A stretch of 64,000 bases of DNA from Branchiostoma lanceolatum (lineage: Eukaryota; Chordata; Leptocardii; Amphioxiformes; Branchiostomatidae). The stretch lies in contig NC_089729.1 of assembly GCF_035083965.1 (NCBI RefSeq), positions 13,937,464 to 14,001,463 of the forward strand, in the 5' to 3' direction. The notes under the pieces are model-generated. The model was not told the origin of the DNA. It saw nothing but the letters and a program-made list of their open reading frames with translations, and ran no database searches. The translations under genes and the position numbers were made by a program. Positions 1 to 64,000 of this stretch are shown here, in pieces (the stretch's first letter is position 1; each line of letters opens with the position of its first letter).

Positions 1-260
1 TAGAACCGGCTTTATCAAACGAGACATAAATTTGATAATATCTACATTGAGCCATTTACAAACGCTTTATAATTTCTATTCTTAGTATTCCATTCTTGGT
101 TTTGCCTTCATGAATATGTTTTATGAATCATGTAATTTCAAGATTTCCCTGGCCGGTAATATGTTACATACTAACAATATGTAAGCCATTTTTGTTGCAG
201 TACGGACTTGCACTACGAGGTGTGCCCCCCTCCCCCTAGAAAGGATGTCACGTGACCCAC
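1..260 (-). other. SYT17 intron (downstream of the C2B exon)
   Basis: Begins with a GTGGGT donor directly after the C2B exon. No further C2B exon was recognised before the window edge, so the remaining exon(s) lie outside. Confidence 0.6.
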
Positions 261-3200
261 CGGTGACGACGAGACTGACGTCATCCAACACGTCAGGCGT
301 GACGTTGAAGCTGACGGACTCGTTGAAGACCGGGTCGATGGTGTTCTTCTTACACGACGTCTTCTTCGACTTCAACAGTCGGGTCCCCACCACCATCTGC
401 ACCTTCACAAACGGATCTAGAATAAAGACGAAAAACTTTACGGTTAAAAGTGAAAAAAGTCCAAATAGACATAAAGCACGGACATCAACAACAACAACAC
501 GACATAAAATGTCCTACTTGTGAAAAGACATTGCTAAAATATGCCACAATTCCTGTTAAAGACATACTTTTTCAGGTAATAGTAGCTGGAAGAACTTTTG
601 TATTGTGTATGCATAACCTTGATATCTTATTGTTATCTAATCACCTGCGTTATTATGACCAAAATTATTGCCTATTAACTAAGACTATTTAGTATTTCAG
701 CTCAATACATATGGCATTATGTAATTTTGCTATTACATACTTGAGGATGTGAATTTTACCAAAATAAATCAGGCTGTTGTGCCCAAAAAGTCATGCACAA
801 TATGTCGGGTCGGTTGTTGAGGTACACAGACAATGCAAAGCATGCTGGTCATGCAGACACGGAAATGACGTCATACCACATCCGCTTTTGTCACTAGTAT
901 TGGACAGGTGGACGGACTGACACGGACAGACAGAGGGACAGACGGACAGCCGTACCACAGCCGCCTATGATGTCCGTCTGTAACAGCTGGTTAGCCTTGA
1001 TGACGTCAACGTTCAGACGGCCGGCACTGGGCAGGTAGTTGATTGACAGCAGCACGTCGCCACGATCAGGGCTCAGCTGCAACATGGAAAACATCAGTGT
1101 TTTTAATCAACATCCCATATAAGGCGTTCGCACTCACGTGACTATGACGTAAGAACTGTCCTCCATTTTGGAAGGTCAAACCTGAAAGCTACCAGAGAGC
1201 TTTGAGTTTGTTAGATTTAAATTCGTTTGTGCTTTGATTGAATCCCATATAAGGTGTTTGCACTCACGTGATTATGACGTAAGAATTGTTCGCCATGTTG
1301 GAATGTAGAACCTGGAAGCTACCTGCATGGTTAGTTCGGAGTTTGCATACTTAATTACGGTCACATAACCATGACATCATACACATGCAATTTGATACGT
1401 CTGGGTCTTATAAGTTTGACCAATTAGCATGGACGTCAGATGCAAAGACGTTATCAAAATATTTACGGCGACGACTACTTTTGGTTGGCCCTGGAGAGAG
1501 ATTCTACGGTCGTTGAAGGTAGTATATAGTGATTTAGTTATCTTGCTGACATTAAGTATAGAACATTCAGAAAACATTATATGTATTGCTGAAGATTAAT
1601 GATAACCAACTGCACCGTTATGCCTTTGGGCAAATCGGAGTATCTTATCATGTGGCATATTTCTGATCCACCATTACTCTATCTACCTCTCAACGACGTT
1701 ACTGATGGTTTGCATACTAATCAGCTTCTGGTACAATCTTTCATTGTAGATATGATGTCTTCCCCTAAAATTATATACGGTATGACACAGCAAAAGTTTA
1801 TAAAAAATTATGAATGTGCATGAACATATATGAAGACCCGTGACAGTTACGTAATTGTAATCACATTATGCAAATCAAGATGTTTAACCATTTAACTTGG
1901 CGGACAATGTTGTTACTGTCAAGGTTGACTCTGTAATAATGCATGACACTTTAATATCTTGAATGGAAAATCGTTAGGTTTTCTCTCTCCCCTATGCTTG
2001 TTTTTTTAACATGCAACCGCCCTATAGTCTGTCACAAGAACGGACGTACTGAAACGTGACGAATTTCCATCGCAAGATCTCCTTGGAGATTGTATAATAC
2101 TTTTGCCCATATCGCATACCCTTAAGGTGTTATCGAAATGTCATCATTCTCGCACTCACGAGCTCCCAGAGATCCGTCATCGGTATGTTCCATCTCTTTT
2201 CAAACGGCTTTATCAAAGGATTTGCGATTGAGCTGCCTTTAAAAGTGTCGTAAAGAAGATCATATCGGTCAAAACGCCGATGCAGCGAGAAGAAAACTTG
2301 AAATGTGTCTCCTATAAGCGCTTAAACTTCCGATTACGCATGCGCGGCGACAGGAATTATATCAAGGGTGAAGGCCAGTGAGACGTAAACAAAACGCGTC
2401 TTAAATTGCTACGGACATGATGGAAATCGAAACAATAGTCGAGACGAGAACTGTTTACAAGCCAGGGGCTTTCACCATTTTAGGCGATTTCAAGTATTAG
2501 TATTACGTTTTCGATATGCCAGGGTTTACGTACGATATCTATCTGTGCAAATGAGGTTTTCCAAGCGTAGTAAGAAATGAACATTTCAATTAAGATCTAT
2601 GATTGAAAACGGAAAAGTTATACACTGACTGAAATTTTACTAAAATATGCAAAAATGACAAGGTAGTTGCAGTATGAGTTGTGTCTTTGACCCGTCTTAT
2701 GAAGACTAGATATGTGGATTTATTCCATTTAGAGAGAAAATCTTTCGTTACGTTTTTCAGTATCAACAGACTGTGATTGGTGAACCCATCAGTAGAGGTC
2801 TGGCACCAGCTTTGTCCGCCTGGATGAACCGAAGTAGACGGAGACATATTCAGCTAGCAAAACTACGGTATTATCTAAAAAAAGGTATATTTAGGACAAA
2901 GCGTACGGTCAAGGTCTCAAAGATATCAAAAACGTCTTGAGAATTTCCTAAAAGATTGAAACATAATTCTAGTATTGTCAAGGTCAACAACAGGTAGCAG
3001 CCTCACAGTTGAGCTTCTGGTTCTTATCAGTTGGTAACTGGGAGACCCTGGTTCTGGTTCAATCCTGGGGCAGGACATCTAGGTTGGGGATGCACCCGTC
3101 TTTCGAAAGGGAAGTAAAATGGGGGTCCCGTGATTGAGGAAGTCTTGAGCACGTTAAATTTAAGTGGAATGGCTAGCACCCACCCCCCTCCATGTAAAAC

Positions 3201-6200
3201 TATACCCCGCTGCTGAAACAACAGAGAACCTTGCTGCCCTATATGCCACTTAGTAGGTACTACAAGGGTTTGAACTAAGGAATGCCACCATTAGACGAAC
3301 AGTGATTTCTTCGGCATAGGATATAATATTTGGGTCTTATATCTAGTGTTATAGCGTAGGTCTGTTATCATGCCATTTTCAGTTGTTCCGGTCAATGACA
3401 AACCATTATTTTATTCGCGCATCCACTCATTCATTTATTTAGTCATCCAGGCATTTCATTCGTTCACTCACTTTTTCCACCCTCCATTTACTTATTCCTT
3501 CGAGAATAAAGACGTTTCGTTTATAATTATTTTTCCTGTCTCAAATGTTGCATGGGAATAATTGCTATCCAAAAACTACCTCCCGTACATATTTTATAGT
3601 CATACCTTGGTCATGTTATTTTTTGCGAGTGTTCATGAATTTCTGAAGGTTTTTTTCCAATTTAGAATTCCAAGCACATAATGTAACAATTCCTAATGAT
3701 GTTTCATATTAAAACCCAAAAGGATGCCAACGCACAATAATAACCTGACTAATATATTACTGTCATGATAACCCGCCTTTGCGCATTTATACATTAGTGG
3801 GCTGGTTATAAGACGATTTACATGTCTTATTGCGGTACTGTCATGATAACCCGCCTTTGCGCATTTATACATTAGTGGGTTGGTTATAAGACGATTTACA
3901 TGTCTTATTGCGGTACAAGAAATCTAGATTAGGAGACTTCGAGACGGTGGCGCCATATAGAGCCTTGCAAAGCATCCTCCCGAGGGTCGGAATTACCCCT
4001 TGCGAATGCTTGACTACAAATTGGAAACTGGTTTTATCTAAGACAAGTCGTTTGCAAGAAAAGGTCATAGATCATGTTCGGGAATTGTAAACATTTAAAA
4101 AAAATGTTGTTTTGCTGCTTAATTATTCAAAATGCACACAAGGACATCAGATGTGTATACGTTTTCTTCAAGATTAGTATTCACTCCTACAAATCGAACA
4201 GGTTAACATTCACGGACTGTAGAAAACGTGAAAGGTACTTAGGCTGGCCACTTCTTGCTTGTCCAGCTCTCAGACCTCGAGTTACTTTTCTCTAAGCCGT
4301 CCACGGTTTAAAAGCACTCCGAATCGTCCGTGATCAGCAACATCTATGTGATGTTTCCGTCGAAATTACCCGTCAAGTAAATGATTTTATGTAGTCTTGT
4401 CATCAGGGGTCTTGGGAATGGATACTAGTATGCTTCTCATGTACCCCCCCCCCCCCCAAAAAAAATCCCACAAACAAACACTCCTTTAGTCTGTCTGTCA
4501 GTGAACACTCAACCACAGGACAAGTATTTGAAAAAAAAATCAATATAGAACGGAAACCGTACTAATTACATACAGCATGTGTTAATTAGAAGGGGGCTTA
4601 TCTGAGTCTTTCCTTGTAAGGTTTGTATTTTTGTCCCCTCTGTCAGTGTTGGCATTTAGCTCCAGGAAACGTACAAATACGTCCCGGATGCAAATAAGAG
4701 GACCGCCATCTTGAATCTGCTGTCTGTAGTTTACCAGAAACTTAGCCGGTCCTCTTTGAAACGCTAATACCGCGCTAAACTAGATGTGACATTTCAAAGG
4801 CATTTTTAGAAATCCCTAGCTCAATCGTTAAGAGCTCATGACAACTATAAGTCTAGTCTTTTTATGATCAAACAGTGCACACAGTCACTGTGTAGATGGA
4901 AAAGTTAAAAGCTAAGTCTATGTAACGTCTATTGCGAGCGTGGGTGGAGAAAGCCGCTTCGAGTTCACGCCTTAAAAGAGAATGTACTCAGTCCTGTCGA
5001 GATATATCAAGTGCATGTCTGGGTCGATGAATGGCGAAAGAAACAACGCGTTAACGATTTTTCAGAAAGAAAGAAAGAGAGAGAGAGTAAGAAAGAAATA
5101 TAAATATCCATGGGAAGCTCAAATCGGCACGTAGGCCGCTTTTCATTGAGGTCATGAGGGAAGAGGTAAGGGTCAGATACAATATAACAGAGATACACAG
5201 TCATCTAAATCCTAACTCTATCAACATGTATCATTATATATATATGGTACAACATATACAATCGGTACAAGAAGAAGGAAACAAAGAAGGAAACAAATAA
5301 ACAAAGCTATAGAAAGATCGAATTATGACTGGAAAGTAATATTTATGGACTAGGAAGAATTCGTTGAGCGCAAAGCCTCAATAGACAAGTTAGGAAAATC
5401 CAACCCGTCACTCTGTGTTGCCCTAAAGGTGCCCCCCTCCCCAACACACACTCAGAGGTCTCCTCAATCGCCCACTCCACAATCTCGCAGACGACATTTC
5501 TCTCAGGAAGACCGACAAATTACCCTCCCGGAGGTACAAATTGCGCCAAACGCCCACGGAAGTACTTCGAATGCGAACGCTTAGTTTCGTTAGTGACAAT
5601 TCTTTGGCTTAAGTACGGGGTAGCTATCACAGTGATTTAAGTCCTGTGACTTTAAGACTTAGATGTTAAATTACGCTAAAACAAGACTTCATAAAAGTAC
5701 TAAACCAAATTCCAATGTTAAAAACTTGAGCTACCTAGAAGTCATGAAGATGGAAAGAAAAATGGATGTTAACCAGCTCAAACTTCGAGCGAGAAGAGAT
5801 GACATTAGTAAATAAACCCTACCTTTGACCCATTAACTTTTTTCCTGTATACATCCGCTCATCAGGCCCAGGAGGACCCAACAACTCACACATGTCCTTA
5901 CGCCAACTAAACTGCAGACCTGAACACATTTTACTAACATGGGAGAACTTAGACCCTACATGTGCTGTCTAACCAAAAAGGTCTCCAGATTGGACCAGGA
6001 TTTTCTAGGAAAAGAAGGATTTTCAAGGGTTTTAAGTTGGGATCATGATCGTTGAGCCCGCAACTGATCAGCTCAACTGTGACGTCTGCCCTTATCATTG
6101 ACGTCTGGACCAGTAGAAAGCAAGGCGAATGAGCTAGCATACAGATGTTTTTTAAGAAGGCCGCGATGCCATTTTGATTAACTAGGTACTGTAATAACTT

Positions 6201-7843
6201 TCCATGAAACAATCAGCCATAGTTAAACACATTTACTGTAGTTGATACTCTGTGTAATGTACCGTTGCTTGAACCATTACAAAGCAAGGTACTGAGCTTA
6301 ACTTACTTCTAATAGTCCATGGGCCAGGTGACCCCAAAAAGCAATTTAGTAAACAGAGCTCGAGGGTCAAAGGGTGACTTACTTTTTTGGAAGGGTTGAT
6401 TATCACATGATTTTGTGACATCACTCAAATCCATAAAACTATCAAAAATCGTTTACAACAAGGTTTCTTCAATGAATTAACTAACCTTATGTCAACCAAT
6501 CAGTCCTAGACACTGTTGACTGATTGACACACAGTCAAAGATGAATACACCGTCTTCAATGCCATTGAAATTTTCACTAAAATCTGAATCACAGAACAAA
6601 TTATGGAATACAAGCATTGCGATAATTTTTGGAAGATTTACATTGAAAGATATGGTGCATGCAGTAACATACCTGCTCACCCTTTCTTTTATGTATTTCA
6701 TTTTATACCTATATGTACGCAAATGAAACTAATTTTGTTCACGTATGTTTCTAAAATAATTCCCCTGATATCCACCCATTCAAAGAGAGGATACCACGGA
6801 TGATATTATCTATTTTGGGTACCATCAGATTAAAATGTCTTTAGGGAGATTATCTTCGGATAAGACAGATGGGTCCCGGAACTCGTGGTAAGACTTTTGA
6901 CCTCACTGTCAGTCTTATTCTTCAAAGAATATGTATAATAACCTGGTTCTCCAGGTCTTCCCTTTAATCACTGACGAAAGATAGCGGTTGCTGTCTGAAA
7001 CGTATGACTGACTGTTTCAACATGTATCCAGTTGCTTGTCAATGAGTAGCTGTGATTTGGCATATATCATAACCTGGATGTCTATCCTTCATCAATAGAT
7101 GTATAAGATATCAATTCTCATTTCCCAAACATTGCTCTGATATAAAAAATCAATATGGAACCATTTTTGTTATCTTTGTCTTGTGAATTGAAAGTATCAT
7201 AAAACTAGTAAGATGTAAAAGGACACAGTTCCTTCTTCATTTTATTTCTCTCCCCAAATTATTCATAAAAACTCTAACGTCTCCGCTTAATCCACTTTTT
7301 TCTTGATCACGGCGATTGGTATATTGTTTCATTTATGGTAAAATTACAAACACATAGATGAACGTAGTTGGGGCTATGTAATGGACAGAGTTGTATTAAT
7401 AGCCATAAAATATGCATTGTACAAATATAGCTTCTTTTTTTGTGTCCAACCTAATGATTAACCAAGATAGTAAACGCAAGCCACTTAGTCTTACGTTACC
7501 ATGAGGGTCATGAGAAATGTCTACGATTATGACTTCGAAGGGTCAGTAGGGCATGATAGAGTCGTTATCGTTGCTTGTATGTACTTGAAGAGTAACAAGA
7601 AAACTATATATAGGAAGGGGCCGATGGCGATCAATCGAGGGGGCGGGGTGAAGTGGGGAAAAGGAGAAATAACCAGCCTTAGCTGAATGTATTTTGAGAC
7701 ATTTTGCTTCAGCTTTCTTTCATTATGTTGCATCACTTTTCATTTTGTTAAATAAATTCGCCCTTTTTTGTATCGATATCATTTTTGTTAAACTACAGGA
7801 GTTCAATGTGTTTGCGTGTTTTTCTTACACCAATGAACTGTGT

Positions 7844-7887
<44 letters not shown>

Positions 7888-10614
7888 ATGCATATCGCGT
7901 ATTTGAGAGAGTGAGTGAGTGAGAATTAGTGAGTGAGAATTAGTGAGTGAGTGAGTGAGTGAGTGAGTGAGTGAGTGAGTGAGTGAGTGAGTGAGTGAGT
8001 GAGTGAGTGAGTTCCTGAATTAAAAAGAAGACATGTCTAGTCGTGGTACATACATGGTGCGCTCTCCCTAGTAATGAAACATTCACACCTACCAGACCTT
8101 CAGCACCAAAGACAGTACCCACCATAGATAAAATCGTTCGCACTGGTTATTCAGTAACTTTTCTGTAGTAAAACATAGACCCACCACAATGACTTAGTAC
8201 ACTACACACATATTGGTGTGTACCGCTTACATTACAGTACCTGCGCAAAGGTAAAGGTAGTCCAATAGCCTTTTTAGGCCATAGGGGAAGCGGGTTGTTA
8301 TCCATGTTTAGGGCAGGATATTGAAGGGTAAAGTCCACCCCTCTCCTTCGACTGCCTCTTGCCCCCCCCCCCCCCAACCAAATTCAGGTACCCATTTTTA
8401 CACCCGGGTGGATTGATCGAGGAAAGTCGCGTTGACTACCTTTTCCAGGGACACAACGTCTAGTCAGTGATGACAGGAATCGACCCCACGACCTCTCGAT
8501 CTCGTGTCCTCTTGCCTAGCCACTAGGCCATACGACGCCGCAATGTACACATGTATATACACAACCGTTTTGATAAGATGCAGACATCATAGCAGAATAT
8601 GCAGTTCAATCCAGATAGCTATAGGTTCGATACGTCCAATGGCCTGTTTACTTCAGTATTAGTTCGCGGAGCTTTAGTAGAACTCTTTGCCCACAGAGAT
8701 GGTGGCTGCCCCCTCCCTAGCGTCTTTCAGGGACAGAGTTACCCACCTCCACTAGACCTAGCTAGTCACCAGACACCTCCCCCCCCTTCCCAATCGGTAC
8801 AGACAACAGAAAACCATTCCAAGCATCAGCACTACCCGTCAAGCGCAGCAGATTCATCAACAAGTTAATGCTGGCTGCCTAACCCCAAAGAAGAAGAAGT
8901 CACGTGGACTCTCATCCATTAGAAGTACAGACTACGTCATCGTCGGAGTGAGATGGGCCGGTAACACTTACTCTAAGCTTCTGGCTTATCAGATGGGCAA
9001 TTATTCAGACCTATAGCACGGCACGGAATAAAATAATGGGGGAAACCTTCTCGCACAAGTAACGTTTCAAATTCGTCACACATAACATTTCACAGCACCA
9101 CTTTGCAATTGAGCGAAGTGATATATATAACAGAATGACTTACTAACAATTTTCGCGAAGTTGTCACGTATAAAGAATTAACATAGAATTCTATTTTGTA
9201 ATTATGAAATGGTTGATATTTTTAGATGCTATATATTGTGTAGGCGGAACGCATTAAAGATTGGCCTTGTGTATATCAAGTTTTTTTAAAGAAAAGATGA
9301 ACAACAACAGGACTGTATGAAAAGAATAATGTAAATCTGTGTTATTCTCTCGACCTCTGTGCACAACGTTTTCTGGCGCGTTGCAGTTGTAAGTTATGAT
9401 TTTGCAACCATTCGTGTTATTGCCTGCGTTGTTAGCTTTTATTGCCGTTGTTGTTATTGTTGTTGTTACTGTAGCTGCTTTTGCTAAGTTACGTCACTAG
9501 AAAAAGACAATAGCTTGCAATAGAGACAATAGGGACGGGGGGCAACACAGACTTTCTGCAACTTATGATCCACTGCTCACTGAGTCGCATGTCTTATCTG
9601 CATAACGTGACGTCATCTGAGCGGTGAATTGTTCATTCCTTCACAAAGACAGGTGTTGTACAGTCGAAAATTTGGGTAAGTCCAATTTTTGTGTTGGCAA
9701 CTACAGTTAAAACTTGTTTCAGAAAAACGTGCAATATCATCAATAAATCAAAAACATACCTGCGCACTTGGTTGTAGTGGCTTCCAGACGTTGCTGACCT
9801 TCAGAAGGTCATAGTTCTCCAGCGGAAGGATGACCTGACCTATGACACAGTGGCGGGAAAACTTGTCGTAGTCCTGGAGAGACAACAGCAGCATCCTCCT
9901 CTGAACCTCCAGGAAGGGGACCTCGAACTTGAAGGTCTCGTGGAACTCCGGGTTCTGTGTTTTCGGCTTCACTGACGTCTGCTTGGCACTCTTCTGGTCG
10001 GGTAGTAGGCACACCTTCACGTAAGGGTTCGAGTGGGCGAAGTCCTGTCGGGTTTCGTCGCCAATCATCGGAAACGGCAGGTTCCGAGCCTCTCGGACGG
10101 TGACGATGAAGACGCTGTGGATGAGGTTGTAGTGGAAGTTGAAGTACAGCTGGCCGAGTTTGTACTTGGCGACTTTTTCTTCGTCCGTCATGTCGTCGTC
10201 TTCGTTCTCGTCGACTTCGTAGAGCCTCGGCTGGAACTTCCGAACGTCGACGCCGCTCGTGCCCATCAGTCGGTTGGCTCGGCTCCGAGGTTGGACCGAC
10301 TCCTTGTTCGTCGCCCCGGCCGGCCAGAACTCGATCGGCCGCATGTCGATGACGGGAGCGCTCGTGTTCCCTCGGCGATCCGAAGTAGAGGCGATGTTGT
10401 TGGATAGGGTGCTCGACACCGAGCTTCGGCGGGACTCGGAAGTCGAGGATGCCCGACTGGAGGTTTCCGAGTACGTCCGATGGCGTCCGGCGTAGACGTA
10501 AGTGTACTTGTACCTGCGCTGGGGGAAGACATCCTCATTCTTCTCCAGACAACAGTCGCAACAGTACGAACGGCAGCAGAACAAGTCTAAAAACCACTGA
10601 AACAAACTGGAAGC
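261..10614 (-). CDS. SYT17: Synaptotagmin-17 (B/K protein), 3'-incomplete, first exon not located
   Basis: Three minus-strand exons join in phase: 10614-9760, 1076-956 and 416-261. The first opens with a hydrophobic and cysteine-rich segment (CCRSYCCDCC), then a Ser-rich linker, the motif IDMRPIEF, an acidic stretch and C2A. The second opens C2B (LSINYLPSAGRLNVDVI). The third carries DPFVKVQ and the next strands. Order, length and spacing match vertebrate SYT17 without gaps at the joins. The family is a tandem-C2 membrane-trafficking protein; its N-terminal cysteines are known palmitoylation sites for Golgi/vesicle anchoring. In C2A the usual SDPYVK calcium-loop motif reads SNPYVK, so canonical calcium binding is doubtful there. 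The open frame extends to an ATG at 10650, but a strong acceptor (pyrimidine tract then CTCCAG) at 10615-10620 shows that part is intron. The end of C2B lies left of position 1. The start exon was not identified. Confidence 0.9.
417..955 (-). other. SYT17 intron between C2B exons
   Basis: Bounded by GTACGG (donor side, near 955) and TTATTCTAG (acceptor side, 417-425). AT-rich with no supported coding content; a CAGACGGACA-like purine/pyrimidine run lies next to the donor. Confidence 0.75.
1112..1400. repeat. Direct repeat of a CACGTGA/TGACGT-bearing MITE-like family
   Basis: Two copies of a block beginning CCCATATAAGG start near 1112 and 1248. Each contains GCACTCACGTGA, then TATGACGTAAGAA and a CCAT.TTGGAA motif. 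The same block appears at 30274. The second copy continues into a segment with CACATAACCATGACATCA, also seen in the 30274 copy. Confidence 0.6.
3008..3200 (+). repeat. tRNA-derived SINE-like copy
   Basis: A B-box-like GGTTCAATCC lies near 3056, followed by a body with GGATGCACCCGTCTTTCGAA and GGGGGTCCCGTGATTGAGGA. The body resembles the SINE copy at 23110-23400. Diverged; boundaries approximate. Confidence 0.4.
3758..3916. repeat. Two-copy 78-bp tandem duplication
   Basis: A unit beginning TACTGTCATGATAACCCGCC occurs at 3758-3835 and again at 3836-3913, with one visible difference (GGGCTGG versus GGGTTGG). The near-identity indicates a recent duplication. Confidence 0.9.
7835..7887. repeat. 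(GT)n microsatellite
   Basis: Nearly pure alternating TG, with short interruptions at its left end. Confidence 0.9.
7905..8012. repeat. (GTGA)n microsatellite
   Basis: About 100 bases of GAGT/GTGA units with two GAATTAGT interruptions near the left end. The long Leu/Thr/His/Ser open frame on the minus strand here is an artefact of this repeat. Confidence 0.9.
8240..8545 (-). repeat. tRNA-derived SINE, antisense copy
   Basis: Read on the minus strand from the right end, it shows an A-box-like TGGCCTAGTGGCTAGG and a B-box-like GGGGTCGATTCC, then a body shared with the copy at 15843-16497 (GGTACC, CACCCGGGTGGAT, GTTGTTATCC when read on the plus strand). Includes a poly-C run near 8361. Confidence 0.6.
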
Positions 10615-10688
10615 CTGGAGAAATACAACATAAGGAAAAACATTAGGCATTCTGCTTGTGGTCCATTGTTATATACAGTAGCAGCATG

Positions 10689-10770
10689 TTATCCTTTAAA
10701 ACACTGAAGTAACCATTTTGCACCCAATTCCCTATTGGTTACGGATATAGGCAGCAGGGAGAAGGTTAAA
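10689..10770. mobile_element. Mini-MITE with TTTAACCTT-type ends, copy 1
   Basis: About 82 bp ending GGCAGCAGGGAGAAGGTTAAA, with a left end like CCTTTAAAACACTGAAGTAACC. Near-identical in layout to 62318-62400 and, with an internal deletion and opposite orientation, to 34589-34645. Confidence 0.65.
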
Positions 10771-12422
10771 CGCCTTTCTAGCTAGGTTTATGCTTATGGC
10801 CATGCTGATTTCATCAAATGAGTGCAATTTCTAGACACCCCAAAATGATGCGAGCGTCCAAAAAAAAAGAAGTTTGGGAAATAAAAGCTACCTTCATTAT
10901 GATATCTAAGTGGCCAAGAACGTTGAACAAAAGACTGAAATAACAGAAGACGGTATGGTCAACATGTTTAATTTAGATGTACGGCAGCATATATTTGCTC
11001 ATGTAGCAACTTCTTTGTATGATTTGCCGTATGTTTGCAAAATGTATTGGGGGGGGGGCGTACAAAAATAGGTGCGCGCGCGGATGACACCCAAAGAATC
11101 AAGTCAGTGTGGCATGTTTGAGAAATGAAATATCAATACGTAAGATAGTTGCTCAGATGCAAACGTACTCTAGAAACAATAATAGATTTATTGCATATTT
11201 TTCATCCATATGGACCATTTCGATATTTGCTTTGCTTCAAGCTCCCTTGTAATAACAAGCTTTACATCACCAGTATGTTTAAATTTGCAAGTGTGCCTAT
11301 GGCAACATCTCAAAGCGATATACCAATATGACGTTTATGACGTAAATGCTTTTGTGTATCAGCATTGGTTGGATTGTAATGGGCAGTTATTATACTTGAA
11401 ATTGATCTAATAGCGGTCCTGTATGCACACAAATGATTTTAATTGACCTAGATTCTGAGAAGGAATATTCCATTTCAAAATGATGGGGACAGGTTGACTT
11501 AGAGAAATTGTGAAAAAAAAAGGAAAGCATGCAAAAGGTAAGAGAGTGTGTATAGTCCTTTGTGGTATTGTAAGTAAATGGCAAAGCATTTGCATACGGT
11601 TACGCGCATGCGTATAGTAGTATAAAGGATTTAGAAGCCGCCATTTTGAAAAGTGAAGTTTTACAATTAATCTTTCTTTTTTTCCCACGTTGACGCTATG
11701 CATATATGCTGACTGAATTCAAATCAGATTGTGTGTTTAACGAACGATGAACATATTGACGTTTCACCTCCATTATGTTTGACTGCGTTTTTAGACGATG
11801 GTTTGTGCAACCTGGGGTATTCTTAGAACGAAAGATCGAAAAAATTAGGAAACTGATTCAATCAAACAGTAAAATATCGAAATCATGTGCAAGTTAATCA
11901 ATATGACAGAAAAATAACAAAAAAGGCAGATTTAAAAAATAATCTAAACAGATTTTTTTATGTGTGGGTCAGGTTTAATGGTATGCCATTTGTTTACGAT
12001 AAACAATACGGTTTCACATTATCATATGTTAATGAAGTTATGTGAGCACTATGTAACAACATAAATTGTACATAAAGACGTATGCAAATTTGATCTAATC
12101 AGCATAATTTATGTATCCTCATGCCCATATCATAGATAAGTTTGAATTGAAAGTGCTGTAGGTAGAAGTCCCTACAATCACATGCAACTTTATTCAAAAT
12201 ACAACATTTCATCTGGGGGTTAATTTTCTTTCATTTTATAATTGCTGTTATGTGTTTCCAACAATAACGTATTAAACATAAACACGCGTACAAGGTAAAA
12301 CAACAATATTTTGCGAGCTTATCCCCGAGGGTTTCTTAACTCAATGCTGTAACAAAAACAATAACATTGCCCAATGCGCAATGTGCACTCTGTAAGAAGG
12401 CAAATATTTTGACAAGTGACAT

Positions 12423-12692
12423 TTGTCTCAAATATCACAAACAATCAACGTTAGAACAAATACATACGAATATTCATTATTCCCCCGCACCATCCCCGAG
12501 TGGAATGCTCTGCCTGGCACGGTAGTGACGGCTCCCACCGTTGAGTCGTACCGTGCCAGGCTGGAGGCCTGCCCGCCTAACCCTGGGACCTCCACCCCCT
12601 CCCCCCTACTTTGCCCCTCGCGGGGTCATCAGAGGGATTCCCATAATGATTATGATGATGACATACATTTATGCAAGACATGTCTGTTTTAG
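12423..12692 (+). pseudogene. Non-LTR retrotransposon reverse-transcriptase C-terminal remnant
   Basis: An open frame of about 89 codons includes YSLFPRTIPEWNALPGTVV. The motif FFPRTxxEWNxLP is typical of the region after the RT domain in LINE-type elements. The 5' part is missing, so this is a dead 5'-truncated copy. The frame then runs into low-complexity Pro-rich sequence. Confidence 0.65.
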
Positions 12693-13839
12693 TACCACAT
12701 ATGACTGCCTTTGGGGCTATGAAGCAATATCATTACGAAGACATCAAATATGACTTCTATGTATCACCATTTTACAATATTCATCTACATATAATTGCGG
12801 TATAAAGATATGGACATACCATTTTTGTCTCAATGTAGGCGTCTATGGACGTTATTCCGTACACATCCAAACATCTTCTTGCTGTTGTTGTTGTTTACCC
12901 TCTAGTCACCGCTTGTGTAAACAATAACGACACAGCGTCCCTAAACAAAGCGTAAAATAGAAAAACCATATTAGAACCACGTAAATCACGAAATATATCA
13001 ATTATTTCTAAATCTTAACAAGTGTTATTGCTGAAGCGCTTTCACGAAGTGAGGAACATAAAAAGACCTTTGAAATAATGAAAATCATGGTTTAGCTTAT
13101 TTTGTTTAGCTCATTGACACTGAGTGTGCTTTTTATCGTAAATGTCCACATAAAACGTTTCATGTTTTTTTTCCATCACATGCACAGCGCTAGCTAGCCC
13201 GATTTAATCGCGCTCATAGCGGCCGCCCTTGTAACATAAAAGCCCCTGCCAGCAGGAGTTTGCGTTATACAGACTAAGCGCTAGCCTTCTAAGGCTAACC
13301 CACTCACACTAACCATGTGCGCCGTTGTTTACTCGGCTATGGCGCCGGTTTATTTCAAACGACGAAAAACAGACATTTTCTCTCTCTCTCACACATGAAT
13401 CAAAAACAGCTATGAACATGATATTTCTTTCTTGATAACATCTAGAATAAATCCGACTGCACAAACCACGTATTGCATCAAATCTCAACGACAAAAACGT
13501 TACGTTCGAAATAGATATAGGTATATTCATGATGATGTTGTCAAAGGATTAGAACGTAGGTTCGGTGAAAGGACCGGAGCACAATATGACTGTGGGGCGC
13601 CTATCTACGGCGCTGGGCCCGCCATATGGCAAGGGCAGTTCGCTCGTTCCATCCTGACAACGTATGATCCCCTCACAGCAAGCCGGTTCAGAAAGACTTA
13701 CCTCTCCGAGCAAACCCCATCCCCAAACAAGCTCATAAAATATTGGTTCTAGCTCTTGTGTGTACTTAAATAATCATTAAAAAAAACAAAATCAGAAGAT
13801 AATAGATACCAACCGGTTAGTCGAAAAGGGTACCGAAGG

Positions 13840-14130
13840 TCGGGAGTGGGAATCGGCGGGGCTGGATGTTCTCCTTCCCGCCCGGAGTGGCCGGTGTCTC
13901 CCGGTCGAGCGAGCGCGCGATGCCTCGCGGCGTGTGTCCGCCGACGCACTGTGTGTATGAGAGCGAGCGAGCCGTACGCGGCGTCGACGCTTGACATCAT
14001 GCATAATTCATAACGCGCGCACGGCACTCTCGGGTTACCTCTGCTTACATCTAACCGCAACTATCGTCACAGGGTCATCTGTGGACGGATTACGACTACT
14101 GGCGCGTGCATACACGGCCGTTATTGGTTC
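13840..14130. promoter_or_regulatory. CpG-rich stretch, possible promoter or 5' exon
   Basis: Clearly richer in G+C and CpG than its surroundings (many CGCG, GCGAGCG and CCGG). Overlapping short open frames on both strands have no recognisable homology and look like a by-product of the composition. It lies about 3.2 kb upstream of the first identified SYT17 exon in that gene's direction. Confidence 0.35.
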
Positions 14131-14994
14131 TCTGCGACTACGCTACGTAGAAACCCAGAGAGATTTTCAAATATCCCAACTCATCTTCCAAAGCTTCGTT
14201 CCAATCATCCTACCGGGATATATGGAGGCATATAGATGCGATATACGAGTTAAGCGGATATGTGTGGCATTTCGGATAAAGATGAACGCGGGGTACATGT
14301 ACTATTTTTGTTATTTGATGTAACAAATGGAAATTGCTAGTTGGTGAAAAACAAGAAAAGAGCTTATTGAAAATACGCCATATTTCAATTTTCGATTAGC
14401 TCAATTTCTTACTAGTATTAGGCGAACTTAGAATATATATGTCAAAATTGCCAATATAACATTAAAACAGTAATGTTGAACCGCAGTCAATACCTTATCA
14501 TTCCAATCTGAAAGCACTTGCTAACAAAATGGGTAATGTACAAGCATATGGAATATATGAGCTCGGCTTGTGTACTACATGAAATAGAGATCACCTTTAT
14601 TTTCTATCGCTTATTTGTTCAAACTTGAATGTGTCTATATTATTCTTTTACGATCTTATATAATCCCCATACTTATAAAAAATATCATAATCACAACTGT
14701 CCTAACTAAATACGGTAATTTATAGACCATTTATATAAGTGTTAAAATAACGACTTTCAATGACATTCAGAGATAGGGAATTGCAAAATATTAAATACTA
14801 ACAATAGCTAATTTTCGTTTCCTTCTCTTCTTTTGATTCGCGTATAACAGGCTTTTTTATCAATTGCTTTTCCGGATATAGAACAATAGTGCAAACTAAT
14901 AAGTGAGAGTTTCAAATTTGCGTCTTTGTGGCAATCCTGAAAACACCTGAGCCACTTGTCACAAAAGAGGACTTTCCCTTTCAGGGATCTCCGC

Positions 14995-15110
14995 ATCTTC
15001 CTGGTCGCTAGGCAACCACCTGCGCCATCCCGCATCACTGACGTCGCGCCCACGCACGCCGGCCTCTCCATGTTGTATGTTACCATGGCAACGGCGTGAC
15101 GTCATGTGCG
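14995..15110. promoter_or_regulatory. Twin RFX X-boxes with full CRE, candidate SYT17 promoter
   Basis: A perfect X-box palindrome GTTACCATGGCAAC is at 15079-15092, followed four bases later by a full CRE, TGACGTCA, at 15097-15104. A second X-box-like site, GTCGCTAGGCAAC, is at 15004-15016, and TGACGTCG is near 15040. The stretch is locally CpG-rich. X-box/CRE pairs are bound by RFX and CREB/ATF factors. The link to SYT17, about 4.4 kb away, is inference. Confidence 0.5.
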
Positions 15111-15842
15111 CTCGGCTGCCGGCAGTTATTTTCCAGCTTATCGCGGTTTCTTGTTGACCTTTAGAATGAAGCCGCGACAATTAGAGAAATATCAAAGGAA
15201 TAAAGCTGATTTTTAAAAAGACGTTTGGAGCTAAGGTTCCCGCGGCTTTTTAGCCTTTGTTACGTTTTATGACGGCATTACATAAAGGACAGTTGATCAG
15301 GCGGCACGGTGTCACAGTAGGCACGTACATGTACATAGGAAACTCAGTCAGTAAGGGATAAGTGTCAATGTCCGTACATGTTCTACCACAATCTTGTTTA
15401 CAACAAGTTGTTCACCATTCTATAACGACCAAATGCATGAAATGTGGAAGAAAAGACCCTAGTTGCACATGTATAGAAAAACTGCTTCGTACTGCATACG
15501 AGTAGTTAACGTATTTGTGACAAATGATTCGACCGTTTTTTTACTTAAACCCATACATACATTGTCGACACCAAACGCTTGAATTTGACCGAAATTTCCT
15601 ACTCATAAACAATTTTAAATATGACCCTGTCTTAGAGTCTCTATTCCAACTGTGTTTTAATTTGTTATTGTAACTTTCTCTGTCTTTTTTAGTCTTAATA
15701 TTCACTTTTAGGAGGTGATGTTGATATTAGTCGTTTTCTCGAGTATCCACCTCTGTGTCCTTTACTTTTTATTGTTGATGAATAAATTCTTTAAAAGATG
15801 AGTTGCGATAGAAACCAAAAATATCAATCTTACTGACAAGAT

Positions 15843-16497
15843 AAAAGGTAGGTAAAGATAGCAGTGTGTTGTTATCCACTGTGACTAGGGCCCGGTATTG
15901 GAAGGTGGGAACCCATCCCTGTCCTTCCACTGCCTTTAAGTCCCCAACCGAATTCAGGTACCCAATTGTACACCTGGATGGAGTGAGGAAAGTCGTGTAA
16001 AGTGCCTTTCCCAAGTAGATTCAGATTCAGTTTTATTTCTCATGACCTTAATGCATGTGACAATTTCATAGAAATATGCACATGAAATGCGTCATAATTT
16101 ACAAATCGCTCATCATTTGTAAAATATGTGAAAATTGTCTAAAACATTACGAGTTTAAAATAACATTGCTCTAACAAATTAAAAGAAGGCGCCAATCCAA
16201 GTTTCCCTTATACATAAAACTTTAACAACTCGACAGTTCGAGCAGTTGAGATTACATTATATAGTGGCTCAATGTTCATCCGTAACACAGTAACGTTACA
16301 GTAAGAATTTGTGTCAACAGTCAACTGGTAGAGCAGTTTTAATGCTCGGGGAATAAAGAGTTCATGTCTCTTGGATCTACTCCTTGTCAGTGCCCGGTAG
16401 CGGCCTCCACGACACAAGCACACAACGTCTGGCCAGGGATGATAGAAATCGAACCAGTAACCTTTCGTGTCCACTAGCCTAGCCACTTCACGCCACA
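15843..16497 (-). repeat. SINE copy interrupted by a second insertion
   Basis: The body (15843-16012) and the tRNA-like head (about 16413-16497; minus strand GGTTCGATTTC and GGCTAGGCTAGTGG) match the contiguous SINE at 8240-8545. They are separated here by about 400 bases starting with a GATTCAGATTCAG microsatellite-like end, which looks like a nested insertion. Confidence 0.5.
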
Positions 16498-17069
16498 AGA
16501 CATGGTGACGTCAAACCGCAAAAGCAGTTCATTTCATAAGATATCTACTTCTGAACTCTCCTTTCCGTAACGTTGTCTAAAGACGGCTGTCAATTGGGTC
16601 CAATTCTCTTGACGGTACTTAGGTGAAAGTAGTTAAGATATTGAATGTGCGTCATAGATGCTTAACCCACATATGCATTCTAAAAATAGAAACCTCAAAT
16701 CCCACTTTTCTTCGATTTACATCCCACTTTCATTCCACTTGTTTTCCAGAGTGATGACACTCATTCAGACGGGTGTATAGAAATGGAAGGATGAATTAGT
16801 CTATTAGATAAAAGTAGTCCGTAGGGGATGTACTCAAATCCTGAAGCCGTTAGATAGTGAGATAAGATGATGCGTAAAATGAGCTCTGCACTGTTAACGT
16901 CATTGGCAACTGCGTACGCAGTACTACGTACGCAAGAAAAGGGGCGTTGTGGGAATTAGCGCATTTCTGATGACGATTTAGATTAGCTGTTAACATGATG
17001 TTGTACAAGATGAAAGGTTCTGACTGATATGGTAGAAATAATATTCACTCCTCACACCGGAAAGGACAC

Positions 17070-17262
17070 CTACTCATTTACATTTTGAAAAGAGTGGTGG
17101 GTTCCTTTACGTGCTCGATGAGTGACTCTCCTCAAACACGAGGCCTCCATTTAACGTGCTATCGGAGGACGTCCCTAACCGACGCTAGGTACTCATTTTC
17201 ACCCGAGAGAAGTGATGAAATTCGTGTTAAGTGCCTTTCTTAAGGGCCCAGCGTTAACAGGA
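17070..17262 (-). repeat. SINE-body repeat, antisense
   Basis: Contains CTCAAACACGAGGCCTCCA and TACTCATTTTCACCCGAG, the reverse complement of the body seen at 23110-23400. No tRNA-like head was recognised. Confidence 0.45.
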
Positions 17263-19439
17263 CGAGTCAGGGCAAGGCACATAACACACAAACCGTAAAA
17301 ATACTCGCTTTTAGCAAAACACTTTGTTGATCGCGTTTTGTCTATTTCAGGTCGCAGCAATTTCGCCGCCTTAGTGGAACGGGGGTGTAAGCGGAGATCT
17401 CCATTAGCTTTTCAATGGGAGAGGGAAATACTTGTGTGGGCGGCAAACACGTTTCCTCAAAACGTGCGATGCTATTCCCGGATGTTGAACTACTCGAAGA
17501 ACGGCCTTGCCATCTTTCTCTTCCTGTGAAAAACAGCTTCGTTGAAGGACGTCCGGCTTACAAAATACTGGAAAGAAACCAAAAATAGTAGACAATTTAA
17601 GAAAAGATAAAGATTTTGGATTGTAAAAGATGAGTGTATAAGCACCGGATGCTCAAGTTCGCGCTGTAGAATAGTGTTTAAGCCCTTGTCAGACATTCAG
17701 GACCCTCCCACGACTTATAACTCCCAACCAAGGTCGGCACTGGGTTGGGAGTAATGCTACGGTCACATTTGCACCGGTGCCCGTAGGGGTGTAGCTTCGG
17801 CCGGGCCCCGAAGGCACAGATTTTGTCCCGATGGACTACCAGATACCGGGGGGGGGGGGAGGGGACCTCTCGGTGTTCTGACGATTAGCTTAGGAAGTCT
17901 ATTCATTACCGGGACCCGGGTTGATCTTAAGTCCGAGTTAAAAAATTCCCGGGTCCCGGCTGTGCCCCAAATAGTCTGGTAGCCGCAGGGTGCCCCACGG
18001 AGCCACGTAGGGGTTACGCCCGAAAGTGCAAAATGCAGCCTATGAACTATCCGGCACCCTTTTTTAAATTTTCCAAAAATCATTCTACAATATGACTTAA
18101 ACGAATATCACTTAATAGCTGGCTGGTGCATGACGACTTTAAAGACTAGTAGGCAATCTCGCCGACTAACTCCCAACCTCTGATGACCTTGCTCACGATT
18201 CACTCCCGACAATGGTCTTGAAATGGTCGGGTGGCCATCGTCGCCGACATGTATATGTATGGCAAGTACCTGTCCTTCGTGCTGAAATACATTCAGACTG
18301 CTATAGTACACAGAGACTTATAACCTGACCTGTATATTAATACTTAGAATCGCTTCATAGAAGATATTTTGTTACGCCTCGTAGCTAACTATTAATGAAT
18401 CAATATTCCTGTACAGACATCATACCATTCATCAAATGGTTCATTATTGTTTTTTTATTTTTCATAATCAGTTGGAAAAGACAGAATACCACTTTCAAAC
18501 TTTCAGTTTCAAACAACGGGGAATTCTTATATATAGCCAAAATATGATATACACATGACATCTCAAATAGATAAAAATGATGCAATTGTCATCAATAGGT
18601 ACGCTTGTATAGAATTCTGAATCATGATAAAGACTTTCATTTGTTTTCGAGTCTAAAACAGAAAGTTGCATGAGCGTTTTAAGCGGGCCTGTGACAGAAA
18701 ACGTGACACTTACCTGGCACGTTGATTTTACACGTGGTGTCTTTTTACCGTATGGCAAAACCTCTCTAGGCTACTTATGAATGAATATCCGGCAAACGAC
18801 CTGCGCAATAAGCCCCCATAAGAGGCATACTGTTTCCATATACGTTTTTGTTTGAACAAGATCCTCCCAGTTTAAAAAGCTAGTACGTCGTTACAACGTC
18901 GTGTTATTATGTGTGATATATAAAACGATGTCCTTCAAAATTCTAAGAAAACATCTCCACAAGGATTTGTATTTGAGTTTGAGTTCTAAGTTAAGCCACA
19001 AGATGATATTTGAAGACCTTGGCCTCAAGAATGAGCCTTAAGTATGAAGTCTTGGGTGTTAGAAACGTTCAGCAATGGCCTTATATAGTCATGTACTATT
19101 CTGGGTCGTATGATTGAACTTCATCCATTGTAAGTGGGGCTGAGTTCAGGTACTAATGGCCATGAATTGTATCGTGTACAATTTCCGTAGCGTGCTTTAA
19201 ATAGATGTTTAGGCGCCACTTTGAGTTCTTGATCAAAGCTGCTTCAAAAGATATTTTTAAAACAATTTTCTTGTTAAAGACCCAAGTAAAACGATATAAA
19301 TACAGGATAATGTAAACTATGGGCTTCAGTATGCGTCTGGCAGCCGTACAGATCACGTCCTGCATTTTCTCTTGACGAGTTTATTCCGAATTTCACGATA
19401 ATCCGGAAAATATTTACAAGGTTTCAGTTTATAAGAGTG

Positions 19440-19770
19440 ATTGATTTCTAGGAAACTTTTAGTTTTTACACTTGCTCGATTTCCAGGAAACCTTTGCATG
19501 TGTTTGATTTCTAGGCAACCTTTACACGTGCTTGATGGCAAGGAAACATTTACACGTGCTTGTTTTCCAAGAAAATCGGGTACGTGCTTGATTTCCGGCA
19601 AACTTTTACACATGTTTGATTTCTAGGACACATTAACACGTACTTGATTTCTAGGAAACTTTTACACGTGTTTGATTTCTAGGAAATCTTTACAAGTGCT
19701 TGATTTCCAGAAAATTTAATACGAGCTTGATTTCTAGAAATAATTCACAGGCGCTTGATTCCAAAAAGCC
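19440..19770. repeat. Degenerate 30-34 bp minisatellite
   Basis: About ten diverged units of the form TTGATTTCTAGGAAACTTTT followed by ACACGTGC. Unit length and sequence vary and there are no unique spacers, so this is a decayed tandem array. Confidence 0.8.
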
Positions 19771-19929
19771 TTAACTTGCGTGCACAATAAAGTCGGCCGA
19801 TTGTACGTAATACCAATGATACCCACATCTTAAGGCTTTACGACCATGCAATAGAAGATGTGATTATCAAATAAATGTAAAAACTTAAAGGTTAGACTTA
19901 AAGGACATGTGGGAGGTGAGAGGCCCACG

Positions 19930-20670
19930 AGACTTGTGTTTGATCTGAGATAAAGGGTAATGCTTTGGGAATACATGTATATAAAAGGTCACTTTCCCAT
20001 TGGAACCGTAGCTTTGTACAAGACACCAATGGAGACTATAAAAAGAGACTGAAAAGAGTCTGAAGCAACTAAAATCTAACGTTGCCATCACATGCACTAT
20101 GATATAGTACACCTGAAACTTGGTCTGCAAGGGCCTAGAACAGGTTTTCGCAGTGTTTGAGATAAAAGGTAATGCTTTAGGAATATATGAAAGATCACTT
20201 TCTCTTTGAAACCATAGCTTTGTACAAGACACCAATAGAGACAATGACTGAAGTACTCATTGAACAATCTATATTTAACCATTGTCAGCAGTGGTTCAAC
20301 ACACCTGCAATTTACTAGAATTTTCGTAACATACTTTAAATAGATATTTTAGCGCCATTTGATGTTTGAGATCGAAGCTACTACAAAGGTATTTGAAATA
20401 ATTTTGTTGTGATACAATTCACCTGCAAATTGGTCTCCAAGTGCCTAAAAAGTTCTGCTCTTGGTTTGAGACATGTGTCAACAAAGGGCACTCCTTTGGG
20501 AATCATGAAATATAACTTTACCATTGAAACTGTAGCTTTGTGCAAGACACCAATGGAGACTATGAATGAAAAGACTATGATGTACTCATTGAACAATCTA
20601 TATATAACCCTTGTTTAGCACTGTGATACAATACAGCAACAAATTGGCCTGAAGGTGCCTAAAATAAATA
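19930..20670. repeat. Diverged 100-300 bp direct repeats downstream of ERCC1
   Basis: Three related blocks share GTAGCTTTGTACAAGACACC-like cores (near 20010, 20215 and 20530) and flanking TACTCATTGAACAATCTATAT. Another block, CTTTAAATAGATnTTTnGCGCCA, occurs near 19193 and 20335. Likely a locally amplified segment. Confidence 0.6.
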
Positions 20671-20865
20671 TTTTTGTATAAGCCCTGTGCATATGTCACA
20701 GATTATGAAACAAACATTGGTACGTACAAAAGTTTATTAAATCTCTTGACATTATAAGGCACAGAATTTCAAGTCTTGCTTCTACCATGATACTTGTATG
20801 GATTCAGCATCTACTTTCTCGAATCAGTTCTTGTGACGGCAGTAGTATCTTTACAGGGCTCGAAA

Positions 20866-20871
20866 TTTATT
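20866..20871 (-). terminator. Candidate ERCC1 polyadenylation signal
   Basis: Minus-strand AATAAA, about 300 nt downstream of the ERCC1 stop. A second AATAAA is at 20733-20738. No transcript evidence. Confidence 0.4.
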
Positions 20872-21172
20872 CTAGGGAATAGGTGCACCTATAATCACCT
20901 ATAATCACCAACCTTATTACCTCTTTTCAGAGCTTGGATATAAAATTCTATAGCTAACATCAAATATTGAACAAATGATACATATTTCCGAAAATCACTG
21001 TATATTTTCTCTACAAATATTTAGGTGCACCAGTGCACCCACAGTCGAACACTATGCGCACAGCTCCAATTTTGGATGCACAAAAGTTGGATGAAACAAA
21101 CATTTTAAGCCAGGAGGTATTGTACAGTGAATGCATAAAATTGTATGAAATTGTTTCAGTCCGAAGTTGGAG

Positions 21173-24100
21173 TCAGCTTTCTTGAGCCGGTTTGGGTTTT
21201 TTACTCCTCAGGAAAGGCTGGTGTAAGGCATCATATACTCTCTTGGCCTACGCAACAAGAGACATCATAATAAATGTTAAAGTCAGGAATACAGTTCACT
21301 CATTCATTCATGTATCAATTCACATCATCGTGTCATTCATTTTTTCGATCATTTTTTCCATTAAAAAGATTTTAAACCATTCTAGAAGTTTAAAAGGAAT
21401 GTCATATTTTTCATGTCTTTAATAGTTTAAAGTAACAGAGTGGTAAATTATGTTATAAAACTTAATTTCATAAGCTATCCTCAATTATCAGTTGGTAATG
21501 TTGGTTATAAAACTTCTTTTGATAAGCTATCATCAATTATCAATGATATCATTGGTTAAAACATCATTTGCTGTTTCAAAATCTTAATCTGCCACAGAAA
21601 AGATACATCTCACATCTTAATGTATACATGTACTATCGTTTGTGCATACTGACTACCACTGTAGGTCCGGCTACAAATCTTGGCCTTGATTGGCTCACTC
21701 TAGAGTTTGTTGATTATGATTGACAGATGGCCTGCTGCAAATAATGGGAGCAAAATGAATTGTTTTGTATTACCTTCTGAGGTCCAAACCCAGGACAGAG
21801 AGCCAGGTCTTCTTTGGATGCTTTTATTATTCCCTCTATAGACTAAACGAAAACAGGAAAATTTCAATGTCATATTTGACATTTTGGATCACTGTTACAC
21901 ATGATATGAAATTCTGATCTAAATTTCAAGTCAATCACTTGATCTTAAGTGACATGAATCAAAGTTGGAAAGTTCTGTCTTTTAAAGGTACATATTGTAC
22001 AGCAGTATTTTGGGGCCAAAGCTGCAAATATTCTTGAAATTGTCCATTCAGATTGACATTTGTAATTAATTTACAACATATTCATGTTATTTTGTCACAT
22101 TGCCATCACTGATAAACAACGCAAAAGCAAGCCGCACAAAACTCCATTTATTTCTGGTAGCCTACCGAAAATACGCCAACAGTAGAACGTAAAAGTCAGT
22201 TAGAGATACCCGAATTGACCGTTGTGGTTGGAGATCTTCGAAGCTTTGTGAGGGGATCAAGCGCCATAGAAAAATCCCCACAAAAAAACAAACCTCAGAA
22301 TTTTGCACGTTCGATTGCGCGTCCGGTGGTTCATCACAATGTTGGATAAAATGGTGGACAACAGCAGCAGTGCAAGTGTGCATATTTCAAGACATTCTAA
22401 CAAAGTCACATTCATACGTTGTGAATATCCCTGTGCAGTGTATTTTGATTCAACTTTTAGAAGAATGACGGAAAACAGTGAATTTATTTTTATCGTTTTG
22501 ATCGGTGAGATACTGCAATACATACTTTTAATCAATGCATCTTCAAATTTACAGACTCGTGATCACTGCCAGATTTTAATCTCCATCTTGATGTATCTAT
22601 CAGGGATCTCCCTAAAGAATGGTACAGTGGCACTGCTCCATCCCGTTCTAATCGCAGCTCCATCCTGTTGATTTTCAAAGTTAAGGTATTTCTCCCAATA
22701 TTTCCCTAGCCCAACCTGTAATTTTGCTCAAAACTCGAGATTTCATTCATTCTAGACAAGATGTAAAGCTGAAGTTTTTCTTTTGTGTCTGGAACAACCC
22801 CCCCCCCCCCTTCCAGACCTTCCCGGCCCCTCGGTGACACACATCCTGTGCTTGGCACCCTCCCCACTTCTGTATATTTCTGCGGAGATCCCTGATCTAT
22901 GTACTAGTACTTACTCTGAATGTTGTAACAAGTGTGGACACATCGGTCTTGTTCACTGATCGAATAGTGGTCAGGAAATCAGTTGCCTGAAACATATTGA
23001 CTAGTGATTACTTGAGGTCTTCACTCATGTGCAGAAATATCTACAAAATTAACAGATATCTTTATCTATACCACAATGGAAATCAAGTGAGTATAATTGC
23101 TTGATTATTTGCAAGGTGGTAAGGTGGTTAGTGTTCTTAACTTAGAATCTTAATGTTATGGGTTCCAAACCCTAGCAGACCCTAATATTGTGCCCTTGGG
23201 AAAGGCATTTTACACCTATTTCCATACTCAACGAAAAATGAGTATTAACTAGTTTCCGGGAGAGACATCCTTTTTGATGGGACTCAAAGTTGGAGGCCCC
23301 GTGTTTGAGGAGAGCAACACCTTGGGAACATTAAAGATCCCACCACACTTATCGAAAAGATTAGGGGTCCTTTTCGGTGGGAGTAGATAAAATTTTACAG
23401 TCCAGTCTTAGGCAACTTGTACGTACGGTACCAATGATGCGAAACAAACAAACAAACAAACAAACAAGTCACCTTTGAGAGGTAGTCCTTGTCAGTTTTT
23501 TCCTTGATCAGGTCAGCAGGTTTGCTTTCGTAAGCCTTGTACGTCTCCAGATACTTCCCAGCCTCCTCTGGACTGTATTGAAGGCAGAAACATCTATCAA
23601 ATTTACTGCAGTTCTACCACTGGATTAAAAGGGGGCACTGTTAAGTCCTACCATGTAACTGACCAACAACACTAAGAAACTGGGCACTTCAATTGACAAG
23701 TCACAAGGTTTTTTTTCTGTTAAGTTGTTTGATACATGTACATATTGAAGCCAAACTTTTTATTTCAACAATGATTTAAACATTCTTCAAGATATAAACG
23801 TAAGGGACTTTTCTATCTTAAAACAGACCAATTCAACATATGGGTGCTTACTGTAATTCACTTTATCTTCACGGTAGCAAAATTTCAGTGTAAGAAAATG
23901 GACATTTTCACTGAACCTTATCTTCACAGAAAGGATGTGTGAAGGAATTATAAATGATTACAACAGGTTTTTCGCATGATGATAAGTTCACGATACAGAG
24001 GTACAGTGAAAACAGTGAACATAAAGTTACAGTGAAAGAAACAAGAATTACAGTACCTCCATGCTAATATGAGAGTACAGTCTGCTAGGATACACATTTT

Positions 24101-27100
24101 AGCCAGCTCCTTCAATGAGTGGTGAGGATCTGCCTATAATGAGAAATACAACAAAAGTCATTGGAACATACATTTACTACTTAGTATCATTATCCTTCCG
24201 TCACTAAACTAACAACAACAACAGAAGGTACTAACGGTGCACACCCCAGTTCTTTCGTGACCGGGGTCCGTGGTAGTGTGTGACAAAAAGTGCCGAAAGG
24301 GTTTCGAGGGACTGGGTTTGAGTTCACATTTCTCATAATGTGCTTCAAACTGATATTAGATATATAGCATGGCTGAAAAGAGTATGAATCAATGTGTTTT
24401 TGGTGAAAATTGCGTTTCGGTACAAGCCGTATTTCCGGATATCTATCCGCGTTGATAGTCAAATGTCCCTTGGCCTAAGATTGAACTTTGTTGCGTTCTG
24501 TGGGTGATGTTGACATGCCTCTCACCATCGATGATTAAAGAAATTCAAGTACTAGAATTATCTTCATAATTGGCTCGATTATACGCTAGGTTTTTCTCTT
24601 TCTGACAACATCAGTCGTTTCTACCTCAAAATTTTTTTCTACGAGAGAAACAAAACTCAGTTGGTCTTGTAGCGGAAGGGATAGGCTTTCACCCCATATA
24701 CAGTTTATTTACTTCGGAATAATTTCCTGGAAGTAGAAGAGACAGTACCTAGACTTGAGGGTGCACAGCCTCCAATTGAAACCCCAAATAAACTGGGGTG
24801 TTCGTCCTTATGCTTCAGCAGACAGAAATGTTTATCATCAATTACAGTCTAAGGTGTTATAGTATGGTATGTTTCAAGAAGAATTAGATACAGAAGGCAG
24901 ATTAGAATCGAATGCAGTAAGGGGGGCCAGAAAAAAGCAACTTCAGAATCTCCTACTCTGCTCTAATATAATAATTGTTAATGAAATAGTGCTTTGGTAA
25001 TGAAATAGTGTTTTGGCAAGTTTTGCCAACATTACTGGAAAGCTCTTCTTGCATATATGTTTTTTTTTTAAACTGTCATCTGAACACTTTCTTAAGTGTA
25101 GTGCAACCATACAGTATGATATATGTCTTGATGAACATTTAACACTCATGCCAAACTGGTTGGAAAATGTCCTCCTCTAAATTGTCTACTGAACAGCACA
25201 AACACTACTACTCACCACATCCACCTGTACCAGCAGTATCCTGAGCATGTAGCTGTGGCCCAGCTGCTGCAGCCGGTCCTGGATGTAATCTGGGTGCAGG
25301 TGGTGGTACCGCAAGCTATGGAATGGCACACTTGTGATTGCAAAACACACATAATAGAAGGCAAGGCTGCATGCGGGTTCCACAAGGAACAATACTTGGA
25401 CCATTACTACTTGTATCTTTTTAAAGACTAAAGTAATTACTGCTGATGTTGTTACTGTAAAAGATAAAAGGAAGCTTATTGATTTGAACTTGACATGTTT
25501 TTCCTTCAAAATGTAGAATGTATTATTTATTGTTCAGAAGACACAAACAATAACTTAAGCCATACTAGTTCTTGGGGTGTTCCCCTAGACTTTTGAAAAA
25601 TATGCAAAATATACAGTAACAGTGTTGTAGTTGTACTAATGGTAGATAATACAGTGTCAAATCATGCAGAGCTAAGACCCAATCAGATTGCTTTATACAA
25701 GTGAAATGCACAAAGAACAACAGCATAAGAATGCTTATAAAACTAACAACGTCACCCATTGGTGCCATATGATATACTAGTAGGTGAAATCATGATGATG
25801 ACACTCATTGGTTCTTACCTAAGGAACAATGCACAAGAAGTCTTCCCTAAGACGTAGTCTGGAATGACGTCTCCAAATTCCCAAGCAACGTTCCTAATAT
25901 TCTTGATGACTGGGTTTCCTTTCTGTGTAGTGATAACAGATAGTACAACAACAAAATTTTATATGTAGTCTTTCAGATCATTGATTGCATTGACATATAT
26001 GGACTATTTTAGATTAATTTTAAAGTAAAATAAGCTGTATTCATATAACTCTAGTAGGCAAACTTTCCCTTTAGTAAAAAAATGGCTTGTAATTATATAG
26101 GTTTGAGAGGAAGAAAGATCATCATATCGCACTATAAATCTGAAATGTTTGCGATAGTTTTATTTTCGCAGCATATTAAGTCACTTCTTATTACAAAATC
26201 ACAACACAGAGAATATGAGTTTCCACCATATTGCTACTGCACTATAGAATTGTTTCAACCACAAAATTCAAACACTGAAAAAAAAACCTTTCCTCTCTTT
26301 ATCAAATCAAGTCTCTGCAAAAAATTGCAGTATATGAACTCACTGACTATATATATGCATACAATAACTATATATTACCTGTCTTGGATTTATAACAATA
26401 CTGTTTGACTTTGTTGCTCTCAACACACCAGGTCCTCTGAAAGATAAAACAATCATTTTCAACTTAAACAAAAAGCAAATAAAAAGTAGTACTACTACTA
26501 GATTAAATGATGAAAACTCTCTACTAAAAAAAAGCAAAACTTTTTGCCAAATTTACTTCACCGTTCAACACAGTATGTATTTCACCAAAATTGACAGGCA
26601 CATTGTATCATCCCTACAAATAACGTATGTGTGGAATCTACTGACACTACAAATTTTTGGAATCCTTACAAACTGGCATATAACATACTAACAGGCTAGC
26701 CCCTGAGCCATGGCAAAAAAAAAATGCTCTTACGCCTTTGGTTTTGCGGCAGCGCCCCCTGGGTTGCAATTCTCTCCCTCAGGAAGTCCGAAAACATCCA
26801 GAAATGTAGATCCAGTGGTTCCTCGAGCACTTGTACTAGGACCACTACTACCACCGGCAAGCATTGTCCCACCTAAACCGTCTCTGGTGTCCATGCCGGT
26901 AGAAGTCTTACAGTCATTGCTTGTCGATGGTACTGCATCGTATTTTGCCACCTTTGACGATTGCGGTTCGCCAGTTGTTGAAGGACCATCTGAATCTGCG
27001 TATTTCGTACTTCTTTTATTTGCAAGGTTTGTAGTTGCGGTACTTTGTTTGCTTGTGCTTGCTGCGCCATTGGAAATGCTTCTTTCTTGCTGTGCCGATG

Positions 27101-27960
27101 TCTCTGGGATAAAAGTTTTGCTAGGTCTAGTAACGGTAGATATGTTGCCTTTAGAACTGAGAGAGGTTGTACTAGTGGTTGCAGCGTGTTTGTTGTTAGC
27201 AGCTACTGGCCCCTTTTTGAATGACGTAACTGTCCTTCCAGCTTTGAACAAGGACCTTACCTACAGAGAAAGAAGTTGTGTTCATCATATAATAAGAGAA
27301 TGTTTATTTGCATAATAAATTATGGTTGTTAAGGGTGAGCAACACTTTATCAATTTGAGTCATATTAATTCGCTATGAATTCAAACAAACACAGGACATA
27401 TACAAATAACATGTACAACTAATCAAGGAGGTTTGAACTAATCAAGAATAATGAAACTAGCCATATGGCGTTTTTGAATTTTCAACATAAAACTTTGATA
27501 AGTGCTATCAAAGTAGAAAATAGTCAAGCTTTCCTCCATATTTTATCATTTATGTTTTCCTTTTCCAAATATCATAAAAGAATTGGCAGGTTTCATGAAA
27601 CGAATTTTTGATACAGTCCTATAATATTGTGTTCACTTCTTTTTTTTTTACAAAAATCAAGAGCGTTGCGTCTTATTATGCATGATGACTTGAATCTAGT
27701 ATTATGATTTATTTACATATTTTCAGCTGTAACCCCCTCCCCCTTAAGGCCTAGGCCTCATGCTTGAAAGAAATTATGGCACGCAGATGAACTATGTTTT
27801 TTCGCTAAGAAAAATATTTTTTTCTTACTAGAACACATACGGCCGTATCCCTAACTTCTATACTACTGTAGAATAAATCGTATATCGTTACCGGTGCGTT
27901 AGTATCCTTATAAACGTCGTCTAGAGTTGGAATGTTGAATTTCTTCCCGCCGTCAGCCAT
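21173..27960 (-). CDS. ERCC1: DNA excision repair protein ERCC1, complete, 10 exons
   Basis: Exons, 5' to 3': 27960-27892, 27260-26734, 26436-26379, 25922-25819, 25315-25216, 24133-24057, 23572-23473, 22986-22915, 21842-21774, 21247-21173. Every junction is GT/AG and in phase, giving about 416 residues. The start is [11 protein letters not shown], matching the KKFxIP motif of the family N-terminus. The central domain has NSIVINPRQ and [13 protein letters not shown], then [10 protein letters not shown] and RILLVQVDV. The tandem helix-hairpin-helix domain has [15 protein letters not shown] and ends HQPFL, including the phenylalanine that contacts XPF. ERCC1 is the non-catalytic partner of XPF in the 5' nuclease of nucleotide excision and crosslink repair; the central domain binds XPA. 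Exon 2 encodes a long Ser/Thr-rich, probably disordered segment that makes the protein about 120 residues longer than the human one. Exon 8 ends ACATTCAGA before GTAAGT. Confidence 0.95.
22601..22894. mobile_element. MITE with 6-bp target duplication, copy 1
   Basis: Starts CAGGGATCTCCCTAAAGAAT and ends GGAGATCCCTG, so the termini are inverted repeats. Flanked exactly by ATCTAT at 22595-22600 and 22895-22900. Homologous along its length to 41644-41954. Lies in an ERCC1 intron, and its right target duplication sits about 15 bases from exon 8. Confidence 0.85.
23110..23400 (+). repeat. tRNA-derived SINE in an ERCC1 intron
   Basis: The head resembles a tRNA (TGGTTAGTGTTCTTA as A-box region, GGGTTCCAAACCC as B-box region). 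It is followed by the body GAGGCCCCGTGTTTGAGGAG shared with other copies. A (CAAA)n tail lies near 23444-23465. Confidence 0.55.
24134..25215 (-). other. ERCC1 intron
   Basis: About 1.1 kb with canonical ends. I see no transposon or coding content beyond AT-rich sequence. Confidence 0.7.
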
Positions 27961-28080
27961 GTTGATTTACGTCACCAGGTCAAAGTTCACCGGCAGATTC
28001 CTCTTTTGCTCGTGACGTCAAAGGCATGACGTCACTAGCTAGCAGGTGTTCCACGCCGGTTGGAAAATTGCCAATATCTG
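27961..28080 (-). promoter_or_regulatory. ERCC1 promoter region with two full CREs and a half site
   Basis: Two perfect TGACGTCA sites at 28013-28020 and 28027-28034 start 14 bp apart, and TTACGTCA is at 27967-27974, all within 75 bases upstream of the ATG. The sites are consistent with CREB/ATF binding. No TATA box is evident. Confidence 0.6.
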
Positions 28081-28484
28081 TGCCTAGCGTTACATAGTGC
28101 AAAGTTGTACTTTTTAGATTCTTGTTTTTATAAGAAATAATCTCTCTTGTAAACTAAATTTTCTGAAGGTAAATTTGCGTGAGGAAATAGTGTAAACACT
28201 TGTATGGCAGGAATGTATACGACATTTTGGCAAGTTTTGATGTATTTCTAGGAGCGCACATAATTCAACGCTGTAAACCTATACATATTGTAAACCTATA
28301 CATGTTGTTTATGCCAACAAAATATTCGCATGGTCACAATCATAACAGATACAGTGTAACGGTAGGTTGTATAATGAAAAGCTGACGCTATATTTGAAAG
28401 TATAAGTAATATGTCTAATGGCATATAATATCAAATGTAGCGAACGATGGGGCCAAAATCTTCTCTTTGGCGAAGTCGTGTGTG

Positions 28485-28553
28485 TGCCGGTGTGCGTGTG
28501 AGTGTGTGTGTGAGAGTGTGTGTGTGTGTGTGTTTATGTGTGTGTGTGTGTGT

Positions 28554-28610
<57 letters not shown>

Positions 28611-28670
28611 CGTGTGTGTATACGTGCACGGTGTGTCAGTGTGAGTGTACGTGTGCGCGCGCGCGCGCGC

Positions 28671-28713
<43 letters not shown>
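28485..28713. repeat. Long (TG)n / (CG)16 / (TG)n tract, Z-DNA-prone
   Basis: About 230 bases of nearly uninterrupted alternating purine-pyrimidine. A pure CG core lies at about 28654-28685, flanked by TG runs. The long His/Thr, Cys/Val and Arg/Ala open frames across it are artefacts. Confidence 0.95.
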
Positions 28714-28716
<3 letters not shown>

Positions 28717-28860
28717 TCTATCGTGCCATTCTCTTGAAAAAGTCGCACTCCACCATAGGTGACGTGTCTCAAAACAAGAATCCGAATTCTGATACACCTT
28801 CCTCAAATACAGCGTTATCCATTGTACATCCCCACGGGATGATTTTTCTCTAACTACTCG

Positions 28861-30273
28861 CAGTTCCCAGTGATAGCTACACCGCGCTCTGATTGGCTTG
28901 CGGCCGACATCTGATCATCCCAACGGAACAAATCACAAACTCATTAGCCCAACATGTACAGAACATGCCAGCGACACAAAATACAGCAACAAACGTCGAC
29001 GTTTAATTCAATGTAATTCTTTTTTTCTTGCTGCGCTTTAAGTTGCATTAAGAACACTGCAATTTCGTCCCTTTGAGAAGGAGACTTACGCCAATAAAAC
29101 CAAGACGACATAGCCTGGAGCGGAACGTTTTAAGATGGCTGGGTCATGCCTATAGCAACCGCCGCGCTGCTAATACACAACGGGCAAAGTATCGTCTGAT
29201 TAGGTATTGATTGCTTTCAGGGACGATTCAGAAACTACCGCGGGGTATGCAACAGAAACCGACATCGCCTTAAACCGAATCCTTTCACTATATATAAACG
29301 GATTACTACTAAAGAATACACGTTTAATGTAGTTATATCTTTAAGAAAAAAATTCGTCTTTCGTTATTTCATTATCTATGAATTTCGCCCGTTGATTGCA
29401 ATTGGATATCCCCTCTTATGACATAAGGGATGGCCTTATTATGTATAGGAACTGAGGAGCAGATGTAATTGCAATTCTTCATGGTACATGATCGAAAGAC
29501 AAGATAGCTATGGGCGTCTCTTTCGTCCGTTTCTATTCTGTCTACGGTACTTACGATTAAATCGTATCTCTTACATTTTTATATCGTTTCTCTGACAAAC
29601 ATATATATCTATCTACAGGGCACAAATGCGATGATTTGAAAAATAAATGGCACTATGTTTAGAAGCCTATTTCTGACCAAAAACGTTATGGTCGCGTGGA
29701 ATTTAAAAGGATGATTGAATGAACCCGATTGGTCAATATTTGATGAACAACACAGCGAAATGCACACAAGACCTCAATCGAATTGACCTTTGCACCAAAA
29801 AGGTTTATTAAAATAATTCGATCACAAAACAGTACACACCGTTAAACGTCCCTGTGTCTTTTAAACAAGTCCCTAGGTCATCAGTTCAAACTCTATGGAA
29901 TGTGTTTCAAAGATAGACTGTGTGGTTTTGCAAGTCATTGAAAGTAACGTAAACAAATGTCGTTTCTTTACCTATACCGTTTGCATTGAGTTCACTGCAT
30001 GTAAATGAAACTCCGCCCCTTCCACCTCTAAAGCATTTCTGTCAATTCCTCATTTGAATACAATGGAGAGGGGGCGAAGAAATACATTTTACAAAATAAT
30101 GAAAGAAAAAATAATTTTTTACACAATCCTCCAATAACGAAAATATACAGGATGTCATAATATCAGTGTAACAGTTCTCTCTGATATGACGAATGTTCAT
30201 CATGACCAGTAATACTAATAGTACAGCAGCTGGAACGCATCGTATGCTCTGTATTGTCTGTAACATCTAACCT
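28861..30273. other. Intergenic DNA between ERCC1 and AEBP2
   Basis: No supported exon or clear repeat. Ordinary AT-rich sequence with a few CpG-containing patches near 29150. Confidence 0.55.
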
Positions 30274-30479
30274 CCCATCGGATGTTTGCACTCACGTGAC
30301 CATGACGTCACCATTGTCCACCATGTTGGATGGTGAAACATAAGGTTGTCAGGTAAATTGAATTTGCGTTTGTAATCACTTAATTATGACCACATAAACA
30401 TCCAAATTTATGGATATGACTTTTCGGTTTAACCAAACAAAATGGCGGCTGTGACGTCATGTGCAAACATCCTATTGGC
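30274..30479. mobile_element. MITE-like element related to 1112-1400
   Basis: The left end reads CGGATGTTTGCACTCACGTG, then TGACGTCA. The right end reads TGACGTCATGTGCAAACATC, which is the inverted complement of the left. Interior TTGTCCACCATGTTGGA and AATCACTTAATTATGACCAC match the copies at 1112 and 1248. Confidence 0.65.
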
Positions 30480-31227
30480 TCTTATCACCTCTTATTTAAA
30501 GCAAACACATTATGTACACATTCGACTACACTCAACGTCCTTCAATATTGGTCCTGTCGACAAATAAAGTAATTCAAGTAGTCTACAATCTTTACATGCA
30601 CTAGAAGGCACTGTTTGACAGTAGGATACTGCAGATTTTTTCTTTCTTTCTTTGCTAGCTAGTAACCACACGCCTTTATCAAATTCGGGCATACATAAAT
30701 ACATAATCAAATCAAAATCAACAGAACTCGGCAACAATTAAGAGAAATCAAACAGCAAAATAATTTAAGACGTCATCAAAGCAATTGCACTACATTGGAT
30801 CTCTGGGTCTATTTTCTACTTATAACACTGCAATACTTAAGAAATCCTTTTCCGTTTTTCTTTTTACAAAATATGACACAAGGTTACAAAAGAATCAAGT
30901 CTTTCACTCATCTGTTGTGAATATTTGGAACAGTTTTGAAAAAAGAAAAAAAATCGAAACATTCATTTTCACCTCAAAATGTTACATACATGACAGAAGA
31001 AATACTGTCAAAATGAAATCTTATTGTAACAAAAATACCCTGAATAACAATATACACCAGATAGACTGTAGAAACCATTTACAAACGGAAAGTAGATATT
31101 TTCATCATTGTAAACCTAAAACAGCACCTGTTTTCTCTATCTGTATCATGTGAAAATTTGAGCTGCCTTGAGTTTTGACTTATTGTTAGAAAACCTGGAA
31201 AATCGGCACAAAGTCTCTGTCTCTCTT

Positions 31228-33171
31228 TTATTTCCTGAAATTTGCATAAGAGATGTTTCTGTAAAGAGATGAGTCTAGGCTGATGAGGGCCTCTGCTGGT
31301 AGTGATGTGAGCGGCACCAGCTTGGCTTGGTTGGCGGGGAGATCCGCCTCATCGACCCACACGTCGGGCAGGACGTTCTCGGGAACCCACCGTAGCAGCA
31401 GCTTGACCTGGCCGCTTGGCTCCACTCTCCTTCCGAGCACTTGACTACGGAAGACGACGTTCTGACCACGTCCCACCGTATCCACGTACGTCATCATGTT
31501 GAACGTGACGAGTTTCTGACGTATCATGTCCATGATGCGCGTGTCGAAGAAGTCCTCCGTTCGCACGATGGACGTTCGCCGGCGGAAACGCGTCTTCTTC
31601 CGCTTGGTGCTCTTGCTCGGGCTCTCGTCCTTTTTGTTTGGCGTTGATTTTGGGGTGTTGGGCTCGACGAAGTGAGTAGGCACGTGGCGGGCTAGCCCTC
31701 CCTGAGAGGCGAAGGCCGATCGGCATCCTTCTATCATACACTTGAACGGCCGGTCTCCGCTGTGTTGTAACACATGTCTACTTAACCAACTCCTACTACG
31801 CGCTGGCATGTTATACACGCGGCAACCCTGCCACAAACACACCACCTTTTCCCCTTCCTCACGCACGTGTACGTTCGAGAGATGGTCCGCTAAATCGCTA
31901 CTACTAGCTACGCTTTGGTCACACTGTTCCCACTTGCACGCGTACGAGTTTTGGCTTGCGCTCGAGTTCTGGTCGTTCGCCGACGAAGAGTGACTCGACT
32001 GGCTTTCGTCGTCCATCGTCATTCGGCTATCTTCGGAATCTTGTTGACTGTTGGTTTCCTGGGTCGACTGTGCTGTCTCCGGTTTTTGAATAGACGGTAA
32101 ACTGGCGGCTGTTGCTTCTTCCTTACAGTTTTCTCTTCCTATTTCGGGCTGACAGGGTGTTGAAATACCGTTTATAGACACGGTCTCTCTTGAATCTACA
32201 TGTGTTTTTCTTGTTTCTTCGTTTCCTAGAACTGTGGCGTTTTCTATAGTCTTGTCGTTGGCGGTTTCTTTGCATGGTGTTTCGGAATCTTGTTGGCCAA
32301 CTTCCATGTTTTCGTCATGGTTAATAAGTGTTGACGCCGTTTCAGGTTGTTCATTTACATTTTCTTGAGTTTCTTCCCCATTTTCAACGCCGTCAGTTAT
32401 TTCGTGCTTAACGCAGTTGAGTTGCAAGGTTTGGTTTGCGTTTTTATCGGGCTCACTTCTACGATCTTCGCAAGTCGAGGCTAGGACAGAATTCTCACAC
32501 ATTCTCTCGGAAGAGTCTAGTTTACCTGAGATACCGTTATGTTTGGAGGTAGTAGTAGTAGTAGAAGACTTGCGTTGGTCATCTGTGGTGGTCACTCTTC
32601 CTTTGGCTGGACACTCCAGCTTCTGTAGGCTGACCACTGCCCGTAGATTGGTGCCCGGGTGGTGGTGGTGTTGTTGTTGTAGGTCAGCATCCGTGACCGT
32701 AGCCCTTGTTGTCGTGGAGAGTTTCTCTCGTAGCCTCGTCGCTATCCTGAAGGCTTGTTCGCCGGGGCTCGGGGCACTTCCGTGGTGGTTGGACCCCAAG
32801 CTCCGGCTCCGCTTGCGAGTCCCGTACGGCGATGCATCCGTCTCGGAAAGCCGTCGCCCGTGCTTTGCTGAAAGAGGAGGGATCGTAGCAGCAGTGTTTT
32901 CCTTCAGCCTAGCGCTAACTCGGACGGGGGAGGTCGGTGGTGGTTGGGTGGGTTTCTTTGTTCTCGGTCCACCCCTCCCCACCAAACCGCATTCCTCCCT
33001 TTTTTCCGGGCGTATATCCCTCGACCGTAACGTTCTAGTATCTCCAGTAGGCACCTTAGTTGTAGCCACGGTTCTCTCGCGAGCAGAAAGACGCTCTGAA
33101 TGCCTCAAACACAGGGAATTGTCCAAGTGTTTAGATCGCAAGGAATGTTCTTTTGGCCTGGAGTCCGCCAT
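31228..33171 (-). CDS. AEBP2: AEBP2-like PRC2 accessory zinc-finger protein, single exon
   Basis: An unbroken frame of 647 residues from an ATG in good context (CACAATGGCG). The frame extends 24 codons further, to 33243, but that segment holds a CCAAT box and is probably 5' UTR or promoter. The N-terminal 400 residues are basic, then Ser/Thr/Glu-rich and low complexity. Three C2H2 fingers start at about residue 412 (SDLADHLSNVHV, VCLWQGCRVYN, FKCMIEGC with FASQGGLARHVPTHF). A KR-rich patch (KRKKTRFRRRT) and a C-terminal domain (LLLRWVPENVLPDVWV) follow. The finger set and C-terminus match AEBP2, which binds RBBP4/SUZ12 and stimulates PRC2 methylation of H3K27. Vertebrate AEBP2 is split into many exons; here it is intronless with no frame damage, so it looks functional. 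An old retrocopy cannot be excluded. Confidence 0.9.
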   Translation of the reverse strand: MADSRPKEHSLRSKHLDNSLCLRHSERLSARERTVATTKVPTGDTRTLRSRDIRPEKREECGLVGRGGPRTKKPTQPPPTSPVRVSARLKENTAATIPPLSAKHGRRLSETDASPYGTRKRSRSLGSNHHGSAPSPGEQAFRIATRLREKLSTTTRATVTDADLQQQHHHHPGTNLRAVVSLQKLECPAKGRVTTTDDQRKSSTTTTTSKHNGISGKLDSSERMCENSVLASTCEDRRSEPDKNANQTLQLNCVKHEITDGVENGEETQENVNEQPETASTLINHDENMEVGQQDSETPCKETANDKTIENATVLGNEETRKTHVDSRETVSINGISTPCQPEIGRENCKEEATAASLPSIQKPETAQSTQETNSQQDSEDSRMTMDDESQSSHSSSANDQNSSASQNSYACKWEQCDQSVASSSDLADHLSNVHVREEGEKVVCLWQGCRVYNMPARSRSWLSRHVLQHSGDRPFKCMIEGCRSAFASQGGLARHVPTHFVEPNTPKSTPNKKDESPSKSTKRKKTRFRRRTSIVRTEDFFDTRIMDMIRQKLVTFNMMTYVDTVGRGQNVVFRSQVLGRRVEPSGQVKLLLRWVPENVLPDVWVDEADLPANQAKLVPLTSLPAEALISLDSSLYRNISYANFRK

Positions 33172-34588
33172 TGTGACTGAGTGAGTGAGTGATGAGGGGA
33201 CAAAGGTCACCACAGGCCTACTCGACTTCTGATTGGTTGACAAAGGATGGACGTGATCATGTTTTTTCCAGAGGGGGTGTCAGGATGGATTTATAAGACA
33301 ATGCACAGGTGAGGGCCTTTGGGCATCCCAAGGACAATTCGTTGTTTCTTGTTATAGAAAATTAACTTTTGACATAATTTCACATCATCCCAAGAAAAAT
33401 CTGGACTTGCTCATTTTTGAGAGGGGGTGTAAGGGTAGGGCATGCAATGCAAGACTTTGAATTTGTAATCAGCATTTGTTTGACAGTTTATTGCTCCTTT
33501 TGGAAATAAAATTTTGATATCAACTTTTTTTTCAATATGAAAGAGAAACTAAACTCTAGGAGAGCTAGGACTTGTTCGAATCAAGTGCACAGAGTTTGGC
33601 AATTGATTTAATGACAGCATTTCTGGATTTGTAGCTTCCATGTTAATCATGTACTCTGTATGCCAGTATGGCCTGTGCACTATGAAAATTACTATAAATT
33701 CATTTATTTTTACAGGGATTAAACTTCAGGGTTGGAAAAGAAAGGAATTTTTTGCTGTGGTTACTATTGAAATAATTCTGCAGTACAACGTATAATATCA
33801 TGCAATACAGTGGAAAGTTTGAAATGCATACTCAGTATCATGATTTTGCGATGACAGGGTCACTACGAAAACTGTGAATATAAAACCACCGCATTTCAAT
33901 ATCTACAGTACTTCAAGGACATTATATAATGTCTTTAATTACTTTCCCCTTTCATAAAGAAATGGACATAGAGCCTGCTAAGAAGGCCAATGATATGCTC
34001 AGAAACACTACAAGGTATCTTGCATGTAATATGTTTTTTCCCTTCTCTAAACATGTTTTATTTGATACCTTAGGCCACACCAATTTAATTTTCTTGGTTA
34101 ACGGATTTAAAAAAAATGATAGATTGGAAAATCAACATGAAAACAGAATCTCAGAGGAAAGTTTGTACTTTGGTGCACACAGTTTCAGGGAGTGAACAGG
34201 GTCAGGTGCAAGTTTTCACCCCACACCTTACTTCTAAAAAGAAAGAAACTTCATCAAAACTTAGACAATGGAACAAAAATGCATCATTGTGAAAAAAGGA
34301 AATGTGACCAACATCCCTATACAGCTACCTTCAGTATAATGTCAGGGCTATTCGAGCAACAGGACTTGTTTTTAGCCAAGCACACCGGGTCACCCCTATT
34401 CTTCTCAATAATGTGTTGGGTTTTTTTTTACATCATAATTGTAAACGAATATCAAAATATCATCATCATTTTCCATGCCACATTATGTCATTTTTCTTTA
34501 CAGCCTTGTTGTAGATAATGGACAGATATCAAGCTATGATATTAATCATAATACCAGTAGTTAGAACAGAGCTGAAGAGTCCTGGCTC
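33172..34588. other. AEBP2 upstream and intergenic DNA
   Basis: Contains an inverted CCAAT box (GATTGGTTGAC near 33230) and GTGAGTGAGTGA just upstream of the AEBP2 ATG. The rest is AT-rich, and I see no supported gene. Confidence 0.5.
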
Positions 34589-34645
34589 ATTTAACCTTCT
34601 AAAATGGGGTGCCAAGCGGCTACATTACAGTGTGCTAATGGTTAA
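34589..34645. mobile_element. Mini-MITE with TTTAACCTT ends, shortened copy
   Basis: Starts TTTAACCTTCT and ends GTGTGCTAATGGTTAA. This is the reverse orientation of 62318-62400, with an internal deletion. Confidence 0.5.
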
Positions 34646-34752
34646 GCAACCACATTCTACTAACTGCCCTCCCACTCACTAACTTTATCTTCTAAACTTC
34701 TAAATATCTACCCTCCCTTAGTCTACATTGAATTTCTTATACAGTACTTTCT

Positions 34753-34758
34753 TTTATT
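34753..34758 (-). terminator. Candidate GNPTG polyadenylation signal
   Basis: Minus-strand AATAAA, about 260 nt after the GNPTG stop; the first such hexamer downstream. Confidence 0.45.
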
Positions 34759-35015
34759 ATGTAATCCAATATCATGAACCCTGAAGATATATATAGTCAG
34801 ATTTCATATTCAATAACATTTACACCTCAAAAAACAGCAGACTGTTAGTTAGCAGAGGCAAATATACAAAAGTATAATCAATCTTATCTTTATGTACATT
34901 CTACATAAATCTATTTTTTGCTCATAGTCATGTTGGATCTAACAAAGTGTAGCACATGTGCAGTTTGAACCGTGAATTGGCGTATTAATGTATTCCTTCT
35001 TCATCCAAGTCCTGC

Positions 35016-36566
35016 TCACAAGTAGTCGTCCATCAAGTCGTAGTCCAGGGCGTGTTCCTCCAGGACTAAATCATCTGCTTCTGGAAACCTTTCTTCTGAA
35101 AAACAAACAAACAAACAACTAAATTTCAGTGGCCTAAGCCTGGAATCCATACTACATACACATACTACATGTGGTTCCCTGCAACAATTGTTTATAATAG
35201 TCTGGGCCTGATTCAATATTTGGTGTTACTTTATGTATCATTTCAGAAATCCAGTATTTCTTTAAAGCAGTGTAACAGGGATCGAACTTCTGAATGCCTA
35301 TTTGAACCCTGTTACATTGTTGTTTCAAAAACTGTGTAACTCTGAGTCAAATATTAAGCATGATGCCTTGATGCAATTATCCTAACTTCCTATCTTTTTG
35401 CCACTATATAGTATTTCCCATTTTCTAACACCAGAAGAAGTATTATAATAACGCAACTTAGCAGAATATCTAAAAAATGAATATCTCTAGAAGTCTGAGT
35501 CAGCATATCTTAATATAGAATACTAGTGCTAAAATCAAGAAAGAATATTCAAAGATAATCATACAGTTTATGGGTATGTCAGGGACAGAAAAATGAAAAT
35601 AAAAATAAAAAATAAAAAAAAGGTACATTACATGTAGTTTGTATCATACGTTCAACAGCAGTTGTCAAGACTAGATGCAGGAACATACATGTAGTCATAC
35701 GAAAGATTGAAAAAAAATTCGTTAAAAAAAAGCTTTTGAAAACGTGACTCAGAAAGACTAAAATTGCATCCCAGTGAAGAAAAAGAGAATTGAAGTTAAG
35801 AAAACTTTCCAACAGTATGACTATTCTATTTTCTGTTCTGTTTACAAGAAAAAATAAGTGTCATATTGAAAAAAAAAGTTTGAAACATTTCAAAATATGC
35901 AAATATAATGAAAGGGGTTAAGAGTACCTTTGTGGTACAGAAAAGTTGTTCTATTTCAGAATATGACATACACTACCTTGAGTTTTGATTTGTTCTTTCA
36001 GGGTTTCTACTTCTTCTCGGAGTTTCTTGTATTCTGCGTTGCACTGTTGAAGGGTTGTGAAGTCCCCGTCCTTTGTCTTGTCCTGACTAGACACAGCGGC
36101 CTTCAGTTCTTCCTGCTTCTTCTGCGACAGCTGATACCCTGCTGCTTCAAATATTCTTCTCAGTCTTTTCTTGTAGCCCTGAAAAATCATGTAAAAACAT
36201 ATAAAAAACGTTGTATAATCACTGTAGAAAATATGCTCCTACAAGACAGTACACATGGTTTTTCATTCCCTCAAAAAAGACCACTGTATACAATGTATAT
36301 AGTTTTCAGAACCCCAAAACTTATAAGATTACACATAATAGTAGACAGAATACTCTTTATATTTGCGTCAAACAGCAAGACTGGAAAGATGATTATTCAG
36401 AACTCTATTTCTCTAAAAAATCACCCAATTAAATGTTACATTCCATGGAAACACTTCCATGGAAATTTCATCAAAGAAAAATTAGAGTGTGGATGGCGTT
36501 CAGCACCAGGGACAGGCAAGTGTGTGTGTGAGTGTGTGTGTGTGTGTGTGTGCATGTGTGAGTGTG

Positions 36567-36599
<33 letters not shown>

Positions 36600-39500
36600 A
36601 TGTGTATTTGTGTGTGTGTGTGTGTGTGTGTATGTGTGTATGTGCATATGTGTGTGCGTGCACGTGTGTGTGTGTTTGTGTGTGCATGTTCGCATACTTT
36701 CTCAAAGACAACTCATCCAAAAGCATCGCACCTTTTGAGTGATTTGTTCTTCATACAGCTCCTGTTCTACCTGGTCCCACTGTAACTGGAGGTCTTCACT
36801 CAAGGTTGGGTACACTGGGGAGGGGATAGGATTTAATCACTCAAATTTGAAAAACAATTTGGGAAAAGTGCAATCCACTTCAGGGCTACATTCCTGTAAC
36901 ATCAGGACTGGTACAGGTACAGAACTTTAGGTACAGGTCTGAACCGGTGCCTAAGCAATTTGACAGAGTAATCTGTGGTCTTAATTATATATGACAGAAA
37001 CATCAACAAACAGAACATGTAAATGTATGTTATAAGCACTGTACAAAGCTATCTAGTGAGGATGCTCCTATAGTACTTGGCTGGCAACAGTTTCCACTCT
37101 ACGATAGTTCTAGGGAAAAACAAAATCATAATCTATAAACAATGATGATAGATGGAATATTATCATTATTTTGTGTACACGATAGATTGTGTGATGTGAT
37201 GACACTTCTCAGTTATACTTACCTAACATGACATGCGGGTGGCAGACCAGAGGGGTTTTAAACTCTAACATGTAGTTACAGGTGGTGGGCTCTGTCACGT
37301 TCATCACTTGGTTCTTGTTCCCACACCTGAAATAAACCTGTACAAACAAAAAACTTTGTAGTAAACACAACAAAATGTCAGGTATTCAATTCATGTCAAG
37401 TATGAGGGGTACAAAACATCTTTATTAAATAGGTTGGAGAGTAACATGTACAGGGAAATATAGTGAATAGTGATTATGATTATATTCTATATGCTACAGA
37501 TGCCTGGAGAACAACCAGCTCTATCCAATTTAATTTTTCAAAATATTTTTAAAGCAAGGTTCTATCGCTTCAATTTTTTTCCATCATTCCAATTCACGAT
37601 GACAGAAAAATCCTACCAAGAGATTTCTTCTTTTTCTACCACCTTGTGCAAAGTTCCATCAATCTATTCAAATTTGGACATTTTGACAACTTCTTTGTCT
37701 GTCATACTGGTTGGAAATGTCAGATCCTGACGTCACCTATCATGACCTGACAATCAATTGAATCATCAGGCCAGTAGCCATCAGCACGGCGTAAGTTGCA
37801 AACGGTGGGAGAGCCCTGAACTATGACAGACTTATGTAAAACAAGTGAGTACTTGACTTTGGGGTATACTCAGCATAGTATTGTCTAGGCTATTCAATTT
37901 TAAGTTTCTACAATACTAACCTTGACTTGTCTTCTCCTGCTGCCACCACAGTCGTCCCCCTCCGGCATGACCATAGAGGTAAAAGTGTTGTTCTCTATCT
38001 CCCATTCCTGCCACACACTGTAAAAAAGAATAAAAAAAATTGTTTGTCAAGCCTAGGAAAATTAATGTTGCGTTTCCAATTATGAAAAGATTAGGGATTT
38101 GCTGTTTGTTTGTTTGTTAGTTTTTTAGACTTTGGCCGAAGTTATACTGGAATCTGTAAGAAAATTTGTTTTGAATTCTGTTTTGAATTTTATTACTCAG
38201 ATATCAGGTCAAAAATTATGTCCCTTGCCGGCCATATTATACATGTACATGTAGTGGTAGACCCCCCCAAAAGGCTATAGCTATAGGGTTGGCAGGTTTT
38301 TGCTCTAACTTAAGGTCAGTTGGTTAACTGGAAACATAACTTTACTTGTTGTGAATTCGTATCAGTATTAGATAATGTTATATTCTCAAAAATTGCTTCT
38401 TAAAGTAGTGTCGCCTGTTATATGTGCAACATAATGAGAATGTGATGATTCTTCCAGATATGGAAAAAACATCATACAACTTTCTCAATGGGATGTGGTA
38501 TGCCAATTTGCCAAACCAAAGTTGAATTTTAAAAAAGGATTAATTGAAAGCAGTCATATCAACAAATTGTTAAATATTAATTCAAATACATGTACTATGT
38601 AATTCTAAAACTTACCCCAGTATACCACTGTAGGGGTTCCATCTTAGACTCTGCTCATATTGTGTGACATTGTAGAATGGGCAGAACTTGTACTTATAAC
38701 TGAGGGTACAAAAAAAGAAAATTACACAAACAGTACTACTAGTAGTAGTAGTCATTAGGGGTGGATACCGGTTCGGCTCGATCAGGTTCGAGTCCAGGTT
38801 CAGGTTCAGGGGTTTAGGTTCAGGTCCGGACCTGAACCTAAACCTGATCCTGTCTAATTGAAATCTTAGTGTACTTAGGTAATATCAAACCAATATGTAT
38901 TTGAATGTTGCACTTACTTTCAATACCCTTTTTGTCAATGACAAACAAGCAGACTTACAACACTTTTATTTCATCAAAATATAATTAGTTGCCTTAAGTA
39001 AAATCTCCAGAGTCCGAAATAAATTCAATAAAACTAATAAAGAAAACAGATCTTGATAGTTAACTCCTAGCAGCTCCCTCTAGTGAGCAGGTTGATAATT
39101 GCACTCTTGCGAGATTTGCAATTATCAACCTGCTCACTAGAGGGAGCTGCTAGGAGTTTAGGTACAAAAGCAAGATAGCCGCCTATTGTTTTTGCTGGCG
39201 CTAGAGGATTTCTCGGTTCAATCAAGGAGGTTAATGCGTCCCAAACTCGTAAAAATGAACTGAATACACTTGTACAAGAAAGAAAAAATGTTGTTTGTCC
39301 CATATTTAATTTGTTTGAGTGCTGGTTCTTACATTTGGAGTGAAAATTTACGCGAGTTTATGGGGATACATGCCGCCGATTCGGCATCAACCTCGTGGCT
39401 GTGTGGTAACTTTTAATGTGTTTTTTTCGTAGCGCATTTCAGTATCAACCTAAAACTGAACCAACAGTTATAGAAAGAGATGTTATGGACTTATTCTTGG

Positions 39501-42500
39501 CTAATCTAGTTTGATTCAAGGCTATTTTTCCCCTTCTGTGGCCAGTATTCTAATACTTCTACTTGTTCCAACTTCCGGGTCCAAAAAACCGGTTCACGAC
39601 TTTCGTTTTTTTTTACCCGGTTCTTGCATGTTTTTCCGGTCCAAACCGGTCCAGCCGAACCGGTATCCACCCCTAGTAGTCATACATTTCTTTATTCTAA
39701 GATTAAAACACTGCATGGATACAACTACCTTTGGAAAATGAATTAGAAAATTTCATAGTCATGTACATATATCATCATTGTATGTGTTGCTTATAAGAAT
39801 TTCAATAAGAATCAAGTCCTAGTAGAGGCTTTTAGGAATCATACTTTCTTGGACAACAAAGTTCTTTGCACACAAGTGTTTCCAACATCCTGACTGATTC
39901 TACATGTAATAGTACTGCACCTAGGTGTCGCTGCTGCAGTGTTAAGAATGTGGTCCCAGACATGACTGATTTTATATCCCCCTTTAAGTTTAGATGCCTT
40001 TAAGTTGAACTAATCGTGAGAATGTCGGGTAATCGGCAGTCCACCAGGACGAATTTGTGGCTTTGGGGCCTTGCGGGGCTACACCGTACGAGCTCACAGT
40101 ACATTGCATAATCAGGCATACTCACTTGCCAAGGACTTTGGAATAACATCTCCCCGCTAGCTGCTGCAAAGGAGCAGGGCCTAAAAAAAATAGACAGGTC
40201 AAATTTTTTACAAAACTGCATTTTGCTATAATTGTGAAAAGCACATCTAAGATTTTATGTTATAATATCATTGCTGAGATATCCACAGCTTCTTTATTTC
40301 AAACTTAGCACTCCAATAACTGAATATATACACATGTAAGGCTTATCCATGTAAATTCAAAGTAAAGCATCTCAGGCAGGTTAAGGCCTGTGACACTTTC
40401 TGTCGAACATGAATTTCGAACCGCTTAGTAACCGCAGGTAACCTGGAGAGACCGTGACGTTTTCAGAATGGTCAATTCGGATACAATATAACGTTATATT
40501 GCAAAAACAGGCATTTACTAAATATTTGGCATACTAACTACTTTTGGCAGGACTTATGAATAATATCAGTACAGATATTGATCAAATATCTATCAAATAT
40601 TAACATAAGTAGAGGCTATTAACAAAAAGGGACCCCCGTGGAAGCCACAAAATGGTACCGTCCGAACATGTTCGAACGTTCGAACGGCCCCCCGGGGTGT
40701 GGTATGGCGCGAAAACGGCATGAACGGCGTGGAATTTAGACATCAGCGGGGAAAGAGCAGTAAATCAAAAATCGTTATTTTTAACCCCAAATCATGGTAC
40801 AGCAAGTAAAATTGCAGATGTATTCCATAAATACCCTATAATACTAGCTGTTTGCGAAGTTGGGTATTGATACGACCACGCGTTTAACAGTTAAAAAACC
40901 ATCAATTACGTAACTCTCAAGTGTCACAGGCCTTAAATCCCCGTAGTATGCCAGCTTTAGATGCTATTTCCCCGGTCAAAATCACATGATTTCTAGAAAA
41001 AGCAATGAATCTGTTAGTATTATACCTTGCTGAAAAATATTATCCAAGGCTATTTTACCTTAAAATGATCATATTTTAGCAAGAGCAATTTTTTTAGGGA
41101 AAATTAGAAAAAAATCAATGTTTTTGATGTTTTGGCCCCAAATAAAACACGATATCGTCAAATTCGACCAAATAGCCTTGGACAGATTTATTTCGTTTCT
41201 AATAATCTCCTATGTCGTAAAAATTCAAGGTTAAAGTCCCTGCCCCCGCCGGGGAATTCACAGATCAATGAACAGAAGTATTTTTTTACCAAAATCTTTA
41301 CTTTTAACCCCAAAATATATGAGATTGAAAATTTTCTTGTTTTGATATTCTAAATATTTGTTATTTCCATCATCTGGCCAATTTTTTTGGAAAATAGATA
41401 TATACATCAAAAGTTACGTGCATATAACTGCTAACCTAGGCAACCCCCAGGTGTCACAGGCCTTAATTGGGCTGAGATACGTAAAACATTGAAACTTGAA
41501 GCCGAATGCTTGAAACAAACTCACAAAAGGAAATACTTTTTCGATAGCTATAGTTCAACATGGCTTTGTTACGACTTGCTTTTTTTATGCCAAGCACACC
41601 AGCTGGAGGCTAGGACTCCCTACTCTACTCTTCTCGATAAGTGCAGGGATCTCCCTAAAGAATGGTACAGTGGCGCTCCTCCATCCTGTTCTAATCCCAG
41701 CTCCATCCTGTTGATTTTCAAAGTTAGGGTATTTTTTCCAATTTTTACCCAGCAAAGCCTGTAATTTTGCTCAAAAATAGAAATTTCAGGTGTAAAGCTG
41801 AAGTTGCAGAAAATAACTTCCATTATGCCTGAAAAACGCAAAAGGCAACATCCGCTCTCCTTTTCAGAGTTGTGCGCCCCCTCCAGACCTCCCCCCTCGC
41901 GACAGTGCCCGGCACCCTCCCCCATCCTGCTATATTTTTCTGGGGAGATCTCTGTAAGTGTGTTGGGTTCTTTTGTGTATGTCCAGAGGCTTGATTGCCA
42001 AAAGCCCCCTCATACACAGGGCTGACATCAGAAATGACAATCATGCGACTCAAGACATATCTGGCGGAAACCTAGGCCGTTGGCGGTACGGACTTTGAAC
42101 CAGAGCAGCAGAGGGAGTAGACTACAGTACTGGTACACTATCGGGACAGACTGTATATAACAGGAAAAGGAAATGTTTACAACAGTAAGACCTCACCTGA
42201 CACATTTGAAGCTTTAACCCGTGGTGTAAGTGTCCTCACGCCAGAATTTACCTGATTACCATATCTGAAAATTACAAACAAACAAAACAACATGGAAAAT
42301 GATAATCTTATGTATAACACTGTTTTGTTAATTTGCATTGATACAAATCTTGGTGTTTTATTATCAAGATCGACTGATACATGTATCTTTTAGGTGCCCA
42401 TATATTTTCTATATTACTGATATTTTTACTTCACCTTCAAGGGAATATTGAAAAAGGTATAAATTGTTTTCATTTCTGCGTTTGCCCATATGTACTAGTA

Positions 42501-43413
42501 TGCAGATTTTTTGTGTGTGTGACTATGCTACGTGTATTTGCCGTATCTGAAATGGCTCTAATAAGACACTAGTACTAGGAGGAATATATGATGAACATTC
42601 TGAATTGAGAAATTTGTTATCCGTGTTTGTATTTGATTTCAATGAAATCATGAAATCAGATTTCATGTTGAAAGTTGTTGTTGTTGTTGTAGCGAAATTA
42701 TTGCCAATACAAATAAAATATAATTACCCGTAATTTGATGGTTCTTCCACGATCCTCATCGAGATTTTCCGAGGTTTGTCTTCTGCATAACCGTCTGAAA
42801 AAACAGACAACCACATGCCGTCTCTCCAGTACAGACGAAAGAGGGGCGATATGATACAAGTCTTCAAGATTGTTACTAGGAGGGAGAGAATACAGCCAGA
42901 GATTTTCTTTGAAAGTGCAGGGAACGCAGTAACAAGAGGGCACAGCCTCAAGCTTAAAGTACCCTTGGCCAAATCAAGAACAAGAGCACATGTGTTTAGT
43001 GCAAGGACAATAAACACTTGGAACTCCCTACCAGAGAGTGTAGTCTCCAGTGAAACAGTTAACCAGTTCAAGAAGCAACTAGATCGACATTGGAAGGAGC
43101 TAATGCACGAACACGGCGGAAGCGAATAGATCAGTCCACAACAGGCGCTGCCTTCCTCGACTGAAGATGGTATAAAGGTATAAAGGTGTTTCTTTCCGAA
43201 AAAAAATACAACAAATTTTCCCTCATACGTGCGCGCCCCTCCCCAAACACCAACGTTTTCCTAAAGAAACACGTACAAATAAAATATTCTAAAGACAAAG
43301 GGACTTATAATCTTCGCCGAACAATCTTAAAATCTGACATAAAAGTATATTTTACCTTGTAAAATCAGAAAAAGCAACATCAGTGACGTCCAAAAAAGTC
43401 TCATGACCGCCAT
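35016..43413 (-). CDS. GNPTG: GlcNAc-1-phosphotransferase subunit gamma, complete, 10 exons
   Basis: Exons, 5' to 3': 43413-43356, 42794-42728, 42264-42197, 40180-40126, 38699-38616, 38017-37921, 37337-37223, 36814-36732, 36178-35977, 35095-35016. All joins are GT/AG and in phase, giving about 302 residues against about 305 in human. Exon 1 encodes a signal peptide ([18 protein letters not shown]). The MRH-type lectin domain carries [24 protein letters not shown] with N-glycosylation sequons, and TPLVCHPH. Then come [18 protein letters not shown], a coiled-coil-like exon and an acidic tail ending DYL. The protein is a Golgi partner of the alpha/beta catalytic subunits and helps put the mannose-6-phosphate tag on lysosomal enzymes. 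Introns contain a hAT MITE, a TTAA-flanked inverted repeat, a 6-bp-TSD MITE, a retrotransposon remnant and a GT microsatellite. Confidence 0.96.
36519..36690. repeat. (TG)n microsatellite in a GNPTG intron
   Basis: About 170 bases of imperfect TG with GCATG and TATG interruptions, ending about 40 bases from the exon 8 donor. The His/Thr and Cys/Val open frames here are artefacts. Confidence 0.9.
38756..39675. mobile_element. Non-autonomous hAT element, 920 bp, exact 8-bp TSD
   Basis: Ends are inverted: TAGGGGTGGATACCGGTTCG at the left and CGAACCGGTATCCACCCCTA at the right. The 8-bp duplication GTAGTCAT flanks both sides (38748-38755 and 39676-39683), diagnostic of hAT-type transposition. No transposase frame. 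Contains AGGTTCAGG repeats near the left end and a nested 42-bp-arm palindrome at 39062-39158. Inserted in a GNPTG intron. Confidence 0.92.
39062..39158. repeat. Perfect 42-bp-arm palindrome inside the hAT element
   Basis: The left arm 39062-39103 (AACTCCTAGCAGCTCCCTCT...) is repeated exactly inverted at 39117-39158, with a 13-nt loop. Confidence 0.95.
40381..40936. mobile_element. TTAA-flanked inverted-repeat element
   Basis: TTAA then GGCCTGTGACACTT at the left (40381-40398), and AAGTGTCACAGGCC then TTAA at the right (40919-40936). TTAA duplication with perfect 14-bp termini is compatible with piggyBac- or Kolobok-like transposition. A third terminus, GTGTCACAGGCCTTAA, lies at 41451-41466 in direct orientation with the right end, so the structure may be composite. 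Confidence 0.7.
41644..41954. mobile_element. MITE with 6-bp target duplication, copy 2
   Basis: Starts CAGGGATCTCCCTAAAGAAT and ends GGGGAGATCTCTG. Flanked exactly by TAAGTG at 41638-41643 and 41955-41960. Same family as 22601-22894. In a GNPTG intron. Confidence 0.85.
42815..43129 (+). pseudogene. Non-LTR retrotransposon RT C-terminal remnant in GNPTG intron 1
   Basis: An open frame of about 104 codons includes [25 protein letters not shown] and [12 protein letters not shown], the pattern found after the RT domain of LINE-type elements. It is antisense to GNPTG, starting 21 bp beyond the acceptor of exon 2. A GGTATAAA microsatellite-like tail follows near 43170. Confidence 0.75.
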
Positions 43414-43735
43414 GTTGGCAAGAATTGTCCATTACTAATAATTAGGGGGTCAAACTAATATATTACAAAGACTTAAATGACATAAATACTCAAAAGATGA
43501 ATAGAGGATTATGAAATTAATCTTTAAGTCACGATTGCGTGTTACAAATATGTGTTGTTTTGTGTGTATCGTGCAAAAATATTATCAAAGTCTTTTGAAC
43601 TTGTCGCTATAGATAAGTGAGAGCTTCCAGCAACCTTTGACATCTCAACCATTGCTTTGGCAAGAGTTCCCATGTTCCACGTGAAAAATATGTAAACCTT
43701 AAATTTAAGGGTTTCTTGTTGTATAGACTCTTGTG
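43414..43735. promoter_or_regulatory. Bidirectional promoter between GNPTG and TSR3
   Basis: Only 322 bp separate the two divergent ATGs. Contains an E-box CACGTG at 43678-43683. No TATA box is evident. Both genes must initiate within or beside this interval unless there are untranslated upstream exons. Confidence 0.75.
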
Positions 43736-46700
43736 ATGGGTAAAAGAAAGGGCCATGGTAAGGCTCAGAAACATGGCCGCCAGGAAAAACGGGCCGGGAA
43801 GTTTCAGGAGGGAAATTTTGAGCGTTTTTCGGCTAAAATGAGAGAGGCTGTGGAAGAGACCGAGTTTGGAGAAAAAGGGAACACGTGTGAAGGTATCTAT
43901 ATATATTACATCTACATCTACATCTACATATAATATATGATTATCTTAAGTATATCTAAAATCATACATGATAAAATGATATGATAGGATATGTCTAAAA
44001 TTGTATATGATTTAATAATTGATTGAATTATAAAATACATAGTTTACTTAAGACACAAAATTATGTGGAAGAAAGTTTGATTTTGAATATTTATGTTTTA
44101 TGTTTTCTTCCCTGGTGTTAGGGTTGACAGGATCATGAGGTGTTATTCACAAGATTACCATCCTGTCAATAGTGCCAAAATATTTTTATTGACAGGAACA
44201 TCCTATAGCCTCGGCCGGAAAAATCTTATTGAAGGCAGATAATAACTTCATACTTCATAAAATCGTGCTGTATGATGGTCACGGCGAAGGGTGCTAGGAA
44301 AACGGAGGACCAAGAAAAAGTTTTGATTTTCTTTGTCCTTAAACATCTGCTTGGAGATATATATAAATAAGTCCTCACTAGGGGTGGGTACCGGTACCGT
44401 GTACCGGTACAAAACCGGTATTTGTTAATGGACTGGTCCAAAAAAAACGGTCCGTAAAAAATCAGTGGACCGGTCCTATGGACCGATTATAAAATTCATA
44501 GTACCAGGCTACCAGCAGGCGGCCACATAACTGGTCTAGGAAAATACAAAACAGCAGATTTAACGAGTCGTTTTCGAAGTACCCACCCCTAGTCCTCATG
44601 TGTATCTGTTATAAAAGGAGGGGAGGATCTCAGCCAATCAGAGGGAGCAACATCTCAGCCCAGCCAATCAGATGGCAGCATTCCCATTGCCATGGCGATG
44701 TGGGACCTGAACCACTGTGACCCCAAGAGATGCACTGGTAGGAAGCTGGAGAGACTGGGTTATGTCAGGACACTGAAACTGTCTCAGAGGTTCGGAGGGC
44801 TCATCCTCACACCTGTGGGGACCAGGTGTGTTTCACCGCAGGACAGGTGAGAGCTTTGTTGTTGTACATCTATTGTCTCATGTGGTGGCATGCATTGTTC
44901 TATATGATGAACAGCTTATGGGCTAAACGCATGTTGTACATGTACTAGTGAGCTATAGGTCGCAGGACTTGTACAATTCCCTGATTTAGTCATATATGTA
45001 TATGTGCAGTGCTAATCTGTACTTTTTAAGATCTTTGTTACAAAGATCTTAAAAAGTACAGACCAGATTAGCACTGCTTCTCTGCCTAGCGATCAGCATG
45101 TACATGGAGAATTCTTCTTGGTCTATGAAGTTAAATATGTACAGAAGTACACACACCACTGTCCGTGGACCTACCGCCTGCTGTAGTATTAATTATTTCT
45201 TAAGATGCTTGCACAAATACTATTATGTGGCCAAAGGGCCAAGGAAAGGGAGATGGGCACCACCCTACCATATGGTGTGGGAAGGACAATAACTTTTACC
45301 ATATGGAGATGCCCATGTTTTCCACTGTTTATCTCCTTTCCAAAATAAAGCATTTTTTTTCCATGTCCCTACTTTTTAAGTTATCTTAAAAGTAAAATAA
45401 CTGATATCAAAATTGCTGTCAGAATATTAAAGTAATTTTCATATCATGACATGCCATGACATACCATTATCATCCCATTATCATCCGTGAGACCTTCACG
45501 AGCAGATGATGATGATGATGACATGCACTTACAATTACATGTGTATAGTATACATACACCAACTAGACTAATCTGAACTAACATAACTGTATTATGTTTT
45601 TATAGGGAGATTGTACAGCACAGCGGCCTTGCAGTAGTGGACTGTTCCTGGGCCAAGTTAGAAGAGACGCCATTTGGGAAGATGAGGGGAGGTTACCCCC
45701 GCCTCCTGCCTTACTTGGTTGCTGCCAACCCTGTCAACTACGGCCGCCCTTGTAAACTATCCTGTGTGGAGGCATTCGCTGCAACGTTCTACATAGTTGG
45801 TAAGTCATAATAGAACTGTACAGTATTATGTACTTCTGATCATGCATACATTTTATCGTTAATATATTGTTAATTACAAATACTAGTATTGCCATGTTCA
45901 TTCAATTATATGGATTACATTATCGGGGAACCCCAAAACTGATGTGAGCGTACAAAGAAAGAAAAAGTTGCCTGTTTACTTCATTAAATGGACCGTTCCA
46001 GTCGAACACCAACTTTCAAATCTTAGCGAGGTTCAATATATTAAGCCAGCTTAGTCTCTAAAATCTAGACTCAGTCCAAGTTAATGCTCCACCAAAAAGG
46101 AAGAGTAATAATGATCACGATAAAGTCTAGGCTTCAGTTAGATACAAGATTAGCCACTGAATTAAAACCAATGTACAAACACATCAATCGATCAAACAAC
46201 AACTTCAAGTTGACTCTTGTTTGTTTGTTAGGACTTAAGGAGTATGCTTGCAGGTGCCTTCAAAAGTTCAAGTGGGGAAAGGGTTTCCTTGAGCTGAACA
46301 GGGAACTGCTGGACCTGTATGCTGCCTGCAGGGATGGGGCTGCAGTGGTGGAGGCACAGCAGGAGTGGATGGACAAGCTGCAGCAGGAGGCAGCTGACCA
46401 ATCAGGTTGACTAGATCTTAAGTGGTTTAAATGGCTAACCAATCAGATGAACTGTCTCTAAAATGATTTATGCTGCTGACTAATCAGGTCAATTTGCTCG
46501 TGAGTGGTTTATGCTGCTAACTAATCAGGTCAACTAGCTCTTGGAGTGGTTAAGTGGCTGACCAATCAGGTCAACTAGATCTTAAGTGGTTTAAGTGGTT
46601 GAGCTATCAGATCAACTATTCCTAAAATGATTTTAGGGGCTGACCAATCAGGTCAACCATGTCTAAAATGATTCAAGGGGCTGACCAATCAGGTCAATTA

Positions 46701-47981
46701 TCTCTAAAATGATTCATAGGGCTGACCAATTAGGTTGACTGTGCCCCTTTAAAATGATCATAATGGCCAATCAGACCTACTGTCTCTAAAATATCTATAA
46801 TTACTGACTGGGCAGTCAGGTCAACAATCTCAAAAACAATGCATGGTCTGACCAATCAAATCAAACTTTTCAAAATTCACCTGAATGGCCTACCAATCAT
46901 GTCAGCTCTTTGTAAGGTAATGTTTGGTGTGTCTCTCTTCACATTCTTCTATGTCTATTTCCTCATTGTATTTATTCTCCACGAAGTTTTGATTCAAATA
47001 TTTAACTTTATATTATGAATTATGATATCTTTTTGTTGAACAACAGAACCTTTAGAGATGGACATGAGTCTGGAGCACTACAACCCCAACAGACCTGTCT
47101 ATGACTTCCCTGAATCAAGGTATGAAAACTTGACTATGTTTAAACTATACAAAACTGTTAGCTTTGTTCTGTGTATGAAGGATCCTAGGCATTATACTCT
47201 GCATGTAAAAGAACCCAACACACTTGTCTATGTCAGTAGGGACGACTGGATATTCTTAGCTGAAATTTGTCCCTGCATTGCAATATTAGCCAACAGAAAA
47301 AGCATCATGCTTCAGATCAAGAGAGGACTACTTTACCTTACCTTTCATAACTTCAACCTTTCCCAAAAGACATTTGTGTCAAAACCATTCTTAAAAGGAT
47401 CGGACAACCTTTGAATGTAGCATATATATACATTTGTGTTTTCCTGTAGGTTCCGCTTATAGGACAAAGCATTACATTGTTGCCAATTGCAGTCAAACCT
47501 GTACAAGTCAGGATCTCTACGTAAATGCCACCTGCCCAATGTGACCACTTTTTGGTGGTCCTTTGTGGATAATTTTCCCCATTGACACAAGCATTAAGAA
47601 TCCCTGTCTACAGTGACCACCTGTCAACATGTAGATAGACCAGATTTTATCAGTCCCAAGTGATCTTGTTGGGCAGTTTTGACTGTATAAACTGAAATGC
47701 CTTCCGTACTGAATTGGTACAGCTCAGATGAAGAGACAGAAGAGGAAGAAGATGATAAAGAAGATGATAAAGAGGATGATAAAGAAGATGATAAAGATGA
47801 TGAGAAGCAAAGAGTCGAAGAAGACACACACCATGACAGTGAAGACGGAGGAAGTGAAAATAAGGACAGCAGCTCAACAAAGGACAAGGACAGTAAAGAG
47901 GATACAGAAAGTGAAGATGATAACGATGATGATGATGTTAGATGGAAAGGACAAAAGGGATGGGTTAAACATAGGAGGTGA
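43736..47981 (+). CDS. TSR3: 18S rRNA aminocarboxypropyltransferase TSR3, complete, 6 exons
   Basis: Exons: 43736-43892, 44618-44846, 45606-45799, 46232-46405, 47047-47119, 47723-47981. All are in phase, about 361 residues. A Lys/Arg-rich N-terminus ([16 protein letters not shown]) precedes the catalytic domain: [68 protein letters not shown] and [16 protein letters not shown]. The C-terminus is an acidic tail of Glu/Asp/Lys repeats. TSR3 uses S-adenosylmethionine to add the aminocarboxypropyl group to the hypermodified pseudouridine of 18S rRNA late in small-subunit maturation. The exon 2 acceptor is a weak AAAAG site 26 bp after a hAT MITE; the exon 4 donor (CAG/GTTGAC) is copied in a minisatellite. 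The last two exons are supported by phase and composition more than by conserved motifs. Confidence 0.93.
44379..44591. mobile_element. hAT MITE, 213 bp, in TSR3 intron 1
   Basis: Starts TAGGGGTGGGTACCGG and ends GTACCCACCCCTA. The 8-bp flanks are GTCCTCAC (44371-44378) and GTCCTCAT (44592-44599), one mismatch. The termini resemble those of the 920-bp element at 38756. The right end is 26 bp before TSR3 exon 2. Confidence 0.88.
45006..45077. repeat. Near-perfect hairpin in TSR3 intron 2
   Basis: The left arm 45006-45037 (GCAGTGCTAATCTGTACTTT...) pairs with 45041-45077 across a 3-nt loop. The only defect is a 5-nt bulge in the right arm. No coding content. Confidence 0.93.
45190..45310. repeat. 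Diverged SINE-tail-like repeat
   Basis: TATGTGGCC, AAGGGCC and GGAGATGGGCACC are shared with 53270-53330 (TATGTGGCCCAAGGGC, GGAGATGGGCACCGCC). Boundaries uncertain. Confidence 0.4.
46392..46905. repeat. Minisatellite derived from the TSR3 exon 4 / intron 4 junction
   Basis: The junction sequence CTGACCAATCAGGTTGACT is repeated about 13 times into the intron at roughly 35-45 bp spacing (for example near 46480, 46558, 46636, 46680 and 46806). Many copies keep CAGGT. Divergence increases toward the right. Confidence 0.85.
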
Positions 47982-49150
47982 TAACAAGTTAATGTTAACT
48001 GAAACATAAAGTGTATCATATAATCAGATATGCAAGAATATCGCACTTCAAATTGTTATTTTTGAACCTCAGAGAGAAATACAAACTTAGAGATGATATG
48101 AAAATTAAGTTATTCTCTTCCATAGTCTGAAACAAAATCAGCCCCTGCAGTTTAGGAAAAGCCGTTAGGGGGCCCAAACCTACAGCATTTATTCTGTTCC
48201 AAGAGTATAGTTAACCACTCAAAAATCACGACCATAGCATGTCCAGAACACAAGATATTAAAACTGGAAGTTCCGCTGCAGTACCTTAGAAAGCTGCTAG
48301 CAAGCATATTATATGATTATTGAACTTTTACCATTGTTTTCCCCACCCCTTCCCACATACCAAACATGATAAGGATCCATCCACGGCTTCTCGAGTTATG
48401 CTGTCCAAAAACACACAAATATTGAAATAGACAACTGGCACAGAAAACATAACTTTCGTTAAAGTTAAAATGAGACATTGTGATTAAAGCAACAGTAGTC
48501 CATAATTTTAATGGGAAATTAACTATAACATATACATGTAACTAATGTACATTCAATCTATATTTACGTGGCAATGTAATAAATGTTCTGTAAACTTTAT
48601 TCTTTTTCATTCTTGATAACTTTCATTTAGTGATCTACTAAAGCAAAAAGAAATATACAACTGCCTAATTGATTTATTCAGTATGTTATATGGTATGTTG
48701 TTATAGCACAGGAGTTTCGGCATATCAATATGAACTTTTCATTTATGGATATTTGTTATTGTATAGCAGAATGAACATCTTGCACTACCTCAAGATTTTC
48801 AGATAGTATGTTATAATTTCTTGAACCCCGGAGTTAAACCAGCCCTGGTACCTTTAGTAGCATAGTGAAAATGGCATCACTTTGTTTCTATGTTAAACAT
48901 TAAAGTTTTAAGGTCAAATTTTTTCTATGTTTAACATTACGCCTGACAATATTGTGGGATAAGGTTGCTACTTAAACTACAGGATTTGATATAAGCTGGC
49001 GTTATACATATATCTTGTAGTTTCTCTATTTCACTAAGATCGGCATGTGTTGTACTTTTTATATTCTGCAATGTTCAACACCCTCCTGTTTTTATCATAG
49101 ACGATAACTATAATTTACAGATAGAGCTCCTGAATAGTTCTCCAGTTTAT
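47982..49150. other. Shared 3' flank of TSR3 and the kelch gene
   Basis: Convergent genes. TSR3-sense AATAAA is at 48578-48583. Kelch-sense AATAAA is at 48596-48601 and at 49146-49151. No further exon or transposon seen. Confidence 0.5.
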
Positions 49151-49162
49151 TGTTGGTTGATT

Positions 49163-49391
49163 GTGTAAAATGCAGAAATGTTCGCGAGGATTTAATTTTG
49201 CGGTAGGGAGAAAATGGATTTAATTTTGCGGTAGGGAGAAAATGGAGTGTTCGCGGTGGTTTTGAGTTTGCGTTGGAAACATTAGCAGCGCTACAGTCAC
49301 ACAATGAAACGGTGGTTTTGTGTTTGCGCTTTTTGCGGTGAACTCTTTACCGCAAACTTAAAACCGCCGCGAACATTTCTGCATTTACAGT
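49163..49391. mobile_element. TGTAAATGCAGAAATG-type MITE abutting the kelch stop codon
   Basis: The right end (reverse complement) reads ACTGTAAATGCAGAAATG followed by TTCGCGGCGG. The left end reads TGTAAAATGCAGAAATGTTCGC, inverted to it. It carries an internal duplicated ATTTTGCGGTAGGGAGAAAA. Related copies lie at about 55049-55235 and 60744-60953. The element ends on the base before the stop codon complement. Confidence 0.75.
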
Positions 49392-51197
49392 TCAAGAAGG
49401 AAGGGTGACCGCACAGGCCGCGACACCTTGTAGCGGCTCAGGAAGGCTCTTGTAGTACCACCACGTGTTCTCGTCAGGACGATACACCTGCACCGTTTTC
49501 ATTGGCTCCTGACTCTGCCAACTGTAACCACCGACGAGAAAGATTCCGCAATCCGTCACGACTGCACCTGCCTCGCACTGCGTGTGGATCAGTGGTCGCT
49601 TCATGATGCTCCACTCGTTCCTCGCGGGATCGTAGGACTCGACGATGTGCGGGATGGTGTGGAAACCCAGCCTCATGTTCGGGTACTGTTCGTTCTCGTT
49701 CGTTTTCCCACCCATCACGAGGAGCCTGTCCTGCATGGCCGCCATCCCGTGCCATCCTCTCCGATAGTTCATGTTACGCGAGCGCTGCCATCTGTCCGTC
49801 AATTGGTCGTACACCCAGACGTCCTTCAGAAACCTCCCGTTTTGTGCCCCCCCGCTGACGTACAGTTTGTTATCGAGAACAGTGCTGGCGTGCGCGTAGA
49901 GGGGCTGTAGGAGGCTCGTCACAAACGACCATTTGTTTGCCTTGGGGTCGTACCTTTCTACCGAGTTAAGAATCTCGGCAGAGTTTCCGCCTCCGATAAC
50001 GTATATGCATCCATCTAGTACGCTTGTGGTGAAGCACGCTCTAGCTTGAAGTAACGGCGCGACTTCTATCCACGTGTTGGTACGAGGGTCGTATCGTACC
50101 ACCCTGTTTGTCGTTGACAATCCGGTGGGGTCCGTTCTTGTCTGCCCGCCTACGACGTAAACAAAGTTGTCAATCGCTGCAACGCCGTGATGGCTGACAG
50201 CGTACTGTTGGGGCAATCCCGGTCCAACATGCCAGGTGTCGCTCTTGCCTTCCGAAAGTCGGTACACAGCGTTTTGCGCCACACCTCCCCTTGCTCCACC
50301 AATGACAAGAATGTCCTGCATGGTCTGACTTGCGCGTACTTGAGTCTTATCAGTCTGTAGTAGCGGCTGCGTCAACGGAGAGTTTAGGTACGATATGGCG
50401 TCGGCAACCATTTGCCTACATCGCGCGTCCACCGTCATGAAATCAACAGTCTCCACGTGACAGGTCATGTCTGCTCGTGAGATCAGCACAAACCTGACGT
50501 TCTCCATCACCCGACTCGCCAAACTCTGACGTGAACCGTCGTGTTCAATCCAGCGTACGGCCAAATGAAAGAGCTGGAGTTCGGACAACTGTTCAATCTG
50601 GTTACTGCCTAGCAGTAGCTCTAACTGTTCTAGAGGTAAAATGCACAGACTATCCTGGAAACACGACACCCCATCTCCAGATTTGTTGATGGTCTCAAGC
50701 AGATAACTATGCACCGCAAGTCTCAGAGTCTGTAAGTCATACAGGGAAGCGATTTTTGCCAAATTTTCCCAGTTCTCTTCGTCAACCTTGACTTCTTTCA
50801 CCATGAACTCTTCGCAACACTTGACCAGTTTGGAGATCTGAAAATGGTGCGCCGTTACCAGTACTTCGTGTACGTTGTCAGATGTTAAGACAGTCTTGGT
50901 CGTGTATATGAACTGTAGTACGACCTTCAAACCCTCAGCTGTTACACCGTGTAGAACCACCTCTTCTTGAGTCTTCTCTTTCATGTCTGTGGAAAACATG
51001 ATCTTAAAGTATTCGCTGGCGGACGTGATGACGATTTTGTGCACGGGAAAGCGCTTGTCCTCCGCTACGAGCACGACATCGCAGAGGTATTCGTCGTCGC
51101 GACTCTTGTTCAGACCCTCCAAGATGGTGGACAGCTGGGTTTCGTCGCAGACTTCAGAACTGCAAGGTGTGGACGTATCCTCCTTTGATTGGGCCAT
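49392..51197 (-). CDS. Kelch-like (BTB-BACK-kelch) protein, single coding exon
   Basis: 601 residues from MAQSKEDTS. The frame opens upstream to 51266, but a strong acceptor (TTTTTACCGTTTCAG) at 51207 places the exon start at 51206, so a 5' UTR exon is expected upstream. Domains: BTB at about 30-135 (CDVVLVAEDKRFPVHKIV), BACK at about 145-245 (FMVKEVKVDEENWENLA), six kelch repeats from about 300 (VIGGARGG, VYVVGGQTR, IYVIGGGNS, LYVSGGAQN, LLVMGGKTN, IFLVGGYSW). Family members are substrate receptors for Cullin-3 ubiquitin ligases. I cannot assign one vertebrate KLHL orthologue. The stop codon directly abuts a MITE, so the 3' UTR is largely transposon-derived. Tail-to-tail with TSR3 and head-to-head with TPP1. 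Confidence 0.92.
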   Translation of the reverse strand: MAQSKEDTSTPCSSEVCDETQLSTILEGLNKSRDDEYLCDVVLVAEDKRFPVHKIVITSASEYFKIMFSTDMKEKTQEEVVLHGVTAEGLKVVLQFIYTTKTVLTSDNVHEVLVTAHHFQISKLVKCCEEFMVKEVKVDEENWENLAKIASLYDLQTLRLAVHSYLLETINKSGDGVSCFQDSLCILPLEQLELLLGSNQIEQLSELQLFHLAVRWIEHDGSRQSLASRVMENVRFVLISRADMTCHVETVDFMTVDARCRQMVADAISYLNSPLTQPLLQTDKTQVRASQTMQDILVIGGARGGVAQNAVYRLSEGKSDTWHVGPGLPQQYAVSHHGVAAIDNFVYVVGGQTRTDPTGLSTTNRVVRYDPRTNTWIEVAPLLQARACFTTSVLDGCIYVIGGGNSAEILNSVERYDPKANKWSFVTSLLQPLYAHASTVLDNKLYVSGGAQNGRFLKDVWVYDQLTDRWQRSRNMNYRRGWHGMAAMQDRLLVMGGKTNENEQYPNMRLGFHTIPHIVESYDPARNEWSIMKRPLIHTQCEAGAVVTDCGIFLVGGYSWQSQEPMKTVQVYRPDENTWWYYKSLPEPLQGVAACAVTLPS

Positions 51198-51206
51198 GGC
51201 TAGGCC

Positions 51207-52797
51207 CTGAAACGGTAAAAACAATTGTTGTAGCTTGTTACTTACGGACAGACTAATTTTAAACAAAACAACTTAGTGAAAATCTAAACTCTAACCCTAA
51301 CACACAAATCCATTGATCATGATATGTTTGGGCTAGAATTGGGCTAACAATTTAACGGCAACATCTACAAATATCTGTCATACTTGTTAATTTAACGTAA
51401 GCTTCTCTTTTTTAGAGACTTGTTGTTTAAATGATTTCTTTGCCTTCTGATGTTGTCAGTACAAAGTTACAGATTATCCTAAAAGTTTACATTAGTCTAA
51501 GGCAATCACGAAGTCTCACAAAGCAAAGAGGACCCAAAATTTAAGCGAGTGCGGACATGTATAACGTTTACGTTAACGTTACATGAACAAACCTTAACAT
51601 AACAACGTTACGATGAAATCAAAATAACACTGCATGCAACCGTTAATAACCGTCACCTTTCAAAATGCCGTAGAGATAGATCTTTCACCCGTGCAGTCTC
51701 CTCTAGTCTTGTTCCAAAACAAAGTATTCAAACCAGATCACGTTTAATGTTATGAAACTGTTAGGCGGAACTATCTCCTCAGTTTCGCGGGGGAAAAAAG
51801 ACTTCATCATCAACATCCGGTTCAGAGGTCGTAACCTTTGACATTTACGCGCCAAGGGGAATCAGCTGATCGGCGGTTCTTGTTTTTGTCCCGGGTTTTT
51901 TTGTTGAGTCAGGATCATGTGATGGGACTGTTAGCTAAGTAATACGGAGCTGTTTCCCAAAATCCAGGTTAGTAAATATAGTTTAACTCTGTTTGTATGT
52001 GCTGTGAATGTTTTTGAAGGGGTTTGCACAGCGCTGAGTTGTTTTAGGAGGCTGGAAAACATTTTGTGGCGCAGCTTGAAAAATATGTATTTTTTGTGTT
52101 ATGCAAAGCGCTGTAAAAATGGCATGGCGTTCTTTGTTCTTCTATTTCTATGGGATATATGCCATTACTTCTTTGGTACAAAAGATAAAGAATATGACAT
52201 TTTCAATACAATTTTGTATGTGGTAACTTATTTTACTTATTTTATATTTGTTTTGTTTAGTTCTTATGATGTTATAACGTTACCATGTACCACAGCTCGA
52301 AAATTCAGCCATTTTTGTTCATCTTGAAACTATATTACAAAGTCAAAGATGCCACGGAACCGGGTGATAGTAATTTTCTTTTCCAATGTGAATATGTATT
52401 TAGGATAATTCTGACTGTTCTTGCAAGTCACTTAAGCCTGACAAAACATGATACATAGAGAGCCTACGTAGAGGGTTCCACGTCCGGATTTTAAGCTTTT
52501 TTTTTACTGAAAGTTAGACATCTGTAACTTTTTTGCGCTATACTAGGAAGTACCGCAGGAAAAAAGAGCTGTATCCCCTATTTTTTTCCTTGCTGCCAGC
52601 CTTCTTTGTTTTATATATTGTGTGTCTCAGCTTGTTTTAATAGTAAATTACATATAACTAAATCATTTGCTTAACAATGGCTGTTGCAATACTAAATGCA
52701 CTATTCCATTCTATCTGCCCAAGTTGTCTATTAAACAGACAGGCTCGGAATTCTTCACCACTGGATCCTGAGACCGCTGCACACGGGACCGAGAGCC
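51207..52797. promoter_or_regulatory. Divergent intergenic region between the kelch gene and TPP1
   Basis: Probably contains the kelch 5' UTR exon and both promoters. The palindrome ATCATGTGAT (51914-51923; M-box core TCATGTGA) and CAGCTGATCGGCGG lie near 51860-51925. A possible TPP1 untranslated exon ends at AATCCAG/GTTAGT near 51968. The rest is AT-rich. Confidence 0.45.
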
Positions 52798-55700
52798 ATG
52801 CTCGCAGCCGTGGGAGTGTGTGTCGTGTTCGCGGGATTCTCCGCAGTCCTCTCGCAGCCTTTCAGCGGCGTGCACTTGGAGCCTGATCAGAGCACAAGGT
52901 TCGACATTGATTAATTCACCTGTATGTTGTAAAGTTGGCTGCCATTGGTTCAAGGATAGAGATGGAGTGGTCACTGACCTAATTAGTATATTGTCAATCA
53001 TTTTGGTCTTTGCCAGATTTTTTCTTAATCTTAATTTGTCCTTTTGATATTAGTTGGAATATACTAAATGTAAAATATTGAGAGAGTGTTTGCCTTGCAT
53101 TTGGTAGGTTGTGAGTTCAATCCCCAGCCATGGCAAGTCAAACCAAAGACTTTAGAAATGGCACATATATACTGCTTTCTCTGCTTAGTATTCAGCATTT
53201 GGCCATGGGAAAGAGTATAATGGTAGTTGAATACAGTAGACTACCACTACCAGTGGATTGGCCTTATGCTTTTGTGATTGCACAAAGTTATGTGGCCCAA
53301 GGGCTTAGAAATGGAGATGGGCACCGCCAGAGCCATATAGGTTGCAAGTGGACTTAAATTTCTGTTCATGTAAAATGTGCTGTATTGGACGGATACAAAA
53401 TGAATGTCATTATCATTATCAACAGTCTTCTGCAAGCAGTTTTGCAAAATTATCTATCATGGTAAGATAGCTTTTGAAAAAGAACTTTTTATTTTCCTAA
53501 ATTCGGCCATTTTTTTCTTTTCAGAGTTCCGAATGGCTGGAGGCGGCTTGAGCGAGTTGGAGAAAGTGAAAGTGTGGTGTTGACCTTTGCCCTGAAGCAG
53601 CAGAATGTGGAAAAATTAGAGGAACTGTTCTGGAAAGTGTCCGACCCAGATGATGAGAAATATGGTCGGTTAAAAATAATTTCACAACACTAAAAAAGTA
53701 TAATTTATCTGTAGTATCTATGATATGAGTGAACATTATTTCCTTCACTGATGAAAAGTGTCAGGTGGACACTTGAAATGTCTGAAAATAAAATGCGGTG
53801 ATCCAGTGGTATAAATTCAATTACAATTTTATTCTTAATTTTTGTAATTATACCTCTAGTATCTCCCCACTGAAGTGTAACTCAGAGACACTCACAGACA
53901 TGTGCATGCTTCTACGACTGCAATCTTTAATCTACTCTCTGCTCATGTAACACTGTACAAGGATACATTGTATGTCCTTCAGCAGCACACTTGCTGTGTA
54001 CATGTCTGCATACGTTAGACATCTAGTCTCATGGTGTTGGTATGCTAAAGGTCACTACAGCATCTACAGTGTGTATTACAAGTACATTCTCTTCAAGCTA
54101 TCAATATATATTACTTGCCCTTTCCACCAAAAGAAAATGAACCACTTTAATGTGGAAGAAATTCCACATTGGAGTCCTTTCTTTGGATTCTGAAACGTAG
54201 CTTTAATCTTTGTTGCCTTTCCTAATGCAATGTATTAGGCATGTATACATGTATTGTAAAACTGCACAAAGTTATATCATATAAGTGAAATATTGCAATA
54301 TCTTTCTGAAACTGCAAAACAACATGAATTTTCCATCATTCATTCCTTATGATGTTACAACAATGTGACTTGTAGTTCTTTTCACATTGCCAGTCTGCCC
54401 AACCTCTGGTGGGCTACTGTACTTGGTCACAATACTAGTAAGTTCCATACTGCTTGTGTTGTTCACAGCAAAATGGAAGACCTCGATCTCAGAGCTCTTT
54501 CTGCATGGAGGGTCTGCATGCTCTTTTCCGTAAGGCGTAGGCAGCCTATTTTTATTTCCCATAATTAGCAGGGAAAGCCGTCCAAGTCACGTAATTTGTA
54601 CCGACTACGTAGGCGACCAAATTTTGTGTAACCGCCTTCCTAGATTTTACCGTAAAACGTCAGGGGTTCTTCTCAATTCAGCGTAAAGTGTTGTCAGGAC
54701 CCCCCATGCTGACCCTCTCTCTGTCCTGACCAGGTGCGTACCTGAGTCTAGAAGACGTGACGTCCCTGGTCGAGCCTTCCAAGGAGACCGTGGAGACGGT
54801 GGGAAGATGGCTGAGGGGGTCAGGGGTCACGGACTGTACCACCGTCCTTACCAGAGACTTTGTGGAGTGTTCCATGCCCGCAAGGTAAACAACTTATAAG
54901 CCAGATCATGGTTTCAACTGCACATGCAGGAGGTCAGAGGTGAAGGCTCCTAACTAGTAAACAGTTCTTGTCTAGACCATGCTTGATACATGTCCAGACG
55001 GGTTTTGTTTTGAGATCTTTAACTTCGGTATACTCAAGGAGGTTGGTATACTGTAAACGCAGAAATGTTTGCGGTGGTTTTATGTTCGCAGCTTTTGCGG
55101 CGACCGTTTCACCACTGCAAGCATTTTTGTCCAATACCGTAGCAGTATGTGACTATATAGCACTGCCGTGAACACTCCATTTTTCCCTTAGCGGGAAATA
55201 AGAAACAGGCGAACTAATAAATGAATTTACAGTATTACCCGCAATCACATTGCACTTTGAATGTGTCTTCTGTACAATAGCAAAGACTAGTTGAAATGGG
55301 AAGTGATTAAATTTCTAATCTTCTATGAAAGGTCCTAAAAGATTTGCAAAATGATCTCTGTTTTCTGGTTGTGGTAATAGAAATTGTTCAGTTTTCTCTG
55401 ATGACCTCCCTTCCTTTTACTCCCTTCATTTTAAGTATGTGATTATGGCATGACTCACTTCTAAAAATGCGAGCTATCATTATAATACATGTGAAGCTGT
55501 ACAATGTATTGCATTACTAGCTACTTGAAAAAGCATCATGCTTTACAGTTGAGAACAACAAAAGTAGAAGCCAGCACTGTCTTACATGGCTATTTTTATG
55601 GTACCCTGTTATAGGGTTTGGTTTTGAACATATATCTTGATCAAAATTGTCTTTAGGAAAGCAGAGAGGCTGCTGGGAGGAGTGAAGTTCCACAGGTACA

Positions 55701-58700
55701 CAGATGGGAAACAAACAGTCATCAGGTCTGAGGTAAAGTACCTCGTACCCAGACATCTCAAGGACCATCTGGACTTTGGTAAGAAACCAACTTGTATATA
55801 GGGGCAGATATGTCAATCTGTGTGTATGTGTGCATATGATATGAACTGAACTTTTTGATATATTTAACGTACTGTAGTATACTTTACAAAAATTAGTTAA
55901 GGCTCCTTTTAACATGGTATACAATAGCATTGGTAAGAAATTATGTTTCAAAAGAAACATGGAAAATACACAAATGAATTGAAGAAAAACAGTTGATTTG
56001 AGATCAAAAGAAATTATTCAGAATGATATATTTCACACAATCATCTACCCAGCAGATATGATTATAGACAATAGAGTTTTTGAACAATTAATGAATGCAT
56101 TTAGAATGTCCTAAAACATTCAGACTATGTGGTTGATTTACATAATGAAAAACAAAACTTGTAGATTTACCCAATCAGTAAACAGCTTACAAAAACTTCT
56201 ACTTCTAAAAAGATTTTTTTCACCCCCACACCACTGTCCAGTTGGTGGAGTCGACAGGTTCCCTTCAGGATTAAAACTACAGAAGAAAGAGAAGAGTTAT
56301 GAACCAAACTTCCACCTGGGGGTTTATCCAAGCATCATCCGGACAAGGTACAACTTATCAGAAACCGACATTGGCTCTGATCCCAAGAATGCCCAAGCTG
56401 TAGCTCAGGTGAGTACTTGAGCAAGGTGCCTATAGCTGCAGTTTGCATCCATTCTGCAAGGTGGCGTGCATGCCATATGGAATCATTTTGTCTGAGAAAG
56501 TTTCAGTCCTTGTGAGATCTAAATGTTTCTTCTATCGTGCTTGTACATGACATTATGCATTTTAACTGCAAACTTGATTTTTGCAGGGCCTTAATTCCCT
56601 GTTCGAACTCACTGGGGAAATGAGGCTTTTGCTGTGTTTTATTTTTGCATTTTAAACAAATCTGTGGTAATGTTAAAACAAATTCTAAACACATATTATT
56701 AAATGTATTTGCAGTATCGTGATTTTGAGGGAATGGGTCAAGGCAAAAGTGAAACCACTGGAAACCTTTCAAGATTAACTCTACATATTTTTCTACTATT
56801 TTTGGCTCAGCTCTTTGTTTTTTTTAGAAATGCTTTTGATGCCATGTATATATAATGCAATGAATGCTTCAATTGACATTATGAGAAGATGTAACAAATT
56901 ATAATGAATATCTTCACAGTTCCTTGAGCAGTTCTATCATGCCACTGATCTGGAAGAGTTCATGCGTCTGTGGGGGGGAGGCTTCACCCACCTGACAAAG
57001 ACGGCCAAAGTGGTAGGGCCCGACAGCGGGAGTGCAGGGTTGGAGGCCAGCCTGGATGTACAGTACATCATGAGCAGTGGTGCCAACATATCAACATGGT
57101 TCTGGAGTACTGCAGGTCAGTATGGTTGGGGAGGGAGCAAGCGAGCGAGCGAGCGAGTGAGTGAGCAGGGTGCGAAATACCTGGTTGCGCACTTGCGCAG
57201 CGCAACAATATTTTGGTTGGCGCAACTTATCTCTTAACCCAGGTTGCGCGGTGCGCTACCTGAATTTTGGGCCGGAGAAATCGATTTTGCGGCAATTACT
57301 TGACGAAGTAGAAAATAATTGGACCAAGGAAGCTCACACACCCGTGTGGTGTGCACACACACTCGCTCTCAGTCTCGTAAATTTTCAAACCAAAAATATA
57401 AATCGACCCCCAACTAAACAAGTTAATAAAGTTACCGATACTTTTTCACTCGTTTGCATCCATAGTCAACCTGTTTTATTGTGCCTGAAACGCAAAATTC
57501 GTCGGAAAGAGAGCGCGGCTCAGCGCTCGGCTCTCTGCCGCCATGTTGAATTCATCGACTCTCGCTGGATATCGCGTGATTGCGCGAGAGTAATGACGTG
57601 CAATCTGCAGTACCAGCAACATCTGGTAGAGGGCAGTGTTTGAGTTGCTGTGTATTTCTATGGGCGAAATGTTGCTAGTGTGCCTTTTGGGGGCAAAATT
57701 AAAAATTGCAGAAGTGGAGATGGAGCCACTTTACTAATAATAAGCTGGGATTTAAAAAATCTTTACTTGGCAAAAATGATGATAGAATAAACAAAGTTGT
57801 TAAAATGTTGTGACAGTGAGATAAAAACTGGACAATGACATAGACTATAATTGTATTTATCTTATGATTATCATACATGTATATCATTAATAACCCACCT
57901 GTGAATTTTTCAATAAAAAATATAGGTTATTTTATTCCGGGGGTACTTTTATTAGATTTTGAAAATATGCCCAGTAGCAACTTTTATGTGAGGGATGAGA
58001 ATAATGTACAGGTACAAGTCCTATTGCAGTGTAGTGTAACTCTTCCTAGAGCAGAAAAAGCAAAAAGTCTATGGGGGTTGAAAAAAGGATTTATTTGTAC
58101 TCAAAAAATAGCCGTGTTACACATGAATTGTATAAGTTTGTTTGTTGTGGGTTGTGGTGTTTTATGAATTTTATTTTGAAACAAAGGCACATTTTAGCAC
58201 CAGTTATATTGTTAAAGGCTATTTAATACTATGTAGTACTACTTACAAAATATAATTTCAAGAAATCAGTGAATTTTAGGTGGGGTAACCTGAAATTCTG
58301 ACGGGCAACCTAGCTTTCTACCCAGGTTGCACACCGTGCAACCTGGCTCAAAAAAGTATTTCGCACCCTGGTGAGTGAGTGAGTGAGTCAGTGAGTCAGT
58401 GAAGAAAAGAAGGACAGAAGGAAGGAAGGAATTAGCAGAGAAGGTTATCTACAGTACTGATAGTGATTAATAGGGGGCGCTTTTGATCCATGCAACATGA
58501 CCATAAACATCTTAAGATTTAACGTTGGGTAACATAAATTCGGGATTTTTCCGATAATGGTTGACTGAAATCAATCTAGCAGAACAATAAACCATCCTTT
58601 TTTTCTATTATTCTGTCAGTATCATGTACTATCTTTGCACTAATCATATATATGGTAGATTTTGTCTCTGGTCGTGCTGATACCATAATATTTCAACTTG

Positions 58701-61359
58701 AAACTACCGTCCGCCGCACACACAATGACGGTGCTGTCGGACAGGGGTGCACATTAATTCGGGAGAGAAGACTCGTCTTGAATATCTTACCGCTAATCAC
58801 ATTTTATACAGCAGCTACTCGTTCCATCCTTGGCTTGAGGAGAGTGCTATGGATATAGACGTGTCCAAGTAAAAAAAAATACACGAAAAAACGGCCGCAC
58901 CGCACACATCAGGCCTTTGCTAACATCCCGTTTGTTGAGTCGGTAGAACGTCACTCAAAGTCGATCCCCACCGTCATGGCAACGTGTACATTATTCATGG
59001 CAAGTTAGCTGGATGCCGTAGCAATGGTTATTCTACTATGTCCATGTGTTCCTTGTTGTGTTAGGAGCAAACTTTGAGGAAAATATCGTCTTCAGTCCAC
59101 TATCACACGCAACATTTAGACAAAAAAGTGTTCCTCACAAACCTTTTGTCGTCTGCTTGACGACATGATTCTGGGTAACAATATGGCGGCGGGAAAATGC
59201 ACGTGCCGTAGATTGTAGCAACAAAGAGGAGTTTTGATGATTGATCACACTTAGAATCCAGTTGCAGGTTAGCAAAAGAGATTGTAATAAGTTGTCTTGT
59301 AAATAATTGTGCTTAGCAGGCAGGAGATGTGACATTTGTCTTATAAACCAGCGAACAACCGTGCAGTGTGAGTCTCCCACGAAGCCCCCAGACTCTGTCG
59401 ATAAGGGACGGAGAGTTTTTGACGTCGCCAACTTCTAATATATGCTTATCGAAGCTTTTCAGACAGTATTCTGAATACGTTAGTCTGTCAAGTTTGCATT
59501 TCTAGCGGTATTACTGATGTTGCATCTAGCACATATACCTAAATACCCTGTTTTCGAAAAATCCCGAATTTAAGTACCCCACGAATTTATGTTACCCAAC
59601 GTTACATGTCTATACATGAAATGCTATAATTACCTTTGCCAAGAAGGTTATGTTTTGGGGAGCATGTGTCTGTGTGTGTGTGTGTCTGTCTGTGTGTGAA
59701 CACGATAACTCAAGACCTCTCACCACCAGCAGCCTTGAACAACATGAAGTTTTACATCTTGGCGAAGGGATTCGAGGAACTCTAGCTGTATTGTATTTTT
59801 TTATATTACCACTTACACATGTGTAATTGACACCCCTCAGGTCGTCACGAGTCCCAGGAGCCTTTCCTGGTGTGGCTGACAGGCATCAGTAACATGACGT
59901 CTGTGCCGTGGGTCCACAGTGTGAGCTATGGTGATGACGAGGACTCCCTGTCTACAGACTACATGCAGAGGATCAACACTGAGTTCATGAAGGCTGGCAC
60001 CAGAGGGCTCACTATTCTATTTGCTTCTGGTGAGTATAGAAAATTTTAAAAACTGGACTTCATTACTGCACTGTTCTCACCAGTCAGATACTGAAGAAGA
60101 GTGATGGATGGCACTCAAAATATCTGAAAGTAATCTTCGTAATTTATCCAGTAGTAGAGTTTGAATTAAATTTTGCAATGAATACTGTTTAGGTGGATGT
60201 CTAACCTTCGTTAATGTACTGTACAGTTCCATTATTTTGGGCAAGGTTAGTACAAAATCAATGATGTATTAGGTATGCCCATCTCTGTTATATAACCCTT
60301 GGGCAGCACTACAGCAGGGGCTAGTCCACCAGTGGTGCTGTGTGTTCAACTGCTATATTGTGTCATGATTTTCTTTCTCAGCAGTATGTACCTTTTTTTT
60401 TAAGTCTTTGTTATGACCCAGCTGGGTTTGAAACCTACTGTATACCACGCAAATACAAAGTGAGCCCTCTACACACTACTACTGGGACATTAGGTATAAT
60501 ATTGCACCGGAGTTGGCAAGCTTTGATTTAAAAACTTTAAGTTCATTGCTTAAAATATATGCAATGGATTGTACATGTTGCAGTATTGCTTAATTTCATG
60601 TAGTTTTTGTTGAATACAGGTGACAGTGGGGCAGGGTGTAGAGAAGTCTCAAAAGATAAGAATGTCTTCAGACCAAGCTTCCCTGCATCCAGGTAAACGG
60701 CTTTTTTCTTTAGATTCAGTGAGTTGAAAGAAATAAGTTGAGTTACTGTAAATGCTTTTAAGTTTGCGTGGTTTTAATTTCGTGTTAGAGAGTCAGAAAA
60801 TGGTGTGTTTAACTGAAGTTCACCTTTGAGACAATAGTACACTAGTGGGTTTGACGGCAAACAATTTTGCGGCGGTTTTAAGTTCGCAGCGAAGAGCTTA
60901 CCGCAAAAACCTCAAACATAAATCCACCACGAACATTTCTGCATTTACAGTAATTGCTGCATATGCTCTTCAAGAAATGTCTGTTGTTATGCTAAACTTT
61001 TCTCAGCACAGTCCTTTACAGCCCCATTTACACACAAGTTTGCTTGATCATGAGTGGCCTAGAGGTCTCCTTGCACAGTCCGGAGTCGCCTACTACACAC
61101 ACGTACAATTCAACTCAAACACATTTTGTTTATAAATCGGGCCTATATGTAGCATGTCAAGTATGCATACTTCTATTTAAAGTCTTTATTCACAACAAAA
61201 TGTGCATTACATTTTGTATATCTATTATTTTGGTAAGTTATCTAAATACATTCTAAAAGAGTTGGCAATTTTGGACATCTTCCATTGCAATGTCAGTGGA
61301 TATTGCTAGAGGGTGCTGTATCCTGGAGCGGATGTCTGCATCTGCCCTGATGTCTGCAG

Positions 61360-61405
<46 letters not shown>

Positions 61406-63716
61406 AACTTTAGTGCAAATTTTACACATGTATCTGTCTTAATTAAGTTGTTGTTGCTTTTTTCAGCCCGTATGTAACCACAGTTGGAGGGACCATGTTC
61501 CATTCACCGTATGAAGTTGGGGACGAGGATGCTGATTACATCAGTGGAGGAGGCTTCAGTAATATCTTTGACATGCCAGACTATCAGGTACGTAAGGGTT
61601 GTTATGATCTCTCTCAGTGTTTAAAATGTTAGTCTAAATTCTGGCTTTGTTTTGTCACTTTGCAGGTCTCAGACTGCAATGTTAGTTAGCAAAAATGCTT
61701 TTTTTATATAACTTGACCTTAATTTCATTACATCCAACAATATACATTTTACATATGACAATGCTTAACTTTCTTCCAACTTTAAGGTACACACGGATCA
61801 CATTTTAAACGACCAATTGAGAAGACTCAAGTTTATAATGCTTCCTGGCACGTTTGAACAATTGCTGAATGTCACATATTTCTAAAGACATGTGTCAAAA
61901 TGGTCACGTGCCTGTAACTCTCATGAGTTTACCTTCGACAGTGATTGGTCTTTATTGATCCTGAAGAAGGCGATCCGTGAATACCTTAGTGTTGGAAGAA
62001 AGTTTAGCATTGTAACATGATTACTACCAGTACAGATGAGCTTCCATTATATATTTGAAGTAGATTGAGACAAGAAGCAAGCTAGAAAGGATAGGGGAGT
62101 AGTCTACAAAACAAACTAAAGTCAATATCTCTTAAATTAAGGAAGGTCAAAGTTCATACAGCTTGCATGATTTTCAACTCAAATCACATTACAGTCACAA
62201 GTGATTGTGAAAATTTGCAAGTTAGAATTGTCGAGGGGGTATGAACTCTTAGCTAATTGATACGTGTGCATAGTTTTGCACTCAAGTATATGTACTAGAT
62301 AATAATAATATGAATCATTTAACCTTTAGCACACTGAAATAGCCATTTGGCACCCCATTCTCTATACGTTACAGAGTTAGGCAGCAGGGAGAAGGTTAAA
62401 AAGTCATGATAGGGATTTGTTTGTTCAATTTACCACAGACAGATGCAGTGGAGAGCTATCTGAACAAGAGTACCAAGTTGCCGCCCAAGTCGTATTACAA
62501 CACAAGCGGCCGGGCGTATCCGGACGTTGCTGCCCTCTCCGATAACTACTGGGTCGTCATGGACCTGATACCGACTCCCTTCATCTCAGGAACATCCGTA
62601 AGTTTTGTTTCAGAACTTCTGTAAGTTTTCTTTTGCAACTTCTGTAAGTTTTCTTTTGCAACGTCTGTAAGTTTTCTTTTGCAACTTCTGTAAGTTTTCT
62701 TTTGCAACTTCTGTAAGTTTTCCAGCTAATATTGTCTTTTTGAATATTTGGCCTGTGATTTTGAGATTGCAATTACCTGGCAGAATGTATGTGACAGTGT
62801 ATAGTCATTCTGTCTTTTATTTAAGATGGTCTTTAAACCACTGCCACATGTTCAGGACCTTTCCATGACTTTCTCTCCCAACCACTCCCCAACCAAGGTC
62901 GGCCCTGGCATGGGTTGGTGTAGTCTGAATCCCATCTTATTCCAACTCAAGTTTGCTCATCTGATCATGGGCAGTAGGCCTCAGCTCCGCGAACTCAAAC
63001 AATAGCGAGTTTGTCTTCCCCGCTGAGCAGTTGCGTAAGACATCCTACCCCATAGTTATGCAAATACTCCCGACGGCCCCCCGTCGTCCAATGTGAGACA
63101 GCCGCTCGGAGGAGCTAACTTCAAAATATCTCAGCTTCAAAATAACTTCAAAATAACTTCAAAATATCTCGCTCATTCCTCGCTCCGCGAGGAATTCGCT
63201 TGGCGCCTGTTTAAAGTAGGTGGGCGCCTTTGGGCGCACTTCGGGCGAGGTCGGCTTTCGGGTAAGTTCGGAATCCGCTCAGCCTATCACCCGATATCCC
63301 GGTATATATTCGGTATATATATAGACTCTCCTTCCGAGGCCTACAGCCTATGATCTGATCAGATCCAATCAGATAACAGTTTTGAAAGATTTACATACCC
63401 TATATTATACATATATTATATATACAAAGGAGAAGTACATTTAGAAAAATGTACTGGCCCAGGCCAAGGTTTTACAGGCCCCATATTTATATGACATATT
63501 TCTATGCATTTTTACTTGCAGCAAGAAAGCCCTTTCATTGTATTTTCTAACAAAGGAGCATACCATAATATCTTACATGTAATTCAACAGGCTGCTACTC
63601 CAGTGTTTGCTGGGATTCTGTCCCTGATAAATGACATGAGGTTTCAGCAAGGGAAGCCTGCTCTGGGATTTTTCAACCCCTTGCTTTACAAGTCTGGCTG
63701 GGACCTTCTGTATGAT
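52798..63716 (+). CDS. TPP1: Tripeptidyl-peptidase 1 (lysosomal sedolisin), 3'-incomplete, 11 exons
   Basis: Exons: 52798-52898, 53525-53664, 54734-54884, 55657-55778, 56242-56408, 56920-57115, 59841-60029, 60620-60692, 61467-61587, 62439-62597, 63591-63716. All are in phase; 515 residues precede the right edge. Exon 1 encodes a signal peptide ([19 protein letters not shown]). Exons 2-4 give the propeptide. The S53 catalytic residues are visible: Glu269 and Asp273 in GLEASLD, Asp357 in ASGDSGAGC, and Ser473 in SGTS at the end of exon 10. Downstream [15 protein letters not shown] and upstream YISGGGFSN are also conserved. TPP1 removes N-terminal tripeptides in the lysosome; human loss causes CLN2 disease. 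The final exon(s), with the C-terminal disulfide and GTP-N motif, lie beyond 64000. The exon 1 donor (GTTCGA) is weak. Two large transposons occupy intron 6, and a donor-derived minisatellite begins intron 10. Confidence 0.96.
53083..53400 (+). repeat. tRNA-derived SINE-like repeat in TPP1 intron 1
   Basis: B-box-like GAGTTCAATCCCC lies near 53112. A body follows with GGCCCAAGGGCTTAGAAATGG and GGGCACCGCC, parts of which recur near 45230 and, inverted, near 60280. Confidence 0.45.
55049..55235. mobile_element. TGTAAATGCAGAAATG-type MITE, copy 2
   Basis: Starts ACTGTAAACGCAGAAATGTT then GCGGTGGTTTTATG, and ends ATGAATTTACAGTA. Same family as 49163-49391; in a TPP1 intron. Confidence 0.65.
57166..58370. 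mobile_element. Non-autonomous hAT-like element, 1.2 kb, in TPP1 intron 6
   Basis: Starts CAGGGTGCGAAATAC and ends GTATTTCGCACCCTG, perfect 15-bp inverted repeats. Subterminal GGTTGCGCACTTGCGC and GTTGCACACCGTGCAACC extend the symmetry. It sits inside a GTGA/GAGT microsatellite, so GTGAGTGAG on both sides fits an 8-bp TSD but does not prove it. A 160-codon frame at 57161-57643 has no recognisable transposase motif. Confidence 0.85.
58520..59604. mobile_element. TIR element of about 1.1 kb, TA or TTAA type, in TPP1 intron 6
   Basis: Left end TAACGTTGGGTAACATAAAT and right end ATTTATGTTACCCAACGTTA are inverted, and CGGGATTTTTC / GAAAAATCCCG extends the symmetry. TA at each border fits a TA target duplication. 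No transposase frame recognised. Contains a tRNA-like stretch near 58936-58968. Confidence 0.82.
60744..60953. mobile_element. TGTAAATGCAGAAATG-type MITE, copy 3
   Basis: Starts TACTGTAAATGC and ends CGAACATTTCTGCATTTACAGTA. The interior shares GCGGTTTTAAGTTCGCAG-type sequence with the other two copies. In a TPP1 intron. Confidence 0.75.
61363..61406. repeat. (TTGA)n microsatellite
   Basis: About eleven tandem TTGA/GATT units, about 60 bp before TPP1 exon 9. Confidence 0.95.
62318..62400. mobile_element. Mini-MITE with TTTAACCTT/AAGGTTAAA ends
   Basis: 83 bp with inverted 9-bp termini. The interior resembles 10689-10770 (CACTGAA, TTGCACCC or TTGGCACCCC, GGCAGCAGGGAG). Ends 38 bp before TPP1 exon 10. 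Confidence 0.75.
62596..62726. repeat. Minisatellite of the TPP1 exon 10 splice donor
   Basis: Unit of about 23 bp, CTGTAAGTTTTCTTTTGCAA then CTT, repeated about five times directly after the real donor CCGTAAGTTTTG. Each unit contains GTAAGT. Copies are nearly identical. Confidence 0.95.
62820..63500. other. TPP1 intron 10, repeat-rich part
   Basis: Contains CCCAACCAAGGTCGGC..TGGGTTGG, similar to 17715-17750. CTTCAAAATAA microsatellite units lie near 63118-63170, with a locally CpG-rich stretch at 63170-63300. No coding exon recognised. Confidence 0.45.
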
Positions 63717-64000
63717 GTAAGTAGTCATTATACCATAGTGTGTTTTAGTGAAATACAGAAAAATCATTTGAAAAATCCTACACAATATATTATCACTTGA
63801 AGCATATGGTAGATTTCCAAAGACAATTATAAGATGCTAATAATGTGTCATACTCAATGCATGGGACAATATTCAAATGTGGAACTGACATGGCTTTACA
63901 GTTATTGTGCTGAAAATATATAAATCATAATTATGATAAGAAATGTTAAAGCGCACAGTCGGCAAGATGTGAAAACAGTGACTGTAATCATAATAAGGAG
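63717..64000 (+). other. TPP1 intron running off the right edge
   Basis: Starts with the GTAAGT donor after exon 11. No further exon is seen before the end of the window. Confidence 0.7.

Follow-up and report, generated by a model that had tools for sequence, protein, structure and literature searches.

When the 5′ splice site behind an active-site codon is followed by similar sites in tandem, which of them sets the end of the exon, how could the copies have arisen, and what would their use mean for the enzyme? These questions are raised by a stretch of lancelet DNA (64,000 nt; hereafter the window) in which the exon of TPP1 that carries the catalytic serine runs into an array of GTAAGT motifs. 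Here we describe the gene model, the anatomy of the array, the strength of each candidate donor and the coding outcome of its use, and compare the array with a second one in TSR3 and with minisatellites on record at exon ends in lancelets and human.

TPP1 and the array at its serine exon

With human TPP1 as query, tblastn gives 10 exon-sized matches in order, over human residues 31–529 (Table 1). They start at 53526 on the + strand and reach almost to the edge of the window, beyond which the final portion of the gene lies. The serine exon matches human residues 422–477 at 62.5% identity, and the joined exons 62439–62597 and 63591–63716 match residues 405–492 of human TPP1 in PDB 3edy_A with an E value of 4e-33. 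This homology along the enzyme, together with the SGTS catalytic motif, places the gene in TPP1 (sedolisin family), and the structure match and tblastn series bear out the orthology proposed in an initial annotation of this DNA; taken singly, the short pieces 62439–62597, 63591–63716 and 56908–57234 had no Pfam match. The serine exon, exon 11 by human numbering, closes with TCA GGA ACA TCC and is followed by GTAAGT, and the boundary as read at 62597/62598 agrees with the annotation in making the catalytic serine codon TCC the last of the exon. Human intron 11 presumably follows codon 475; a literature search for human splice variants at c.1425 gave nothing evidently on that site. At the end of the following exon, position 63716 corresponds to human D517, after which TPP1 is truncated by an insertion at c.1551+1 (PMC6494930), and this boundary is thus common to human.

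Table 1. Features of the TPP1 and TSR3 loci (positions in the window)
Feature	Position	Strand	Size or motif	Remarks (for donors, outcome if used)
TPP1 serine exon	62439..62597	+	159 nt	Ends with catalytic Ser codon of SGTS
Next TPP1 exon	63591..63716	+	126 nt	Phase 0; last codon aligns with human D517
TPP1 minisatellite	62591..62722	+	23 bp, 5.7 copies	Tandem Repeats Finder, repeat search, unit comparison; spans exon–intron boundary
TPP1 donor 1	62598..62603	+	GTAAGT	Sole one of six with open frame
TPP1 donor copy 2	62621..62626	+		Frame shift (23 nt); stop 19 codons past Ser
TPP1 donor copy 3	62644..62649	+		Stop 8 codons past Ser
TPP1 donor copy 4	62667..62672	+		69-nt extension of frame-keeping length, retains unit-2 TAA; stop 8 codons past Ser
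TPP1 donor copy 5	62690..62695	+		Stop 8 codons past Ser
TPP1 donor copy 6	62713..62718	+		Partial last unit; stop 8 codons past Ser
TSR3 exon	46232..46405	+		Ends CAATCAG, then GTTGAC
TSR3 minisatellite	46393..46735	+	41 bp, 8.4 copies	Tandem Repeats Finder, repeat search, unit listing
Next TSR3 exon	47047..47119	+		In frame with donor 46406

Tandem Repeats Finder resolves the TPP1 array with a period of 23, 92% matches and a score of 215, and unit 1 includes the final 7 bases of the exon. The motif GTAAGT is present in 6/6 units (starts at 62598, 62621, 62644, 62667, 62690 and 62713, that is, at a spacing of exactly 23 bp), and the donor-containing minisatellite that had been reported at this boundary is thereby confirmed. 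Units 2, 3 and 5 are identical, and unit 4 departs from them by one base in 23. The match of these three to unit 1 is 17/23, as it is to unit 6, which scores no higher because its end is not repeated. Outside the array, the + strand of the window holds at most one GTAAGT in any 121-bp stretch and the − strand at most two, and all 60 first-order Markov control windows had at most three in a cluster. The excess of GTAAGT is a matter of the cluster only, as the window total is not raised (37 vs 38.29 expected).

The composition of the units bears on their source. The last nine bases of the exon, GGAACATCC, agree with the corresponding stretch of the unit, GCAACTTCT, at 6/9 positions. Of the 4087 nonamers that precede a GT anywhere in the window, 46 match GCAACTTCT at 6/9 or more; read in codon frame, the exon tail and the unit encode GTS and ATS, and two of the three differences are silent. 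This exonic match speaks, if modestly for TPP1 alone, for units that descend from the boundary, and the exonic share of only 6/9 bases also counts against such descent. We then compared boundaries along the gene, scanning for a boundary copy the next 400 bases after 10 donors and the previous 400 bases before 7 acceptors of the ten exons, with exon edges set by the tblastn matches and the best GT close by (some are approximate). Downstream of the serine-exon donor the scan found an 18/23 match, a level seen at none of approximately 1000 control places. At the other nine TPP1 donors, 10%–98% of control places did as well as the boundary under test, and at the seven acceptors 7%–97%, so that TPP1 has one such array. 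The exact 23-bp unit was found 0 times in virus and prokaryote contig collections, where an animal intron repeat is unexpected, and an Rfam scan of the whole window gave 0 matches at the gathering threshold.

The same intron holds, at 62956–63362, inverted arms of 27 nt that are 85% complementary and 353 nt apart, which suggest a non-autonomous inverted-repeat element of approximately 400 bp with an 11-bp tandem repeat inside (63135–63166).

Donor strength and coding outcome

The initial annotation had described six strong donors in competition. All six TPP1 sites are consensus on the intron side and carry TCC or TCT on the exon side. An ideal site would pair with U1 at a predicted −14.0 kcal/mol; the value is −5.7 for donor 1 and −5.4 for the copies. 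On a human donor matrix (scored on GT sites of the lancelet window), donor 1 reaches 0.37 and the copies 0.59, values equalled or exceeded by 327/4087 and 306/4087 GT sites in the window, respectively. Among the 10 TPP1 donors, donor 1 ties for the lowest score (0.37, shared with one other), the remaining eight ranging from 2.71 to 9.01. We therefore reject the description of these sites as strong, their exon side being weak: to judge from pairing and matrix scores, the six appear about equal, and sequence alone favours none of them. A recursive-splicing site at donor 2 was also considered and set aside, the CAG at 62611–62613 sitting 7 bases upstream and unjoined.

Equal strength does not mean equal outcome. 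In joins built by script from the serine exon, each possible extension and the following exon, donor 1 alone restores SGTS-AATPVF, and a premature stop arises in 5/5 alternative joins. The TAA inside the GTAAGT of copy 2 is in frame when retained; the 23-bp period sets it there, and this is why donors 3–6 all end at the same codon (Table 1). Of what had been anticipated from the use of downstream copies, the frame shift holds for donor 2, and the insertion of approximately 23 residues after the serine is rejected, since the 69-nt extension that would keep the frame contains the TAA. The stops in the alternative joins lie 89 to 214 nt upstream of the end of the following exon; in animals, a stop so placed upstream of an exon end usually exposes the transcript to nonsense-mediated decay, and decay is thus predicted here.

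A second array in TSR3 and the placement of arrays

About 16 kb from the TPP1 array, a second minisatellite lies at an exon end of TSR3, the identity of which follows from a match of the joined exons to the Pfam domain Ribo_biogen_C (ribosome biogenesis protein C-terminal domain; E 6.7e-48) and to the TSR3 structure PDB 5apg_A (E 4.6e-21). This array begins 13 bases inside the exon and copies the donor region CAATCAG/GT. The last 13 exon bases, GCTGACCAATCAG, recur in full in three of the eight units listed after the first and at 10–12 of 13 positions in the other five, and the unit at 46557 agrees with the first unit at 38/41 bases. As a 41-base segment, the boundary finds a 37/41 match within 400 bases, a level seen at 0/972 control places. 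AG/GT is kept in 7/9 listed units, the other two reading AGAT. By matrix score the first TSR3 donor is weak (−2.55), and 6/7 copies score higher (0.02 or 0.71), the one at 46734 being lower (−4.76); U1 pairing is equal (−5.6) in 6/7 copies. Donor 46406 leads to an open frame. Directly past it lies an in-frame TGA, and all seven downstream AG/GT sites tested (one of which, 46820, is beyond the regular array) retain it, so that their use would end the protein at ...AADQSG.

Is the presence of two such arrays in one window a coincidence? The window contains four long arrays (period at least 20, length at least 100), two of which start 1–20 bases upstream of a modelled donor. When four arrays were placed at random, this two-at-donor outcome arose in 1/20000 trials, in a strict test that was framed after the arrays had been seen, with two genes modelled and with arrays 3758–3916 and 19465–19767, which are without a gene model, counted as not at donors. 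In a looser test, which counted all 22 modelled splice sites, 456/20000 trials put at least two arrays across a site, and 5220/20000 did so when 60 random extra sites were added. With these caveats, the strict result is suggestive, short of proof, of a non-random placement of arrays at donors. Given that two neighbouring, unrelated genes each have an array that begins just upstream of a donor and copies it, 5′ splice sites might be preferred birthplaces of minisatellites in this genome, through a mutational process tied to the junction (for example, transcription-linked slippage) the products of which would be tolerated via decay; we regard this as possible but less likely than not.

Other features of the window are recorded here in their own right. 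The array at 19465–19767 is a 28-bp minisatellite of approximately 10 diverged copies, the unit of which contains TTTCTAG/G and resembles an acceptor, with no gene model nearby; that at 3758–3916 consists of two near-identical tandem copies of a 78-bp segment (98% matches). At 49170–49390, the two ends, read by eye, carry similar sequence in inverse orientation (ATGCAGAAATGTTCGCG ... CGCGAACATTTCTGCAT), suggesting a small inverted-repeat element, and this candidate includes a 28-bp duplication (49188–49246). On the − strand, 49392–51269 holds an open frame of 625 aa with BTB, BACK and Kelch domains that is apparently a single exon. An open stretch at 42791–43126 (...FKKQLDRHW), without a Pfam match, resembles the tail of non-LTR retrotransposon proteins.

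Origin and consequences of the arrays

The name mirage was given, in lancelet Adh3, to minisatellites that copy exon–intron boundaries, and such arrays are reported from globin genes too (PMC3087553), with PGBD5 and troponin C as further cases (PMC3902484). Lancelet mirage genes thus include Adh3, troponin C, the globins BflGb6 and BflGb9 and PGBD5, with units of 10–72 bp in Adh3 (PMC3087553, PMC3902484). The globin paper describes mirages as varying in length, with somatic instability at Adh3, as carrying AG/GT signals in many, not all, units and, by RT–PCR, as seeming not to disturb regular splicing (PMC3087553). The arrays in TPP1 and TSR3 share with mirages the tandem copying of a boundary and its splice signal, inner units that are more alike than the divergent edge units and, in TSR3, some units without a signal. 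In both genes the repeat spans the exon–intron boundary (modestly in TPP1, clearly in TSR3) and its units carry a splice signal (6/6 and 7/9, respectively). Unlike in the mirages described, the genes concerned are TPP1 and TSR3, the exonic share in TPP1 is just 7–9 bp, and GTAAGT is in every TPP1 unit. By sequence resemblance, both arrays are probably of the mirage type, for which length instability and an apparent lack of interference with splicing are reported and may apply here; the presence of two such arrays in one window is in keeping with lancelet DNA.

The original report of a splice-donor minisatellite in human IFI6 (6-16, G1P3) is said to be that of Turri, Cuin and Porter in 1995. 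In that gene, a minisatellite with several donors has two downstream repeat units in use, giving isoforms (PMC4526556). As in IFI6, donor-bearing repeats stand at an exon end in the genes described here; unlike in IFI6, isoforms with an open frame are ruled out for 5/5 TPP1 and 7/7 TSR3 copies. New introns, too, have been proposed to arise by tandem duplication of splice-site segments (PMC3087553; see also PMC4974935), and the present arrays are like such intron gain in that splice signals are multiplied and unlike it in that the donor side alone is copied, within an existing intron, so that no new intron is implied. With mirages (PMC3087553, PMC3902484) and IFI6 (PMC4526556) on record, and with a second case in TSR3, the kind of array is therefore already known, and the initial view that it is unusual in kind is not supported.

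The sequence shows how both arrays are built and phased and that, in either gene, only the first donor leaves the frame open. To explain this, we consider it probable that both are mirage-type, mostly neutral minisatellites, with splicing from the first donor, copies that are carried along and any leakage decayed. Under this scenario, the TPP1 boundary (that is, the last 7 to 9 exon bases and approximately 16 intron bases) would have been tandemly duplicated, and the inner units may later have expanded or been homogenised through slippage or unequal exchange; the same process, with a 41-bp unit, would have acted on the TSR3 exon end. Almost every functional mRNA would then have been spliced by the spliceosome at the first donor, the copies remaining in the intron as presumed passengers, and a copy that was used now and then would yield a truncated frame that is likely to be removed by nonsense-mediated decay. 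If copies are passengers and leakage is decayed, the arrays would therefore cost little and could persist near neutrality. Against this reading, local sequence gives the first donor no advantage: the TPP1 copies are slightly better by matrix and slightly worse by U1 pairing, and 6/7 TSR3 copies are better by matrix and 6/7 equal in U1 pairing. Moreover, because the IFI6 repeats do act as donors in human, the silence of these arrays cannot be assumed.

Four other explanations have to be weighed. We consider it quite unlikely that the array in TPP1 works as a splicing enhancer, in which repeated GTAAGT and U-rich tracts would raise the local binding of U1 snRNP and TIA-1-like proteins and so have donor 1 recognised, the exon side of which would be weak because the serine codon fixes it. 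The tied lowest matrix score of donor 1 among the 10 TPP1 donors would fit such a need, although the matrix is human, and units 2–5 continue past the donor with TTTCTTTTGC; TIA proteins bind U-rich sequence adjoining 5′ splice sites and, by way of U1-C, bring in U1 (PMC2964331, PMC9311317). However, no U-rich tract of this sort directly follows the donor in the TSR3 units, so that enhancement would not account for both arrays, and the observations do not require it. We consider it about as unlikely that the arrays regulate output, with use of the copies diverting a regulated fraction of transcripts to decay and repeat number setting that fraction. Although the premature stops obtained with 5/5 TPP1 and 7/7 TSR3 copies are in keeping with this, and minisatellite repeats can be donors in IFI6 (PMC4526556), retained intron sequence is in any case expected to contain stops, and in TPP1 the TAA simply follows from a GTAAGT repeated at 23-bp spacing. 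That the copy number reflects collapse or expansion during assembly is very improbable: near-identical 23-bp units are prone to it, and one lancelet globin mirage was reported as aberrantly assembled in a draft (PMC3087553), but the TPP1 array is only 132 bp, which one read could span, and divergence among the TSR3 units makes their collapse difficult. That alternative donors give extended working TPP1 proteins, as was initially proposed from the six intact GTAAGT motifs, is scarcely conceivable, the stops in 5/5 joins and the TAA in the frame-keeping 69 nt refuting it for the allele in this window, barring readthrough or a second splice event that removes the stop.

We return to the mostly neutral, mirage-type reading of both arrays. 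If the first donor is faithfully used in spite of equal or better copies downstream, these loci would be natural tests of the role of position among equal 5′ splice sites; if the copies do serve as donors, the dosage of the enzyme would depend on the number of repeats. Since 64 kb hold two cases, in genes that are unrelated, the idea of a junction hot spot is now testable by a genome-wide scan.
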